A stretch of DNA of 64,000 nucleotides, taken from NCBI RefSeq assembly GCF_014359905.1, contig NZ_JACIYP010000011.1, positions 1-64,000 of the forward strand. The letters run 5' to 3'. Position numbers and translations under genes: made by a program. The notes under the pieces are model-generated. The model worked only from the letters and a program-made list of their open reading frames with translations. It made no database searches and had not been told where the DNA came from. This DNA is from Hoeflea sp. Its GTDB lineage: Bacteria; Pseudomonadota; Alphaproteobacteria; Rhizobiales; Rhizobiaceae. Shown here one piece after another: positions 1 to 64,000 of the stretch; the first letter of the stretch is position 1, and the number at the start of each line of letters is the position of its first letter.

Positions 1-62
1 TTGTCATGACTGGCTTGCCCGGCCCCCCATAACTACGCCATATATATTATCGCATTGTTAAG

Positions 63-146
63 GCCTTTCTCGAAAGGCGAGACTGGTTGCACATTATCGC
101 ACCGCTGCCCTTTGCAGTCCGATAGGATCCATGCATCCTGCAAAGG
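63..146. repeat. Two inverted repeats in the leader upstream of the first gene
   Basis: A 6-bp stem (63-68 with 73-78, loop CTCG) is followed by a perfect 9-bp inverted repeat, CCTTTGCAG at 109-117 and CTGCAAAGG at 138-146. Both lie in the 261-bp non-coding stretch before the protease gene. Neither is followed by a clear T-run, so they could be operator or leader structures rather than terminators. Nothing else in 1-261 could be assigned. Confidence 0.35.
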
Positions 147-261
147 TGTGCGGTAGGGTTTTCTTAACCAGTCATGGCGGTTTTGGACTTAGATCCCGGC
201 TGCTTCATCGAGTATTAGTCTCAGACCTTTTGAATGGGCTGGAATTAACAAAGGGACCGGC

Positions 262-822
262 ATGTTCAAGAACCTGTTCATCATCAGCTGCGCCGTGCTG
301 GCCGTGTCCAGCCTGCCCTATTACGCCCAGGATATCTCCGCATTTCTGTCCACGCAGGCCGGATTGGAAGAAGCGACCGCTGAAAGGCCGATGGCCGCCG
401 CCCCGGCGCAGCCGGTCCCCGCCAGGCCAGTGGCGCATTATGCGACCGGGGCTCGGGCCGCCAGCATTCCCTTGAGCAAGGACGGCCATTTTGCCGCCGA
501 CTTCCATATCAACGGTCGCTCTGTGCGCGGCATGATCGACACCGGGGCAACCTATGTCGCCATCAACCGGTCGACGGCGCGCCATCTCGGGATCGGTGTC
601 TCCAAGTCGGATTTCAAACATCAGGTCCGCACCGCCAATGGTCTGGCCGATGCCGCCCTGGTGACGATCGATCGCATCGAGGTCGGTTCGGTGTCGGTTG
701 CGGGCGTCGAAGCCTTCGTGCTTGACGACGAGGCGCTGTCCACAACCCTGATCGGCATGAGCTTCATGTCGAAGCTGCAGTCCTACCGCATGGCCAACAA
801 CAAGCTCGAACTGGTCAACTGA
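262..822 (+). CDS. Retropepsin-like aspartic protease, TIGR02281/clan AA type
   Basis: 186 aa. The N-terminus is a hydrophobic segment (about residues 3-20) that should act as a signal anchor, followed by a Pro/Ala-rich linker to about residue 65 and then a single retropepsin-like domain. The catalytic motif MIDTGATYVAI places the active-site Asp at residue 93 (DTGA 93-96), and the second flap-side motif LIGMSF lies near the C-terminus. Single-domain members of this family must dimerise to form an active site, so a membrane-anchored periplasmic homodimer is inferred. An AGGGA ribosome-binding site lies 4-5 bases before the ATG. It is monocistronic and convergent with deoA, whose stop lies 9 bases away. 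The natural substrate of this family is not known. Confidence 0.8.
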   Translation: MFKNLFIISCAVLAVSSLPYYAQDISAFLSTQAGLEEATAERPMAAAPAQPVPARPVAHYATGARAASIPLSKDGHFAADFHINGRSVRGMIDTGATYVAINRSTARHLGIGVSKSDFKHQVRTANGLADAALVTIDRIEVGSVSVAGVEAFVLDDEALSTTLIGMSFMSKLQSYRMANNKLELVN

Positions 823-831
823 GACCCGCTT

Positions 832-2142
<1,311 letters not shown>

Positions 2143-2143
2143 T

Positions 2144-2929
2144 TCAGTACCCCTCCGCCCCGGTCCCCGAGGACCGGTCCTCCAGCGTTGCGACAATATC
2201 GCCAAGCAGCCCCGAGGCGCCGAAGCGGAACGTTTCGGGCGAGATCCAGCCGGGTCCCATGATTTCCTCGCACAGCGCGAAATATTGGCGCGCGTCCGCC
2301 ACGGTGCGGATGCCGCCGGCCGGCTTAAACCCGGCCTTGCCGCCCGCGCGGCGGATCGCCTCAAGCATGATGCGGGCCGCCTCGAGGGTGGCGTTGACCG
2401 CGACCTTGCCGGTCGATGTCTTGATGAAGTCCGCGCCCGCCTCGAGCGCGATCGCCGACGCGCGCGCGATCAGCGCCGGATCCTTCAGTTCGCCGGTCTC
2501 GAGGATGGTCTTGAGCCGCGCCGGCGCCGGCACGGCCGCGCGGACCGCGGCGATCATGTCCCGCACGGCCTGCTCGTCGCCCGCGATGAACGCCCGATAG
2601 GGGATGACGAGGTCGATTTCATCGGCACCGTCGGCAATGGCCTGGCTTGTCTGGGCCACCACCTCGCCCACCGGCAGGTCGCCCGAGGGGAAATTCACCA
2701 CCGTGGCGATCCGCACCGGCGCGCCCGCGCCCAGTCTCGCGCGCGCTGCGGCCACGAACCGCGGCCAGATGCAGACGGCGGCCGTGGAGCCGTGCGCCGT
2801 GGTCGAGCGGTCCACCAGATCGAGGGTGGCCGCTTCGGTCGCCGCGTCGCCAAGTTCGGTGAGATCGAGGCATGCCAGGGCCGCCGCGGCGACGGATTTG
2901 GGAGAGGCGAGATCGAGACTGTCAGCCAT
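2144..2929 (-). CDS. deoC: Deoxyribose-phosphate aldolase
   Basis: 261 aa, class I aldolase converting deoxyribose-5-phosphate to acetaldehyde and glyceraldehyde-3-phosphate. The Schiff-base lysine is K170 in DFIKTSTGK, the second catalytic lysine is K202 in GFKPAGGIRT, and the Asp of DEIDLVIP (about 103-106) completes the triad, matching the layout of the Escherichia coli enzyme. Its start overlaps the end of the purine nucleoside phosphorylase gene by 8 bases and its stop is followed by deoA after one base. Together with PNP and deoA it feeds the deoxyribose of nucleosides into central metabolism, although no phosphopentomutase gene is present in the window. Confidence 0.95.
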   Translation of the reverse strand: MADSLDLASPKSVAAAALACLDLTELGDAATEAATLDLVDRSTTAHGSTAAVCIWPRFVAAARARLGAGAPVRIATVVNFPSGDLPVGEVVAQTSQAIADGADEIDLVIPYRAFIAGDEQAVRDMIAAVRAAVPAPARLKTILETGELKDPALIARASAIALEAGADFIKTSTGKVAVNATLEAARIMLEAIRRAGGKAGFKPAGGIRTVADARQYFALCEEIMGPGWISPETFRFGASGLLGDIVATLEDRSSGTGAEGY

Positions 2930-3731
2930 GGGTCATATCCGGTTCGGACAGCATTGCGGTGAGGATGGCGGCGAGCCTTTTGCCGCCGATCGGCGCCATG
3001 TCCTTGGTTTCCTGGTGGCTGAGCTCGCCCCCCGTCATGCCTGCGCCGAAATTGGTGATCACCGAGGCGGCCGCCACCTTCATGCCGAGGAAGCGCGCCA
3101 GAATCACCTCCGGCACCGTCGACATGCCGACCGCGTCGGCGCCCATGGTCCGCGCCATGCGGATTTCCGCCGGGGTCTCGAAACTCGGGCCCGAAAACCA
3201 CATATAGACCCCTTCATGCATCGGCGTCCCGGTTGCCCGCGCCGCCGCCTGCATGCGGTGGGCGAGATCCGCGTCATAGGCGTTGGTCATGCCGACAAAG
3301 CGGCGGTCGCTGGCCTCACCGAACAGCGGGTTCGTTCCTGAAAAATTGATATGGTCCGTCACCCGCATCACCGAACCGGGCGGCATGTCCTCGCGCAGCG
3401 ACCCGGCGGCATTGGTCAGGATCAGATGCGTCACGCCGATGCCCTGCAGGGCCGCGAGCGGCACGCGCATGGCGTCAGCCTTGCCGTGTTCGTAATAATG
3501 CACCCGGCCCGAGAGCATGATCACCGGCGTCGCGCCGATATGGCCCGCGACCACCTCGCCCGCATGGCCGGACACGCCGCTTTCCGGGAACCCCGGCAGA
3601 TCGGCATAGGCAATCCGCACCGGATCGGCGACCGTCCCCACCAGCGACCCCAGCCCGGATCCAAGCACCACGGCATGGCGCGGCATCCGGCCATGCAGCC
3701 GTTCGGTCAGCACATCCATCACGGCCTTCAT
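2922..3731 (-). CDS. Purine-nucleoside phosphorylase, trimeric (inosine/guanosine) class
   Basis: 269 aa. It cleaves purine (deoxy)nucleosides with phosphate. The N-terminal phosphate-binding motif VVLGSGLGSL (about 21-30), the SGRVHYYEHG motif (about 75-84) and the C-terminal MSTVPEVILAR and TNFGAG segments are those of the human-PNP/PunA family rather than the hexameric DeoD family. The start overlaps the cdd stop by 4 bases (3728-3731) and the stop overlaps the deoC start, which indicates coupled translation. In this operon it acts on imported purine nucleosides while deoA acts on the pyrimidine ones. Confidence 0.92.
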   Translation of the reverse strand: MKAVMDVLTERLHGRMPRHAVVLGSGLGSLVGTVADPVRIAYADLPGFPESGVSGHAGEVVAGHIGATPVIMLSGRVHYYEHGKADAMRVPLAALQGIGVTHLILTNAAGSLREDMPPGSVMRVTDHINFSGTNPLFGEASDRRFVGMTNAYDADLAHRMQAAARATGTPMHEGVYMWFSGPSFETPAEIRMARTMGADAVGMSTVPEVILARFLGMKVAAASVITNFGAGMTGGELSHQETKDMAPIGGKRLAAILTAMLSEPDMTHG

Positions 3732-4120
3732 CCGATTACCTCGGTTTCAAAGGCGTAAGGCAGCAGTTCATCCATCCGCAGGGTCTTCTTGACCCCCTCG
3801 GCATCGCACAGATGCACCAGCGTGCCGGGATCGGAAAACTCCGCCAGCCGCTGCCGGCATCCGCCGCAGGGTGAGCACAGGTCGAGCTTCTCGGCGATCA
3901 CCGCGACTTCTCGGATCTTCCTGTGGCCCGCCATGATCATGTGGCTGATCGCCGTGGTCTCGGCGCACCAGCCCTCGGGAAACGAAATCACCTCGATATT
4001 GGCGCCGGCATGGATCGACCCGTCATCGGCGCGAAGGGCGGCGCCGACCGGAAATTTCGAGTAGGGCGCATGGCACTTGGCCATAGCGTCGCGTGCGGCT
4101 TCAAACAGATCACGGGCCAT
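3728..4120 (-). CDS. cdd: Cytidine deaminase
   Basis: 130 aa from the ATG at 4120, the usual length of the small tetrameric class. It deaminates (deoxy)cytidine to (deoxy)uridine. The zinc site is complete: C52 in the CAE motif with proton shuttle E54, and C85/C88 in SPCGGC. The reading frame stays open upstream through three further in-frame ATGs at 4135, 4150 and 4165, and up to 4183 inside the preceding permease gene. These starts lie in a 15-bp tandem repeat, and each is preceded by a GGGGA- or GGAA-type ribosome-binding site, so proteins of 130, 135, 140 or 145 aa are all possible. The homologous core begins at MARDLFEAARDAM, which is why 4120 was chosen. Confidence 0.93.
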   Translation of the reverse strand: MARDLFEAARDAMAKCHAPYSKFPVGAALRADDGSIHAGANIEVISFPEGWCAETTAISHMIMAGHRKIREVAVIAEKLDLCSPCGGCRQRLAEFSDPGTLVHLCDAEGVKKTLRMDELLPYAFETEVIG

Positions 4121-4177
4121 CGTGTCGCTCCCCATCGTGTCGCTTCCCATCTTATCGTTCCCCATCTTACCGTTCCT
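4119..4177 (-). repeat. 15-bp tandem repeat carrying repeated Shine-Dalgarno plus ATG units
   Basis: Four tandem units (4119-4133, 4134-4148, 4149-4163, 4164-4177) differ at only a few positions. On the coding (minus) strand each unit reads as a purine-rich GGGGAG- or GGGAAG-type element followed about 8 bases later by ATG. The array therefore repeats a whole translation start signal in frame (period 15 = 5 codons, encoding MGSDT or MGNDK units). The upstream permease stop (4169-4167) lies immediately before the first complete start. Confidence 0.85.
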
Positions 4178-5138
4178 TGACATAGGGCACGCCCCCGGCG
4201 CGCGGCGGGATCGCCTTGCCGATGAAGCCTGCCAGCAGGATCACGGTCAGGATATAGGGCAGGGCCTGCATGAACTGTACCGGCACCTCGCCGATGAGCG
4301 GCAGCGCATTGCCCTGCATGCGGATCGACATGGCGTCGAGGAAGCCGAACAGCAGGCAGGCGAACATCACATTGACCGGTTTCCACTTGGCGAAGATCAG
4401 CGCGGCGAGCGCGATGAACCCCTTGCCTGCGGTCATGCCCTTGACGAAGCCCGCCGTCATCGCCATCGACAGGTAGGCGCCGGCGATGCCGCACAGGATG
4501 CCGCAGCAGATCACCGCCCGGTATCTGAGCCAGATCACCGAGATCCCGGCGGTATCCACCGCGCCCGGGTTCTCGCCCACGGCGCGCAGCCTGAGGCCGA
4601 AGCGCGTCCGGTAGAGCACCCACCAGGTGAACGGCACCAGCGCGAAGGCGAAATAGGTGAGCAGGAAATGGCCCGAGAGCAGGTTCGAATAGATCGGTCC
4701 CAGGATCGGGATATCGGCGAGTTCGGCGGCGAACGGCAGCTCCACGGTGGTAAAGCGCTCGCCCTCGCCCAGCTGCGGCGTCCGCCCGCCCTGCCTGAAC
4801 CAGGCCTGGCCGAGAATCACGGTGGCGCCGAGCGCGATGAAGTTGATCGCCACGCCGGAGACGATCTGGTTGCCGCGCTGGGTGATGGAGGCAAAGCCAT
4901 GCACCAGAGCCAGGCACACGGAAACCAGGACCGCAGCGCCAAGCCCGACAAGCGCCGAGCCGAAGACCGAGGCGGCGGCGCCGCCGGCAAAGGCGGCGGC
5001 CAGCATCTTGCCCTCGAGCCCGATGTCGAAGATGCCGGCGCGCTCGGAATAAAGGCCTGCCAGCGCCGCCAGAATCAGCGGCACCGAAACCCGCACGGTC
5101 GACTGCAGGATCACGATCAGCGTGTCGAAATACTCCAT
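4167..5138 (-). CDS. Nucleoside ABC transporter permease (BMP/YufQ type)
   Basis: 323 aa from MEYFDTLIVIL. The frame is open further upstream, but that part overlaps the preceding permease gene and is not homologous-looking. It is a hydrophobic protein with about eight or nine membrane spans. The segment SERAGIFDIGLEGKML near the N-terminus is typical of the branched-chain-amino-acid-like permeases that import nucleosides with BMP-type lipoproteins. It starts 4 bases after the stop of the first permease and ends next to the cdd start region. It forms the heteromeric membrane channel with the product of 5143-6276. Confidence 0.88.
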   Translation of the reverse strand: MEYFDTLIVILQSTVRVSVPLILAALAGLYSERAGIFDIGLEGKMLAAAFAGGAAASVFGSALVGLGAAVLVSVCLALVHGFASITQRGNQIVSGVAINFIALGATVILGQAWFRQGGRTPQLGEGERFTTVELPFAAELADIPILGPIYSNLLSGHFLLTYFAFALVPFTWWVLYRTRFGLRLRAVGENPGAVDTAGISVIWLRYRAVICCGILCGIAGAYLSMAMTAGFVKGMTAGKGFIALAALIFAKWKPVNVMFACLLFGFLDAMSIRMQGNALPLIGEVPVQFMQALPYILTVILLAGFIGKAIPPRAGGVPYVKER

Positions 5139-5142
5139 GATC

Positions 5143-6276
5143 CTATTCCCCTGCCGGCAGGGTCTTGCCCGCCCGGGCCGTTCCCATGGTTGCGAAAAAC
5201 GTCGTGATGGCCGGCCGGAACATGTTTTCGAGCGCCCCGGCAAACAGGATCACCAGGCCCTGGATGATGGTGATCATGTCGCGCGAGATCTGCGGCATTT
5301 CAAAGGAAATCTCGGCGCCGCCCTGGTAGAGCATGCCGAACAGGATGGCCGCCGGCACGATGCCCACGGGATGCGAGCGCCCCATCAGCGCCACCGCAAT
5401 GCCGACAAAGCCGGCGCCGCCGACAAAATCCAGTTGCATGCGGTGCTGGTCGCCCATGATCGGATTGAGCGCCATCATCCCGGCGAGCGCGCCTGACATC
5501 ATCATGGTGATGATGATGATGCGGCTTTCGCGGATGCCGGCATAGCGCGCGGCCGATGGGCTGTGGCCCATGGTGCGGATTTCATAGCCGAGCCGGGTGC
5601 GCCAGATCACGGCCCAGACAACGCCGGCCATCACCAGCGCCAGCAGGAAGGACAGGTTGAACGGCGCGCCGCCCATGTCGACCCCGGCCCAGGAGAACAT
5701 CCAGTCAAGCCGCGGCAACTGACCGCTTTCGGCAAATGCCCGGGTCTGCGGCGCCATCGAGTCGGCGGGCTTGAGCACATCGACCAGCACATAGACCATC
5801 AGGCTGGAGGCGATGAAATTGAACATGATCGTGGTGATGACCACATGGCTGCCGCGCCTGGCCTGCAGCCAGCCGGGGATCAGCGCCCAGGCGGCGCCGG
5901 CCAGCGCCGAGCCGGCAATGGCGGCCAGAAAGACGAGATACCAGGGCGCGACCTGATCGAGCCACAGGCAGGGCAGCGCCACGCCGAGACCGGCGACATA
6001 GGCCTGGCCCTCGCCGCCGATGTTGAACAGCCCGCAGTGGAAGGCCACCGCGACCGCGAGGCCGGTGAAGATGAAATTGGTGGCATAGTAGAGCGTGAAG
6101 CCGATGCCCTCGCCATAGCCGAAGGCGCCTTCGATCATCAGGCCTGCCGCGCGCACCGGGCTCTCGCCAACGGCCAGCACCACCAGGCCCGCCACGGCGA
6201 AGGCGACAGCGAGATTGATCAGCGGAATCAGTCCGTAATCGACCCATGCCGGCAGTTTTGCATAGGGCGCGCTCAT
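5143..6276 (-). CDS. Nucleoside ABC transporter permease (BMP/YufP type)
   Basis: 377 aa with multiple membrane segments. It has the family features of the larger permease of nucleoside importers, including the segment FHCGLFNIGGEGQ (about residues 80-92), which parallels the GIFDIGLEG segment of its partner. The start overlaps the ATPase stop by 4 bases (ATGA, 6273-6276). Together with the ATPase and second permease it should import nucleosides for the cdd, PNP, deoC and deoA enzymes encoded downstream. The substrate assignment rests on the operon context and family, not on individual residues. Confidence 0.88.
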   Translation of the reverse strand: MSAPYAKLPAWVDYGLIPLINLAVAFAVAGLVVLAVGESPVRAAGLMIEGAFGYGEGIGFTLYYATNFIFTGLAVAVAFHCGLFNIGGEGQAYVAGLGVALPCLWLDQVAPWYLVFLAAIAGSALAGAAWALIPGWLQARRGSHVVITTIMFNFIASSLMVYVLVDVLKPADSMAPQTRAFAESGQLPRLDWMFSWAGVDMGGAPFNLSFLLALVMAGVVWAVIWRTRLGYEIRTMGHSPSAARYAGIRESRIIIITMMMSGALAGMMALNPIMGDQHRMQLDFVGGAGFVGIAVALMGRSHPVGIVPAAILFGMLYQGGAEISFEMPQISRDMITIIQGLVILFAGALENMFRPAITTFFATMGTARAGKTLPAGE

Positions 6277-7805
6277 TGGGCCGCCTCCCTGGCGTCTTCC
6301 ACGCCGGCCATCAGGAGACCCAGTTCACCCTCGCCCGTATCGGGCGCGCGTTCGCCGACTATGCGTCCGTCGAACATCACCAGCACCCGGTCGGCGAGCG
6401 AGCGGATCTCATCGAGCTCGACCGAGACAAGCAGCACCGCCTTGCCCGCATCGCGCATTTCAATGATGCGCTTGTGAATGAACTCGATGGCGCCGACATC
6501 GACGCCGCGGGTCGGCTGGCCGATGATGAGAACCTTGGGATCGCGCTCCATTTCGCGCGACAGCACGATCTTCTGCTGATTGCCGCCGGAAAAATTCGCG
6601 GTCTTCAGCCGCGGATTGGGTGGGCGAATGTCGTATTTCTCGATCTTCGCGACCGCATCCTGGCGGATCGCGTCGATGTCGAGAAACAGGCCGTTGAGAT
6701 ATTTCGGGTCGTCGTGATAGCCCAGAATCGCATTCTCGCTTTCATCGAATTTCAGCACCAGGCCCATATGCTGCCGGTCCTCGGGGACATGGGCCAGGCC
6801 GCGGTGACGCAGGTCCGAGGGATCCTTGCCGGTGACATCGACCGCTTCGCCGTCGAGCCGAACCTTGCCGCTGACCGCGCGCCGGATGCCGGACACGGCC
6901 TGCAGCAGTTCCGACTGGCCGTTGCCGGCGACGCCGGCGATGCCGACGATCTCGCCGGCGCGCACGTCGAACGACACATCCTTGACCATGTCGACGCCGC
7001 GGCCGTCGCGCACCGTCAGGTTCTCGACCGACAGCATCACCGCGCCGGGCGAGGCGGGGCCTTTCTCCACCTGCAGCAGCACGCGGCGGCCGACCATGAG
7101 TTCGGCCAGTTCCTCGACCGAGGTCTCCGCCGTCGTCCGCGTCGCCACCATCTCGCCGCGCCGCATCACCGAGACCTCGTCGGTGACCGCCATGATTTCC
7201 CGCAATTTGTGGGTGATCAGCAGGATGGTCTTGCCCTGGTCCTTGAGCTGCTCGAGAATGCGGAACAGATGATCGGCCTCCGCCGGGGTCAGCACGCCGG
7301 TGGGCTCGTCGAGAATCAGGATCTCCGCGCCGCGGTAGAGCGCCTTCAAGATCTCGACCCGCTGCTGCAGGCCGACGGGGAGTTCCTCGATGATCGCGTC
7401 GGGATCGACCTCCAGCTCGTATTCATGCTCGAGCCGCTTGAGCTCCTGGCGCGCCTTGGCGATGCCGGCGGTCAGAATCTGGCTTTCCTCTGCGCCCAGC
7501 ATGACATTTTCGAGCACGGTGAAATTCTCCACCAGCATGAAGTGCTGATGCACCATGCCGATGCCCGCACCGATGGCGGCATTGGGATCCTTGATCACGA
7601 TCCTCCGGCCATTCACGAAGATATCGCCGTCATCGGCCTGGTAGAAGCCGTAGAGAATGGACATCAGGGTCGACTTGCCGGCTCCGTTCTCGCCGATGAT
7701 GCCGTGAATGGTGCCCTTGCGAACGCGCAGATCGATGTCCTTGTTGGCATGGACGAGGCCGAACTTCTTGTCGATCCCCTTCAGTTCAATGGCGATGTCG
7801 TTCAT
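6273..7805 (-). CDS. Nucleoside ABC transporter ATP-binding protein (tandem domains, YufO type)
   Basis: 510 aa with two fused nucleotide-binding domains. The first has a normal Walker A, GENGAGKSTLM (about 38-48), a diverged signature LPVGLQQRVEI and Walker B LILDEPTGVLT. The second has a degenerate P-loop, GVAGNGQSELL, but a good signature, FSGGNQQKIVLSREM. This asymmetry is normal for sugar/nucleoside importers of the RbsA/YufO group. A GAGGGG ribosome-binding site precedes the ATG. It is the first gene of the operon. The binding protein that normally accompanies such a system is not upstream of it, where a divergent thioesterase gene lies instead. Confidence 0.9.
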   Translation of the reverse strand: MNDIAIELKGIDKKFGLVHANKDIDLRVRKGTIHGIIGENGAGKSTLMSILYGFYQADDGDIFVNGRRIVIKDPNAAIGAGIGMVHQHFMLVENFTVLENVMLGAEESQILTAGIAKARQELKRLEHEYELEVDPDAIIEELPVGLQQRVEILKALYRGAEILILDEPTGVLTPAEADHLFRILEQLKDQGKTILLITHKLREIMAVTDEVSVMRRGEMVATRTTAETSVEELAELMVGRRVLLQVEKGPASPGAVMLSVENLTVRDGRGVDMVKDVSFDVRAGEIVGIAGVAGNGQSELLQAVSGIRRAVSGKVRLDGEAVDVTGKDPSDLRHRGLAHVPEDRQHMGLVLKFDESENAILGYHDDPKYLNGLFLDIDAIRQDAVAKIEKYDIRPPNPRLKTANFSGGNQQKIVLSREMERDPKVLIIGQPTRGVDVGAIEFIHKRIIEMRDAGKAVLLVSVELDEIRSLADRVLVMFDGRIVGERAPDTGEGELGLLMAGVEDAREAAQ

Positions 7806-8033
7806 GTCCCCTCGTCTTTTTGGCGGTCCGTCATCGCCGCCCCTGTCACAGCCCGGACCTTTGGCTTAGTCTCGACAGTTCTCGAGGCAAAGTCCAGAAT
7901 CATTTGGCCCCAACAGTGCGAGGGACAATATGCAGCCCTTTGTTTTCAAGGCCCGCGGGGCCGGTTTGCGCAGGCTGTGCAGCCATGCGTGCGGGGCTTG
8001 CCATCCCGCCGGCGGCGTGGTGAAAGCGCGGCC

Positions 8034-8468
8034 ATGACACGCACCCCGCCCCCTGCTCGCGCCGGCTTCACGGTCTTTCAAAGCCTTCAGACCCGATGGG
8101 CCGACAATGACATGTATGGCCACATGAACAATGTGGTGCATTACCAGCTGTTCGACACCGCCATCAATCGGTGGCTGATCGAGCGCGGACTGCTCGACCC
8201 CTTGAACGGCGACATCATCGGGCTGGTGGTGGAAACCGGGTGCCGCTATCATGGCGAGGCGATGTTTCCGGACCGGATCTCCGCGGGCCTGGCCATCGAA
8301 CGGCTGGGCGGGTCGTCGGTCACCTACGCGGTCGCGCTGTTCCGCAACGACGAGGACACGGCCTTCGCCGACGGCAGGTTTGTTCATGTCTATGTCGATC
8401 GCAAGTCGCGGCGGCCGGTCAGCCTCCCGGACAGCTGGCGCGACAAACTGAAAGGGCTGATCCAATGA
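8034..8468 (+). CDS. Acyl-CoA thioesterase, 4-hydroxybenzoyl-CoA thioesterase-like hotdog fold
   Basis: 144 aa. The motif QTRWADNDMYGHMNN near the N-terminus contains the catalytic Asp and the YGHMNN loop of the 4HBT/YbgC hotdog thioesterases, which hydrolyse acyl-CoAs. The ATG at 8034 begins the conserved region; the frame upstream is antisense to the ABC operon and is not coding. It is divergent from the nucleoside operon and translationally coupled to the following slyX gene by an ATGA overlap (8465-8468). The physiological acyl-CoA is unknown. Confidence 0.85.
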   Translation: MTRTPPPARAGFTVFQSLQTRWADNDMYGHMNNVVHYQLFDTAINRWLIERGLLDPLNGDIIGLVVETGCRYHGEAMFPDRISAGLAIERLGGSSVTYAVALFRNDEDTAFADGRFVHVYVDRKSRRPVSLPDSWRDKLKGLIQ

Positions 8469-8677
8469 ATGAGCGGGATGAAGCGCGGCTGGTGCGGCTT
8501 GAGGAACTGGTCGCCCATCAGCAGGCCGCCATCGAGGATCTGTCGCGCCAGCTCACCGACAGCTGGCGACAGGCGGAGAAGCTGCGCAGCGAACTGGCCC
8601 GGCTCAACGACCGCTTCCAGGACATCGAGGACACCGCCGGCGGCCCTCCCGCCAACCAGCCGCCGCCGCACTGGTAG
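8465..8677 (+). CDS. slyX: SlyX family protein
   Basis: 70 aa. The protein is almost entirely a predicted coiled coil with heptad-like Leu/Ala spacing (LVRLEELVAHQQAAIEDLS) and ends in the Pro-rich tail PPPHW, the hallmark of SlyX. Its start overlaps the thioesterase stop. SlyX proteins have no established biochemical function. It is convergent with the TolB-like gene, leaving only 39 bases between the stops. Confidence 0.85.
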   Translation: MNERDEARLVRLEELVAHQQAAIEDLSRQLTDSWRQAEKLRSELARLNDRFQDIEDTAGGPPANQPPPHW

Positions 8678-8716
8678 ACTGATCAAGGCAGCTGATACGA
8701 GCCTGCGGCAGCGGAT

Positions 8717-9547
8717 CTACGCACTGCCCCGCTCATAGCGAACAAAGGCGAAGCGGCTGCCATCGGGAGCCCAGCACGGCACGTTGATCGTCCCCTGGCC
8801 GCCAAACAGGTCAAGAAGCGTGCGCACCGACCTGTCACCGAGATCCAGCAGCCGCAATTCGACATCGCGGTCGCGCGGGTGGCCCTCGGTGCCCGGCTGA
8901 TAGCTCAGATACAGCACCGAACGCCCGTCGGGAGAGGGATGGGGAAACCAGTTGACTCGGTCGTCCGCGGTCATCCGCTCCTCCGACCCGCCACCGACAG
9001 GGATCCGCCACAGCTCCATGCTGCCGCCGCGGTCGGAATTGAACCAGATCCATCGGCCATCGGGCGAGTAATCCGGACCGTCATAATGGCCGCCGCCGCT
9101 GACCAGATGCCGCTCATCGCCGCCATCCATGCTGATCGTGTAGATCCCGAACCCGCCCTCGCGGCGGCCGACATAGGCCAGCCGCGCACCGTCGGGCGAC
9201 CAGCCGTGCCACCAGGACGGAACCGCGGCCGTGATCCGGCGCGGCGCGCCGCCGTCGATCGGCAGCACGAGGATGCAGGACTGGCCGGTATCGGTGGAAT
9301 CGCTGATCGCCAGAAGGGTGCCGTCCGGCGAGACGCCATGGTCGTTGTTGCACTGAACGGCGTGGCCGGTGTCGACCGGGATCAGGTCCGGCGCCTCGAG
9401 CGGCACCCGGAACATCCGGCCCTCGCCATTGACGATCAGCGACCCGCCACCCGGCGTCCAGTTCGGCGCCTCGATCAGGCGATCGGTGGCGAGCACCTCT
9501 TGCACGGCTCCGGTGGCCAGATCGTAAATGCTCAGCCGGCTTCGCAC
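8717..9547 (-). CDS. TolB-like beta-propeller protein (PD40 repeats), cytoplasmic
   Basis: 276 aa. Repeated SPDG-type motifs (VSPDGTLLAIS, WSPDGARLAYV, YSPDGRWIWF, PSPDGRSVLYL, WAPDGSRFAFV), spaced about 45 residues apart, mark a WD40-like/TolB propeller. No signal peptide is visible, unlike TolB itself. Translation begins at a GTG that overlaps the TAG stop of the beta-xylosidase gene by one base, so it is the last gene of the sugar operon and should be co-translated. Related soluble propellers occur in sugar-catabolic loci (for example oligogalacturonate lyase-like proteins), so a carbohydrate lyase or binding role is possible, but no catalytic residues can be assigned. Function is not known. 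Confidence 0.75.
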   Translation of the reverse strand: MRSRLSIYDLATGAVQEVLATDRLIEAPNWTPGGGSLIVNGEGRMFRVPLEAPDLIPVDTGHAVQCNNDHGVSPDGTLLAISDSTDTGQSCILVLPIDGGAPRRITAAVPSWWHGWSPDGARLAYVGRREGGFGIYTISMDGGDERHLVSGGGHYDGPDYSPDGRWIWFNSDRGGSMELWRIPVGGGSEERMTADDRVNWFPHPSPDGRSVLYLSYQPGTEGHPRDRDVELRLLDLGDRSVRTLLDLFGGQGTINVPCWAPDGSRFAFVRYERGSA

Positions 9548-11157
9548 TAGGCGTCCATCGGGATATAGCTGAACCGGGCAAAATCCGCGGTGATCGCGTC
9601 GCCGGACGTGTCGAAGGCGGCCATTCCGGCGAAGGCGCCGGTGAAGGAGGCATGCTCGCCGCGACCGCCCTCATCGGAGATCACGCTGGCGTCAAGCACC
9701 GGTCCGGCCCGCGTCCAGTCGCCGCCTGCGATCCTGTAAAAGAACGCGAGCTCCGCGCCATCCACCTGCATGGCGAGGTCGACCGGGCCCTCGTCCGGCA
9801 GCGCCACCGGCGGGTCGAGCGGGAACTGCAGGCGTCCGTCGGGCCAGTCGCCGGGGCAGCTCAGAATGGTCAGCGCCCGGCCCATCTGCTCGTGCCAGGT
9901 GACGGCGAGGAAATGGAACTTGTGCCGGTTGTAATAATGCACCAGACCCGCGGCCTGCTGAAAATGCTCTGGCGAAAACGACAGCGTCGTCTCGGCGCGA
10001 AAGGTGAGATTCTCCTGCCTGCGCGCCACCAGCGACTGCTCGAACCAGCTGCCGATCGATTCGCGCGCGATCAATCTGAGCGCCGAGCCGGTCATCGCAA
10101 AGATCCGCTCGGGAACGGGCGTCCGGAGCCACTGGAATTCCTCCGGCAACTCAGTGCCTTCAAAGCTGCGCCGCACCGGCGCCGGCGGCTCTCTGCGGCT
10201 CGCCGGGTCGGGCGCCTCCACGTCCAAAGCCGGCACAAGACCGCCCTGGGCCAGCCGCAGCCAGCCGTCCTCGCCCCAGACGCATTTCTGGATCCCGGTC
10301 TCGCGCCCGAGCGGCGAGCGGCGGGTGCCGGGCAGCGGCCGCGAACACAGATGGGTGTGATAGACCGCACCGTCCGGCGTCTCCACGATCTGGCCGTGAC
10401 CGGCGCGCTGCAGCGGCGCATCCGGCGCGTCTTTCGAGGTCATCAGGAAAGTGTCGGGATGGAGCTCGTAGGGGCCGGCAAGCGAGCGCGCGCGCGCCAT
10501 GGTGACCGCATGGTCATAGCCGGTGCCGCCCTCGGCGACGGTGAGATAGTACCAGCCCTCTCGCCTGAACAGATGCGCGCCCTCGACCAGCCCGTGGCTG
10601 CTGCCCTGGAAGATATTCTGCGGCTTGCCGATCAGCCTGCCCGCGGCCGGATCATATTCCTGCATCAGGATGCCGGCGAAGGCCGGGTGCTTGGGTTGCC
10701 CGCCGATCGAGTCGGTGCGGTGGTTCCAGACCATGTTCACAAACCACTTGCGCCCGTCCGCATCGTGAAACAGCGAGGGATCGAAGCCCGAGGAATTGAC
10801 CCGCACCGGATCGGACCACGGCCCCTCGATGGAGGGCGCGGTGACAATGTAGTTGTGGCTGTCCTTGAAATTGCCGTCGAGCCGCTTGACGTCGGTGTAG
10901 ACCAGCCAGAACAGGCCGTCGGCATGGGACAGGCAGGGCGCCCAGATGCCGCAGGAATCGGGATTGCCGCGCATGTCGAGCTGGCTCGCGCGATTGAGCG
11001 GCCGGCCGACAAGCCGCCAGTTGACCAGGTCCGTCGAATGATGGATCTGCACGCCCGGATACCATTCGAAGGTCGATGTGGCGATGTAGTAGTCCGGCCC
11101 CACCCGGCAGACCGAAGGATCCGGATTGAAGCCGGGCAGGATCGGATTGCGGATCAT
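9547..11157 (-). CDS. Glycoside hydrolase family 43 beta-xylosidase
   Basis: 536 aa, the usual length of two-domain GH43 beta-xylosidases. The five-bladed propeller domain begins NPILPGFNPDPS, with the catalytic base D13 in NPDPS. The general acid is probably the Glu of LVEGAHLF, and the pKa-modulating Asp lies in GFDPSLF. The C-terminal 200 residues form a concanavalin-like beta-sandwich (HYYNRHKFHFLAV, FFYRIAGGDW). No signal peptide is present, so it acts in the cytoplasm on imported beta-xylosides or xylo-oligosaccharides; some relatives are also alpha-arabinofuranosidases. Its ATG overlaps the aldo/keto reductase stop (ATGA), and its stop overlaps the start of the TolB-like gene. Confidence 0.9.
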   Translation of the reverse strand: MIRNPILPGFNPDPSVCRVGPDYYIATSTFEWYPGVQIHHSTDLVNWRLVGRPLNRASQLDMRGNPDSCGIWAPCLSHADGLFWLVYTDVKRLDGNFKDSHNYIVTAPSIEGPWSDPVRVNSSGFDPSLFHDADGRKWFVNMVWNHRTDSIGGQPKHPAFAGILMQEYDPAAGRLIGKPQNIFQGSSHGLVEGAHLFRREGWYYLTVAEGGTGYDHAVTMARARSLAGPYELHPDTFLMTSKDAPDAPLQRAGHGQIVETPDGAVYHTHLCSRPLPGTRRSPLGRETGIQKCVWGEDGWLRLAQGGLVPALDVEAPDPASRREPPAPVRRSFEGTELPEEFQWLRTPVPERIFAMTGSALRLIARESIGSWFEQSLVARRQENLTFRAETTLSFSPEHFQQAAGLVHYYNRHKFHFLAVTWHEQMGRALTILSCPGDWPDGRLQFPLDPPVALPDEGPVDLAMQVDGAELAFFYRIAGGDWTRAGPVLDASVISDEGGRGEHASFTGAFAGMAAFDTSGDAITADFARFSYIPMDA

Positions 11158-12200
11158 TTTCTCTGCGGTCCCTTCCGTTCGGCGGACGCCGCCCAGAGGT
11201 TGATGTCGGCGTCGCGGGCATAGGTATCGATCTCGGCGAGCTCGGCCGCGGTGAACTCCTGGTTTTCGAGCGCGCCGACGCAATCGATGATCTGCTGCGG
11301 CTTGCTGGCGCCGATCAGCGCCGTGGTCACCCGGCCGTCGCGCAGCACCCAGGCGAGCGCCATCTGCGCCAGTGTCTGGCCGCGGCGCTTGGCGATCTCG
11401 TTGAGCGCACGGATATTGCCCAGATTGCGCTCGTTGAGGAAACTGGCGTTGAGCGACTTGTGCTGTGCGGCGCGGCTGTCTTCGGGAATGCCGCCCAGAT
11501 ACTTGCCAGTCAGCATGCCCTGGGCCAGCGGCGAGAACACGATCGAGCCGATCCCTTCCTCGTCGAGCGTGTCGAGCAGGCCGTCCTCCTCGACCCAGCG
11601 GTTGATCATCGAATAGCTTGGCTGATGGATCAGGCAGGGCGTGCCAAGCTGCCTGAGAATGGCGGCGGCTTCCTTGGTCCGCTTCGAATTGTAGCTCGAG
11701 ATCCCGGCATAGAGCGCCCGGCCCGAGCGGACGATATGGTCGAGCGCCTGCATCGTCTCTTCGAGCGGCGTTTCGGGATCGAAACGATGCGAATAGAAGA
11801 TGTCGACATAGTCGAGGCCCATGCGCTTGAGGCTCTGGTCGCAGCTGGAGATCAGATATTTGCGGCTGCCCCATTCGCCGTAGGGTCCGGGCCACATGCC
11901 GTATCCGGCCTTGGACGAAATCACCATCTCGTCGCGCAGCCCGTGGAAATCGGTTCTGAGGATCTCGCCAAAGGCGGTTTCCGCCGAGCCCGGTGGCGGG
12001 CCGTAATTGTTGGCCAGGTCGAAATGGGTGATCCCGAGATCGAACGCGGTGCGGCACAGGTCGCGCTTGAGTTCGTGCGGCGTGTCGCCGCCGAAATTGT
12101 GCCACAGGCCCAGCGAGATCGCCGGCAGCTTCAGGCCGGACCGGCCGGTGCGCCGGTAACTCATCGAATTGTAACGGTCGGGTGCGGGTGTCCAGGTCAT
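11154..12200 (-). CDS. Aldo/keto reductase, L-glyceraldehyde-3-phosphate reductase (YghZ/GpR) type
   Basis: 348 aa. The catalytic tetrad of aldo/keto reductases can be followed: Asp and Tyr in FDLANNYGPPPG, Lys in ISSKAGYGMW, and His in IFYSHRFDPETP. The length and the WHNFGGD and SAETAFGEIL segments resemble the YghZ group (AKR14) and the related Kv-beta-like reductases. It lies one base after the Gfo/Idh gene stop and overlaps the GH43 start. In this operon it could reduce an aldehyde or keto intermediate released during pentose breakdown; the true substrate is inference only. Confidence 0.85.
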   Translation of the reverse strand: MTWTPAPDRYNSMSYRRTGRSGLKLPAISLGLWHNFGGDTPHELKRDLCRTAFDLGITHFDLANNYGPPPGSAETAFGEILRTDFHGLRDEMVISSKAGYGMWPGPYGEWGSRKYLISSCDQSLKRMGLDYVDIFYSHRFDPETPLEETMQALDHIVRSGRALYAGISSYNSKRTKEAAAILRQLGTPCLIHQPSYSMINRWVEEDGLLDTLDEEGIGSIVFSPLAQGMLTGKYLGGIPEDSRAAQHKSLNASFLNERNLGNIRALNEIAKRRGQTLAQMALAWVLRDGRVTTALIGASKPQQIIDCVGALENQEFTAAELAEIDTYARDADINLWAASAERKGPQRK

Positions 12201-12201
12201 G

Positions 12202-13344
12202 CTAGGCTTTCTGCTTGAGGAGTGCCGCGGCGTCCCTGATCCCCAGCGGGGCCGGTTGCGCGCAGCCGGTGGTCGGCCTTATGAACGTGCCGGTCTCCCC
12301 AGAATGGAGGATCGCGGTCATCACGTCCACCACATGCAGCGCAAATTCCAGCGAACAGCGATGCGGCCGCTCCTCGACGATGGCAAGCGCCATGTCGGCC
12401 AGGCCCGCGGTGCGGTAATTGGCCATCATCCCCTGCTTGTGCTCCTGGTTGGGCACGCCGAGGGGATGCTCCCAGTCCGGCAACGCCATGGCCACGCCGC
12501 CGGGCCCGAGCAGCTCCACCTCGCCGCCGAAGAAATTCGGATCCGGAACGATCAGGCTCGCCTCGGTGCCGTAAAGCTCCATCGGGCGGTGGCCGTGGGC
12601 CTTGACGTCCCAGGAGGCGCCCAGCGTGACGAGGGCGCCATTCTCGAATTCCAGGATCGCATGCGCCGTGGTCGGCGTCTCGACCGTGATCGTCTCGCCG
12701 TTGCGCGGCTCGGAGGTGATCTTGCGCTCGGGCGTCGGGATCGAGGTCATGGCGGTGACGCGCACCACCGGCCCGATCAGCTGCACCAGGTTGGAGATGT
12801 AGTAGGGCCCGAGATCGAGGATCGGGCCGCCGCCGGGCTTGAAGAAGAAGTCCGGATTGGGATGCCAGTGCTCCATGCCGGGACTCAGCACATGGCAGGT
12901 GCCGCCGGTGATGCGGCCCACGGCCCCGGTCTCGATCAGGTGCCGGGCGAGCTGGTGGGCGCCGCCGAGGAAGGTATCGGGAGCGGAGCCGACGCGCAGG
13001 CCCTTTCGCGCGGCCCTTTCGGCCAGGTCGCGGCCCTCGGCCACCGACAGCACGAAGGGCTTTTCCGAATAGACATGCTTGCCGGCGTCGAGCGCCTCGG
13101 CGGAGACCTGGTAATGCACCGCCGGCACGGTCAGGTTGACAATGATGTCGATGTCGGGGGCGGCGAGCAGGTCCGCCACCGTTTCGGCGCGGACGCCGAA
13201 CTCGTCGGCTCTGGCCTTCGCCGCCGCCGGATTGATGTCCGCGCAGGCGCGCATCTCGATGCCCTCGAACAGCGGCGCGAGCTTAAGATAGGCGGCGGAG
13301 ATATTGCCGCAGCCGATGATTCCAACACCCAGGACTGCCGTCAT
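12202..13344 (-). CDS. Gfo/Idh/MocA family NAD(P)-dependent oxidoreductase
   Basis: 380 aa. The N-terminal Rossmann fold has the dinucleotide motif GVGIIGCGNISAAYLK, and the family signature YSEKPF (the EKP motif with the catalytic Lys) is near residue 97. The C-terminal alpha/beta domain follows. Members oxidise or reduce sugars such as glucose, inositol or xylose. Its start overlaps the stop of the isomerase gene by 4 bases, and the aldo/keto reductase gene starts one base after its stop. Co-occurrence with the TIM-barrel isomerase is typical of inositol- or keto-sugar-type pathways. Confidence 0.88.
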   Translation of the reverse strand: MTAVLGVGIIGCGNISAAYLKLAPLFEGIEMRACADINPAAAKARADEFGVRAETVADLLAAPDIDIIVNLTVPAVHYQVSAEALDAGKHVYSEKPFVLSVAEGRDLAERAARKGLRVGSAPDTFLGGAHQLARHLIETGAVGRITGGTCHVLSPGMEHWHPNPDFFFKPGGGPILDLGPYYISNLVQLIGPVVRVTAMTSIPTPERKITSEPRNGETITVETPTTAHAILEFENGALVTLGASWDVKAHGHRPMELYGTEASLIVPDPNFFGGEVELLGPGGVAMALPDWEHPLGVPNQEHKQGMMANYRTAGLADMALAIVEERPHRCSLEFALHVVDVMTAILHSGETGTFIRPTTGCAQPAPLGIRDAAALLKQKA

Positions 13345-14102
13345 GCCCGTTGCTCCGCCGCGCCGCGCGCCCAGTCGAGGGATCGTGACGCGAACCGCCC
13401 GACATCCGATGGATTGTCATGCTCCATCACCAGGAGCTTGGCCGGCGTCGCGGCCGCGATGTCCCTGAACAGCCGGGTCCAGTCCACCGTGCCGTGACCG
13501 ACATCGGCCCAGCCATCCTCGTCGGCGCACTCTCCCGCGGGCGCGATATCCTTGACATGGACCGCGGTGATCCGGTCGCCATGGCGGTCGATCCAGTCGA
13601 AGGGGTCGCCGCCGCCGCGGATGATCCAGGCGATGTCGGCCTCCCAGTCGAGGTCCGGCGCGGTGTCGAGCAGGACCTGCATCGGAAGGCTGCCATCGAC
13701 AGCGGGGACGAACTCGAAATCATGATTGTGCCAGCCGAATCCGAAGCCGGCGGCGCGGATCTTTTCGCCGACCGTACCGAGGCGCCGGGCGAAACCCTGC
13801 CAGCCGGCCTTGTCGGCGGGGCGCTTGTCGGCCGCCAGATGCGGGCAGAAGATGCGCTCCACGCCGAGCGTCGTCGCGGTTTTGACCGCCATGTCGAAAT
13901 CGCCCTCGAGCGCGTCGATGGAAAAATGGCCAGACGGCATGGACAGCCCGTTCCGGTCCATGAGCGCGCGAAAGCCCTCCGGGTCTTCATAGACGCCGCC
14001 GAAGCCTTCGACATTCTTATATCCGGCGTCCGCAAGCATGGCGAGCACGTCCGCCCAGGGTTGAAAATTGCGGGCGCTGTAGAGCTGGAAGGAGAATTTC
14101 AT
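13341..14102 (-). CDS. Sugar phosphate isomerase/epimerase (xylose isomerase-like TIM barrel)
   Basis: 253 aa, AP-endonuclease-2/IolE-IolI-like TIM barrel. Visible metal-site elements are GWHNHDFEF in the middle and AVHVKDI followed by VGHGTVDW and VMEHDNP toward the C-terminus. No signal peptide. Proteins of this family isomerise or epimerise keto- and aldo-sugars or inososes. It follows the ATPase gene by 59 bases and overlaps the Gfo/Idh gene, so the two enzymes probably act in succession. The specific sugar is not determined by the sequence. Confidence 0.85.
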   Translation of the reverse strand: MKFSFQLYSARNFQPWADVLAMLADAGYKNVEGFGGVYEDPEGFRALMDRNGLSMPSGHFSIDALEGDFDMAVKTATTLGVERIFCPHLAADKRPADKAGWQGFARRLGTVGEKIRAAGFGFGWHNHDFEFVPAVDGSLPMQVLLDTAPDLDWEADIAWIIRGGGDPFDWIDRHGDRITAVHVKDIAPAGECADEDGWADVGHGTVDWTRLFRDIAAATPAKLLVMEHDNPSDVGRFASRSLDWARGAAEQRA

Positions 14103-14161
14103 CGAAGTGGCCTTCTTGGGTTGGATTGAACGGGGCGGTCGGCGGAATGCATCGGGCGCGG

Positions 14162-15244
14162 TCAGAGCCTGAGTTCCGTCGCCGCGTCGAAGATCGAGGC
14201 GCGGGCCGGGTCAAACCCGATGCGCACCGTCTCGCCCGCGCGCAATTCGCTCTGGCCATCGACACGGAAGCGGAATTCCCTGCCGTCGAGAATGGCCCAG
14301 ACCAGCGTGTCGGCGCCCATCGGCTCGACCACCTCGATCTCGACCTCGGCGCTGAAAGGCTCGCTGGCAACGGCGGGTCCGCAGCTCACATGTTCCGGCC
14401 TGATCCCGAAGACCACCTTGCCCGGCCGCTCGTCGCCCGAGAAGGGATAGCGGCCGAGCGGGACGGTCGTCGCGCCGAAATTCAGCGCAGCCTCGCTGTG
14501 ATGCGTGACCTCGCCTTCGAGGAAATTCATGCCCGGCGAGCCCATGAAGCCCGCAACATAGAGATTGATCGGGCGATTGTAGATCTCATGGGGGGTCGCC
14601 AGCTGCTGGATGATGCCGTTGCGCATGATGGCGATGCGGTCGGCCAGCGTCAGCGCCTCGATCTGGTCATGCGTCACATAGATCATGGTGTTCTTGAGCC
14701 TGTGATGCAGCCGCTTGATCTCCACCCTCAGCTCGGCGCGCAGCTTGGCGTCGAGATTGGACAAGGGCTCGTCGAACAGGAACACGTCGACATCGCGCAC
14801 CAGCGCGCGGCCGATTGCGACGCGCTGGCGCTGGCCGCCCGACAATTGCGCCGGCTTGCGCTTGAGCAGCGGCTCGATCTGCAGCACTTCGGCGGCGCGG
14901 GCGACCTTTTTGGCGATCTCGTCCTTCGGCACCCGGGCATTCTTGAGCCCGAACGCCAGATTGCCCTCCACCGTCATCTGCGGATAGAGCGCGTAGGACT
15001 GGAACACCATGCCGATGCCGCGGTCCTTGGGCTCTTCCCAGGTGACGTTCTTGTCCTTGATGAAGATCTGGCCTTCGGAGATATCGAGCAGCCCGGCGAT
15101 GCAATTGAGCAGGGTCGACTTGCCGCAGCCCGATGGCCCCAGCAGCACCAGGAACTCGCCGTCCTCAATGTCGAGATTGAGAGTCTTGAGAACCTTCACC
15201 TCTCCGAAATTCAGGCACAGGTCCTTGATCGATACGCTGGTCAT
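14162..15244 (-). CDS. Sugar ABC transporter ATP-binding protein (UgpC/MsmK type)
   Basis: 360 aa from MTSVSIKDLCLNFG; the longer frame upstream is out of phase with the permease and is not used. Walker A is GPSGCGKSTLL, the signature is [16 protein letters not shown], and Walker B is VFLFDEPLSNLDAK, with an H-loop YVTHDQIEAL. The C-terminal OB-fold (TOBE) regulatory domain contains FGIRPEHVS. This is the carbohydrate CUT1 ATPase group. It starts 2 bases after the stop of the inner permease and energises uptake by the two permeases and the binding protein of the operon. Confidence 0.93.
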   Translation of the reverse strand: MTSVSIKDLCLNFGEVKVLKTLNLDIEDGEFLVLLGPSGCGKSTLLNCIAGLLDISEGQIFIKDKNVTWEEPKDRGIGMVFQSYALYPQMTVEGNLAFGLKNARVPKDEIAKKVARAAEVLQIEPLLKRKPAQLSGGQRQRVAIGRALVRDVDVFLFDEPLSNLDAKLRAELRVEIKRLHHRLKNTMIYVTHDQIEALTLADRIAIMRNGIIQQLATPHEIYNRPINLYVAGFMGSPGMNFLEGEVTHHSEAALNFGATTVPLGRYPFSGDERPGKVVFGIRPEHVSCGPAVASEPFSAEVEIEVVEPMGADTLVWAILDGREFRFRVDGQSELRAGETVRIGFDPARASIFDAATELRL

Positions 15245-15246
15245 TG

Positions 15247-16182
15247 TCAGCCTTTCACCGCGCCCGCGGCGATGCCGCGCACGAAAAGTTTGCCGGATAT
15301 GAAATAGATGATCAGGGGCACGAGCCCGGTGATGATGGTTGCCGCCATGTTGACATTGTATTCCTTGACCCCCTGCACCGAGTTGACGATGTTGTTGAGC
15401 TGCACCGTCATCGGGTAGACATTGGGCTTGGTGTAGACCACGCCGAACAGGAAATCGTTCCAGATGCCGGTGATCTGGATGATCATGGCGACCACGAAGA
15501 TCGGCAGGCTCATCGGCAGCATGATCTTGAAATAGATCCCCCAGAACCCGGCCCCGTCGACGCGCGCCGCCTTGAACAGCTCCTCCGGCACGGTCGAGAA
15601 ATAGTTCCGGAACAGAAGCGTCAGGATCGGCATGCCGAAGATGGTGTGTACCAGGATCAGGCCCCACAGGGTGCCGTAGATGCCCAGTTCCCTGAGCAGG
15701 ATCACCATCGGATAGAGCATCACCTGGTAGGGGATGAAAGCGCCGAAGATCAGGATGGTGAAGAAGGTGTTGGCGCCCTTGAAGCGCCAGTTGGCCAGCG
15801 CATAGCCGTTCACCGAGGCAATCGCGATCGACAGGATCACCGAGGGAATGGTGATCCTGACCGAATTCCAGAAGCCGCGGGAAAGGCCTTCGCAGTTGAG
15901 CCCTGTGCAGGCCGTCGCCCAGGCCTTGACCCAGGGCTCGAAGGTGATCTCCACCGGCGGGGCGAAGATGTTGCCGAGCCGGATTTCGGGCATGCCCTTC
16001 AAGGAGGTCACGATCATCACATAGAGCGGCAGCAGATAGTAGATCGAGACCAGCAGCAGGGTGCCGTAGACGAAGATGTTGCGCCGCGAGAATTTGCGTT
16101 TGGGTTTGGCGCCCCAAGGTTCCCTGTCCAGCGGGCCCGGCTTGAAGCCGACGGCGACCGCGTCGCTGGTTGCGTCAGCCAT
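15247..16182 (-). CDS. Sugar ABC transporter permease (MalG-like)
   Basis: 311 aa. It has about six membrane spans, the first near residues 32-53. The EAA-type cytoplasmic loop around FKAARVDGAGFWGIYFKIM contacts the ATPase. This is the MalG-type half of a CUT1 sugar importer. The start overlaps the preceding permease stop by 8 bases (16175-16182), and the ATPase gene follows after 2 bases. Confidence 0.9.
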   Translation of the reverse strand: MADATSDAVAVGFKPGPLDREPWGAKPKRKFSRRNIFVYGTLLLVSIYYLLPLYVMIVTSLKGMPEIRLGNIFAPPVEITFEPWVKAWATACTGLNCEGLSRGFWNSVRITIPSVILSIAIASVNGYALANWRFKGANTFFTILIFGAFIPYQVMLYPMVILLRELGIYGTLWGLILVHTIFGMPILTLLFRNYFSTVPEELFKAARVDGAGFWGIYFKIMLPMSLPIFVVAMIIQITGIWNDFLFGVVYTKPNVYPMTVQLNNIVNSVQGVKEYNVNMAATIITGLVPLIIYFISGKLFVRGIAAGAVKG

Positions 16183-17086
16183 GGCGGCGTCCTCCGAACT
16201 CGAGATAGGCCCAGGGGATGAGCACGATGAGAACCGCCAGCAGCATCATCGTAGACCCGGCGAAGCCCTGGCCGAGATTCTGCGACAGGAACATGGCGTC
16301 GTAGACATATTTGGCAGGCACTTCGGAGGCGACGCCGGGGCCGCCCGAGGTCTGGGCCACCACCAGGTCGTAGAGCTTGACGATGCCCGAGGCGATCAGC
16401 ACCAGGGTGGTGATGAACACCGGGCGCATCATCGGAATGATGATGAAGAGATAGGTTTTCCAGGTCGGGATGCCGTCGACCCGGGCCGCCTTCCAGATGT
16501 CCTCGTCGATGCCGCGCAGACCCGCGAGCATCAGGCACATGATCAGCCCCGTGCCCTGCCAGAGACCGGCGATCAGGATGCCGTAGATCACGAAGTTCTG
16601 GCTGTTGAGCGGATCGAAGGAAAAGCTCTCCCATCCCATCGAGCGCACCGTCTTCTGGATGCCGAAATCCGGATTGAGGATCCATTGCCAGACGAGGCCG
16701 GTGACGATGAAGGACAGGGCGAAGGGATAGAGCAGGATCGTCCGGAAGGTGTTCTCGAAGCGGATCTTCTGGTCCAGCAGGGCGGCCAGGACGAAGCCGA
16801 TGATCAGCGAGAAGATCAGCGAGCAGACGCCGTAGATCAGCAGATTCTCGATGGCGATCAGCCATTTCGAGCTCGACCAGAGGCGGTCATACTGGTCGAG
16901 GCCGACGAAATTCGCCCGCGGCAGCAGTTTGGAATTGGTGAACGAGTAGACCATCGTCCAGACCGTCCCGCCCAGGAACACCACCAGCGCGGTCAGGATC
17001 ATCGGAATCGCGGCGATCTTGGCCGCCATGTTGCGAAACAGGCGCCCGGGCCGCTTGCCCTGGGCGGAAATCTGAGTGGTGGTCAT
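16175..17086 (-). CDS. Sugar ABC transporter permease (MalF-like)
   Basis: 303 aa from MTTTQISAQGKRPG, chosen because a GGAGG ribosome-binding site lies 8 bases upstream and the upstream extension runs through a hairpin. About six membrane spans are predicted, with the EAA loop at IWKAARVDGIPTWKTYLFI. It pairs with the MalG-like permease. A perfect 12-bp hairpin separates it from the binding-protein gene upstream, which would let the membrane components be made in smaller amounts than the binding protein. Confidence 0.9.
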   Translation of the reverse strand: MTTTQISAQGKRPGRLFRNMAAKIAAIPMILTALVVFLGGTVWTMVYSFTNSKLLPRANFVGLDQYDRLWSSSKWLIAIENLLIYGVCSLIFSLIIGFVLAALLDQKIRFENTFRTILLYPFALSFIVTGLVWQWILNPDFGIQKTVRSMGWESFSFDPLNSQNFVIYGILIAGLWQGTGLIMCLMLAGLRGIDEDIWKAARVDGIPTWKTYLFIIIPMMRPVFITTLVLIASGIVKLYDLVVAQTSGGPGVASEVPAKYVYDAMFLSQNLGQGFAGSTMMLLAVLIVLIPWAYLEFGGRRHG

Positions 17087-17108
17087 TGTCGGCCTCCGTG
17101 GAGCTGAG

Positions 17109-17139
17109 GGCCACCGGCGCGCATGCGGCGCCGGTGGCC
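17109..17139 (-). terminator. Intra-operon hairpin between binding-protein and permease genes
   Basis: A perfect 12-bp inverted repeat (17109-17120 with 17128-17139, 7-base loop) sits in the 67-base gap between the binding-protein stop and the permease start. No U-run follows, so it is better read as an RNA-stabilising or attenuating stem-loop than as a full terminator. Confidence 0.6.
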
Positions 17140-17153
17140 GGATCACGAACTGA

Positions 17154-18386
17154 TCAGTCAGCTTGTTCCACGATCGCGGCGTAGCGTGTCTGCGCATCTT
17201 CCGGCGTGATCGACTTGTCGTTCAGGAACTCGACCATGAGATCGTTGAACTGGGTCTGGGTGTCGGCCGAGAAGACCATGTCGCCGGATGGCAGCAGGTT
17301 ACCGGTCTTGAGAATATCCAGGCCCTTCTTCATGCAGTCGTTCGCCGCGGCGAGATCGATGTCGCCGCGGATCGGCAGCGAGCCTTTCTTCAGGTTGAAG
17401 GCGACCTGAGCCTCCTTCGAGATCATCATCGACGCCAGTTCAAACTGTGCCGCGGTCTTTTCCGGATCGTCGAGCTTGGGGAAGTAGAAGGCGTCGCCGC
17501 CGGTCGAGAGATATTCGTGGTTGCCCAGGCCCGGAAGGCAGGAATAATCCTCGCCCGCCGCCTGATTGGCGACCTGGAACTCGCCCTGAGCCCAGTCGCC
17601 CATGATCTGGCCGCCGGCGGCGCCGGTGATGACCATGTTGGTGGCCTGGTTCCAGTCCTGCACATTGGAGCCCTCGGCCATGTCGCGGGCATCGGCCATG
17701 GCCTGGAACACCTTGGCCATTTCGGGGCCCTTGGCAGCCTCCACGTCCTTCTCGATGTTGATCTGCTTCCACAGGTCCAGCCCGCCGACGCCGATCTGCA
17801 CGGCGCCGAACAGCAGGTTGGACTGCCAGGGCTGCTGGCCGAGCGCCAGCGGCTGGATGCCGGCTTCGCGCAGCTTGGGTGCTGCGGCGACGAATTCATC
17901 CCAGTTGGTGGGAACCGGCACGCCGGCCTTTTCGTAAGCCGCGTGCGACAGCCACAGCCATTGCGGCGAGTGGATGTTCACGGGTACGCAGTAGATCCTG
18001 CCATCGAGCGTGCAGCTGTCGAGCAGGCTGGGCGGATTGACGATGTCCTTCCAGCCTTCCTTCTCGGCCAGTTCGGTCAAATCGAGCATCAGCCCGGCCT
18101 CGACCAGCTCTTCCGCCTGGCGGCCATGATTGAACTGCGTGGCGGCCATCGGGTCGCCGCCGGTGATGCGCGAGATCATTACGGGCCGCGCGGTGCCGCC
18201 ACCGCCGGCGATGGCGCCGTCGACCCATTTGTTGCCGGTGGCGTCAAAGGCCTTGGCGAATTCCGCCACCGCAGCGGCTTCGCCGCCCGAGGTCCACCAG
18301 TGGGTGACTTCAAGATCGACAGCCTTGGCGGATGTCGAAAGCGCCAGCAGCGATGCGCCAGCCAGAATATGCTTGAAAATGCTCAT
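17154..18386 (-). CDS. Sugar ABC transporter substrate-binding protein (CUT1)
   Basis: 410 aa from MSIFKHILAGASLL, preceded by GGGAGGG about 8 bases upstream. Residues 1-22 form a signal peptide ending in AKA, so the protein is periplasmic. The start of the mature domain, VDLEVTHWWTSGGEA, and the GDWAQGEF segment are typical of family 1 sugar-binding proteins. It is the first gene of the LacI-controlled operon and presumably binds xylosides or xylo-oligosaccharides, an inference from the GH43 enzyme encoded downstream. Confidence 0.92.
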   Translation of the reverse strand: MSIFKHILAGASLLALSTSAKAVDLEVTHWWTSGGEAAAVAEFAKAFDATGNKWVDGAIAGGGGTARPVMISRITGGDPMAATQFNHGRQAEELVEAGLMLDLTELAEKEGWKDIVNPPSLLDSCTLDGRIYCVPVNIHSPQWLWLSHAAYEKAGVPVPTNWDEFVAAAPKLREAGIQPLALGQQPWQSNLLFGAVQIGVGGLDLWKQINIEKDVEAAKGPEMAKVFQAMADARDMAEGSNVQDWNQATNMVITGAAGGQIMGDWAQGEFQVANQAAGEDYSCLPGLGNHEYLSTGGDAFYFPKLDDPEKTAAQFELASMMISKEAQVAFNLKKGSLPIRGDIDLAAANDCMKKGLDILKTGNLLPSGDMVFSADTQTQFNDLMVEFLNDKSITPEDAQTRYAAIVEQAD

Positions 18387-18472
18387 CGATTTCCCTCCCA
18401 GGAACGTTCCTCCTCCCGGTCCCGCCGCACTCCCGCAACGTCCCGGGTCCACCGGTGCCCTCACACCCTTTA

Positions 18473-18516
18473 AATCGATTACATGGCGCCAAATGCTGCG
18501 CTGCAATCGATTACAT
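18473..18516. promoter_or_regulatory. Paired LacI-type operators in the divergent promoter region
   Basis: The 12-mer AATCGATTACAT occurs twice, at 18473-18484 and 18505-18516. The repeats are 32 bp apart, about three helical turns. The second sits in a good palindrome, TGCAATCGATTACA. Both have the central CG of LacI/GalR-family operators. They lie between the sugar operon and the divergent lacI-type gene, so the repressor encoded there probably binds both and controls both directions. Confidence 0.7.
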
Positions 18517-18605
18517 AAAGGTTGACCGCGAAGGGAATTGGAGTCAAGTGATATTTGCCGGTGGCGTCTCAGCGCCGTTTCGGGCTACTGGGAATGCAGA
18601 CTGTC

Positions 18606-19631
18606 ATGGAACAAAAATCGCCGAGGATCACCGATGTCGCCAAGCTTGCAGGCGTGTCGACCGCGACAGTCAGCCGGGCGCTGAGCAAGCCCGAAACCGT
18701 CGCGGAGTCAACGCGGATAGCGGTTCTCGCGGCGGCCGAGCAGACCGGCTACCGGGTCAATCTCTCGGCCCGCAATCTCAGGCGGCAGCGCACCGGCGCC
18801 ATCGTCGTCCTGGTGCCGAACCTCGGCAATCCGTTTTTCTCCGAAATCCTGGCCGGCATCGAGACCGCGCTGTCGCACGCCGATTTCAACATGCTGGTCG
18901 TCGACACGCGGCAGGCCTACATGAAGCCGCAACTGGTGTCGGAATATCTGCACGCGACGCGGGCCGACGGCATCATCGCGCTCGACGGATCGCTGCCGGA
19001 TTCGGTGTTGACCGCGGCCAGTTCCGGCGCCGGCGCGCCGCCGGTGATCTTTGCCTGCGAGTGGACGCCGCATGACCGGTTTCCCTCCGTGCGGGTCAAC
19101 AATGCCCGCGGCGCCGAACTGGCGATCTCGCATCTGGCCGGTCTCGGTCATCGCAGGATCGGCATGATCGCCGGGCCTGAGGACAATGTGCTGACCGGCG
19201 CCCGGACCCGCGGCGCGACGGATGGGCTCGCCGGCCTTGGCCTGGAGCTCGATCCGGCGCATCTGTTTGCCGGCGATTTCAGCCTCGAGGCCGGCGCCCG
19301 CGCGGGCCTCGCCTGGCTCGCCCTGAAGGACCGTCCCAGCGCCGTGTTCTGCCAGTCCGACCAGATGGCCTTCGGCTTTATCTCGGAACTCGCCCGGCAT
19401 GGCGTGTCGGTTCCCGGCGATGTCTCGGTGGTGGGATTTGACGACATCAACATCGCCCGCCGCTTCATTCCGGCGCTGACCACGCTCAGGCAGCCGCGCA
19501 CCCGGATCGGCGGCGCGGCGGCGGAACTGCTCATCAGCCATATCCAGGCAAGCTCGATCCTGGCGGTCGAAACCAAGGTGCTCGAGGTCGAACTTATGGT
19601 GCGCGACAGCACCCGCGCCATTGCGGCTTGA
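18606..19631 (+). CDS. LacI family transcriptional regulator
   Basis: 341 aa from MEQKSPRITDVA. Earlier in-frame starts at 18555 and 18594 exist but add residues not expected in the family. The helix-turn-helix is ITDVAKLAGVSTATVSRAL at residues 8-26, followed by the hinge-region NLSARNLRRQRTG and a periplasmic-binding-protein-like sensor domain (VVLVPNLGNPFFSEI, VVGFDDINIARRF). It is divergent from the sugar operon across two operator-like palindromes. It probably represses that operon and is released by a xylose- or xyloside-derived inducer; the inducer is inferred. Confidence 0.92.
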   Translation: MEQKSPRITDVAKLAGVSTATVSRALSKPETVAESTRIAVLAAAEQTGYRVNLSARNLRRQRTGAIVVLVPNLGNPFFSEILAGIETALSHADFNMLVVDTRQAYMKPQLVSEYLHATRADGIIALDGSLPDSVLTAASSGAGAPPVIFACEWTPHDRFPSVRVNNARGAELAISHLAGLGHRRIGMIAGPEDNVLTGARTRGATDGLAGLGLELDPAHLFAGDFSLEAGARAGLAWLALKDRPSAVFCQSDQMAFGFISELARHGVSVPGDVSVVGFDDINIARRFIPALTTLRQPRTRIGGAAAELLISHIQASSILAVETKVLEVELMVRDSTRAIAA

Positions 19632-19667
19632 AACATTCCCAGGGTTCATTTATATAAGAGTTATTAA

Positions 19668-20033
19668 ATGTTCACGGAATGGACCACGTCTCTGATTGGA
19701 ACCCCGGCCATGCTTGACGCCCACGACATGCTTGAAATGGAGCCGCGCATGAGCGAAGCGGCCAAACTGATGGAGATGCTGTCCCAGCCGGTGCGGCTGC
19801 GCATTCTCTGCATCCTGCTCGACGGCGAAAACAGCGTTCTCAAGCTCGCCGACATGGCCGGCCTGTCGCAGCCGGCAATGTCGCACCATCTGCGCAAGCT
19901 GCGCGACGCCGACCTGGTCACCACGCGGCGCGATGCCCAGACCATCTATTATTCGCTCAAGGGCAAGGAGGTCGCCGCCGTGCTGGAGGTGCTGCACGGC
20001 CTCTATTGCAGTCCCGGCCAGAAGCCCGCCTGA
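19668..20033 (+). CDS. ArsR family regulator with SqrR/BigR-type cysteine pair
   Basis: 121 aa. The winged helix-turn-helix has the recognition region LADMAGLSQPAMSHHLRKL (60-78). There is no ELCVCDL metal-binding motif of the ArsR/SmtB metal sensors. Instead the only two cysteines are C48 (RILCIL, helix 2) and C114 (HGLYC, C-terminal helix), 66 residues apart. That matches the placement and spacing of the C41/C107 pair of the persulfide sensor SqrR and its relative BigR, as I recall it. The start at 19668 follows an AT-rich stretch and a weak AAGAG site; 19710 is an alternative. The gene lies 203 bases upstream of the soeABC-like operon on the same strand, and so is a likely regulator of it. 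Confidence 0.82.
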   Translation: MFTEWTTSLIGTPAMLDAHDMLEMEPRMSEAAKLMEMLSQPVRLRILCILLDGENSVLKLADMAGLSQPAMSHHLRKLRDADLVTTRRDAQTIYYSLKGKEVAAVLEVLHGLYCSPGQKPA

Positions 20034-20046
20034 ACCGCCGACCCGC

Positions 20047-20085
20047 CCTCTAAGGCCAGTCGATCCGCCCATCTGGCCTTAGAGG
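20047..20085. promoter_or_regulatory. Perfect 13-bp inverted repeat between the ArsR-type regulator and soeA
   Basis: CCTCTAAGGCCAG at 20047-20059 is exactly complementary to 20073-20085, with a 13-base loop, starting 13 bases after the regulator stop. No T-run follows, so it is a poor intrinsic terminator by sequence. It could be an attenuator, a Rho-type stop hairpin or an operator. Two TTGACA hexamers follow at 20113-20118 and 20141-20146, without a convincing -10 element. Confidence 0.45.
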
Positions 20086-20236
20086 AAGGCAAGCTGGATA
20101 TAGCCGCCGGCCTTGACATTTGCCTGGCCGGAGGGTCCGTTTGACATTCATGCCGCCTGGGAGGGGTGCTGCAGCATTGCAGGACAAGGCACGGAGTGGC
20201 CCGCATGCAAGCGCTACAGGCAAGTCGGGGGAATGA

Positions 20237-23077
20237 ATGAAGCAGACCAACGGGCCACACGAGGCGGCAGACGGCCCGACCGGGATCCGCAAGACCACCT
20301 GCTACATGTGCGCCTGCCGCTGCGGCATCGATGTCCATCTGAAGGACGGCAAGGTCCATTACATCGAGGGCAACCGCGACCACCCGATCAACAAGGGCGT
20401 GCTCTGCGCCAAGGGATCGGCCGGCATCATGCAGCATTATTCGCCGGCGCGGCTGAGAAAGCCGCTGCTCAGGACCGGCGAGCGCGGCTCGGGCGAATTC
20501 CGGGAAATCGAATGGGACGAGGCGCTGGGGCTCGCCACCGAATGGCTGGGCGCGGTGCGCCGCAGCGATCCGCGCAAGCTCGCCTTCTTCACCGGCCGCG
20601 ACCAGAGCCAGTCGACGACCGGCTGGTGGGCGCAGCAATACGGCACGCCCAACTATGCCGCCCATGGCGGCTTCTGCTCGGTCAACATGGCCGCCGCCGG
20701 CATCTACACGATGGGCGGCGCGTTCTGGGAATTCGGCGCGCCGGACTGGGACAGGACCGAACTGTTCATGATCTTCGGCGTCGCCGAGGATCATGATTCC
20801 AACCCGATCAAGATGGGGCTCGGCAAGCTAAAGGCGCGCGGCGTCAAGGTGATCGGCGTCAACCCGGTGCGCACCGGCTACAACGCCATCGCCGACGAAT
20901 GGCTCGGCATCACGCCGGGCACCGACGGGCTTCTGATCCTTGCGCTGGTGCACGAACTCTTGCGCACCGGCAAGATCGATGTCGATTATCTGATCCGCTA
21001 CACCAATGCCCCCTGGCTGGTGATCGACGATCCCGACGGCGCCGGGCACGGCCTGTTCGCCCGCGACGAGGACGGGACCCCGCTGGTGGCGAGCCGCGGC
21101 ACGGGCGAGATCGCCTCCTCGGCCACGCCGGGGATCAAACCGGCGCTCAAGGGCAGTTACGAGCTCCCGGACGGCCGCCGGGCTACGCCGGTATTCGAAT
21201 TGTTAGCCGGCAAATATATTTCACCCGACTATGCCCCTGCCGCGGTTGCCGATCGCACCGGCATCGAGGCTTCGACCATCATCCGCATCGCCGCAGAAAT
21301 CGCCGACGCCGCCTTCGAGCGCGAAATCACCGTCGAGCAGCCCTGGACCGACATGAAGGGCGAGCGCCACGACCGCATGATCGGCCGGCCGGTGGCGTTC
21401 CACGCCATGCGCGGCATCTCGGCCCATTCCAACGGTTTCCAGACGGCCCGCGCCCTGCACATGCTGCAGATCCTGGTGGGCTCGATCGACTGCCCCGGCG
21501 GTTTCCGCTTCAAGCCGCCCTATCCGCGCCCGGTCGCGGGACAGCCCCGCCCGCATGGCGGCGCCTGCGCCGACACGGCGCTCGCCGGCCCGCATCTGGG
21601 GTATCCGCGTGGACCCGAGGACCTGCTGCTCGAAGCCGACGGCGAGACCGCGCAGCGCATCGACAAGGCGTTTTCCTGGGATGCGCCTTTGTCGGCGCAT
21701 GGGCTGATGCACATGGTCATCTCCAATGCGCATGCGCGCGACCCCTACGGCATCGACGTCTTGTTCATGTACATGGCCAACATGGCCTGGAACTCGTCGA
21801 TGAACTCGACGTCGGTGATGAAGATGCTGACCGACAAGGACGCGGCCGGCGAGTATGTGATCCCGAAGATCATCTATTCCGACGCCTATTCCTCCGAGAT
21901 GGTGGCGTTCGCCGACCTGATCCTGCCCGACACCACCTATCTCGAGCGGCACGACTGCATCTCGCTTCTTGACCGGCCGATCAGCGAGCCCGGGGCGATG
22001 TGCGATTCGATCCGCTGGCCGGTGGTCGAGCCCGACCGCGACGTGCGCGGCTTCCAGAGCGTGCTGCTCGATCTCGGCGCCCGGCTCAAGCTCCCCGGCA
22101 TGACCGATGCCGAGGGCAAACCGGTCTATCGCGACTACGCCGACTACATGGTCAACCACCAGCGCAAGCCGGGCATCGGCCCGCTGTCGGGCTGGCGCGG
22201 CGCCGACGGCTCCAAGACCGGGCGCGGCGAGCCCAATCCCGACCAGCTCCAGCGCTACATCGACAATGGCGGGTTTTCCGAGGCGCATGTGCCGGCGGAA
22301 GCGCTCTATTTCAAGCACGCCAACCGCGCCTGGAGCGACTGGGCGATCGCGCAGGGGCTTCAGGACGGGCCGGTCGAGAACATCTTCCAGCTCTATCTCG
22401 AGCCCCTGCGCAAGTTCCAGCTCGCCGCCGAAGGCCGGATCAAGCCGCAACCGCCGGAACATCACCGCGCGCGGATCGGGACCTGTTTCGATCCGCTGCC
22501 CGTCTGGTATCCGCCCTTTGCCGACGACGGACTTGCGGACGAGGCCTTCCCGCTGCACGCCATCACCCAGCGCCCCGCCGCGATGTATCATTCCTGGGGC
22601 TCGCAGAACGCCTGGCTCAGGCAGATCCACGGCGAGAACGCGCTCTATGTGCCGGGCGCGGTCTGCGACCGGGCCGGGCTCGAGGACGGCGACTGGGCGC
22701 TCTTGACCTCACCCTCGGGCGAGATCCGCGCGCCAATCCGGCGCATGGACGCCGTCAACGGCTCCACGGTCTGGACCTGGAACGCCATCGGCAAGCGTTC
22801 GGGCGCCTGGGCGCTCGACACGGACGCGCCGGAGGCGACCCGCGGCTTCCTGCTCAACCACCTGATCGACGAGCTTCTGCCCCCGAAGGGCGACGGCCGC
22901 CGCTGGGCCAATTCCGATCCGATCACCGGCCAGGCCGCCTGGTTCGACCTGCGCGTGTCGATCCGCAAGGATCCAGACCAGTCGGGCGGCGAGAGCCTGC
23001 CGCGCGCGAAGCCCCAGAAAAACCCGGTCGGCGCGGCGCCCTCCACCGTCAGCCACGGGCGGGAGCGCGCCCAATGA
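20237..23077 (+). CDS. soeA: Molybdopterin oxidoreductase, probable sulfite dehydrogenase catalytic subunit
   Basis: 946 aa. The N-terminal [4Fe-4S] site is C22-x2-C25-x3-C29-x27-C57, followed by the bis-MGD catalytic domains; C147 in GGFCSVN sits where the Mo ligand is expected. There is no twin-arginine leader, so it stays in the cytoplasm. Size, absence of a Tat signal and the following four-cluster ferredoxin and DmsC-type anchor match SoeABC, the cytoplasm-facing enzyme that oxidises sulfite to sulfate and passes electrons to the quinone pool. Other complex iron-sulfur molybdoenzymes cannot be excluded. A GGGGG ribosome-binding site lies 5 bases before the ATG. The stop overlaps the soeB start (ATGA). 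Confidence 0.78.
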   Translation: MKQTNGPHEAADGPTGIRKTTCYMCACRCGIDVHLKDGKVHYIEGNRDHPINKGVLCAKGSAGIMQHYSPARLRKPLLRTGERGSGEFREIEWDEALGLATEWLGAVRRSDPRKLAFFTGRDQSQSTTGWWAQQYGTPNYAAHGGFCSVNMAAAGIYTMGGAFWEFGAPDWDRTELFMIFGVAEDHDSNPIKMGLGKLKARGVKVIGVNPVRTGYNAIADEWLGITPGTDGLLILALVHELLRTGKIDVDYLIRYTNAPWLVIDDPDGAGHGLFARDEDGTPLVASRGTGEIASSATPGIKPALKGSYELPDGRRATPVFELLAGKYISPDYAPAAVADRTGIEASTIIRIAAEIADAAFEREITVEQPWTDMKGERHDRMIGRPVAFHAMRGISAHSNGFQTARALHMLQILVGSIDCPGGFRFKPPYPRPVAGQPRPHGGACADTALAGPHLGYPRGPEDLLLEADGETAQRIDKAFSWDAPLSAHGLMHMVISNAHARDPYGIDVLFMYMANMAWNSSMNSTSVMKMLTDKDAAGEYVIPKIIYSDAYSSEMVAFADLILPDTTYLERHDCISLLDRPISEPGAMCDSIRWPVVEPDRDVRGFQSVLLDLGARLKLPGMTDAEGKPVYRDYADYMVNHQRKPGIGPLSGWRGADGSKTGRGEPNPDQLQRYIDNGGFSEAHVPAEALYFKHANRAWSDWAIAQGLQDGPVENIFQLYLEPLRKFQLAAEGRIKPQPPEHHRARIGTCFDPLPVWYPPFADDGLADEAFPLHAITQRPAAMYHSWGSQNAWLRQIHGENALYVPGAVCDRAGLEDGDWALLTSPSGEIRAPIRRMDAVNGSTVWTWNAIGKRSGAWALDTDAPEATRGFLLNHLIDELLPPKGDGRRWANSDPITGQAAWFDLRVSIRKDPDQSGGESLPRAKPQKNPVGAAPSTVSHGRERAQ

Positions 23078-23832
23078 CCAGTCTTCCCGCCACCACAGAA
23101 AAACGCCTCGGCCTCGTCATCGATCTCGACACCTGCGTCGGCTGCCACGCCTGCGCGGTCAACTGCAAGGAATGGAACTCCGGCGCGCAGGCCTCGCCGC
23201 TGTCGGATGTCGACGCCTATGGCGCCGATCCCTCCGGCGCCTGGCTCAACCGGATCCACACCTTCGAGGTGACGCCCGCCGACGCCCCGGCGCAGATCGT
23301 GCATTTCCCCAAGTCTTGCCTGCACTGCGACGACGCGCCCTGCGTCACCGTCTGCCCCACCGGGGCCAGCCACAAGCGGAGCGAGGACGGCATCGTGCTG
23401 GTGACCGAAGACCTGTGCATCGGCTGCGGGCTCTGCGCCTGGGCCTGCCCCTATGGCGCGCGCGAGATGGACCCGGTCGAGAACGTGATGAAGAAATGCA
23501 CGCTCTGCGTCGACCGGATCTATAGCGACACGCTTCCCGAGGAAGACCGGATCCCCGCCTGCGTGCGCACCTGCCCGTCGAGCGCCCGGCATTTCGGCGA
23601 TTTCAACGATCCCGAATCCAATGTCTCGGTTCTCGTCGCCGAGCGCGGCGGCATCGACCTGATGCCGGAAATGGGCACGGGTCCCGTCAACAAATACCTG
23701 CCGCCACGGCCCAAGACCAATCCCCAGTCCCGTACCCGGCCCGCCCCGGCGGCCGCATCCTCCTGCGCCGCAACGCCGAAAGCCGACGGCTTCCTGGGCT
23801 GGCTCGACGCAGCGCTCGACAGGCTCGGATAA
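23074..23832 (+). CDS. soeB: Four-cluster 4Fe-4S ferredoxin subunit (DmsB/SoeB type)
   Basis: 252 aa from the ATG overlapping the soeA stop. Cysteine groups are seen at DLDTCVGCHACAVNC, CLHCDDAPCVTVCP, CIGCGLCAWACP and CTLCVDRI with PACVRTCP, which supply four [4Fe-4S] clusters as in DmsB/NrfC/PsrB. It carries electrons from the molybdenum subunit to the membrane anchor. No signal peptide. A Pro/Ala-rich C-terminal tail follows residue 210. It lies between the catalytic and anchor genes, with only 4 bases to the latter. Confidence 0.85.
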   Translation: MTSLPATTEKRLGLVIDLDTCVGCHACAVNCKEWNSGAQASPLSDVDAYGADPSGAWLNRIHTFEVTPADAPAQIVHFPKSCLHCDDAPCVTVCPTGASHKRSEDGIVLVTEDLCIGCGLCAWACPYGAREMDPVENVMKKCTLCVDRIYSDTLPEEDRIPACVRTCPSSARHFGDFNDPESNVSVLVAERGGIDLMPEMGTGPVNKYLPPRPKTNPQSRTRPAPAAASSCAATPKADGFLGWLDAALDRLG

Positions 23833-23836
23833 TCCC

Positions 23837-24748
23837 ATGCACCCTGCCGTCTCCGTCATCTTCTTCACGGTCTCCTCGGGCGCGGGCTTCGGGCTGATCT
23901 TTCTCCTGGGCCTCGGATTTCCGGTGGGCGAGGGCGCGGGGCACGCGTTTTTGGTCTCGCTCATCGGCGGCGGCCTGGCGGTCGCCGGCCTGCTCGCCTC
24001 CACCTTCCATCTCGGCCATCCCGAGCGGGCCTGGCGGGCCTTGAGCCAGTGGCGCTCGAGCTGGCTGTCGCGCGAGGGCATCGCCGCGGTTCTCACCCTG
24101 TCTCTGTTCGGCCTCTATGCGCTCGTCTGGATGCTGACCGGCGCGCGGCCGATGCTGCTGGGGCTCCTGGCCGCGCTCGGCGCCGCCGCCACGGTGTTCA
24201 CCACAGCGATGATCTACGCCCAGCTCAGGACCGTGCCGCAGTGGAAGACGCCGCTCACGCCTGCGGTCTATCTCGGCTTTTCGCTGAGCTCGGGCTGGCT
24301 TCTCGCGTCGGGCCTGGGCAATCACGCCGGCCCCGAGGTCTGGGGCATCGCGCTGGTGATCCTCGCCTGGTTCGCCAAATGGGTCTGGTGGGCGCGCGCC
24401 GGCCGCGCCCGGCTGTCGGACTCCGGCTCCTCGCCTGAAACCGCGACCGGGCTCGGGTTCATCGGCAAGGTGCGGCTGCTGGAACGCCCGCATTCCGGCG
24501 AGAACTATCTCACCCGCGAGATGGTGCATGTGATCGGCCGCAAGCATGCCCGCATACTGCGCGGTCTGGCGTTGCTTCTGGGCGCAGCCGTACCTGTCGC
24601 GGTCCTGACGATCACCGCGCTCACCGGCGCGCCGGCGCTGCTCAATCTCCTGGCCGCCCTGTCGATGCTCGCAGGCCTGCTGGCCGAACGCTGGCTGTTC
24701 TTCGCCGAAGCCGAGCACGCCGTGTCGCTGTACTACGGCAACCGCTGA
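23837..24748 (+). CDS. soeC: DmsC-like membrane anchor subunit
   Basis: 303 aa. About eight transmembrane helices are predicted, beginning at residue 5. The segment ASTFHLGHPERAWRAL near residues 55-70 is the DmsC family signature, and WLSREGI follows. It anchors the two soluble subunits on the cytoplasmic face of the membrane and should reduce or use the quinone pool. It is the last gene of the soe-like operon and is convergent with the TRAP transporter, the stops being 16 bases apart. Confidence 0.82.
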   Translation: MHPAVSVIFFTVSSGAGFGLIFLLGLGFPVGEGAGHAFLVSLIGGGLAVAGLLASTFHLGHPERAWRALSQWRSSWLSREGIAAVLTLSLFGLYALVWMLTGARPMLLGLLAALGAAATVFTTAMIYAQLRTVPQWKTPLTPAVYLGFSLSSGWLLASGLGNHAGPEVWGIALVILAWFAKWVWWARAGRARLSDSGSSPETATGLGFIGKVRLLERPHSGENYLTREMVHVIGRKHARILRGLALLLGAAVPVAVLTITALTGAPALLNLLAALSMLAGLLAERWLFFAEAEHAVSLYYGNR

Positions 24749-24764
24749 GAAAGCCTGGCTCCGC

Positions 24765-26807
24765 TCAGCCCGCGTTGCTCTTGCGCCAGGCGATGCCCTG
24801 CCGCAGCAGCACCGGCGAGGCCAGGCCCACCCCGATCAGCATCGTCGTCAGGCCCGGCGCCACCACCAGCAGCGCCACCAGGCCGAGCCAGATCCGCTCG
24901 AGCCGCGCCAACGGCGCCACCATGAAGCCGGTGAAGGCGCCGGCGAGCAGCACGATGCCGAGCGTCGCGCCGGTCAGTGTGACGGCGAACGCCTCCCAGG
25001 TGAAGCCTTGCGTCACGATCAGCAACGCCGGCGAATAGACGAAGACGAAGGGCACCAGCGCCTTGGCGATGCCGAGCCTGAAGGCGGTGTTGCCGGTCTG
25101 GAACGGATTGGAGCCGGCGATGCCGGCGGCCGCATAGGCCGCGAGCGCCACCGGCGGCGTGATGTCGGCCAGCACGCCGTAATAGAACACGAAGAAATGC
25201 GACACGATCGGCTCGACGCCGAGCAGTGACAGCGCGGGAGCGGCGACCGAGACCAGGATGATGTAGGTCGCGGTGGTGGGAATGCCCGCCCCCATCAGGA
25301 TGCAGGCAAACGCCGTGAACAAGAGCGTGAAGAACAGGGCCAGCGCGTTGATCGTCACCCAACCATCGGGCAGCAGCGGCGTCAGCGTGGCGCCGATATT
25401 GGCCGCGGTCTGGGTGATGATGAAGGACAGCCGGAAGGCGGTGCCGGTCAGCGTGACGACGCCCACGACGATGCCGACCACCGCCGCCGCCGCGCCCACG
25501 GCGAGCGCATATTTGGCGCCCAGCGACAGCGCGTCGATCAGGTCCTTCACCGTCAGCCGGTTGTGCGGCGTGATGAAGCCCACCACGATGCAGGCGGTGA
25601 TGCCCCAGACCGCGGCATAGTCCGGCGTGCGGCCGGAGAGAATCAGGAACATCAGGATCAGGAGCGGAATGACGGCCAGCCAGTTGTCGGCGAACACCTT
25701 CAGCATCTGCGGCATCTCGTCGGGACGCAGGCCGCGCAGGCCCAGGCGCTTGGCCTCGAAATGCACCATGGCGAAGATGCCGACATAATGCAGCAGCGCC
25801 GGGAACATCGCCGCATAGACAATGTCGCGATAGGGAATTTCCAGGAACTCGACCATGATGAAGGCGGCAGCCCCCATGATCGGCGGCGTGATCTGCCCGC
25901 CGGTCGAGGCGGTGGCCTCCACGGCGGCGGCGAAATGCGGGCGGTAGCCCACCTTCTTCATCGCCGGGATGGTGAGCGACCCGGTGGTCACCGTGTTGGC
26001 GATGGAGGAGCCGGAAATGGTGCCGAGCAGCGCCGAGGAGAAGATCGCCACCTTGGCGGGTCCGCCGGCATAGCGGCCGGCGATCGAGGAGGCTGCGTCG
26101 ATGAACAGTTTGCCGAGCCCGATGCGGGTCGCCAGCACCCCGAACAGCACGAACAGGAACACGTATTTGGCCACCGCGCCCACCGCGATGCCGTAGATGC
26201 CCTGGTCGGTCATGTAGAGATGGTTGACCAGCGCGTTCCAGGAGGCGCCGGGATGGCGGAACACGCCGGGCATGTATTGGCCGAACAGGCCGTAGCACAT
26301 GAAGGCGACGGCGATCGCCGTCAGCGTCCAGCCGATCGAGCGCCGCGCCGCCTCGAGCGTGAGCAGGATCAGCGCCGTGCCCATGAACACGTCGAACCCG
26401 GAGGGATTGCCGACCCGCACGGAGACGGCGCTTGCGGGCAGCAGCGGCAGATAGAGGGCTGCGGCGACGGCGAGCAGGCCGAAGCCCCAGTCCCAGATGC
26501 CGATGCCGCCGGGGCGCAGCAGGCTCGAGGGATAGAGCGTGTCATTCTCGCGCTTCGTGGCGCCGAACACCAGGAAGATCAGCCCGAGCACGAAGGAAAT
26601 GTGGATGCCGCGATGGACGAGCTCGCGCACCAGGCCGAAGCCGGCTGCATAATAATGGTAGACCGACATGGCGACGAGCGCTGCAGTGACGAGCAACCCC
26701 ACGGTCCTGCCGGTGGGCCGGAACGCCATTTCCGGATCGTATTTGCGCTCAAGCTCGGCCAGGTCGATGACGGGTTCGTCGCTTGCTCGATTGTCGGTTC
26801 CGCTCAT
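24765..26807 (-). CDS. TRAP transporter permease, fused small and large subunits (TAXI type)
   Basis: 680 aa. An N-terminal domain of about four to six membrane helices (DctQ-like) is fused to the DctM-like domain, which carries the segments GTISGSSIANTVTTG and ASTGGQITPPIMGAAAF. Such fusions go with TAXI-type binding proteins, as found here upstream. It is an ion-gradient-driven importer, typically for C4-dicarboxylates, glutamate or related acids; the substrate here is unknown. A 10-bp GC hairpin separates it from the binding-protein gene. Confidence 0.92.
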   Translation of the reverse strand: MSGTDNRASDEPVIDLAELERKYDPEMAFRPTGRTVGLLVTAALVAMSVYHYYAAGFGLVRELVHRGIHISFVLGLIFLVFGATKRENDTLYPSSLLRPGGIGIWDWGFGLLAVAAALYLPLLPASAVSVRVGNPSGFDVFMGTALILLTLEAARRSIGWTLTAIAVAFMCYGLFGQYMPGVFRHPGASWNALVNHLYMTDQGIYGIAVGAVAKYVFLFVLFGVLATRIGLGKLFIDAASSIAGRYAGGPAKVAIFSSALLGTISGSSIANTVTTGSLTIPAMKKVGYRPHFAAAVEATASTGGQITPPIMGAAAFIMVEFLEIPYRDIVYAAMFPALLHYVGIFAMVHFEAKRLGLRGLRPDEMPQMLKVFADNWLAVIPLLILMFLILSGRTPDYAAVWGITACIVVGFITPHNRLTVKDLIDALSLGAKYALAVGAAAAVVGIVVGVVTLTGTAFRLSFIITQTAANIGATLTPLLPDGWVTINALALFFTLLFTAFACILMGAGIPTTATYIILVSVAAPALSLLGVEPIVSHFFVFYYGVLADITPPVALAAYAAAGIAGSNPFQTGNTAFRLGIAKALVPFVFVYSPALLIVTQGFTWEAFAVTLTGATLGIVLLAGAFTGFMVAPLARLERIWLGLVALLVVAPGLTTMLIGVGLASPVLLRQGIAWRKSNAG

Positions 26808-26873
26808 GGCGCCACTCTCCGGCTTCGTAACAATGGAGCCGTCCGGTTGCCCGGCCCGGCATCATACAAAAGC

Positions 26874-26897
26874 GGCCGCCCGGTTGCCCGGGCGGCC
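26874..26897 (-). terminator. Hairpin between TAXI binding-protein and TRAP permease genes
   Basis: A perfect 10-bp inverted repeat (26874-26883 with 26888-26897, loop TTGC on the plus strand) is followed on the minus strand by GCTTTTGTATG. This is the form of an intrinsic terminator, probably partial, since the permease gene lies 67 bases beyond it. Confidence 0.7.
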
Positions 26898-26923
26898 AGC
26901 ACTGATCTTGCTGCCGCTTGACC

Positions 26924-27946
26924 TTACTGGATCAGGCCGGCTTCCCGGTAGAATTTCTCGGCGCCCGGATGCAGCGGAATGCCGATGCCCTCGAGCGCCG
27001 TTTCCTTGGTCACGGTCTTGCCCTTGGCATGGCCCGAATCGAGCAGGGCGCGGGTGCTGTCGTTCCACAGCGCCTTGGTGATCTCGTAGATCAGGTCGTC
27101 GGTCTGGTTGGTGCTCGTCAGCCACTGCGCGCCAACGGCGACCGTGTCGGTGCCCGGAACGTCCTGATAGACGCCGTCCGGGATCGTATCCATGGAGAAG
27201 AAGGAGTATTCGGCGATCATCGCGTCGACTTCGGGACCCGAAATCGGCACCAGCACCACCTCGGCGCTCGAGGCCAGTTCCACCAGCGTGCCGGCCGGAT
27301 AGCCGCCAACAAAGAACAGCGCATCGAGCTGGCCGTTGCGGATGGCGTCCGACGCGGGGCCGGGCTTGAGGTTCTCGACGGTGATGTCTTCTTCGCTCAG
27401 CCCGAAGGCCGCGAGGATCAGCTGGGCGTCGACATAGGTGCCCGAGCCGGGCTCATCGAGCGAAACCCGCTTGCCCTTGAGGTCGGCGACGGAGGCGATG
27501 CCCGACTCCTTGGAGGCCACCAGGTGGATGTGTTCGGGGTAGAGCGCCGCGATCGCGCGCAGCTCCTGCATCGGTTCCTGGCCCTCGAAGGTGCCGGTGC
27601 CGGAATAGGCCCAGTAGGCGACATCCGACTGGGAGAAGCCCGAGCTCAGGATGCCCGACTTGATGCCGTTCACATTGGCGACCGAACCGCGCGAGGACTG
27701 GGCGATGGCCACCAGGCCGGGAACGCCGCAGGATCCGCCTTCATCGCAGGCGCGCGAGCCGGGCGGGTTGGAAATCGCGTTGGCGATCGCGCCGCCGAGC
27801 GGGAAATAGGTGCCGCCGGTGCCGCCGGTGCCGATGGAGAAGAAGTTCATTTCCTGGGCCTGGACCCCGGAGGCCCCGATCATCAGTGCGGCGCCGACCG
27901 CTGCGGCCTTCGCCGTGCGCGCCATCAAAGTCGTGAAAAGTCCCAT
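26924..27946 (-). CDS. TAXI family TRAP transporter solute-binding protein
   Basis: 340 aa from MGLFTTLMARTAK, preceded by a GGGAG site. The signal peptide ends at about residue 30 (GVQA-QE). The mature N-terminus NFFSIGTGGTGGTYFPLG is the TAXI family signature, and a Cys-containing insert (SRACDEGGSCGVPG) follows, as in many relatives. It captures the solute in the periplasm for the fused permease encoded downstream. The ligand cannot be read from the sequence. Confidence 0.92.
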   Translation of the reverse strand: MGLFTTLMARTAKAAAVGAALMIGASGVQAQEMNFFSIGTGGTGGTYFPLGGAIANAISNPPGSRACDEGGSCGVPGLVAIAQSSRGSVANVNGIKSGILSSGFSQSDVAYWAYSGTGTFEGQEPMQELRAIAALYPEHIHLVASKESGIASVADLKGKRVSLDEPGSGTYVDAQLILAAFGLSEEDITVENLKPGPASDAIRNGQLDALFFVGGYPAGTLVELASSAEVVLVPISGPEVDAMIAEYSFFSMDTIPDGVYQDVPGTDTVAVGAQWLTSTNQTDDLIYEITKALWNDSTRALLDSGHAKGKTVTKETALEGIGIPLHPGAEKFYREAGLIQ

Positions 27947-28088
27947 GCGTATCTCCCTGTTTTTCCGGCGGTCTGGCTCAAGACACCTCCGCCTTGTCGA
28001 TCTGCGCCCAATGTTGCCGTTTGCGACGGTTTTGTCAAAGGCGGATGGAACTCCTCCGCCCCGCCGGGCCGGCCGGCGACCCGGACCG

Positions 28089-29144
28089 TCAATCTTCGAG
28101 CGCGCCGATCCGCGCCGACGGCGAGGGCTGGCCGGCAACCAGCTTCAACAGATCGTCGCCCATGCGGATGAAGCGGCGCGCCCGCCGGGTCAGCACGAAA
28201 CCCGCCTGCGGGGCGTGCACGGAAACGGCGCCGCCCGGCTCGCCCGGGCGAGCGACGACCTCGACCAGCAACTGCCCGGCCTCCACCCGGTCGCCGGGCG
28301 CCACATGATAGAGAATGGTGCCGCCCACCGGCGCCCGCACCATTTCGACATGGGCGATCGGCTCGGCGACAAAGTCCGCCCTGAGCGCCGCCGGCGCCAC
28401 GCCGTCATCGGCGATCACGCCGCGCATCACCAGGAAGCGGTAGAGCCCGTCCGCATCCTTGCGGGCGAGAACCGGGTCGACATCGAGCTGGCCGCGCAGT
28501 TCCACCGTGGTGGCGCAGAGGCCCTTGAGATCGCCCTTGGCCTTCGCGCTCATCTGGGCAAAGGCCGCCTCCTCGAAGGCGCAATCGGAGCCGGCGTTCC
28601 ACAGCACCGCGGCCTCTGCATCAAGGCATGCCGCGAGATCGGACATTTCGGGCCAGAGCCGGTCGGGAATATAGAGATACTGCACGCCCTCGTCGTCGCA
28701 GTGCAGGTCGAGCACGATCGGGTGATTGTCGGCCAGTTCCAGAAGCCGGCTCTTGAGCCGGCGGTCGGTGAACACGGCGGACGTCGGCCCATGAAGCGTG
28801 CGCACGCCATCCGCATCGGGAACCGGGAAACCCCGGTTGAAATTGGCCCGGTTGCCGGTCGAAAACCGGCCCATGTGCTGGCTGAACATGTGCTGCGCGG
28901 CGCCCACCGGATTGGCCTGCGGCACCAGCGTCAGCGAACCGCGCAAGCGGCCCTCGGCCTCTGCCCTGACCAGTTCGGGGATCAGGTAATGCAGCGCCGC
29001 CGGCCCGGGCCGCTCGTCGGCATGGAGGGCTGCCTGGATATAGGCACCGGGTGCTGCCGCATCGCTGCCCGCAAACCGGTGCACGATCAGCTCATAGGCA
29101 ATGCCGGGGGTTTCGCCTGCCAGTGTCTCGATCTCGGTCTTCAT
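28089..29144 (-). CDS. Succinylglutamate desuccinylase/aspartoacylase family zinc deacylase
   Basis: 351 aa, M14-like carboxypeptidase fold. Zinc ligands are predicted from HADE (about 42-45, HxxE) and the His of LDLHCDDE (about 148-155). The C-terminal part (about 265-330) contains RAPVGGTILYHVAPGDRVE and LLVEV, which look like a biotinyl/lipoyl-type beta-barrel, a form seen in the larger deacylases of this family. It probably removes an acyl group from an amino acid or similar compound. It lies 72 bases downstream of the FAD oxidoreductase on the same strand. The exact substrate is not known. Confidence 0.82.
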   Translation of the reverse strand: MKTEIETLAGETPGIAYELIVHRFAGSDAAAPGAYIQAALHADERPGPAALHYLIPELVRAEAEGRLRGSLTLVPQANPVGAAQHMFSQHMGRFSTGNRANFNRGFPVPDADGVRTLHGPTSAVFTDRRLKSRLLELADNHPIVLDLHCDDEGVQYLYIPDRLWPEMSDLAACLDAEAAVLWNAGSDCAFEEAAFAQMSAKAKGDLKGLCATTVELRGQLDVDPVLARKDADGLYRFLVMRGVIADDGVAPAALRADFVAEPIAHVEMVRAPVGGTILYHVAPGDRVEAGQLLVEVVARPGEPGGAVSVHAPQAGFVLTRRARRFIRMGDDLLKLVAGQPSPSARIGALED

Positions 29145-29216
29145 CGCGTCTCACCTTGAATTGCTGGTCCGTCTCCGCGGCGGCGCCTGCCGGTCCTGGA
29201 GCTTCGGCCCGGAGGA

Positions 29217-30836
29217 TTACACGCGCCGGGCGCGGATGTCGCTGAGAATTTCGCGCGCCGCATTGTGCCCCGGCACGCCGGTGACGCCGCCGCCCGGATG
29301 GGTGGACGCGCCGCACATGTAGAGCCCCTTGAGCGGCCCGCGATAGGCGCCATAGCCGAGCACCGGCCGCGCCGAAAACAGCTGGTTGAGGCTCAGCTTG
29401 CCGTGGAAGATGTCGCCGCCCACCAGCGACAGCTTGCGCTCGAGATCGAGCGGCGAGAGCGCCTGGCGGGCGATCACGCTGTCCCTGAAGCCCGGCGCAT
29501 GGCGGTCGACCGTGTCGATCATCAGGTCTGCCACCGTCTCGCGGTGATCGTCCCAGGACGAGCCGCCGGGGAAGTCCGCGGGTAGGGTCGGCGCCACATG
29601 CTGGCAGAACAGACTCGCGACATGCTTGCCTTCGGGCGCCAGGCTGTCATCCAGCGTCGAGGCGATCAGCATCTCGACAACCGGCTGGCGCGACCAGCCG
29701 TGCGCCCGCGAATCGAGATAGGCGCGGTCCATGTAGTCGAGCGACGGCGCGATGATGATGCCTGCGGTCAGGTGATCGCCAGGCGTGTCGCCCCTGTTTG
29801 GCCGCGCGGTGAAATCCGGCAGCCGGTCGAGCGCCAGATTCATCCGGAACGTGCCCGACCCGCTCTGCCAATGGCCGATGCGGCGGCGGAAATCCTCAGG
29901 CAGCAACGCGTCCGCGAGAAGAGTGCCGACCAGCAGCTGCGGGTGAATGTTGGAGGCGATCAGGTCTGCCGGATGGCGCGCGCCGTCTTCGGTGACGACG
30001 GCGCAGACGCGGCCCTTGTCGGTCTCGATCGTCGCCACCGGCGTGGCCGTCCTGATCGTCACGCCCCTTTCCTCGCAGGCCCGGCGCATGGATTGCGTAA
30101 TCGCGCCCATGCCGCCGATGGCATGGCCCCAGGCGCCACGGTTGCCGTTGACTTCGCCGAAGCAGTGATGCAGCAGCACATAACCGGTCCCCGGGGTATG
30201 CGGGCTGGTCCAGGCGCCGACAATGCCGTCGAAGCCGAACAGCGCCTTGACCGGATCGCTCTCGAACCAACGGTCGAGGATCTCGGCCGCCGAACAGGTG
30301 AAGAGATCGAGTACGTCGCGGCGCGCCTCGAGCGACAATTGCGAAAACCGCTTGCCCAGCGACGCCGCCTTCAGGAGCTCCGGCACGGCCGACAGCCAGT
30401 TGCCGTCGGTGACGTTGGGCGGGGTCCTGAGCAGCAGGTCGCGCAGCACGGACGCTGCGTTTTCGAGCATCCGCTCATAGCCCTCGAGCGCCGCGGCGTC
30501 GCGCTCGGAAAACTGCGCCACAGAGGCCTTCGTGCGCCCGGGACCGGCTTCGAGCGCCCGCCCGTCGGGCAGCGGCAGGAAATTGCCCATGCGCCGCTCG
30601 ACGATCCTGAGGCCGTGGCGGGCCAGGTCGAGATCGGCAATCACCTTGGGATTGAGCAGCGACACGGTGTAGGAGGCGACCGAATTGCGGAAACCGGGAT
30701 GAAATTCCTCGGTCACCGCCGCCCCGCCGATGATGTCGCGCTTTTCCAGGACCGTAACCCTGTGCCCGGCCTTGGCCAGGTACCAGGCGCAGACCAGTCC
30801 GTTATGGCCGCCGCCGATCACCACCGCATGCTTCAT
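29217..30836 (-). CDS. Phytoene desaturase-like FAD-dependent oxidoreductase (PYROXD2 type)
   Basis: 539 aa from MKHAVVIGGGHNG. The FAD-binding Rossmann motif VVIGGGHNGLVCAWYLAKAG is at residues 5-24, followed by the EKRDIIGGAAVTEE segment. The C-terminal MCGASTHPGGGVTGVPG is the second flavin-contact motif of the carotenoid-desaturase/PYROXD2 family. No carotenoid genes are nearby, so it is not likely a carotenoid enzyme. The open frame extends upstream antisense to xseA, but that part is a shadow. It is divergent from xseA and upstream of the M14 deacylase gene. Confidence 0.85.
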   Translation of the reverse strand: MKHAVVIGGGHNGLVCAWYLAKAGHRVTVLEKRDIIGGAAVTEEFHPGFRNSVASYTVSLLNPKVIADLDLARHGLRIVERRMGNFLPLPDGRALEAGPGRTKASVAQFSERDAAALEGYERMLENAASVLRDLLLRTPPNVTDGNWLSAVPELLKAASLGKRFSQLSLEARRDVLDLFTCSAAEILDRWFESDPVKALFGFDGIVGAWTSPHTPGTGYVLLHHCFGEVNGNRGAWGHAIGGMGAITQSMRRACEERGVTIRTATPVATIETDKGRVCAVVTEDGARHPADLIASNIHPQLLVGTLLADALLPEDFRRRIGHWQSGSGTFRMNLALDRLPDFTARPNRGDTPGDHLTAGIIIAPSLDYMDRAYLDSRAHGWSRQPVVEMLIASTLDDSLAPEGKHVASLFCQHVAPTLPADFPGGSSWDDHRETVADLMIDTVDRHAPGFRDSVIARQALSPLDLERKLSLVGGDIFHGKLSLNQLFSARPVLGYGAYRGPLKGLYMCGASTHPGGGVTGVPGHNAAREILSDIRARRV

Positions 30837-30986
30837 GTCGATTCCCCGTCCGCTAATGGGCCGCATCCTGCACCGGCAGCCCCGATCCGCGCAATGGCCG
30901 GCGCGATCGCGCGGCGATCCGCTGGCACCCGCTTGCGCCCTCGCCAAAGACCTTGACGGCGGCCAAGCCATGGTGCGCAATCGGGC

Positions 30987-32564
30987 ATGTCCGATCTCAT
31001 CGATGATTCGCCCACCAACGCCACGGAATTCACCGTCAGCGAGCTGTCCGGCTCGATCCGCCGCACGGTCGAGGACGCCTTCGGCTATGTGCGGGTGCGC
31101 GGCGAGATCTCCGGCTATCGCGGCCCGCATTCCTCGGGCCACGCCTATTTTTCCCTGAAAGACGACAAGGCCCGCATCGAGGCGGTGATCTGGAAAGGCG
31201 TGTTCTCGCGGCTCAAGCATCGCCCCGAGGAGGGGCTCGAGGTGATCGCCACCGGCAAGATCACCACCTATCCGGGATCGTCCAAATACCAGATCGTCAT
31301 CGAGCAGATCGAGCCCGCCGGCGCCGGCGCGCTGATGGCGCTGATCGAGGAGCGGCGGCGGAGACTCGCCGCCGAGGGCCTGTTCGACGAGGGCCGCAAG
31401 CAATTGCTGCCCTTCATGCCGCGCGTCATCGGCGTGGTCACCTCGCCCACCGGCGCCGTCATCCGCGACATCCTGCACCGTCTCGAGGACCGGTTTCCGG
31501 TCCACGTGATCGTCTGGCCGGTCCGGGTGCAGGGCGAGACCTCGGGCGAGGAGGTTGCCCAGGCCATTACCGGCTTCAACGCGCTCGCCCCCGGCGGCCC
31601 GATCGCCCGCCCCGAGCTGATCATCGTCGCCCGCGGCGGCGGCAGCCTCGAGGATCTGTGGGGCTTCAACGACGAGGCGGTGGTGCGCGCCGCCGCCAGT
31701 TCGGACATCCCGCTGATCTCCGCCGTCGGCCACGAGACCGACTGGACGCTGATCGATCACGCAGCCGACCGCCGCGCGCCCACCCCCACGGGCGCCGCCG
31801 AAATGGCAGTCCCCGTCAAGGCCGATCTGGTGGCCGAGGTCGCAGGGCTCGCCGCGCGGCTCGGATCGGCGCAGTCGCGCACGCTCGACCGGCGGCGCGA
31901 GGCGGTGCGTTCGCTCGCGCGCGCCTTGCCGACGCTCGACAGCGTGCTGGCGCTGCCGCGCCAGCGGCTCGACCGCTCCGCGCAGGGCCTGGGCCAGGCG
32001 CTGCAGCTCAACACCGCCAACCGGCGCCGCCATTTCGAGCGCCAGGCCGCCCGCGTCACCCCGGTGGCGCTGGTCTCGGCGCTGCGCGACAAGCGCCAGA
32101 GGGTGCGCGACCGGGCCGCGCGCGCCGACCGGGCGCAGGAGCGCCGGCTTGACGCCTGGCGCGCCCGCCTCGACCGACACGCGGCCGTGCTCTCGGCCGT
32201 CCCGCGCCGCATCGCGGATCTGCAGTCGCGCGGCCGCGACCGCCTCAAGGGGCTGCATCACCGGGCCGACATCGCGCTCACCCAGACGCTCTCCCAGCGC
32301 CGCCGGGGCCTGGACGCCCAGTCCCGCATGCTGCAATCGCTGTCCTATCACAGCGTGCTCGGCCGCGGCTTCGCCGTGATCCGCGATTCCGGCCGTGCCG
32401 TCCTGTCGCGCGCCTCCCAGGTCGACGCCGGAACCCTGCTCGCCATCGAGTTCGCCGACGGCGAGGTCGCAGCGCTGACCCAAAGCCCCGGCCAGCCCCT
32501 CTCCGCCCCAAAAAAACCGCCCCGCCCCAAACGCGGCGAACCCGGCCAGGGCACCCTGTTCTGA
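30987..32564 (+). CDS. xseA: Exodeoxyribonuclease VII large subunit
   Basis: 525 aa. The N-terminal OB-fold contains [21 protein letters not shown]. The catalytic region includes [30 protein letters not shown] and [17 protein letters not shown], all family hallmarks. A long Arg/Ala/Leu-rich coiled coil follows (about 280-455), ending in [14 protein letters not shown]. With XseB it degrades single-stranded DNA and acts in repair. The C-terminal tail is Lys/Pro-rich. The small-subunit gene is not in the window. Confidence 0.95.
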
Positions 32565-32584
32565 GACGGCTTGGCAATTCCTGT

Positions 32585-33934
32585 TCAGCCGGCAATCTGT
32601 TCCGCCGCTTCATGGCCTGAGAGATAGGCGCCGTGGACAGTTGCGGGATGGTCGGCATGCACGGCTTCGCCGGCAAAGACCAGACGCCCGTTCCAATCGG
32701 TGCCAGCGAAGGAGTGCCGGGTTTCCCGGCCGGTGCCGACAGCCGCGAAGGAATAGGACCCCAGTGCAAAAGGATCCTTGCCCCACCGGCTGATCTGGGC
32801 CGCCACTGGATCAGGCACAGCCGGGCCGAAGATCGATTTGAGGGCCGCCATCGCCTGAGCGATTGTTCCGGCATCGTCCAGCGCCTCGACCTCGCGGGCG
32901 GCCGCGCCGGCATTGAAACCCATCAGCAGCGGTTCGCCGCTGATTCTGCTCAATGACAGCCATTGGGACCAATAGCCGTCCCGGTCCCCGAGATAGCTGA
33001 AGACATCGCCGGTTTCGGGCCAGAACATACGCTCAAAGCGCAGGCAGCATTTGTTCAGCAGCCCCATGCCGAGCGCGCTGATCGCGGTCGTCCTGTCCTT
33101 GCTCAAGGGATGGCTGAACTCTATCCTTTTGGCCTTCAACACACCCAGAGGCACGGTGACCAGCACATGACGCGCCTGATAGGCGCTTCCTGTGCCGGTG
33201 GTAACACGAACGCCCTTCCCGGCTTTCTCGATCCGAACCACGACCTGGCCGGTTTGAATGGAAAGCCCTTTCGCCAGATGCGCGGGCAGCGCGCCGTAAC
33301 CGTCAGGAAACACCACTTCGGCGCCGTCATACTCGTCGCTGTCATCAAAGCTCCATGCCGAAAGATCCTGCCATCCGGCGGCATATTCGAGCTCGATGTT
33401 GTCATGGATGATGTGCCGGACCAGCCGCCGTTTGTTTTCATCGAGACTGGCCCAGTCCGGCAGCGCCTCGACCGCACCGCTGAGCGAAATATCATCGTCG
33501 CGACCTTCGGCGCGAACCCGGGCCTTTTCGATCAGGGTTCTGGCAAGCTTTTCTGCGTCATCGAGAACCACGCGTCCGCCGCCCGGCTTGAAAACCGGGT
33601 TTGGGTCCCACCGTGTTTGCTTACGCGCAATGCCCGCTTCATCGGCCAGATGCGTCAGCGGGTTGCCGTCAGTTCCGTGGATCCAGCTCGCCCCAAGATC
33701 AACCGGAACATGGGCCCATTGGTTGCTGGTCCAGATACGTCCGCCGATCCGGTCACGCGCTTCAAGCACAAGCGTTGCAGCGCCCCGCTCATTTAGCGCC
33801 CGGGCCGCAGACAGGCCAGCCATGCCCGCGCCAATGATGATCACATCAGGCTGAGCCTGCGCCCTGGCCGGTGCGAGGGCGAATGGGCAGGCGGCTGACG
33901 CCATGCCAGCCAATAGATCCCGGCGCGATAGCAT
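32585..33934 (-). CDS. Tat-exported FAD-dependent amine oxidase
   Basis: 449 aa from MLSRRDLLAGM, with a GGGGAG site upstream; an earlier ATG at 33961 is possible. The twin-arginine signal LSRRDLLAGMASAACPF ends near residue 26. The FAD motif VIIIGAGMAGLSAARAL is followed by EARDRIGGRIWT, the GASWIHG loop and the C-terminal FAGEAVHADHPATVHGA segment, as in polyamine and monoamine oxidases. It should oxidise amines or polyamines in the periplasm. It is convergent with xseA, the stops being 20 bases apart. Its upstream side borders a gene-poor patch with mobile-element remains. Confidence 0.87.
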   Translation of the reverse strand: MLSRRDLLAGMASAACPFALAPARAQAQPDVIIIGAGMAGLSAARALNERGAATLVLEARDRIGGRIWTSNQWAHVPVDLGASWIHGTDGNPLTHLADEAGIARKQTRWDPNPVFKPGGGRVVLDDAEKLARTLIEKARVRAEGRDDDISLSGAVEALPDWASLDENKRRLVRHIIHDNIELEYAAGWQDLSAWSFDDSDEYDGAEVVFPDGYGALPAHLAKGLSIQTGQVVVRIEKAGKGVRVTTGTGSAYQARHVLVTVPLGVLKAKRIEFSHPLSKDRTTAISALGMGLLNKCCLRFERMFWPETGDVFSYLGDRDGYWSQWLSLSRISGEPLLMGFNAGAAAREVEALDDAGTIAQAMAALKSIFGPAVPDPVAAQISRWGKDPFALGSYSFAAVGTGRETRHSFAGTDWNGRLVFAGEAVHADHPATVHGAYLSGHEAAEQIAG

Positions 33935-34070
33935 CCGCGGCTCCCCTCTCGATGGGCGCATGACGCCATGGCTCGAAGAGGCCACGGCAATGGTACAAAC
34001 ACTCAAGATTTAAGCTGCTTGACGCAAAAAGAAAGACCGCCCCCCTCATCCTTCAGCTTCGCTGGTCCAG

Positions 34071-34113
34071 CCGATAGATCATTTACAGAACGGACCGGAT
34101 AGGTGGTTTACAG
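34071..34113. repeat. Two short direct repeats, probable end of a lost insertion sequence
   Basis: Two related 18-19-bp units, 34071-34088 and 34095-34113, both read on the minus strand as CTGTAAA followed by an ATCTATCGG- or CCTATCCGG-like end. Repeated units of this kind occur at the termini of IS481-group elements. The second unit contains the stop codon of the transposase-like remnant, as expected at an element end. Confidence 0.4.
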
Positions 34114-34287
34114 TTTCTGCTGGAATTGCCCTTTCTCCGGTTTGTGTTGCTGGATGGGTTGGAGTCTGTCCGAGGTTGGAACGAGGTGGCCGATGGGTCT
34201 GATGTAGAAGCGGACTTCGAAAACGTCGTTGTCGATCTCGATCATGGCGACGCGGTCGGCGATGATGGCGCTGGAGATATGGACGAG
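34108..34287 (-). pseudogene. Remnant of a transposase C-terminus (IS481/integrase-like)
   Basis: About 59 codons remain, ending in the segments IIADRVAMIEIDNDVFEVRF, then YIRPIGHLVP and HKPEKGQ. The pattern of a short beta-rich C-terminal tail after a lost DDE core resembles IS481-type transposases. No catalytic DDE residues, no upstream continuation and no second inverted repeat were found, so this is a decayed end fragment. The family assignment is from memory of the C-terminal pattern and is tentative. Confidence 0.4.
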
Positions 34288-34657
34288 GCCGCCGCGGACG
34301 GCGGTCACCGCTGCGGCCGGACTCTCCCCCACGTCACTGCAGCCACGGCACTCACCCTGTCGATGAGGTGCTCGCCCGCTGCCACGGGCTGGCGATCGAC
34401 CTGGCCATGCGGCGCGACTCGTCGTGAGGGGCCGCATCCGACGGGAAGTCCCTGTCCTTTGAAATTGGATGAAAGCCCTACCGTACAGTCATCCCGGCCC
34501 CCGCGCCGGGATCCAGCCACCGCGCGTCCGCGCGGTGAAAGACTTGTTTCAGCCCAGGGACCAGAGCTCCATGGATGCCGGATCGAATCCGGCATGGCGG
34601 TGATGAAATTCCCACGCGGCGCTGGGCAGCGCGTGAGCATCGTCCTGCCTGTGCCGC
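34288..34657. other. Gene-poor stretch
   Basis: No convincing gene was found here. The first 200 bases contain short out-of-frame open frames with no recognisable protein. The second half carries the mosaic of three palindromes described at 34491-34595. Base composition shifts to a more uneven pattern than the flanking genes, consistent with decayed mobile DNA between the amine oxidase and the ArsC-like gene. Confidence 0.5.
34491..34595. repeat. Mosaic of three palindromes, REP/RIME-like dispersed element
   Basis: Three perfect stem-loops in 105 bases: 34491-34498 with 34505-34512 (8 bp), 34518-34526 with 34529-34537 (9 bp, 2-base loop) and 34575-34583 with 34587-34595 (9 bp, 3-base loop). 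The wording (ATCCCGGC...GCCGGGAT and ATGCCGGAT...ATCCGGCAT) is that of the intergenic palindromic repeats scattered through rhizobial genomes. Copy number cannot be judged from one window. Confidence 0.6.
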
Positions 34658-35005
34658 TCAGGCGAAGAACCGCTCATAGGTCTCCGGCTTGAAGCCGATC
34701 AGCAGGCGTCCATCCGCTTCCAGCACCGGCCGCTTGATCATCGAAGGCTGCGCCAGCATCAGGCGGATCGCCTTGTCCGCATCGAGATCCTGCTTGTCCG
34801 CCTCATCGAGCTTGCGGAACGTGGTTCCGGCGCGGTTGAGAACAGTTTCCCACCCGGCCTGCGCGCACCAGCGCGTCAGATGCGCCCGGTCGATGCCCGA
34901 AACCTTGTAGTCGTGGAACTCCGCTTCGATGCCATGATCGCCAAGCCAGACGCGCGCCTTCTTCATCGTGTCGCAGGTCTTGATGCCATAAATGGTGACG
35001 GTCAT
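34658..35005 (-). CDS. ArsC/Spx-like thioredoxin-fold protein (YffB type)
   Basis: 115 aa from MTVTIYGIKTCDTM. The single N-terminal Cys of YGIKTCDTMKKARVWL and the later KRPVLE motif (Lys-Arg-Pro) are typical of the arsenate reductase-like YffB/Spx family, whose members are reductases or regulators using glutathione or thioredoxin. It lacks an ars operon context and is the gene after guaA, 33 bases downstream. A true arsenate reductase role is not supported. Confidence 0.85.
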   Translation of the reverse strand: MTVTIYGIKTCDTMKKARVWLGDHGIEAEFHDYKVSGIDRAHLTRWCAQAGWETVLNRAGTTFRKLDEADKQDLDADKAIRLMLAQPSMIKRPVLEADGRLLIGFKPETYERFFA

Positions 35006-35038
35006 GGCTCGCCTCTCCCGCATCCGGTCACGAATGAC

Positions 35039-36610
35039 CTATTCCCACTCGATGGTGCCGGGCGGCTTCGACGTCACGTCGTAGACGACGCGGTTGATGC
35101 CCTTGACCTCGTTGATTAGGCGAGTGGCCGTCTTTCCCAGGAACTCCATGTCGTAGGGGTAGAAATCGGCGGTCATGCCGTCGACCGAGGTGACTGCGCG
35201 CAGCGCGCAGACGAATTCGTAAGTCCGGCCGTCGCCCATGACGCCGACGGTCTGCACCGGCAGGAGCACGGCGAAGGCCTGCCAGATCGTGTCGTAGAGG
35301 CCGGCCTTGCGGATCTCGTCGAGATAGATCGCGTCGGCCTGGCGCAGGATGTCGAGTTTCTCCCGGGTGATGCCGCCGGGGCAGCGGATGGCGAGACCCG
35401 GTCCGGGGAACGGATGGCGACCGATGAAGCTGTCGGGCAGGCCGAGCTCCCGGCCCAGCACCCGGACCTCGTCCTTGAACAGTTCGCGCAAGGGCTCCAC
35501 CAGCTGCATGTTCATGCGCGCGGGCAGGCCGCCGACATTGTGGTGCGACTTGATGGTGACCGACGGCCCGCCCGAGAACGAGACGCTTTCGATGACGTCG
35601 GGATAGAGCGTGCCCTGGGCCAGATAGTCGGCGCCGCCGATTTTCTTTGCTTCTTCCTCGAACACCTCGATGAACAGCCGGCCGATAGTCTTGCGCTTGG
35701 TCTCCGGATCGGCCTCGCCCTCGAGCTGCGAGATGAAGCGGTCAGAGGCATCCACCAGCTTGAGCGAGAGATTGTAGTGCTCGCGGAACATGGCAACCAC
35801 GTCGCGCGCCTCGTTCAAACGCATCAGCCCGTGATCGACCAGGATGCAGGTCAGCTGATCGCCGATCGCCTCGTGAATCAGGAGTGCGGCCACCGAGGAA
35901 TCGACCCCGCCCGAGAGCGCGCAGATGACCTTGCCGTCGCCCACCTGGTCGCGGATCTTCTGGATCATTTCGGCCTTGTAGGCGGCCATCGACCAGTCGG
36001 ATTTCAGGCCGACGATCTTGTGGACGAAATTGGACAGGAGCTTCGCGCCGTCGGGCGTGTGCACCACTTCCGGATGGAACATGGTGGTGTAGTAGCGCCG
36101 CTTCTCGTCGACCGAGATGGCGAAGGGCGCGTTGGGCGAGGTGCCGATCACCTCGAAGCCTTCCGGCAGCCGCGTCACCCGGTCGCCATGGCTCATCCAC
36201 ACCGGATATTTCTTGCCCACTTCCCAGAAGCCCTCGAACAGCGGCGAGGATTTGAGGATCTCGACATCGGCGCGGCCGAACTCGCGGTGATGGCCGCCCT
36301 CGACATGGCCGCCGATCTGCTGGCACAGCGTCTGCTGGCCGTAGCAGATGGCGAGGATCGGCACACCCGAATCGAACACCGCCTGCGGGGCGCGGGGCGA
36401 GCCTTCGCGGGTGACCGAATCGGGGCCTCCGGAAAAGATCACGCCCTTGGGCCGCATCCGCTCGAAGCCGTCCTCGGCCAGCTGGAACGGAACGATCTCG
36501 CAATAGACGCCGGCTTCGCGGACGCGCCGGGCGATGAGCTGCGTCACCTGACTGCCGAAGTCGATGATCAGGATGGAATCGGGATGAGTGGTGTGGAGGA
36601 TATCGTTCAT
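35039..36610 (-). CDS. guaA: GMP synthase (glutamine-hydrolysing)
   Basis: 523 aa, normal length. The class I glutamine amidotransferase domain has its nucleophile in ICYGQQTL (about residue 87) and a catalytic His-Pro-Glu in FHPEVVH. The ATP-pyrophosphatase P-loop is [14 protein letters not shown] (about 230). The C-terminal dimerisation domain ends in KPPGTIEWE. It aminates XMP to GMP in purine synthesis. It starts 9 bases after the MTA/SAH nucleosidase stop and is followed by the ArsC-like gene. Confidence 0.97.
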
Positions 36611-36619
36611 GGCGAGCCG

Positions 36620-37252
36620 TTAAGCCAAAACCGCGCCGGATGCAATCGCCTGCTCTATGCGATCCACCGCTTGGGCGAGGTTTTCGTCGATGACGTGGAG
36701 ATACTCGGTCCAGTCATCGACATGGGTGAGGTCGGCCTTGCCATCGGAAATGCCGCGCAGGCCGATAACCGGAACCGAAAACAGGCTGGCCGCACGCACC
36801 ACCGCGAAGGTCTCCATGTCGACCATGTCGGCCTCGATCCGGTCATAGGCGGCGCCGGACACGATGTTGGCTCCGGTCGACAGGCTGGCGGACGCCACGT
36901 CCCCTGCGATCACCGGGAGCGGCAGGCTGGCGGGCAGATCAAGTAACGGCGTCCGGCCCTTCTCGAACCCGAGCGGGCTTGCATCCATGTCGCGGTAGCT
37001 CACCGATGACACCTGATAGACATGGGTCTGTTCGAGCAGCCGCGATCCGGCGGATCCCAGCGAGACAATGCAATCGGGCCTGTTTGCCGCGAGGCTCGAA
37101 AGCCGGAAGGCCACGGCGCTTGCGGCCTCGACAGGACCGATGCCGGTCATCAGCGGCTGAAACCGCGCCTTCAGATGCGGGCCATATTCCGGCTGGGCCG
37201 CCATGACGTAGAGAATGCGGCGCGCGCCAACCGTCTTTATCTCGCCTCTCAT
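36620..37252 (-). CDS. MTA/SAH nucleosidase-like phosphorylase-fold protein
   Basis: 210 aa, slightly shorter than typical MtnN (about 230). The catalytic regions are visible: MTGIGPVEAA near residue 35, the substrate-binding ADMVDMETFAVV (Met-Glu) and RGISDGKAD with the catalytic Asp. It hydrolyses methylthioadenosine or S-adenosylhomocysteine to adenine plus the thiosugar. Its start overlaps the PaaI-like thioesterase stop by 4 bases and guaA follows after 9 bases, placing it in a purine-recycling context. Confidence 0.82.
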   Translation of the reverse strand: MRGEIKTVGARRILYVMAAQPEYGPHLKARFQPLMTGIGPVEAASAVAFRLSSLAANRPDCIVSLGSAGSRLLEQTHVYQVSSVSYRDMDASPLGFEKGRTPLLDLPASLPLPVIAGDVASASLSTGANIVSGAAYDRIEADMVDMETFAVVRAASLFSVPVIGLRGISDGKADLTHVDDWTEYLHVIDENLAQAVDRIEQAIASGAVLA

Positions 37253-37698
37253 CCGGCAATCCCTTCGCGGCCGCGCACCACCATCATGGTGCCGGTCATC
37301 GAGGCGATCAGCTTGGCCGGGCCGTCGGCGATGGCATAGGCGCGGCCGTCGCTGACGATGATGGTGTTGCCCGGCTTGGTGACTTCGCCGCGGAACAGGA
37401 ACCGCTCGCCGCGGCCGGGCGACAGCAGGTTGATCTTGAACTCGATGGTCAGTACCGCCGCCTCTTCGGGCATCACGCTCAGCGCGGCATAGCCGCAGGC
37501 CGAATCGAGCGCAGTCGAGAGAATGCCGGCATGCAGGAATCCGTGCTGCTGGGTCAGGTCCTCGCGAAACGGCATCTCAAGCTCGACCACGCCATATTCG
37601 ACCTTGGTCAGCGCCGCGCCAATGGTCTGCATGACTTTCTGCCGGGCAAAGCTCGTGCTCACGCGCTCGCGGAAATTCTGATCGGGCCTCTCGTCCAT
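37249..37698 (-). CDS. PaaI-like hotdog thioesterase
   Basis: 149 aa. The hotdog helix with QQHGFLHAGILSTALDSACGYAA carries the family pattern (HGFLHAG with acidic partner), broken here only for quotation. Homologues hydrolyse aryl- or acyl-CoA thioesters. The frame extends far upstream through the tspO gene region but homology begins at MDERPDQNF. The gene is preceded by two palindromic operator-like boxes at 37720-37755 and is coupled to the nucleosidase gene by an ATGA overlap. Confidence 0.85.
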   Translation of the reverse strand: MDERPDQNFRERVSTSFARQKVMQTIGAALTKVEYGVVELEMPFREDLTQQHGFLHAGILSTALDSACGYAALSVMPEEAAVLTIEFKINLLSPGRGERFLFRGEVTKPGNTIIVSDGRAYAIADGPAKLIASMTGTMMVVRGREGIAG

Positions 37699-37719
37699 GC
37701 AGCAATCCTTTCCCAAGCT

Positions 37720-37755
37720 TTTCGCAGGTGCGGCAACGCTTTCGCAAGTGCGAAA
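37720..37755. promoter_or_regulatory. Tandem operator-like palindromes upstream of the PaaI-like thioesterase gene
   Basis: TTTCGCAAGTGCGAAA at 37740-37755 is a perfect 7-bp palindrome with a 2-base centre. A related copy, TTTCGCAGGTGCGGCA at 37720-37735, has its centre exactly 20 bp away, about two helical turns. A further TTGCCA-N7-TGGCAA lies at 37756-37774. They are 22-57 bases upstream of the start codon, a normal place for a repressor site. Confidence 0.55.
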
Positions 37756-37862
37756 TTGCCAAGCAGCCTGGCAAACAGCAAGCGATTTCTGCAGGCCGCG
37801 CGATCCTGGCGGATGGTTCTCATCTGTCAGGACGAATCGCCCCGCCACTGGCACCCCCCGGC

Positions 37863-38327
37863 TCAGGCCGGATTGAGCCACCAGATGGCAGCGTTGAGCA
37901 GGCCCGCGAAGGAGACCCAGAGCGCATAGGGCAGGAACATCAGCGCCGAGGGACGGTCGCGCCGCCAGGCAAGCGCGATGAAGGCCAGGATCGAGATCAG
38001 CATCCCGGCCAGAACGACCAGCGCCAGGTCCGGGCGCTGCGCGGTGAAGAAGACCAGCGGCCAGAGAAAATTGAGCGCGATCTGGGTGAACCAGATCTTC
38101 GGCAGCAGTCCGCCCCGGTCGCGGATGAAGACCCGGGCGCCGGCGATGCCGATGAGGATGTAGAGTGCGGTCCAGACCGGGCCGAAGATCCAGTTCGGCG
38201 GATTGAACCAGGGCTTGGTGAGCGCCTGGTACCAGGAACCGGGCATCGAGAAGGCGCCGATCAGGCTGCCGCCGGCCACGGTCAGCACAATGAACAGGGT
38301 CACTGTCAGAGCGTTGGATCTGGTCAT
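37863..38327 (-). CDS. tspO: TspO/MBR family tryptophan-rich sensory protein
   Basis: 154 aa with five predicted membrane helices. The family markers PGSWYQALTKPWFNPPNW (first loop), FGPVWTALYILIGIA and a Trp-rich C-terminus (PYALWVSFAGLLNAAIWWLN) are all present. TspO proteins bind porphyrins and cholesterol-like ligands and act in porphyrin handling or stress response in alphaproteobacteria. It stands between rsmB and the PaaI-like gene, all on the minus strand but with a 164-base gap downstream. Confidence 0.93.
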   Translation of the reverse strand: MTRSNALTVTLFIVLTVAGGSLIGAFSMPGSWYQALTKPWFNPPNWIFGPVWTALYILIGIAGARVFIRDRGGLLPKIWFTQIALNFLWPLVFFTAQRPDLALVVLAGMLISILAFIALAWRRDRPSALMFLPYALWVSFAGLLNAAIWWLNPA

Positions 38328-38383
38328 GTCTTCGCCTCACCCATTGCGTCCGCCACCCGAATCGGCAGCGGCTTGCCGCGGCA

Positions 38384-39682
38384 TCACAGCTTGCGCCGGA
38401 ACGCCATGAAATAGAACCCGTCGGTTCCGGTGCGGCGCGGCGACAGCACCAGGCCGAGGTTCGCGGTCGCATAGGGAACGGCCTGATCCGAATCCGCCAC
38501 CGCGGACTTCCAACGCTCCTTAAGGCTGATGGTTTCGAATTCCGGATGACGCTGCAGGAACGCCCTGGTGCGGTCGGTGTTTTCCTCGGGCAACAGCGAG
38601 CAGGTGACATAGGCGATCTCGCCGCCCGGGCGGACATAGTTGACCGCCTCGTCGAGCACCTTGTCCTGATCAGCGATGCGGTCGGCGATGTTCTTCTCCG
38701 AGATCCGCCACTTGGCGTCGGGCCTGCGCCGCCAGGTGCCGGTGCCGGTGCAGGGCGCGTCGATCAGCACCCGGTCCATGCGAGCTTCGAGTCCCGCCAG
38801 ATTGTGGGCGCGCTCCTTGATGTAGATGTTCTCGGCGCCGGCGCGGCGGATGCGCTCGACCATCGGCGCAAGCCGGCGGCGATCGGAATCATAGGCGTTG
38901 ATGCTGCCCTCGTTGTTCATCATCGCCGCGAAGGCCAGCGACTTGCCGCCGCCACCGGCGCAATAGTCGAGCACCATCTCGCCGGGAGCGGCGCCGGCGA
39001 GACCCGCCGCAAGTTGCGAGCCCTCATCCTGGATCTCGAACCAGCCGCGGGCGAAGCTCACTTCGCTGGTCGCGGCGATCTGGCGCTGAGGCCCTTCCCC
39101 GGCCTCGATGCGGATGCCGTGCGGCGCAAGCCGGGTGGGTTCGGCGCCCTGGCCGGCAAAGGCCTCGAGCACCTGGTCGCGGGTGGTCAGGAGCGTGTTC
39201 ACCCTCAGATCGAGCGGCGGGCGCGCAGTCATGGCCTGGGCTTCCGCTTCCCAGTCGTCGCCGAAGGCGCGTTCGAAGGACGGCGCCAGCCATTCGGGAA
39301 TGTCGGCGCGCACATGCGCCGGGGCCGCGGACAGATCCCGCGCCAGACATCGCACAAGCGTTTCGGTGGACGGGATTTCGGGCGCGAACTTGTCGCCGTC
39401 GAGACTGGCCGTGAGTTCTTCCGGGCTGATCTTCCATTGCCGCAGCAGCGTCGCCACGGCGAGATCGGCGGGCGTGTCGCCATCCATGACGAAGGCATGG
39501 GACAGCTTCATGCGCAGCGCGTCGTGCACGAGGTTGGAAATCGCCGCGCGGTCGCCCGACCCGGCAAAGCGGTGCGACAGGCCCCAGTCCTTCAGCGCAT
39601 CGGGTACCGGCCGGTGCCGCGTGTGCATGTCGTCGAGGATTTCAATGGCTGCTTGCAGGCGTCCGCCGAGGCGCATGGTCAT
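38384..39682 (-). CDS. RsmB/NOP family rRNA cytosine-C5 methyltransferase
   Basis: 432 aa. An N-terminal NusB-like RNA-binding region is followed by the SAM-dependent methyltransferase domain. SAM motif I is VLDYCAGGGGKSLAFA. The two catalytic cysteines are in LIDAPCTGTGTWRRRP (motif IV) and YVTCSLLPEEN (motif VI), the double-Cys arrangement of RNA m5C methyltransferases. It most likely modifies 16S rRNA as RsmB does; other members act on tRNA, so the target is inferred. Confidence 0.9.
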   Translation of the reverse strand: MTMRLGGRLQAAIEILDDMHTRHRPVPDALKDWGLSHRFAGSGDRAAISNLVHDALRMKLSHAFVMDGDTPADLAVATLLRQWKISPEELTASLDGDKFAPEIPSTETLVRCLARDLSAAPAHVRADIPEWLAPSFERAFGDDWEAEAQAMTARPPLDLRVNTLLTTRDQVLEAFAGQGAEPTRLAPHGIRIEAGEGPQRQIAATSEVSFARGWFEIQDEGSQLAAGLAGAAPGEMVLDYCAGGGGKSLAFAAMMNNEGSINAYDSDRRRLAPMVERIRRAGAENIYIKERAHNLAGLEARMDRVLIDAPCTGTGTWRRRPDAKWRISEKNIADRIADQDKVLDEAVNYVRPGGEIAYVTCSLLPEENTDRTRAFLQRHPEFETISLKERWKSAVADSDQAVPYATANLGLVLSPRRTGTDGFYFMAFRRKL

Positions 39683-39826
39683 GTCTCCAAATGCAGGTCG
39701 CGCTCACATCAGGAGCGGCAAGGCACATGCATTACAATAAGTGGCGCCCGCGTCCTTTTTGGGGCCACTTCTGATGGCCGGCGCTGGCAGGTTGATCCCT
39801 GCTAGAGCCTTTCTCGCCCAATTGGA

Positions 39827-39850
39827 AGCGGTTTGACGGCGCGAACCGCT
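39827..39850 (-). terminator. Possible terminator downstream of the SDR gene
   Basis: A 7-bp inverted repeat (39827-39833 with 39844-39850, loop of 10) directly abuts the SDR stop codon on the minus strand. It is followed by TTCCAATTGG rather than a T-run, so the call is weak. A second short inverted repeat at 39740-39746 with 39765-39771 lies further on, before rsmB. Confidence 0.3.
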
Positions 39851-40596
39851 CAAATGCAGCGGCCGCCGTCGACTTCCATGGCGACGCCGGTGATCATCGA
39901 AGCCTCGTCGGAGCAGAGGAAACAGGCGGCGTTACCCATGTCCTGAGGCGTCGAGAACCGTCCCAGCGGGATGGTGGAGAGAAATTTCGCGCGGATCTCC
40001 GGCGTGTCCTCGCCCATGAAGGATTTGAGTAGCGGGGTTTCGCCGGCCACCGGATTGATGGCGTTGACGCGGATGCCGGACGGGGCCAGTTCCACCGCCA
40101 TGGTCCGCGTCGCGGTGATCATCCAGCCCTTGGAGCAGTTGTACCAGTTGAGCCGCGGCCGGGGACTGACGCCGGCCGTCGAGGCGACGTTGAGGATGGC
40201 GCCGGCGCCCCTTTGCTTCATGCCCGGCACGAAGTGACGCGCGGTGAGATAGACCGACTTGGCGTTGACCGCCAGCACCCGGTCGAAATCCTCTTCGCTC
40301 ACATCCTCGAGGGCCGCGGGAAGATGGGTGATGCCGGCATTGTTGACCAGGATATCGAGATGGCCGAAGCGGCCGAGCACGGAAGCGGCCATGGCGGCGA
40401 CCGAGTCATTCTTCGACACATCGACGGTGATGGCGATGGCGCGGTCGCCAAGGCCCGAGGCGAATTCGCTGGCGGCTCCCGCATTGATGTCGGCGATGGC
40501 GACGCGGGCGCCCTCGTCCAGGAACTTGCGGACGATGCCCGCGCCAAATCCGGATGCGCCGCCGGTCACGAGCGCCGTCTTGCCTTCAAGTCTCAT
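39850..40596 (-). CDS. Short-chain dehydrogenase/reductase
   Basis: 248 aa from MRLEGKTALVTGG, with a strong GAGGAGAGAG site upstream. The coenzyme motif TGGASGFGAG is near residues 11-20, NNAG is in ILVNNAGIT, and the active site Ser and Tyr-x3-Lys are in NVASTAG and WYNCSKG. The C-terminal GVAMEVDGGRCI is that of classical SDRs. It is the last gene of the operon that starts with the M20 deacylase, 22 bases after the aldehyde dehydrogenase, and probably interconverts a hydroxyl and a keto group in the imported substrate. Confidence 0.9.
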   Translation of the reverse strand: MRLEGKTALVTGGASGFGAGIVRKFLDEGARVAIADINAGAASEFASGLGDRAIAITVDVSKNDSVAAMAASVLGRFGHLDILVNNAGITHLPAALEDVSEEDFDRVLAVNAKSVYLTARHFVPGMKQRGAGAILNVASTAGVSPRPRLNWYNCSKGWMITATRTMAVELAPSGIRVNAINPVAGETPLLKSFMGEDTPEIRAKFLSTIPLGRFSTPQDMGNAACFLCSDEASMITGVAMEVDGGRCI

Positions 40597-40618
40597 CGGT
40601 CTCTCTCCTCGGAAAAAT

Positions 40619-42100
40619 CTACTTGCCGTGCCAGACGGCGACGGTCTTGAGCGCCGAGAAGCCGTACAGCGCCTCGAAGCCCTTCTCGCGGCCGTGGCCG
40701 GATTTGCCGACGCCGCCGAAGGGCAGTTCGACGCCGCCGCCGGCGCCGTAATTGTTGACGAAGACCTGGCCGGAGCGGATGGCGCGGGCGAGCCGCATCT
40801 GCCGGCCGCCGTCGCGGGTCCAGACGCCGGCGACGAGGCCGTAGTCGGTGCCGTTGGCAATAGTCACGGCTTCCTCCTCGTCGCGGAACGGGATGATGAC
40901 CTGCACCGGCCCGAAGATCTCGTCGCGGGCCAGCGCATGGCCGGGATCGACGTCGCCATAGAGCGTCGGCCGCACATAATGCCCGCCCATCGGCGCCGAT
41001 TTCGGCATCTGGCCCTCGGCCACGGGGGCGAGGCCGTCCTCGTCGGCTTCGGCGAGGAAGCCCTGGACGATGTTCTTCTGCCGCGCCGAGATCAGCGGCC
41101 CGACCGACTGGTCCTCCATCGCCGCGCCGACGGTCAGCGCCTTGTAGCGCTCGCTCATCAGCCGGACGATGTCCTTGTGCAGCGACGCCTCGACCAGGAT
41201 GCGCGAGGAGGCCGAGCAGGTCTGGCCGGCGTTCTGGATCCCGGCATTGACCAGGAACGGCAAAGCGCGGTCGAGATCGGCATCGGCGAAGACGATCTGC
41301 GGCGACTTGCCGCCAAGCTCCAGTGTCACCGGGACGACGTTACTCGCCGCCGCCATCTGCACCTTGCGGCCGGTCTCGAGCGAGCCGGTAAACGAGAGAT
41401 GATTGACGCCGGGGTGCGAGCAGAGCGCCGCACCCGCCTCCTCGCCCAGCCCCGGCACGACGTTGAGTGCGCCTGCGGGCAGGCCGCATTCGACCGCGAT
41501 GCGGGCGAAGGCGAGGGCTGTGAGCGAGGCTTCTTCAGCCGGCTTCAGAATCGCGGCGTTGCCCATGGTCAGGGCCGCGCCCACCGAGCGTCCGAGGATC
41601 TGCATCGGATAGTTCCACGGGATGATGTGGCCGGTCACGCCATGCGGCTCGCGCAGGGTGAAGACCGTGTAGTCGTTGAGATAGGGAATGGTCTCGCCGT
41701 GGATCTTGTCGGCCGCGCCGCCATAGAATTCGAGATAGCGCGCCAGAGCGCGGGCATCGGCGCGGGCCTGGCTGAGCGGCTTGCCGACGTCATGGGCCTC
41801 GAGCTTGGCCAGCCACTCGACATTTTCCTCCACCGCGCGGCCGATTTTGGCGAGCAGCCGCCCCCGTTCTGCGGCGGGCATCGCGCCCCATTCGCCGGCA
41901 AGGGCGGATTGCGCCGCGTCGACCGCTGCCTCGATCTCGGCCTTGCCGCCGCGGGCGATGCGGCCGATCTCCAGCCCGGTCGAAGGGTCCTCGACGGCGA
42001 GCGTCTTGCCGCCGCTCGCGCCGATCCATCGCCCGCCGATCAGGCATTGGCTCGTGTCAAATCCGGCGTCGAGGGTATCGGTCACGGTCGTTCCTTTCAT
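40619..42100 (-). CDS. NAD(P)-dependent aldehyde dehydrogenase
   Basis: 493 aa, normal length. The cofactor region is HIIPWNYPMQ, the general base Glu is in VTLELGGKSPQ, and the catalytic Cys is in NAGQTCSASSRILV. The C-terminal PFGGVGKSGHGREKG is typical of the betaine/gamma-aminobutyraldehyde-type branch. It oxidises an aldehyde to an acid. It follows the ABC ATPase by 15 bases and precedes the SDR gene, so it is part of the same catabolic operon. Confidence 0.93.
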   Translation of the reverse strand: MKGTTVTDTLDAGFDTSQCLIGGRWIGASGGKTLAVEDPSTGLEIGRIARGGKAEIEAAVDAAQSALAGEWGAMPAAERGRLLAKIGRAVEENVEWLAKLEAHDVGKPLSQARADARALARYLEFYGGAADKIHGETIPYLNDYTVFTLREPHGVTGHIIPWNYPMQILGRSVGAALTMGNAAILKPAEEASLTALAFARIAVECGLPAGALNVVPGLGEEAGAALCSHPGVNHLSFTGSLETGRKVQMAAASNVVPVTLELGGKSPQIVFADADLDRALPFLVNAGIQNAGQTCSASSRILVEASLHKDIVRLMSERYKALTVGAAMEDQSVGPLISARQKNIVQGFLAEADEDGLAPVAEGQMPKSAPMGGHYVRPTLYGDVDPGHALARDEIFGPVQVIIPFRDEEEAVTIANGTDYGLVAGVWTRDGGRQMRLARAIRSGQVFVNNYGAGGGVELPFGGVGKSGHGREKGFEALYGFSALKTVAVWHGK

Positions 42101-42115
42101 GCGGTCTCTCCGGCG

Positions 42116-43725
<1,610 letters not shown>

Positions 43726-43729
<4 letters not shown>

Positions 43730-44586
43730 CGCTCCCGTCTCAGCTTGGGGTCGAACAGGTCGCGCAGGCCGTCGCCCATCAGGTTGAGCCCGAGCACGGT
43801 GATGATGATGGCGAAGCCGGGAAACAGAGCCATGTGCGGCGCAAGCGAAATCAGCGTCTGGGCGTCGGCCAGCATCCGGCCCCAGCTCGGCAGCGGCGGC
43901 TGCGCGCCCAGGCCCACATAGGCGAGGGCTGCCTCGGCGAGGATGGCGAGCGAGAACTGGATGGTGCCCTGGACGATCAGGAGATTGGCGATGTTGGGCA
44001 GGATGTGCTCGGCCGAAATGCGCGTGGCTCCCTTGCCGGCGACGCGGGCGGCGAGGATGAAATCGCGGGTCCAGAGCGACAGCGCGGCGCCCCGCGACAG
44101 CCGCGCGAAGACGGGCACGTTGAAGATGCCGATGGCGATGATGGCGTTGATGGCGCCGGGGCCGAACACGGCGGTGATCATGATCGCCAGGAGCAACGAC
44201 GGGAAGGCGAACACCAGATCGTTGCCGCGCATGATGATCTCGTCAACGAGACTGCCGCGGCGGGCGGCGGCGTAGAGCCCGAGCGGCACGCCCAGAATCA
44301 TGCCGATGCCGACCGCGACGAAGGCAACGGCGATCGACACCCGGGCGCCGACCATGATCATGGAGAACATGTCGCGTCCGAAATGATCGGTGCCGAACCA
44401 GTGTTGCAGGGACGGTGTCTGCAACTTCGTGGGGATCGAGAGCTTGGTCGGATCAAACGGCGTCCAGACGAAGGAGATCAGCGCCAGAACGATGAAGAAG
44501 GCCGAAAGCACGAAGCCGATGACAAAGGCCGGGTGGCCGAGCGCCATGCGCAGGAAGGACCTTTCGGTGGATTGGGCGATGCTCAT
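43726..44586 (-). CDS. Peptide-type ABC transporter permease (DppC-like)
   Basis: 286 aa from MSIAQSTERSFLRM. About six membrane spans are predicted. The N-terminal segment HWFGTDHFGRDMFS is the DppC/OppC hallmark, and the EAA loop lies at AARVAGKGATRISAEHIL. The ATG overlaps the stop of the DppB-like gene by 4 bases. It forms the channel with the DppB-like subunit. Confidence 0.92.
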
Positions 44587-45533
44587 CGGCGGTGCCTTCT
44601 GAGCCGTGGATCTGCCGCGGCATAGGCGAGATCGACCAGGAAGGTGACGGTGATGACGGCGAAGACCAGCAGGATCACCACCGAGCGGACGACGATGAGA
44701 TCGCGCTGGGTGATGGCCTGGAACACCAGCCGGCCGAGACCGGGCAGGTAGAACACGTTCTCGATGATGATCCCGCCGGCGAGCAGGAACGAGAACTGCA
44801 GGCCGATGATGGTGAGCACCGGGATCAGCGCGTTGCGTAGCGCGTGGCGCCACAGCGCCTGGCTTCGGCTCAGGCCCTTGGCTCGCGCCGTGCGCATGAA
44901 ATCCTCCTCCAGCGTGTCAATCAGCGAGGAGCGCATGACGCGTGCGAGGATCGAGGCCTGCGGAAGGGCGAGCGCGATGGCCGGTAGCGTCAGCGCCTTC
45001 AGCGCCGGTCCGAAGCCGGCGTCCCATCCCGGGAAGCCGCCTGCGGAGAACCAGCGCAGATTGACCGCAAAGATCAGCACCAGGATCATCGCAAACCAGA
45101 AATTCGGGATCGCCACGCCGAGCTGGGTCGCGCCCATCACCGACAGGTCGGCAGCCGAGTTGCGCCGCGCGGCGGCGATGATGCCGGCGGGGAAGGCAAT
45201 GAGGGTCGACAGCGCCAGCGCATAGAGCGTGAGCGGCAGGGAGATCATCACCCGCTCCGAGATCAGCTCGGACACCGGGACCCGGTAGGTATAGGAAACG
45301 CCGAAATCGCCCTGCAGCAGGCCCGCCACCCAGCCAAGATATCGCAGCGGCAGCGGCTCATCGAGGCCCATCTGCAGACGCAGCGCCGCCACCGCTTCGG
45401 GATCGGCATTGATGCCCATCATGAAGGACGCCGGATCGCCCGGAACCACTTCCATCACCAAGAATATCACGAGGCTTGCCGCCACGAGACTGAGCGACAG
45501 CGACACAAAGCGCCTGAGCAGATAACCGGTCAT
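44583..45533 (-). CDS. Peptide-type ABC transporter permease (DppB-like)
   Basis: 316 aa. It begins MTGYLLRRFVSLSLSL, the first membrane span of the DppB/OppB family, followed by the FLVMEVVPGDPASFMMG segment. The EAA loop is at RTARAKGLSRSQALWRHAL. A 9-bp hairpin stands between this gene and the binding-protein gene upstream. The stop overlaps the DppC-like start. Confidence 0.92.
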   Translation of the reverse strand: MTGYLLRRFVSLSLSLVAASLVIFLVMEVVPGDPASFMMGINADPEAVAALRLQMGLDEPLPLRYLGWVAGLLQGDFGVSYTYRVPVSELISERVMISLPLTLYALALSTLIAFPAGIIAAARRNSAADLSVMGATQLGVAIPNFWFAMILVLIFAVNLRWFSAGGFPGWDAGFGPALKALTLPAIALALPQASILARVMRSSLIDTLEEDFMRTARAKGLSRSQALWRHALRNALIPVLTIIGLQFSFLLAGGIIIENVFYLPGLGRLVFQAITQRDLIVVRSVVILLVFAVITVTFLVDLAYAAADPRLRRHRR

Positions 45534-45565
45534 CGGGCGTGGTCCAAATGCATGTGCGCATGAAA

Positions 45566-45586
45566 GCCGGACAACGATTGTCCGGC
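45566..45586 (-). terminator. Hairpin between peptide-binding-protein and DppB-like permease genes
   Basis: A perfect 9-bp inverted repeat (45566-45574 with 45578-45586, 3-base loop) is followed on the minus strand by TTTC. It fills the 73-base gap between the binding-protein stop and the permease start, and probably lowers expression of the downstream membrane components. Confidence 0.6.
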
Positions 45587-45606
45587 CTTCATGTCCCGAT
45601 CAGGTC

Positions 45607-47097
45607 TCACTCTTCCCAGTAGACACCGGTCATGTCGTTGGCCTGGGTTGGCGAGTTGTGCCAGATACCCTTGAGCTTGGCGTTGACAACACCGGCTCTT
45701 GCAAGCTGGAACAGATAGGCGTTGACATAATCATCGGCGATTTTCTTCTGCGCTGCCTGCATCAGTTCGGTGCGTTTGGCCGGATCGGTGGCTTCGGCGA
45801 GATCCGCCATGATCGCCTTGAAATCCGGATCGCCATACTGGAAATAATAATCATCGCGGGCATAGATGCCGATATCCATCGGCTCGGTGTGCGAGACGAT
45901 GGTCAGGTCGAAATTCTTACCCTTGAAGACGTCTTCGAGCCACTGCGCCCATTCGACATTGGTGATTTCGGCGGTGATGCCGACCTCACGCAATTGCGCG
46001 GCGATGATTTCGCCGCCACGGCGGGCATAGCTCGGCGGCGGCAGCTTCAGGCTCAGGGTCAGATCCTTGACGCCGGCTTCGGCCAGCAGCGCCCTGGATT
46101 TTTCCGGATCATAGGCCGACTGGGCCGTCAGATCGATATAGGCCGGGTTGTGCGGCGCGAAATGGGTGCCGATCGGCGTGCCGTAGCCGAACAGCGCGCC
46201 ATCGATGATCGCCTGACGGTCGATCGCGTGCGCAATCGCCTCGCGCACCTTGATGTTGTCGAGCGGCGGCTTCTTGTTGTTCATGGCGAGAATGGTCTCG
46301 CCTTCCGACGACCCGTTGATGACCTCGAATCGCGAATCGGCGGCAAACTGACTGAGGTTTTCAGGTGCAGGAAAGCCTGGATAGGCGTCAATGTCGCCCG
46401 CCATCATGGCCGCGAACGCCGCCGTCGGATCGGAGATGAACTTGAAGGTCAGCTTGTCCAGCTTGACCGGCGTTCCCCAGTAACCACCGAATTTGTCGAG
46501 TTCGACATGATCGCCCTTGACCCATTCCTTCAGCATGAACGGGCCGGTACCGACCGGTTTGGTGGCGTTATCCGCCGCTGATTCCGGCGCCACCATGACG
46601 GCATCACCCCAGGCCATGTTGAACAGGAACGAGCCGTTGGGCTGCGACAAGGTCACCTTGACGGTTGTCGGATCAACCACTTCGACCGAAGCAATATCGG
46701 TGAAGAGGGCCTTTTGGGCGTTGGTGGACTCATCGGCGCGGGCGCGATCGAGCGAGAACTTCACATCCTCGGCGTCGAACGTCGAGCCATCGTGAAATTT
46801 GACGCCGGTGTGCAGCTTGAAGGTGTAAGTGAGGCCATCCTCCGAGATCTCCCAGCTTTCAGCCAGCGCGGGAAGGATCGCTCCGTCCGGGCCGAAGCGG
46901 GTCAGGCCTTCGAAGACATTGGCGTAGAGCACCTCGTCAATCGCCGCGGCCGCGCCGCCGGTGGGATCGAGGTTCGGCGGTTCAAGCTGCATGCCGATGG
47001 TGGCGTCCGTCCTGGCGGCCAGCGCCGGCGTGGCGCCAAATGCAATTCCCAGCGCCAGTATTGAAACGGCTGCCGCGGCGATCGAAGTCCTCATCAT
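45607..47097 (-). CDS. Peptide-type ABC transporter substrate-binding protein
   Basis: 496 aa from the first of two ATGs (MMRTSIAAAA), preceded by AAAGGGA at a good distance; an ATG at 47118 has no ribosome-binding site. The signal peptide ends at about residue 27 (PALA-AR). The mature region has the family 5 features LEPPNLDPTGG, YTFKLHTGVKFHDGS and VGTGPFMLKEW. It binds peptides, amino acid derivatives or similar ligands in the periplasm. The neighbouring M20 deacylase suggests an acylated or amide-linked ligand; this is inference. Confidence 0.92.
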   Translation of the reverse strand: MMRTSIAAAAVSILALGIAFGATPALAARTDATIGMQLEPPNLDPTGGAAAAIDEVLYANVFEGLTRFGPDGAILPALAESWEISEDGLTYTFKLHTGVKFHDGSTFDAEDVKFSLDRARADESTNAQKALFTDIASVEVVDPTTVKVTLSQPNGSFLFNMAWGDAVMVAPESAADNATKPVGTGPFMLKEWVKGDHVELDKFGGYWGTPVKLDKLTFKFISDPTAAFAAMMAGDIDAYPGFPAPENLSQFAADSRFEVINGSSEGETILAMNNKKPPLDNIKVREAIAHAIDRQAIIDGALFGYGTPIGTHFAPHNPAYIDLTAQSAYDPEKSRALLAEAGVKDLTLSLKLPPPSYARRGGEIIAAQLREVGITAEITNVEWAQWLEDVFKGKNFDLTIVSHTEPMDIGIYARDDYYFQYGDPDFKAIMADLAEATDPAKRTELMQAAQKKIADDYVNAYLFQLARAGVVNAKLKGIWHNSPTQANDMTGVYWEE

Positions 47098-47133
47098 CAA
47101 AGTTCCCTTTGCTCCCATATGCTTGGACAGGCC

Positions 47134-48441
47134 TCAGCCGCGTCCGTGCAGTAAATCATCAAGCGCAAAGGCCATCACCTTCGCTGAATCGATCATGTCT
47201 TCAATCCCGACATATTCATCCGGCTGGTGAGCCAGATCGAGAATGCCGGGTCCATAGGCGATACAGTCTTTCAAGCGGCCAATCCGGTCAATATGTTTCT
47301 GGTCATAGGTTCCGGGCGAGACGACATGGACCGGCTCGCAGGCGAGCGCCGCGCGGATCCCGCGCTCGACCGCCTTGACCACCGGTGCATCGGCCGAAGT
47401 CATGGTCGGGCTGACCTGCCACAGTTCCTCGAAATCATAGCGGAAGCCGGGCCGGTCCGCCTTCACCCGCTCCAGCAGCGCCACGATTTCCTCGCGCACC
47501 TCGTCGGCCTGCTCCTCGATGAGGTAACGCCGGTCTATCACCATGCGGGCTTCGTCGGGCACGCAGGCCGAGGGATAGCCGGTGAACCCGGCTCCCGGTT
47601 CGGCCTGGCCGCCATGCAGCGAATTGATGTTCATGGTCGATTGGCGCGCGCCGTCGGGAACGACCGGCATCGCGGTGCGCCTTGCCGCCAGCGTCGGAAA
47701 CAGCGAGGTCTCCATCTCGGAAATCACCGCGCCCATGTGCCTGACCGCGCAATCCCCCAGGAACGGCATCGAGCCATGGGCGATGCGTCCATGGGTGCGG
47801 ATCTGCGCCCACATGACGCCACGATGGCCGAGGCAGATGCGGTCCTTGTTGAGCGGCTCGGGAATGATGACATGCTGCACGCGCTCGGGCGAGAAATAGC
47901 CCTGCTCGGCAAGCCAGGCGACGCCGCCATAGCCGCCGGTTTCCTCGTCCGCGGTGCCGGAAATCTCGATCGCGCCGGGATAATCCGGCCAGAGCGCTGC
48001 AAAGGCTTCGGCAGCGATGATCGAGGCGGCCAGCCCGCCCTTCATGTCGCAGGCGCCGCGGCCGTAGATCCTGCCGTCGGAGACGGTTCCGCCAAACGGA
48101 TCGAAGCTCCAGCCGGCGCCGGTCTCGACGACATCGACATGGGAATTGAAATGGACGCAGGGACCCGGACGTCCGCCCTCGCGGCGGGCGATCACATTCC
48201 AGCGCGGATGGCGCTCGCTGTCGCCCGGCGTGCCCACGGCGCGCAACAACTTGACGTCAAAGCCGGATTTTTTCAGGCGGCTGCCGAGATACTCGCAGAT
48301 GTCGCGGTAGAACTCGCCGGGCGGGTTGAGCGTCGGGATGCGGATCAGGTCCTGGGTCAGCACGACCAGGTCATCGCGCCGGGCGGAGATTTCCCGGGAA
48401 AGATCTTGCTGTCTGTCCTGCGTAGGCTCGGCTTGCGCCAT
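47134..48441 (-). CDS. M20 family deacylase (ArgE/DapE type)
   Basis: 435 aa. The metal-binding path is clear: the His of VHFNSHVDVVE, the bridging Asp of GRGACDMKGG, the catalytic Glu pair of GTADEETGG, and a His near the C-terminus (YDQKHIDR). No signal peptide. It probably hydrolyses an N-acyl or peptide bond of a compound brought in by the transporter encoded downstream. It is the first gene of the operon, with the binding-protein gene 36 bases beyond its stop. Confidence 0.9.
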   Translation of the reverse strand: MAQAEPTQDRQQDLSREISARRDDLVVLTQDLIRIPTLNPPGEFYRDICEYLGSRLKKSGFDVKLLRAVGTPGDSERHPRWNVIARREGGRPGPCVHFNSHVDVVETGAGWSFDPFGGTVSDGRIYGRGACDMKGGLAASIIAAEAFAALWPDYPGAIEISGTADEETGGYGGVAWLAEQGYFSPERVQHVIIPEPLNKDRICLGHRGVMWAQIRTHGRIAHGSMPFLGDCAVRHMGAVISEMETSLFPTLAARRTAMPVVPDGARQSTMNINSLHGGQAEPGAGFTGYPSACVPDEARMVIDRRYLIEEQADEVREEIVALLERVKADRPGFRYDFEELWQVSPTMTSADAPVVKAVERGIRAALACEPVHVVSPGTYDQKHIDRIGRLKDCIAYGPGILDLAHQPDEYVGIEDMIDSAKVMAFALDDLLHGRG

Positions 48442-48504
48442 GTGATGTCTCCGTGCTGTCGCGCCACAATAACGCGGCAGCAGGATCTGGCAAGCCGGTC
48501 GGGA

Positions 48505-48876
48505 TCAGGAAACCACGTGAAAACAAACCTTTGCGACCCCAGCCCGGATCATGCCGAGATGGCTCGCAGCGGCCTTGGAAACATCGATGATGCGCCCCTT
48601 GGTGAAAGGGCCGCGGTCGTTGATGCGCACCACGACGGACTTGCCATTGGCCGGATTGACGACATTGACCATGGTGCCGAAGCTGAGGCGCGGATGGGCG
48701 GCGGTCAGCTTCGAGGGGTCCATGCGCTCACCGGAGGCTGTTTTCGATGTGAGCGCATACCAGGAAGCGCGGCCGCAGGACGGATCCGCGGCGGCTGCCG
48801 GCGCGACGGCCGCAGCGGCCAGGACTGAGGCGAGAAACAGGGCGCCGGAGGGCAGGCGGGCTCGGTTGGATGTCAT
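48505..48876 (-). CDS. RlpA-like double-psi beta-barrel protein
   Basis: 123 aa from [14 protein letters not shown] signal peptide spans residues 1-28 or so (VAPAAAA). The rest is a single DPBB domain: [38 protein letters not shown] and [19 protein letters not shown], the signature of RlpA/septal lytic transglycosylase-like proteins. No SPOR domain follows, so it is the short form. It acts in the periplasm, possibly on peptidoglycan. The longer frame upstream lacks a ribosome-binding site. Confidence 0.88.
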
Positions 48877-48989
48877 GATGCGGTCCTTGCTGAACGAAAC
48901 CGCGTGGTGAACGGGAAAACGGGCAGGAAAGAGACGGCTCAAATCACTTGTTGTTGCCAAATGTTGCGGCGCGGAAAAATATCCCGCCG

Positions 48990-49865
48990 TCACGTTGCCT
49001 CGCGCAGCAGGCTTTCGAGACCCGACACATAATCGGGATAGTGGAACTGATAGCCCGCCGCCTTGATCCTGGCGTTGGCGACGCGCTTGTTCTCCCCGTA
49101 GAAGGAGCGGGCCATGGGGGAGAGATCCGCGGTTTCGAAATCGGTTTCCGGCGGCGGCGCGACGCCCGTGATCTTCGCGGCGAATTCGATGACATCCTGC
49201 GGCGGCGCCGGCATGTCGTCGGTCACATTGTAGATCCCGCCGAGACGGTTTCGCGCGAGTAGGGCGGTGGCGCCGCCGATGTCGGCGACATGGATGCGGT
49301 TGAACACCTGGCCGGGCTTGATCAGCCGGCGCGCCCTGCCCTGCTGCAGGGTGCGGATCGCATTGCGGCCGGGGCCGTAGATGCCCGACAGCCGCAGAAT
49401 GGCGAGCGGCACGCCCGCCTGCCCGGCCAATGCGGCCCAGCCTTGCTCGGCCGCGAGCCGCGCCACCGACCGCTCCGACACCGGACGGCAGACCGTGTCT
49501 TCATCGACCCATTCGCCGCCGTGATCGCCATAGACGCCGACCGTGGAGAGATAGCCGCCCCATTCGAGCTTCGGCATCACGGCGCGGAGCCCGTCGGCGA
49601 ATGCCTCCAGGATCGGGTCGCCGCCCGAATCGGGGGCGATCGACATCACCAGATGGGTGGTCCTGGAGAGAGCCTCGCGCAACTCCGGCGACGGGTCGCC
49701 GCCGTCGTAGACGAATGGCTGCAAACCCGCAGCGCGCAGCTCGCCGAACCGGGCCTGGCCGCGCGTCGTGCCGCCTGCGAAGGCGCATTCGCCGCCAAGC
49801 GCGCGGGCGATGGCGAGGCCGGAAAAGCCTGCGCCGAAAATCATCATGTTCATCTGACTGTCCAT
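48990..49865 (-). CDS. NAD(P)-dependent epimerase/dehydratase-like protein (YeeZ type)
   Basis: 291 aa from [13 protein letters not shown]; the ATG at 49853 is an alternative start. The N-terminal Rossmann motif [16 protein letters not shown] is intact. The [16 protein letters not shown] segment carries the Ser-Tyr region of extended SDRs (with STVGVYG), and [12 protein letters not shown] is the next conserved block. No pathway is indicated by its neighbours. It lies downstream of queG on the same strand with a 37-base gap. Confidence 0.82.
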
Positions 49866-49902
49866 TCTCGCTTCAATCCGTCTTGCCTGACGTCCAACTG
49901 CA

Positions 49903-51063
49903 TCACCCGGCCGGGGACACAGCCATGCGCCATTCCGCGCGAACCTGATCGTCGGTCTCGTCGCGCGCGGCCAAGCCTTGCATATAGTCCGGTCCGGTGA
50001 GGTTCGACAGGGCCCAGACTGCTGCGCCACGCACCAAGGCCGAGGCATCCGACAGCAGCGCCTCGCACCCGGGCACCAGCGCGGGGTCCTGGCTGTTGCC
50101 GGCGGCAATCAGCACATTGCGCAAGAACCGGTCGCGGCCTATGCGCTTGACCGGGGAGCCCGAGAAGAATGCCCGGAACGCAGCGTCGTCGAGCTTCAGG
50201 AACTCAGCCAGCGGCGGAGACCGCAGGTCCTCGCGCGCAGTCAGTTTCGCCTCCCTGGCAACGACCGCATATTTGTTCCACGGGCAGGCAGCCAGGCAAT
50301 CGTCGCAGCCATAGATCCGGTTGCCCATGGCGCGTCGGAATTCGTGCGGTACGGGGCCCTTGTTCTCGATGGTCAGATAGGAAATGCAGCGCCGGGCATC
50401 GATCTGGTAGGGCGCGGGAAAGGCATTGGTCGGGCAGATATCGAGGCAGGCGCGGCAGGAGCCGCAATGATCGGTCTCGGCGGCATCCGGCGGAAGTTCG
50501 ATCGTTGTGAAGATCGAGCCCAGGAACAGCCAGGAGCCATGGCTGCGGCTCACAAGATTGGTGTGCTTGCCGATCCAGCCGAGGCCTGCTGATTGCGCCA
50601 ACGGCTTTTCCATCACGGGTGCTGTGTCGACGAACACCTTGACGTCGCCGCCGGCGCGGGCGGCGAACTTGCCGGCAAGCTCCTTGAGCCTGCCCTTGAT
50701 GATGTCGTGGTAATCGCGGTTCCGGGCGTAGACCGAGACCGTGGCATTGGACTTGCGCTCAAGATTGTCGAGCGGATTGCCGTCGGGCCCGTAATTCATC
50801 GCCAGCATGATCACCGAGCGGACCTCCGGCCACAAGGTCAGGGGATCGCTGCGGCGGTCGATGGTCTCGGCCAGCCAGGCCATCGAGCCATGGCGTTCAA
50901 GGGCGACAAATTGTTCAAGCCGCCGGCGCAGATCGGGCGACACGTCCGGCGTGGTGACTGCGAGGTCGGAGAAGCCGAGCGCCAGGGCCGCGGACTTCAG
51001 GAAATCCTTGAGGCGGCCGGCCCTGGCGTCGGACACCGCCGGATCAGGGCCGGACGCACTCAC
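49903..51063 (-). CDS. queG: Epoxyqueuosine reductase
   Basis: 386 aa, normal length. The cobalamin-binding domain includes FVDTAPVMEKPLAQSAGLGW, with its catalytic Asp. Two [4Fe-4S] clusters come from CGSCRACLDICPTNAFP and CDDCLAACPWNKYA. A C-terminal HEAT-like repeat follows (LLSDASALVRGAAVWAL). It reduces epoxyqueuosine to queuosine in tRNA, the last step of Q biosynthesis. It follows the GST gene by 3 bases on the same strand. Confidence 0.96.
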   Translation of the reverse strand: MSASGPDPAVSDARAGRLKDFLKSAALALGFSDLAVTTPDVSPDLRRRLEQFVALERHGSMAWLAETIDRRSDPLTLWPEVRSVIMLAMNYGPDGNPLDNLERKSNATVSVYARNRDYHDIIKGRLKELAGKFAARAGGDVKVFVDTAPVMEKPLAQSAGLGWIGKHTNLVSRSHGSWLFLGSIFTTIELPPDAAETDHCGSCRACLDICPTNAFPAPYQIDARRCISYLTIENKGPVPHEFRRAMGNRIYGCDDCLAACPWNKYAVVAREAKLTAREDLRSPPLAEFLKLDDAAFRAFFSGSPVKRIGRDRFLRNVLIAAGNSQDPALVPGCEALLSDASALVRGAAVWALSNLTGPDYMQGLAARDETDDQVRAEWRMAVSPAG

Positions 51064-51066
51064 GGT

Positions 51067-51762
51067 TCAAAAATCGAGATCGGCATAATGGGCGACCGGC
51101 GCCATGTTGCGGATCCGGTCGGCCAGAAGCGGCCTGAAGGACGGGCGGGACTTGACGCGCTGGTACCAGTCCTTCGCCTGGGGATAGTCGGTCCAGTCGA
51201 TCTCGCCTAGATAATCGAGCACCGACAGGGCGCTGGCGGCGGCAAGGTCGGCATAGCTCAGCCGGTCGCCGGCAAGCCATGTGCGCGATCCCGCGAGCCA
51301 GGAGAGATATTTCATGTGCTGGCGGATATTGGCCCGGCCGGTGCGCAGCATCTTCGGGTCGGGCGAGCCTGCGCCATTGCTGGTCGGCAGATGCAATTTG
51401 ATGACGCGCTCGCGAACCAGGGGGCGGACCACATCCTGCTCGAACTTGATCAGGAACCATTCCACCAGCCGGCGGATCTCGGCGCGCCGGAACGGATCCT
51501 CTGCGAGCAGGCGGCGGTCGCGCTTGAACACGCCAAGCGATTCGTCCAGCCATTCGGAAATGATGTGCGGCCCGCACAGCGCATGGCCGTTGTCGGTGAC
51601 AAGCACCGGCAAGGCGCCCGCCGGGTTGACCTTCAGAAACGCAGGGCGCTTGTCCCAAGGCAGCTCTTCTGCGAGCTCGGCGGCGAAATCCATCTCGTTG
51701 AAACATACCCGGACAAAGCGGGAGGCGGCCGAGATTGTGTGATGATAAAGAACTGGCATCAA
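51067..51762 (-). CDS. Glutathione S-transferase family protein
   Basis: 231 aa. The thioredoxin-like N-terminal domain begins MMPVLYHHTISAASRFVR, with Ser in the position of the glutathione-activating residue, and contains NPAGALPVLV (cis-Pro) followed by SEWLDESLG. The C-terminal all-helical domain includes LSYADLAAASALSVLDYLG, the capping-box region. The substrate is unknown. queG follows 3 bases after its stop. Confidence 0.9.
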   Translation of the reverse strand: MMPVLYHHTISAASRFVRVCFNEMDFAAELAEELPWDKRPAFLKVNPAGALPVLVTDNGHALCGPHIISEWLDESLGVFKRDRRLLAEDPFRRAEIRRLVEWFLIKFEQDVVRPLVRERVIKLHLPTSNGAGSPDPKMLRTGRANIRQHMKYLSWLAGSRTWLAGDRLSYADLAAASALSVLDYLGEIDWTDYPQAKDWYQRVKSRPSFRPLLADRIRNMAPVAHYADLDF

Positions 51763-51947
51763 GCTTTTAAGAGTGTTCGCGTTGGCGCGGTGGCGCGGGA
51801 CTGGTCAGTTTCCGGAAAATAGAGCTATAGGGATTGGCCCACTGCAAGACAAGCGAATCACTGAATTGATCCTGGCTGATGCTTGTGGCGAAACTGGGCA
51901 TAGGCGCCGCAATCGGCGGACATCGATCGGGACGGGATGCTTCCAGC

Positions 51948-52751
51948 ATGAATGAAACCACACTTGTCGGGGCCCTGCTTGGCCTCATCGAAGGCCTGAC
52001 CGAGTTCATTCCGGTCTCCTCGACAGCCCATCTCCTGCTCGCCGGCCATTTCCTCGGGTTCCGATCCCCGGGCAACAGTTTCGAGGTGCTGATCCAGTTG
52101 GGCGCGATTCTCGCGATCCTGTCGGTCTATTTCGCCCGGCTCTGGAAGCTCGCCATGGACCTTCCCTCAAGCGCCCGGGCCCGGCGGTTTGTGGCCGCCA
52201 TCCTGCTGGCCTTCCTGCCCGCGGCCGTGATCGGCGCGCTGGCGCACGGGTTCATCAAGTCGGTGCTGTTTGAATCGACCGCGATGATCTGCTGGGTGCT
52301 GATCGGCGGCGGCATCATTCTTCTCGTGATCGACCGGATGAAACTGACGCCGAAACACACCAACGTGATGGATTATCCGCTGTCTCTGGCCTTCAAGATC
52401 GGGCTCTGCCAGTGCCTGGCGATGATCCCCGGCACGTCGCGCTCGGGCGCCACCATCGCCGGGGCGCTGCTGATGGGCGCCGACAAGCGCTCAGCCGCGG
52501 AGTTTTCGTTCTTCCTCGCCATGCCGACCATGGCGGGCGCCTTCGCGCTCGATCTTTATAAGAACTATGACAAGCTCGCCTATGACGACGTCGTCACCAT
52601 TGCTGTGGGCTTCATCATGGCGTTTTTCGCCGGGGTGATCGTGGTGCGCAGCCTGCTCGACTTCGTCTCCAGGCACGGGTTTGCGCCGTTTGCCTGGTGG
52701 CGCATCGCCGTCGGGACGGCCGGGCTCATCGGCCTGTGGCTGGTGGGGTAG
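51948..52751 (+). CDS. uppP: Undecaprenyl-diphosphatase
   Basis: 267 aa from [11 protein letters not shown], the expected length; the frame is open 23 codons further upstream. About eight membrane helices are predicted. The two family motifs are [19 protein letters not shown], with the catalytic Glu and Ser, and [16 protein letters not shown] with the phosphate-binding Arg. It recycles undecaprenyl diphosphate for peptidoglycan synthesis and can confer bacitracin resistance. It is divergent from the GST gene across a 185-base intergenic region with no clear signals. Confidence 0.96.
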
Positions 52752-52761
52752 ACCTGAAACG

Positions 52762-52914
52762 CTATTCGGACATTGCCTGGATGGCGCAGGGATCGACGCC
52801 ATAGGCCGGAGAGCAGCCCTTGGATGAATGGGCAACGCTGCCTGGCGCGAAGGCGGATGCCGCCAGGATCACCACAATTGCAAAAGCGAATGCGGATCCG
52901 ATTGTCTTGCCCAT
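52762..52914 (-). CDS. Small secreted protein of unknown function
   Basis: 50 aa from MGKTIGSAFAF, preceded by a CAGGA site. Residues 5-28 form a signal peptide (AFAFAIVVILAASAFAPGSVA) of which 20 or fewer residues are hydrophobic core; the mature part is only about 22 residues, HSSKGCSPAYGVDPCAIQ, with two cysteines that could form a disulfide. I do not recognise the family. It is convergent with uppP, stops 10 bases apart. Confidence 0.55.
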   Translation of the reverse strand: MGKTIGSAFAFAIVVILAASAFAPGSVAHSSKGCSPAYGVDPCAIQAMSE

Positions 52915-53013
52915 GAATTCCTGTCCCGACCTGTTATCAACTAAGCGCTTCAATTGACCTTTGTCAGAAATGCGCCGCAGTAGGATTTGTTCCGCGCATG
53001 CAGTGAATGCGCC

Positions 53014-53133
53014 GGCCCCTGATGCTGTGTGTCATGCAAGCCACCGCGAAGGCCCGTGCGGGCCCCGCGAGAAGCAGGGGCGATGTACGCGGCTCTGCCT
53101 GTTGGTTCAAGTCCGATTCCCCCATGCTCTCCA
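53014..53133 (+). other. Structured intergenic sequence ending in a tRNA T-arm-like motif
   Basis: Nested complementarity is visible: CCCCTGATGCT (53016-53026) with AGCAGGGG (53073-53080, two-base bulge), then CGCG with CGCG, then a perfect GGCCCG-TG-CGGGCC hairpin at 53051-53064. After this, GGTTCAAGTCC at 53104-53114 has the form of a tRNA T-arm, followed by TTCCCCCATGCTCTCCA. No matching acceptor 5' strand, D-arm or anticodon arm was found, so it is not a normal tRNA. It may be a structured RNA or a tRNA- or tmRNA-end remnant. Confidence 0.35.
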
Positions 53134-53160
53134 CTAAAACCCGGGAAACTTAAATCATTG

Positions 53161-53925
53161 CTAAGCATGCGCCATTCCTGCAACACCGCGGCGGACCAGA
53201 TCCAGTGCCAGAACGGTGAGGCAGATCTTGAAGATCAGCCGAAAGCGGTTTTCGGGCATCCTGCGCAGGATACGCGCACCGGCCCAGGTTCCCGCCAGTC
53301 CGGTGACCACCATCGCGGCAATCAACGGCAGCCACGGCGCAAAGGCGAAACCGGCGAGCGCGAAGGCCAGGGTCTTGACCAGATGCTGCAGGCTCATCAC
53401 CGCGGCGGTGGTGGCCTGGAACCGCAACCGTTCGGGAAAGGTCTTGGACAGGACCACCGCGTTGAACGGGCCGGTGGCGCCGAAGATCATGGTCAGGAAG
53501 GTGGTGATGGCTCCGGTGAGCGCAAAGCCGGCAAGCCCGATTGCGGCAAGCCTGGGAAACCGCATCCAGGTGATGAGCAGGATGAACCCGCCAAGCGCCG
53601 CCTTGAGCACCGGTTCCGGGAGCGCGCCGACCGCGATGCCGCCGCCCCAGGCCCCGGGAATGGCGCCGATGAGAAAGGCCGCAAGACAGGCCCAGGCGAC
53701 ATGATTGCGCAATATGGCCGCCCGGCCGACGTTCGAGCCAAGCTGGACCACGCCATGGACCGGAATGATGGCCGCCACCGGGACAAGATAGCCCATCAGG
53801 GCCAGTAGGGCGACGCCGCCGCCGATGCCGACGGAAACCGTCAGCGCCGAGGTGAAGAAACTGACGACGATCAGAAGCAGCGCGGCCCAGGTTTCAACCC
53901 CGGGTGGGACTAGGACAGCAATCAA
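53161..53925 (-). CDS. TSUP (TauE/SafE, DUF81) family membrane transporter
   Basis: 254 aa with seven to eight predicted membrane helices. The N-terminal half carries FTSALTVSVGIGGGVALLALMGYLVP and the second half GFALTGAITTFLTMIFGATGPF, the internal repeat of the TauE/SafE family; the first segment is longer than 20 only because it is quoted with its neighbours. Members export sulfite, sulfoacetate or other organic anions. It is on the minus strand after the NDUFA9-like gene with a 17-base gap. Its substrate is not known; a link with the sulfite dehydrogenase 29 kb away is only a possibility. Confidence 0.85.
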   Translation of the reverse strand: MIAVLVPPGVETWAALLLIVVSFFTSALTVSVGIGGGVALLALMGYLVPVAAIIPVHGVVQLGSNVGRAAILRNHVAWACLAAFLIGAIPGAWGGGIAVGALPEPVLKAALGGFILLITWMRFPRLAAIGLAGFALTGAITTFLTMIFGATGPFNAVVLSKTFPERLRFQATTAAVMSLQHLVKTLAFALAGFAFAPWLPLIAAMVVTGLAGTWAGARILRRMPENRFRLIFKICLTVLALDLVRRGVAGMAHA

Positions 53926-53942
53926 CCCGGCAAGACCGGCGC

Positions 53943-54923
53943 TCAGGCTTCGCTTCCCGTGCCGCTGTACTGGCCGTGCGCACGGTAGCGGGTGAGATAG
54001 CTCGGCAGGATCGCCTCCACCGTGGTGGGTGCAATGCCCATGCCCTCGAGCGTCCGGCGCTGGCTTGCGGCTTCAGCGGACACGACATTGTCGGTCTTGA
54101 GCAGCACAACCTGATCACCGGTCAAGGGCGGGTCAATGAAGGGAATGAAGCTGGAGATCTTGCCCATCAGCGACGCCACGCTCCATGGCAGCGGAACCAG
54201 CGCGCGCTTGCGCTGGGTGATCCTGAGGATCTCCTCGAGAACCTCCTTGAAGCTCATCACGCGGGGGCCGCCCAGTTCATAGATCACGCCGCCTGAGACC
54301 TTGCCGTCGACGCTTCGGGCGACGGCTTCAGCCACATCGCCGACATAGACCGGCTGGAACTTTGTCGCGCCGCCGCCGATCAGCGGCAAGGCCGGGGCAA
54401 ACCGCGCCATCTCGGCAAATTTGTTGAAGAACTCGTCTTCCGGTCCGAAGACAATCGACGGGCGCAGGATCACCGCGCCGGGAAGGATCTTGAGGATCGA
54501 GGCTTCGGCGCGGCCCTTGGAGCGCGCATAGACAGAAGCCGACTCGGTGTTGGCTCCGATGGCCGAGATATGCGTGAGCCCGGCACCCGCCGCGCGGGCG
54601 GCCTCGGCCACGGCGCGCGCGCCGAACTCCTGCACCGAATCGAAGGTGTTGCGTCCCGATTCAAACAGGATGCCGACGCAGTTGACGACATGATCGGCGC
54701 CCTGGACCGCCCGGTCGACGGATTCGCGGTTGCGCAGATTGGCCTGGACCGCAACGATCTGGCCGACACCGCCCAATGGCTGAAGATGGCCTGCGAGATC
54801 GGGCCGGCGCACCGCCACCCGGATGGAGTAGCCGCGGCGGGCGAGCGCCCGCACGACATGGCGGCCAACGAAGCCGGACCCGCCGAATACCGTCACGAGC
54901 TTGGGTTGGTTGAGCGTTGTCAT
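53943..54923 (-). CDS. Complex I NDUFA9-like NAD(P)-binding protein
   Basis: 326 aa from MTTLNQPKLVTVFGG, with a GGGAG site. The Rossmann motif TVFGGSGFVGRHVVRAL lies at residues 10-26. Further blocks VNCVGILFESGRNTF, LRPSIVFGPEDEFFNKFA and QPVYVGDVAEAV are those of the NDUFA9/39-kDa accessory subunit family of respiratory complex I, an atypical SDR without the usual catalytic Tyr-Lys pair. In alphaproteobacteria this protein is thought to help complex I assembly or stability. Confidence 0.9.
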   Translation of the reverse strand: MTTLNQPKLVTVFGGSGFVGRHVVRALARRGYSIRVAVRRPDLAGHLQPLGGVGQIVAVQANLRNRESVDRAVQGADHVVNCVGILFESGRNTFDSVQEFGARAVAEAARAAGAGLTHISAIGANTESASVYARSKGRAEASILKILPGAVILRPSIVFGPEDEFFNKFAEMARFAPALPLIGGGATKFQPVYVGDVAEAVARSVDGKVSGGVIYELGGPRVMSFKEVLEEILRITQRKRALVPLPWSVASLMGKISSFIPFIDPPLTGDQVVLLKTDNVVSAEAASQRRTLEGMGIAPTTVEAILPSYLTRYRAHGQYSGTGSEA

Positions 54924-55058
54924 CGGGGCACTCCCTCGCAGGGTCAATGGGGGGATGCTCCGCGCGGAGCAACCGGATTGGGTCAGATCCAAGCTCTTAG
55001 TCAAAAACAGCCGCAAGGTGAAGGGCCATGGCCTGCGCCATATGGACCAATTTGCGGC

Positions 55059-55352
55059 TCAGCCCTCATGGCCTTTGACAATGAGCAGTTCACCGTCGGA
55101 AAACTGCTGGCGGATCGCCCTGGCCTTTTGATAGGTCGCGGACTGATAGCACGCGAGCGCCGCCTCGTAGCTCGGGAACTCGATGACGACATTGCGGGTC
55201 CGCGACTGGCCCTCGACCGGATCGAACTCTCCGCCGCGCACCAGGAAGGTTGCGCCAAATTCCTTGTAGGCCGGCGTCGCGGTCTCGACATAGGCCTTGT
55301 AGGCCTCCGGGTCATGCACATCGATGCGCCCGATCCAGTATCCCTTTGCCAT
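55059..55352 (-). CDS. DUF1330 domain-containing protein
   Basis: 97 aa. It begins MAKGYWIGRIDVHDPEAYK and contains FLVRGGEFDPVEG and FPSYEAALACYQS, the blocks of the DUF1330 ferredoxin-like (dimeric alpha/beta barrel) fold. Function is unknown. It follows pyrF by 11 bases on the same strand, so it is probably co-transcribed with it. Confidence 0.9.
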   Translation of the reverse strand: MAKGYWIGRIDVHDPEAYKAYVETATPAYKEFGATFLVRGGEFDPVEGQSRTRNVVIEFPSYEAALACYQSATYQKARAIRQQFSDGELLIVKGHEG

Positions 55353-55363
55353 GATATGCTCCT

Positions 55364-56092
55364 TCAGAGGCGTTCCATTTCGAGCCGGATGGCGCGCGCG
55401 GCGGCGGCGGGATCGGCGGCGGAAGAAATCGGACGGCCGACGACGAGATGCGACGCGCCGGCGGCAAGCGCCTCAGCGGGCGTCATCACCCGTTTCTGGT
55501 CGCCGTGATCGGCGCCGGCGGGCCGGATCCCCGGCGTGACGATCGCCATGCCGGGGCCTATGATGGCGCGTACCGCGCTCGCCTCACCGGCGGCGCAGAC
55601 AATGCCGCCCATTCCCGCGTCGCGGGCTTGTGCTGCACGGCGCTTGACCAGTTGCTCGGGCGTCATGGCATAGCCGGCTTCGGTGAGATCGTCCGCATCC
55701 ATCGAGGTCAGCACGGTGACGCCCAAAAGGCACAGGCCGCTGCCTTGGGCGGCATCGACAGCCGCGCGCATGGCCTTGGGATAGGCATGCAGGGTGAGCA
55801 TGTCGACGCCCATGCGCACGACATTCTCGACGCCCCTGGCGACCGTGTTGTCGATGTCGAGAAGCTTCATGTCGAGGAAGACCTTGCGGCCTGAGGCCTT
55901 GAGGTCGCGGGCAAGGTGCAGGCCACCGGCAAAGGCGAGCTGGTAGCCGATCTTGAAAAACACCGCCTCATCGCCGATCCGCGCCACCAGGGCTTCGGCT
56001 TCGGCAACCGTCGGGACATCGAGAGCCACGATCAGCCGCGGATCGGCAGCATCGGTGGCCGGCACACTCAGATCAAGCGCTGCATTGGGCAT
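55364..56092 (-). CDS. pyrF: Orotidine 5'-phosphate decarboxylase
   Basis: 242 aa from the ATG at 56092, which lies 7 bases after a strong GGAGGG site; the ATG at 56098 is too close to that site, and 56125 and 56188 are less likely. It decarboxylates OMP to UMP. The catalytic Lys-Asp array is in [13 protein letters not shown] (about residues 68-80), the N-terminal LIVALDVPT starts the barrel, and [17 protein letters not shown] is the phosphate loop. It stands between the FMN reductase and DUF1330 genes. Confidence 0.95.
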
Positions 56093-56163
56093 CAGCATTC
56101 CCTCCGTGTTCTCCGCTCCTCGCATGAAGACAGCGGGATCGCAAGATGTTTGAGGCCCGCCAA

Positions 56164-56745
56164 TCAACGGCTGTTCATCATGGAGCAATGAGTGAGCAGG
56201 GACTTGCAGGCGGCGGACAGCATCGCCCGGGTGCGCTCGTCCTTGAGGCGTCCGTCCTCGTCAAAGGCATCGGCGGCGCCGCCAACCGAGCATTGCTCGC
56301 TGATCACCTGGGTTCCGACATTCATCAGCACCGAGCGGACATGGTAAAGTCCGCGAATTCCTGAAAATTTTCCGTCGGAGGCCGATCCCAACGCGACATA
56401 GCGGCCCCTCCAGGGCTTGAACGGCCGGTCGCCGTCGCCGGAAATCAGGCTGACCCAGTCGATCATGTTCTTGAGCAGCGGCGGGATCGACGAATTGTAT
56501 TCGGGACATGAGAGAAACACGCCGTCATGGGCTGCAATCAGCCGTCCCAGCTTCATGGCATTGTCGGGGATGCCGGAGCGGGCCTTCAGATCCTCGTCGA
56601 CGATCGGCAGCGGATAGTCGATCAGCGAGATGCGGGTGACATCGGCGCCCTGGCTCGCCAGTTCGACGGAAGCCGCGGCAGCAAGCGACGCGTTGAACGA
56701 ACCGCTGCGGTTGGAGCCGGGGAGAACGAGGATTTTCGGGATCAT
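56164..56745 (-). CDS. NADPH-dependent FMN reductase family protein
   Basis: 193 aa, flavodoxin-like fold. The FMN phosphate loop is [15 protein letters not shown] at residues 8-22, and the second flavin motif is [19 protein letters not shown] (about 79-97). Relatives are chromate, azo or quinone reductases and FMN reductases. Its specific substrate is unknown. It is upstream of pyrF on the minus strand with a 71-base gap. Confidence 0.9.
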
Positions 56746-56869
56746 GGATGTCTCCGCTCAGCGTCAGTTGGTGGGTTGCGACCCTTCCGGGTGCCTCTCC
56801 ATACAGGTTGCCATGCACCGGCGTAAACAAGGCAGTGAGAGTTGCCGGGCCGGAGCGCCCTGCGTCGCG

Positions 56870-57460
56870 CTACGCCATCCGGCGGTAGATCCACAATCGC
56901 GCCGGCGGCACGTTGCGCATGACGAAATCATGGTGAACCACCTCGAAGCTGGTTCCGCGCGCGGCCACGGGCGAGGTGGGACCATAGGAAAACTGCACAA
57001 CCGGGCGGCCCGGCGGCAGGCGGTCAAGAAGATCCTCGATCAGGGCGACCCGGCGGGCCATGGGGAAGTTGAGCAGCGGAATTCCGGAGATGACGCTGTC
57101 GAACAGGCTGATGTTCAGCCCCGCAAGGGTTGTATCGAGATCGAACGCGTCACCGCAGACAAACCGGACTTCGGGGAAATCAAGCTGCAGGTGCCTGTGA
57201 AAATCAGGGGAAAATTCGATCGACACCAGATCGGCGGGCGCCACGCCGCGCGCCAGAATCGCCCTGGTGATCACGCCGGTGCCGGGACCGAGTTCGAGCA
57301 CCGGCAGCCCGGAGGCCGGATTGATCACCGACGCCATCGAGCGGGCGGTGACCGACGAGGTCGGCATGATGGCGCCCACCGCTTTCGGTCCCTCCAACCA
57401 GCCCTTGAAAAAGCGGATCTCGTCATCGAAACGTCTTGCGAACCGCTCGGAAAAATTCAT
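56870..57460 (-). CDS. pmtA: Phosphatidylethanolamine N-methyltransferase (PmtA, Sinorhizobium type)
   Basis: 196 aa from MNFSERFARRFDDE, with an AGGGG site; the upstream extension is not homologous-looking. The SAM-binding motif is VLELGPGTGVITRAIL (about residues 52-67), and SGIPLLNFP is a later conserved block. Length and motifs fit the small soluble rhizobial PmtA, which methylates phosphatidylethanolamine to phosphatidylcholine using SAM. The position next to dnaJ is the one it has in rhizobia. A related rRNA adenine dimethylase-like enzyme is less likely. Confidence 0.85.
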   Translation of the reverse strand: MNFSERFARRFDDEIRFFKGWLEGPKAVGAIMPTSSVTARSMASVINPASGLPVLELGPGTGVITRAILARGVAPADLVSIEFSPDFHRHLQLDFPEVRFVCGDAFDLDTTLAGLNISLFDSVISGIPLLNFPMARRVALIEDLLDRLPPGRPVVQFSYGPTSPVAARGTSFEVVHHDFVMRNVPPARLWIYRRMA

Positions 57461-57669
57461 GCCCACACCCCTGCATTTCCCGGAGGGAACGTCCGATCCG
57501 GTACGCACCCAGCACGACACACTCTGGATAAACCATGGTTTCTCTTGGGCGACGCTACTGCTTAATTTCTTAGATCGGAATCGATATAAGCAAAAATCAT
57601 GCGGCAGTTTTAAGTGCTGTCGCGCCATGCGTTTGTTGGAACGCAGGGCGCGGTGGTCCGGGCCGCAGG

Positions 57670-58806
57670 TCAGTCGGTCAACGTGTCAAAAAAGCCCTTC
57701 ATCCGAGAAAAAAAACCGGCTGATTCGGGGCTTGTCTCCTTGGATGACAATTCCTGGAATTCCATCAGCAATTCACGTTGACGCTTGGACAGTTTCTGCG
57801 GCGTCTCGATCGAGATGCGGACATAGAGATCGCCGAACTGGGCGGAGCGCAGCACCGGCATGCCCTTGCCGCGCAGCCTCAGCTCCTTGCCGGGCTGGGT
57901 GCCTTCGGGCACCGACACCCGTGAACGGGCGCCATCCATCGTGGTGATGTCGAACTTGCCGCCGAGCGCGGCCGTGGTCATCGAGATCGGCACGGTGCAG
58001 TAAAGATCCGCACCCTCGCGCTGGAACACCGCATGCGGGCGAACGGACAGGAAGATGTAGAGATCGCCGGTCGGGCCGCCGCGCATGCCGGCTTCGCCTT
58101 CACCGGCAAGCCTGATGCGGGTGCCGTCCTCGATACCGGCCGGAATGTTGACCGAGAGCGAGCGCTCCTCGGTGACCCGGCCCTGGCCGCCGCACTTGGT
58201 GCAGGGATCGGTGATGGTCTGGCCGCGGCCATGGCAGGTCGGGCAGGTGCGCTCAACGGAAAAGAACCCTTGCGACGCCCGGACACGGCCGGCGCCGCCG
58301 CAGGTGGAGCAGGTGGAAGGCTGCGTGCCGGGCTTGGCGCCCGAGCCGGTGCACACATCGCAGGTGATCGAGGTGGGAACCCTGATCTGCGCTGTCTTGC
58401 CGGAATAGGCTTCCTCGAGCGAGATTTCCATGTTGTAGCGCAGATCGGCGCCGCGTTCGCGACCGCCGGACGAACGACGGCCGCCGCGGCCGCCCATCAT
58501 CTCGCCAAAAATATCTTCAAAGATGTCGGAGAACCCGCCGCCGCCGGCAAAGCCGCCGCCCATTCCGCCCGGGCCGCCCTGTTCGAAGGCGGCGTGGCCG
58601 AACCGGTCATAGGCGGCGCGTTTCTGGGGATCCTTCAAGAACTCGTAAGCCTCGTTGATCTCCTTGAACTTGTGCTCGGCTGCGGAATCGCCTGGGTTTT
58701 TGTCCGGGTGGTACTTCATGGCGAGTTTGCGGAAGGCGCTTTTCAGCTCCTTCTCGTCCGCGCCGCGCGCCACACCAAGCGTTTCGTAAAAGTCTGGCTT
58801 GGCCAT
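57670..58806 (-). CDS. dnaJ: Chaperone protein DnaJ
   Basis: 378 aa from [12 protein letters not shown]. The J domain contains the HPD motif in [10 protein letters not shown] (about 33-42). A Gly/Phe-rich linker follows (about 75-110). Four CxxCxGxG zinc repeats are present: [24 protein letters not shown] and CTKCGGQG (about 145-210). The C-terminal substrate-binding domains end in a short helical dimerisation region. It stimulates the ATPase of DnaK, whose gene lies 312 bases upstream on the same strand, past a terminator, so dnaJ needs its own promoter or read-through. Confidence 0.97.
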
Positions 58807-59118
58807 AGTATCCGTCAATCTCTCTTCCGGGAGCGTCCATTTGCCATGCCGCAGGCTGGATGGACGCACAAGAACTCACACATGTCCCGCCTCACCCCGT
58901 GAGCCGGAGCCGCGCCTGAACGCGGTCTTGGGTCATGTAGTCACTCATCGGAAGAAATTCTAGCCCCCAATGCGCCTCCGACAGTGCGCCAGCCGGCTGG
59001 CGGGGCATTGCATGGAGCCGGACAAGGCCGGAGCGCGCCGCCTGAAGCGATCGCAAACGCAAAAGAGGGCCCCACCAGGGGGCCCTCTGTTCATGCGCGT
59101 GTGATCGAGGATCGGTGA
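58807..59118. other. Intergenic stretch between dnaK and dnaJ
   Basis: 312 bases without a recognisable gene. It contains the dnaK terminator at 59061-59088. No convincing dnaJ promoter could be picked out, and no other repeat was seen. Confidence 0.5.
59061..59088 (-). terminator. Intrinsic terminator of dnaK
   Basis: A perfect 10-bp GC-rich stem (59064-59073 with 59079-59088, 5-base loop) lies about 30 bases after the dnaK stop and is followed on the minus strand by TTTTGCGTTTG. This is a standard Rho-independent terminator. Confidence 0.85.
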
Positions 59119-61032
<1,914 letters not shown>

Positions 61033-61116
61033 GTTACTTTCTCCTTGAAGCGAGCTGCCGGGACCCGGTCAGGCGTTCCATTCGACAGCCCCTTATGGGC
61101 ATTACTGAAAACAGGA

Positions 61117-61146
61117 CAATATGGATCATCCGTTTCCGCCGCCAAG
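61117..61146 (-). promoter_or_regulatory. Possible RpoH (sigma-32) promoter of dnaK
   Basis: On the minus strand CTTG (61146-61143) and CCATAT (61124-61119) are separated by 18 bases. This resembles the alphaproteobacterial RpoH consensus (CTTG, 17-18 bases, then a CCCCAT- or CCTAT-like -10). It would give a leader of about 80 bases before the dnaK ATG, with a good GGAG ribosome-binding site. Confidence 0.45.
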
Positions 61147-61286
61147 ACCAGGGCCGCATCATCGCGGCGCCCGCCGGAAGCGTTGAAGCGTATATAAGAA
61201 TGTCCCTGACAGACTGCAAGCGCCGGAGTTTGTCCAGATTGGCGGTTGAGAACTGTTTTTTGCCGGATATTGCAGCCAAACCGGTT

Positions 61287-63470
61287 CTAATTGCCCATCA
61301 GTATATCGAGCAGGGTGGTCCGCTTGCCGCTGGCGGGCGGCGATGAGCCCTGACCTATGCCCGCGGGCGGGACCGGGAAGCCTTCACCGGTGGCGCCGGT
61401 GGCGTCGCGCGACACCGGCACGGGCGCAAGATCGCGGACGAGATCGGCCACGGCATCCGAGTTTGCGCCCGATGGTCCGTCGATGGCCACGGGCGGGACC
61501 GGCCCGCCCAGCGGCAGGTTCGCCGGCGGCAGGCCGGAATGGGCAATCTGCATGAACTGTTTCCAGGTCTGGGCCGGAAGCCCGCCGCCGGTGACCTTTT
61601 TCATCGGCGCGCCATCGTCGTTGCCGAACCAGACGCCGGTTACCAGATTGGCGGTGTAGCCCACAAACAGCGCATCCCGGTAGGACTGGGTGGTGCCGGT
61701 CTTGCCCGCGGCAGGCCAGCCGTCGAGGCGCGCCTTGCGGCCGGTTCCCTCCTCGACCACCCGCACCAGCATGCGGTTCATCATTGCGGCCACCGCCGGA
61801 TCGATGACGCGCGGCGGATTGTCATAGGTGTTCTCGTACAGAACCTTGCCCTCATCGGTCGAAACCCGGCGGATGACGTGCGGCGTGGCCTTGTAGCCGC
61901 CGTTCATGAAGGGCGCATAGGCTCCCGTCAGCTCCATCAGGGTGACTTCCGACGTGCCGAGCGCGATCGACGCATTGGCCAGGAGCTCAGCCTCGATGCC
62001 GAGCCGGTGGGCGGTCTGGACCACGGTCTTCGGCCCCACTTCCATGACAAGCTGCGCCGCCACCGTGTTGAGCGAATGGGTGAGCGCATCCGACAGGGTA
62101 ACCTCGCCGCGATATTTGCCGTCATAATTTTCGGGTGTCCATTTGCCGATCCGCACCGGGGCGTCGTTGCGCACCGACAAGGGCGTCCGTCCCTGTTCCA
62201 GCGCTGCGGTGTAGACAAACGGCTTGAACGCGGAGCCCGGCTGGCGCATCGCTTCGGTTGCCCGGTCGAACTGGCTGGTGGCATATTCCCGGCCGCCGAT
62301 CAGAGCCCTGATGGCGCCGGTGCCGTCCACCGAGATCAACGCGCCCTGCGCGGCATTGAGCTTGGCGCCATTCTCGTCAAGCGCCAGGCGCAGCACTTTT
62401 TCAGCCTGGCGCTGCAGTTCAAAATCGATGGTGGTCTCAACCACAAGATCATCGGTGATGGCGCCGACCAGGTCAGGCAGGCGTTGCATCACCAGGTCGG
62501 CGACATAATTCTCGGACCCGGTCCAGTAGCTCTTGGCGCGCACCTGCGGACTTGTCAGCGCGGTGGCGATTTCCCGGTCTGTAACCACACCCTGCTCGCG
62601 CATCGCCGCCAGCACCACCTGCGCCCGGTCCTCGGCGGCCTTCGGATCGCGCGCCGGCGAAAGCCGTGAGGGCGCCTTCAAGAGGCCTGCAAGAAGAGCG
62701 GCTTCGGCCAACGACACGTCGCGGGCGGGCTTCCGGAAATAGCGCCGCGACGCCGCCTCGACACCATAGGCGCCGGAGCCGAAATAGACGCGATTGAGGT
62801 ACATCTCCAGGATCTGGTCCTTGGTGAAGCGGTGCTCGAGCCACACCGCCAGAAGCACCTCCTGAACCTTGCGTTCGAGCGTGCGCTCGGGCGACAGGAA
62901 CAGGTTCTTGGCCAATTGCTGGGTCAGCGTCGAACCACCCTGAACCATCCGGCCGGCCGTCACATTGGCAAACATCGCCCGCGCCAGTCCGATCGGGTCG
63001 ACGCCCAGATGCGAATAGAAGCGGCGGTCCTCGATGGCGATCACCGCCTCGGGAATATAGGGCGACATATCGCCCAGAAGCAGGGCTTCGCCGCCGGTGG
63101 CGCCGCGATTGGCCATGGTCTCGCCATTGACCGAGACGATCTTCACATTCGGGGGCCGGTCCGGGATCGACCAGGTGGCAGCACTCGGCATGCGGGCACC
63201 GTAGAAGGCTGCGGCGCCGGCAATGGCGATGCTGCCCCAGATCGCCAGCACAAAAGACCAGTAGACCATGCCGCGGAGCGCGCCGGCCAGACGGCCGCGC
63301 GAGGACCGCGATTTTGGCTTGCGGGCCTTGGACGGCGATGGCTTGCGGCGCTTGGAGGGTGCGGTCTTGCCCGCCACACGTTCATCGGCGATGGTGCGCG
63401 AAGTCGCCCTTGATCGCCCGCCCTCAAAGGACGGTTCGATACGGCCTGGGCTGGATTTCTTGCGCGCCAT
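61287..63470 (-). CDS. Class A penicillin-binding protein (PBP1A/PBP1C-like)
   Basis: 727 aa from MARKKSSPGRIEPS; a GTG 12 codons earlier is a weaker start. A basic cytoplasmic tail (to about residue 65) and one membrane helix (about 70-93) are followed by the glycosyltransferase domain with IEDRRFYSHLGVD and MVQGGSTLTQQLAKN. The transpeptidase domain has the active-site Ser in RQPGSAFKPFVY, SLN in THSLNTVA and KTGTT in AAGKTGTTQS. It polymerises and cross-links peptidoglycan in the periplasm. A Pro/Gly-rich C-terminal tail follows the transpeptidase domain. Confidence 0.94.
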   Translation of the reverse strand: MARKKSSPGRIEPSFEGGRSRATSRTIADERVAGKTAPSKRRKPSPSKARKPKSRSSRGRLAGALRGMVYWSFVLAIWGSIAIAGAAAFYGARMPSAATWSIPDRPPNVKIVSVNGETMANRGATGGEALLLGDMSPYIPEAVIAIEDRRFYSHLGVDPIGLARAMFANVTAGRMVQGGSTLTQQLAKNLFLSPERTLERKVQEVLLAVWLEHRFTKDQILEMYLNRVYFGSGAYGVEAASRRYFRKPARDVSLAEAALLAGLLKAPSRLSPARDPKAAEDRAQVVLAAMREQGVVTDREIATALTSPQVRAKSYWTGSENYVADLVMQRLPDLVGAITDDLVVETTIDFELQRQAEKVLRLALDENGAKLNAAQGALISVDGTGAIRALIGGREYATSQFDRATEAMRQPGSAFKPFVYTAALEQGRTPLSVRNDAPVRIGKWTPENYDGKYRGEVTLSDALTHSLNTVAAQLVMEVGPKTVVQTAHRLGIEAELLANASIALGTSEVTLMELTGAYAPFMNGGYKATPHVIRRVSTDEGKVLYENTYDNPPRVIDPAVAAMMNRMLVRVVEEGTGRKARLDGWPAAGKTGTTQSYRDALFVGYTANLVTGVWFGNDDGAPMKKVTGGGLPAQTWKQFMQIAHSGLPPANLPLGGPVPPVAIDGPSGANSDAVADLVRDLAPVPVSRDATGATGEGFPVPPAGIGQGSSPPASGKRTTLLDILMGN

Positions 63471-63631
63471 GAATAATCCGGATGCTGTTTGGGTCCCGAT
63501 CAGCACCGCAATTGCGACAATTGCGCCCGCGATCCGGATCTTGTCTTGAACGCAATTCCGGTTCGAGACCTCAGATGTCTCATTCCGAAACTGCCCGGCG
63601 ATCGCAAAACACCCTAAATGCGACGATTTAA

Positions 63632-63654
63632 GGGGCGGTTAAGGAAACCGCCCC
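63632..63654 (-). terminator. Probable terminator after the M20 dipeptidase gene
   Basis: A perfect 9-bp stem (63632-63640 with 63646-63654, 5-base loop) lies about 40 bases after the dipeptidase stop and is followed on the minus strand by TTAAATCG. The weak T-run makes termination likely but not certain. The rest of the gap to the penicillin-binding protein gene shows nothing else. Confidence 0.55.
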
Positions 63655-63694
63655 CTGACACGCCGCAACCCGGCTTTCTGGCAGGATCAGCGAA

Positions 63695-64000
63695 TTATCG
63701 CGTCGACAGGGCATCCAGAATGCGGACCCAGGACCTGATTCCCTTGGCAAACGACATCAGGTCATATTTCTCGTTGGGCGAGTGGATGCGGTCATCGGTA
63801 AGGCCGAAGCCGCACAGCACCGACTGCAGTCCCAGGATGTTCTGGAAGTCGCCGACGATGGGGATGGAGCCGCCCATGCCGATCATCACCGCCGGTTTCG
63901 GCCATTCATCGGTGAGCGCGGCGCGGGTTTTGGTGACCACCGGCGAATCATAGGCCAGCTGGATCGCCGGCGAGCCGCCATGCGGCGCGTAGCTGACTGT
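63695..64000 (-). CDS. M20 family dipeptidase, C-terminal part, cut by the window edge
   Basis: The last 101 codons are present, from TVSYAPHGGSP at the window edge to the stop at 63695. The segments MIGMGGSIPIVGDF and SPNEKYDLMSFAKGI are the C-terminal blocks of M20 dipeptidases (carnosinase/PepV-like), including the Glu of the second metal site region. The N-terminal catalytic half lies beyond 64000. It is upstream of the penicillin-binding protein gene on the same strand, with a terminator between them. Confidence 0.85.
   Translation of the reverse strand, partial: TVSYAPHGGSPAIQLAYDSPVVTKTRAALTDEWPKPAVMIGMGGSIPIVGDFQNILGLQSVLCGFGLTDDRIHSPNEKYDLMSFAKGIRSWVRILDALSTR

Follow-up and report, generated by a model that had tools for sequence, protein, structure and literature searches.

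Why should the gene of a small, putatively sulfur-sensing repressor stand directly before the genes of an enzyme that appears to oxidize sulfite, and does the one control the other? The question is raised by a 64-kb stretch of DNA (64,000 nucleotides, hereafter the window) of Hoeflea (Rhizobiaceae). The initial annotation, made from the letters alone, paired an ArsR-family regulator with a SoeABC-like sulfite dehydrogenase and proposed that reactive sulfur species switch on cytoplasmic sulfite oxidation, the step that follows in the oxidation of inorganic sulfur. Because the assembly that holds the window (6.86 Mb in 552 contigs) has 8.3% contamination, we rested the analysis on cleaner relatives; the comparison set consists of 18 Hoeflea genomes, the window's own included.

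The putative enzyme is encoded by three genes on the plus strand, namely, soeA (20237-23077) for the molybdopterin catalytic subunit, soeB (23074-23832) for a ferredoxin-type iron-sulfur subunit and soeC (23837-24748) for a DmsC-type membrane anchor. The subunit profiles bear out the annotated make-up of SoeABC, that is, a leaderless molybdopterin subunit with an Fe4S4 domain and DmsB- and DmsC-like partners, the iron-sulfur subunit and the anchor: SoeA begins with MKQTNGPHEAADG and has no twin-arginine (Tat) leader, Fer4_11 is above its cut-off in SoeB, and PF04976 reaches 63.3 bits in SoeC (cut-off 22.3). C147 of SoeA aligns to cysteine 173 in the PsrA chain, a position that we take to be the molybdenum ligand. 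The best NCBIfam model for SoeA is PhsA, far under its cut-off (185 of 694 bits), and SoeB matches NrfC-, DmsB- and DsrO-like NCBIfam models, all of them under cut-off. Among the matches listed, the relatives of SoeA form a block at 50-94% identity, with the others at 36% or less, SoeA fragments aside; the best named relatives come from Hoeflea sp. M_23 (91%) and Hoeflea sp. YIM 152468 (86%). In a tree of 32 rows, for which additional loci were drawn by phylum and used for this purpose only, 21 SoeA-like rows, two Ruegeria species among them, split off on a 100/99 branch, as the proposed identity would have it, and PhsA, Arx/Psr-like proteins, DmsA, FdnG and the Hoeflea paralogues fall outside. 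The outgroup branches of this tree are long, its SoeA labels denote similarity to the window together with the tauR-xsc context of Ruegeria, and the SoeA proteins of A. vinosum and R. pomeroyi are not among its rows. These comparisons support the assignment of soeABC as the cytoplasmic sulfite dehydrogenase of Hoeflea.

The regulator was annotated as an open reading frame of 121 amino acids (19668-20033, plus strand) whose sole cysteines, C48 and C114, are 66 residues apart. Its true start is probably the ATG at 19710, since two Hoeflea loci (L125 and L126) hit a stop in frame from the earlier ATG and conservation begins only from the later one; the gene of this two-cysteine ArsR-family regulator would accordingly span 19710-20033 (plus strand) and encode 107 amino acids, with the pair numbered C34 and C100. 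Both the family and the cysteine pair stood up to profile searches and alignment. The ArsR winged-helix domain is recognized above cut-off by PF01022 (54.7 bits, cut-off 22) and NF033788 (89.9 bits, cut-off 55), and the closest solved chains are HlyU (1.3e-21), BigR (3pqj, 7.5e-18), YgaV (6e-16) and NolR (7.4e-16); the structure entry group 6o8l-6o8o, of which 6O8N is SqrR (PMC9774590), is matched at 1.7e-14. In the alignment, C48 and C114 fall in cysteine columns of HlyU and BigR. The pair is present in the window and in each of the other 17 Hoeflea rows; in 9 of these, an extra cysteine stands at the C-terminal end. The NCBIfam BigR equivalog model gives 81.5 bits, under its cut-off of 155, so the protein is no BigR equivalog, and a single-sequence structure prediction had a mean pLDDT of 58.8, too low for use. 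With its paired cysteines matched to those of HlyU and BigR, the regulator is SqrR/BigR-like, as first proposed, and likely a sensor of reactive sulfur.

That the regulator senses something else, such as redox state or sulfite, and reports this to soeABC is very improbable. The adjoining enzyme consumes sulfite and the NCBIfam text calls the BigR model sulfite-sensing, but this wording is possibly a slip: BigR is inactivated by H2S and polysulfides (PMC5823870), and SoxR of H. denitrificans is unaffected by sulfite (PMC10451225).

Regulator and soeA adjoin in the same direction in all 18 Hoeflea genomes, and soeB and soeC are visible at 16 of these loci, the other two of which end at contig ends. 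The open reading frame coordinates confirm that soeA lies 203 bases downstream of the regulator on the same strand in the window; over the 18 genomes, the distance from the regulator stop codon to the first SoeA cysteine motif ranges from 223 to 380 bases. We compared these loci with 165 SoeA loci (162 distinct), 85 obtained by an even draw from the order and 80 named, the latter being the best 80 of more than 591, so that the collection is a sample and no census. Among the 165, a regulator-like protein occurs only at the Hoeflea loci L125 and L126; none was found within the fetched stretch at the 160 distinct loci from outside Hoeflea, 153 of which have at least 1.5 kb upstream. The pairing exceeds chance, given 18 of 18 in Hoeflea against none at 160 other loci. 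That the link has been kept throughout the genus, despite a gap that varies in both length and sequence, suggests selection on adjacency or on co-transcription.

What, then, would drive soeA? When the gap is aligned across the 18 Hoeflea genomes, two CTGG-type units 21 bp apart emerge, followed by CTTGAC and GGTCCGTTTG. In the window, the units are CTGGCCTTAG (20073-20082) and CTGGATATAG (20094-20103), which together form a tandem TauR-type box with a 21-bp period (20073-20103, plus strand). The footprint common to the 18 genomes continues in a core at 20112-20143 on the same strand (CTTGAC, 20112-20117; GGTCCGTTTG, 20134-20143), which we take as the putative soeA promoter. The TauR consensus is CTGGACYTAA in direct repeats (PMC5320631), and the repeats at soeA are a degenerate form of it, with CTGG retained and the remainder variable. 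Similar boxes stand in the Hoeflea promoters of tpa (14 of 16, period 23) and xsc (15 of 16, period 22). A matrix was built from 58 units of these tpa and xsc promoters, with soe left out, and scanned at periods of 21-23, the period of 21 being admitted because it had already been observed at soe. With this matrix, the soeA box ranks first among 383,814 scored positions of the 64-kb window and is top-ranked at 17 of the 18 Hoeflea soe loci; the exception, L278, has no good TauR-type box (rank 7). We regard it as quite probable that the soeABC promoter is under TauR. A 10-bp perfect inverted repeat at 20050-20082, considered as an attenuator or operator, was dropped, being missing from the aligned relatives.

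Beyond Hoeflea the picture is fainter. A strict consensus scan finds TauR boxes upstream of soeA at 7 of 163 loci (Hoeflea L126 among them) versus 15 of 1630 random stretches. An exact TauR pattern applied across the genus proved too strict, matching only once in the 18 Hoeflea genomes, at soeA of genome G304. With a matrix adjusted manually to allow either A or C at position 5, a score of 14 is reached before soeA at 8 of 158 loci outside Hoeflea versus 8 of 790 random stretches, and a score of 18 at 2 of 158 versus 4 of 790. A TauR box directly before soeA is rare outside the genus and only mildly enriched, and because the signal without Hoeflea is weak, we claim the box for Hoeflea alone. 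The rarity fits a location of soeA inside longer transcription units elsewhere, yet it weakens any general claim.

Xsc frees sulfite from taurine. It scores above the curated cut-off in 17 of the 18 Hoeflea genomes; the remaining genome is 75% complete. A MocR-type gene separates xsc from the aminotransferase gene named tpa, and its product passes the NCBIfam PdxR cut-off (359.4 of 320 bits), so that "TauR" is a name given by context, as is tpa, the candidate aminotransferase being just under the cut-off of its best NCBIfam model (464.8 of 488). In 11 of the 12 Hoeflea genomes with both on one contig, soeA is 56-83 kb away from the array of xsc, MocR-type gene and tpa. Among the SoeA loci sampled, soeA is accompanied in the fetched stretch by xsc, by a tauR-like gene (200 bits or more to the Hoeflea MocR-type gene) or by both at 42 of the 80 named loci and 13 of the 85 order loci, and an annotated Azospirillum plasmid shows the three subunits, one hypothetical gene and then xsc. 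Given the TauR-type box and the presence of Xsc in 17 of 18 genomes, soeABC appears to serve for disposal of the sulfite that arises in taurine breakdown. The annotated view that reactive sulfur directly switches it on, as a further stage in the oxidation of inorganic sulfur, found no support, soeA often being accompanied elsewhere by xsc or a tauR-like gene.

The relatives of the regulator point in another direction. At 12 extended loci with orthologues from neighboring genera (59-80% identity), soe is present at none; nine of the orthologues stand beside a pair of YeeE genes, with a sulfur dioxygenase gene (pdo) visible at six of the nine, and the other three, all from one genus, adjoin ackA. 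Hoeflea itself has an unlinked yeeE-yeeE-pdo operon, whose pdo was matched in 16 of the 18 genomes (66-70% identity); the two genomes without a pdo match are 75-77% complete. No ArsR gene was among the frames picked at three Hoeflea pdo loci with 1.5-kb flanks. Fifteen of the 16 pdo loci were scanned for promoters (L377 was left out), and a conserved block, CTTGAATAT ... TTATATATA, is found at all but one of them (14 of 15; L388 is without it). SoxB is above cut-off in 16 of 18 Hoeflea genomes, which suggests that Hoeflea also processes inorganic sulfur.

The regulator gene seems to have a promoter of its own. By eye, we place it at 19628-19657 on the plus strand (TTGAAA, 19628-19633; 17-nucleotide spacer; TATATA, 19651-19656), with a -35 element that shares bases with the LacI-type gene's stop codon and a -10 element inside the palindrome TTATATAA (19650-19657). 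In the alignment, all 18 Hoeflea genomes keep TTGAA and TTATATA, and 17 keep the complete TTATATAA. An automatic sigma-70 scan, under rules stricter than those of the call by eye, reported no promoter in 19500-20400. A candidate auto-operator at 19647-19676, CGTGAACATTTAATAACTCTTATATAA on the minus strand, weakly resembles the yeeE-pdo promoters. The conserved AT-rich element at this locus is unlike ATTC-N8-GAAT, the operator that the initial annotation could not find; exact and near searches of 19400-20400 likewise gave nothing convincing, with zero exact matches and, as the best, one mismatch at 20223 that overlaps the soeA start.

The resemblance to the pdo promoters was gauged with a matrix built from 14 Hoeflea pdo promoters, whose training sites score 32-42. 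Over the 64-kb window, the regulator promoter takes ranks 3-5 at scores of 2.5-4.2. At the other Hoeflea soe loci, it is the best match in 13 of 17, and the best matches across these 17 loci score 4.7-12.3. In a permuted-column control, in which permutation also disrupts the order of AT runs, the mean count of such top matches was 1.96 and 13 was reached in 1 of 200 permutations; the mean best score at the regulator promoter was 7.33 with the real matrix versus -2.17 (sd 2.14) with permuted columns, 0 of 200 being as high. The likeness is a weak one. Four loci of a SoxR-type paralogue (L283, L287, L290 and L292) score 12.1-18.9, above the soe loci, and soxB is close by in all four genomes. Because these loci score higher, the pdo-type element fails to single out this regulator, and it may be explained instead by an operator shared across the family or by the SoxR-type paralogue.

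At the soeA promoter, no pdo-type element was found, the mean best score being -3.29 versus +7.33 at the regulator promoter. This value bears on the most direct answer to our question, in which repression by the regulator, bound at the soeA promoter, would be lifted directly by reactive sulfur species. The regulator's conserved adjacency in Hoeflea and its paired cysteines speak for such control, as does the tendency of regulators to act on genes near their own (PMC12423496), and operators are variable enough in this family for a cryptic site to be conceivable. Against this stand the missing element (about -3.3), the absence of an exact ATTC-N8-GAAT from 19400-20400 and the conserved soeA footprint, for which the TauR-type box and the -35 element account. 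We consider direct control unlikely, and the annotated claim that reactive sulfur turns on soeABC in this manner is unsupported, as the promoter has a TauR-type box and no pdo-type element. If the sensor controls soeABC at all, it probably does so indirectly, given a soeA switch region that looks built for a response to taurine.

An indirect route could be provided by transcription from upstream. No terminator-like site was found on the plus strand between regulator and soeA, which leaves room for read-through from the regulator promoter into soeABC; we see the chances of it as evenly balanced. Without such read-through, TauR alone would control soeABC, and the sensor gene would be a passenger that acts on itself and, in trans, on pdo. 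The separate conserved promoter-like blocks of regulator and soeABC, the missing pdo-type element at soeA and the breadth of the gap (203 bases in the window; 223-380 bases from stop to cysteine motif) all agree with a passenger, but a linkage that persists in 18 of 18 genomes across so variable a gap hints at selection for adjacency or for co-transcription, and there is the lack of a terminator-like site besides. We find the passenger explanation doubtful.

The account that we prefer, with a probability of about 0.5, joins a TauR-driven soeABC, a relocated and self-regulated sensor gene and read-through from the one into the other. From the sequences, we infer that TauR binds at soeA and activates the separate promoter of soeABC, so that sulfite derived from Xsc would be oxidized to sulfate. 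The regulator would be a sulfane-sulfur repressor that senses persulfides, has its own separate promoter and represses itself, binding there and perhaps at the pdo promoters in trans. Its gene would have been relocated to soeABC in Hoeflea, with the yeeE-pdo operon left elsewhere in the genome and bearing a promoter element akin to that of the regulator. Reactive sulfur would then derepress the regulator promoter, and read-through would add to soeABC expression; taurine would open the second promoter. Both routes would yield cytoplasmic sulfite, from taurine through Xsc and from sulfide through persulfide dioxygenase. The fuller version of this account, a two-input sulfite node in which a TauR promoter is combined with an autorepressed sensor that moved in the Hoeflea ancestor and permits read-through upon a rise in persulfide, is one that we put forward tentatively.

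Were this account true, two sources of sulfite that are usually studied separately, organosulfonates and inorganic sulfide, would meet at one locus, and a single enzyme would be matched both to the sulfite that Xsc releases from taurine and to that which persulfide dioxygenase makes from sulfide. It would also imply that a sensor gene was relocated while its likely former partner operon persists elsewhere in the genome, and it would give SoeABC a testable regulatory role.

To our knowledge, this would be the first sulfane-sulfur repressor gene assigned to sulfite oxidation. What is new is the wiring, with known parts rearranged and the arrangement conserved in one genus, Hoeflea. In the available portions of the open-access literature, which leaves out most subscription journals and so is weak evidence of novelty, no sulfane-sulfur ArsR regulator of soeABC is reported; the targets named for such regulators in the available part of PMC12423496 are sqr, sox, pdo, rhd, shdr, RND, TauE and YeeE, not soe, in line with the annotators' remark that soeABC is not a usual target.

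With the repressors SqrR, BigR, YgaV, HlyU, SoxR and sHdrR, the Hoeflea regulator shares the ArsR domain and the conserved cysteines, here 66 apart, and its orthologues in nearby genera mostly adjoin yeeE and pdo; it differs in standing before soeABC and in falling under the BigR equivalog cut-off. SoeABC of Ruegeria pomeroyi (SoeC, SoeB and SoeA are SPO3557-3559, with pta at SPO3560 and tauR at SPO3562; PMC4334477) has the same three kinds of subunits and the link to TauR, and Hoeflea SoeA clades with other Ruegeria species, whereas soeABC of Hoeflea is apart from the array of xsc, MocR-type gene and tpa and follows an ArsR gene. PMC4334477 is the one paper found that treats both TauR and soeABC. 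The CTGG-type tandem direct repeats before Hoeflea soeA, tpa and xsc, two helical turns apart, are of the kind known from the TauR regulon of Rhodobacter capsulatus, although the soeA box has a period of 21. In some Rhodobacterales, TauR regulons include bisC, dmsC and hybA, read as a possible electron acceptor of TauXY (PMC5320631); we infer that these genes are soeABC, in which case the published regulons would contain a sulfite dehydrogenase. Finally, the bigR operon of Agrobacterium and Xylella combines a two-cysteine ArsR protein with a sulfur dioxygenase whose product, sulfite, is exported (PMC5823870), whereas in Hoeflea it is a sulfite dehydrogenase that adjoins the regulator.

Upstream of the ArsR-family regulator that directly precedes soeABC, the window holds a set of genes that by eye resembles a sugar-type ABC transporter, together with a gene for a LacI-family regulator (14162-19631), and the stop codon of the latter overlaps the -35 element of the ArsR regulator. 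The 3' end of the LacI-type frame can be aligned in most other Hoeflea in the 18-genome alignment, but not in locus L278. Downstream of the ArsR gene, a perfect 10-bp inverted repeat (CTAAGGCCAG / CTGGCCTTAG; 20050-20082) overlaps the first of the two TauR-type units before soeA; this repeat is absent from the other aligned Hoeflea genomes.

The taurine cluster of Hoeflea (locus L356, G000:C223, and its relatives) is separate from soeABC. The two lie 56-83 kb apart in 11 of the 12 genomes that carry both on one contig, and approximately 490 kb apart in the remaining one, G301. Xsc, the enzyme that releases sulfite from taurine, yields acetyl phosphate as its second product. The nearest regulator orthologues outside Hoeflea (75-80%), found in a single genus of Rhizobiaceae (loci L438, L439 and L440), have an acetate kinase gene as neighbour, and not pdo or soe; in L438, a phosphotransacetylase-like gene, named by eye, is also nearby.

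A SoxR-type ArsR paralogue is encoded near soxB in loci L283 (4092-4520) and L287, and its neighbours in L283 include CcdA-, thioredoxin- and YeeE-like genes (named by eye). In this paralogue, the expected first sensing cysteine is replaced by tryptophan (MILWLL); despite this replacement, the pdo promoter element, derived from 14 Hoeflea yeeE-pdo promoters, matches better at the paralogue's locus than at the window regulator.

The NCBIfam model NF040642 describes BigR as sulfite-sensing, whereas the paper on BigR (PMC5823870) terms it a sulfide sensor; the wording of the model name is possibly a slip.
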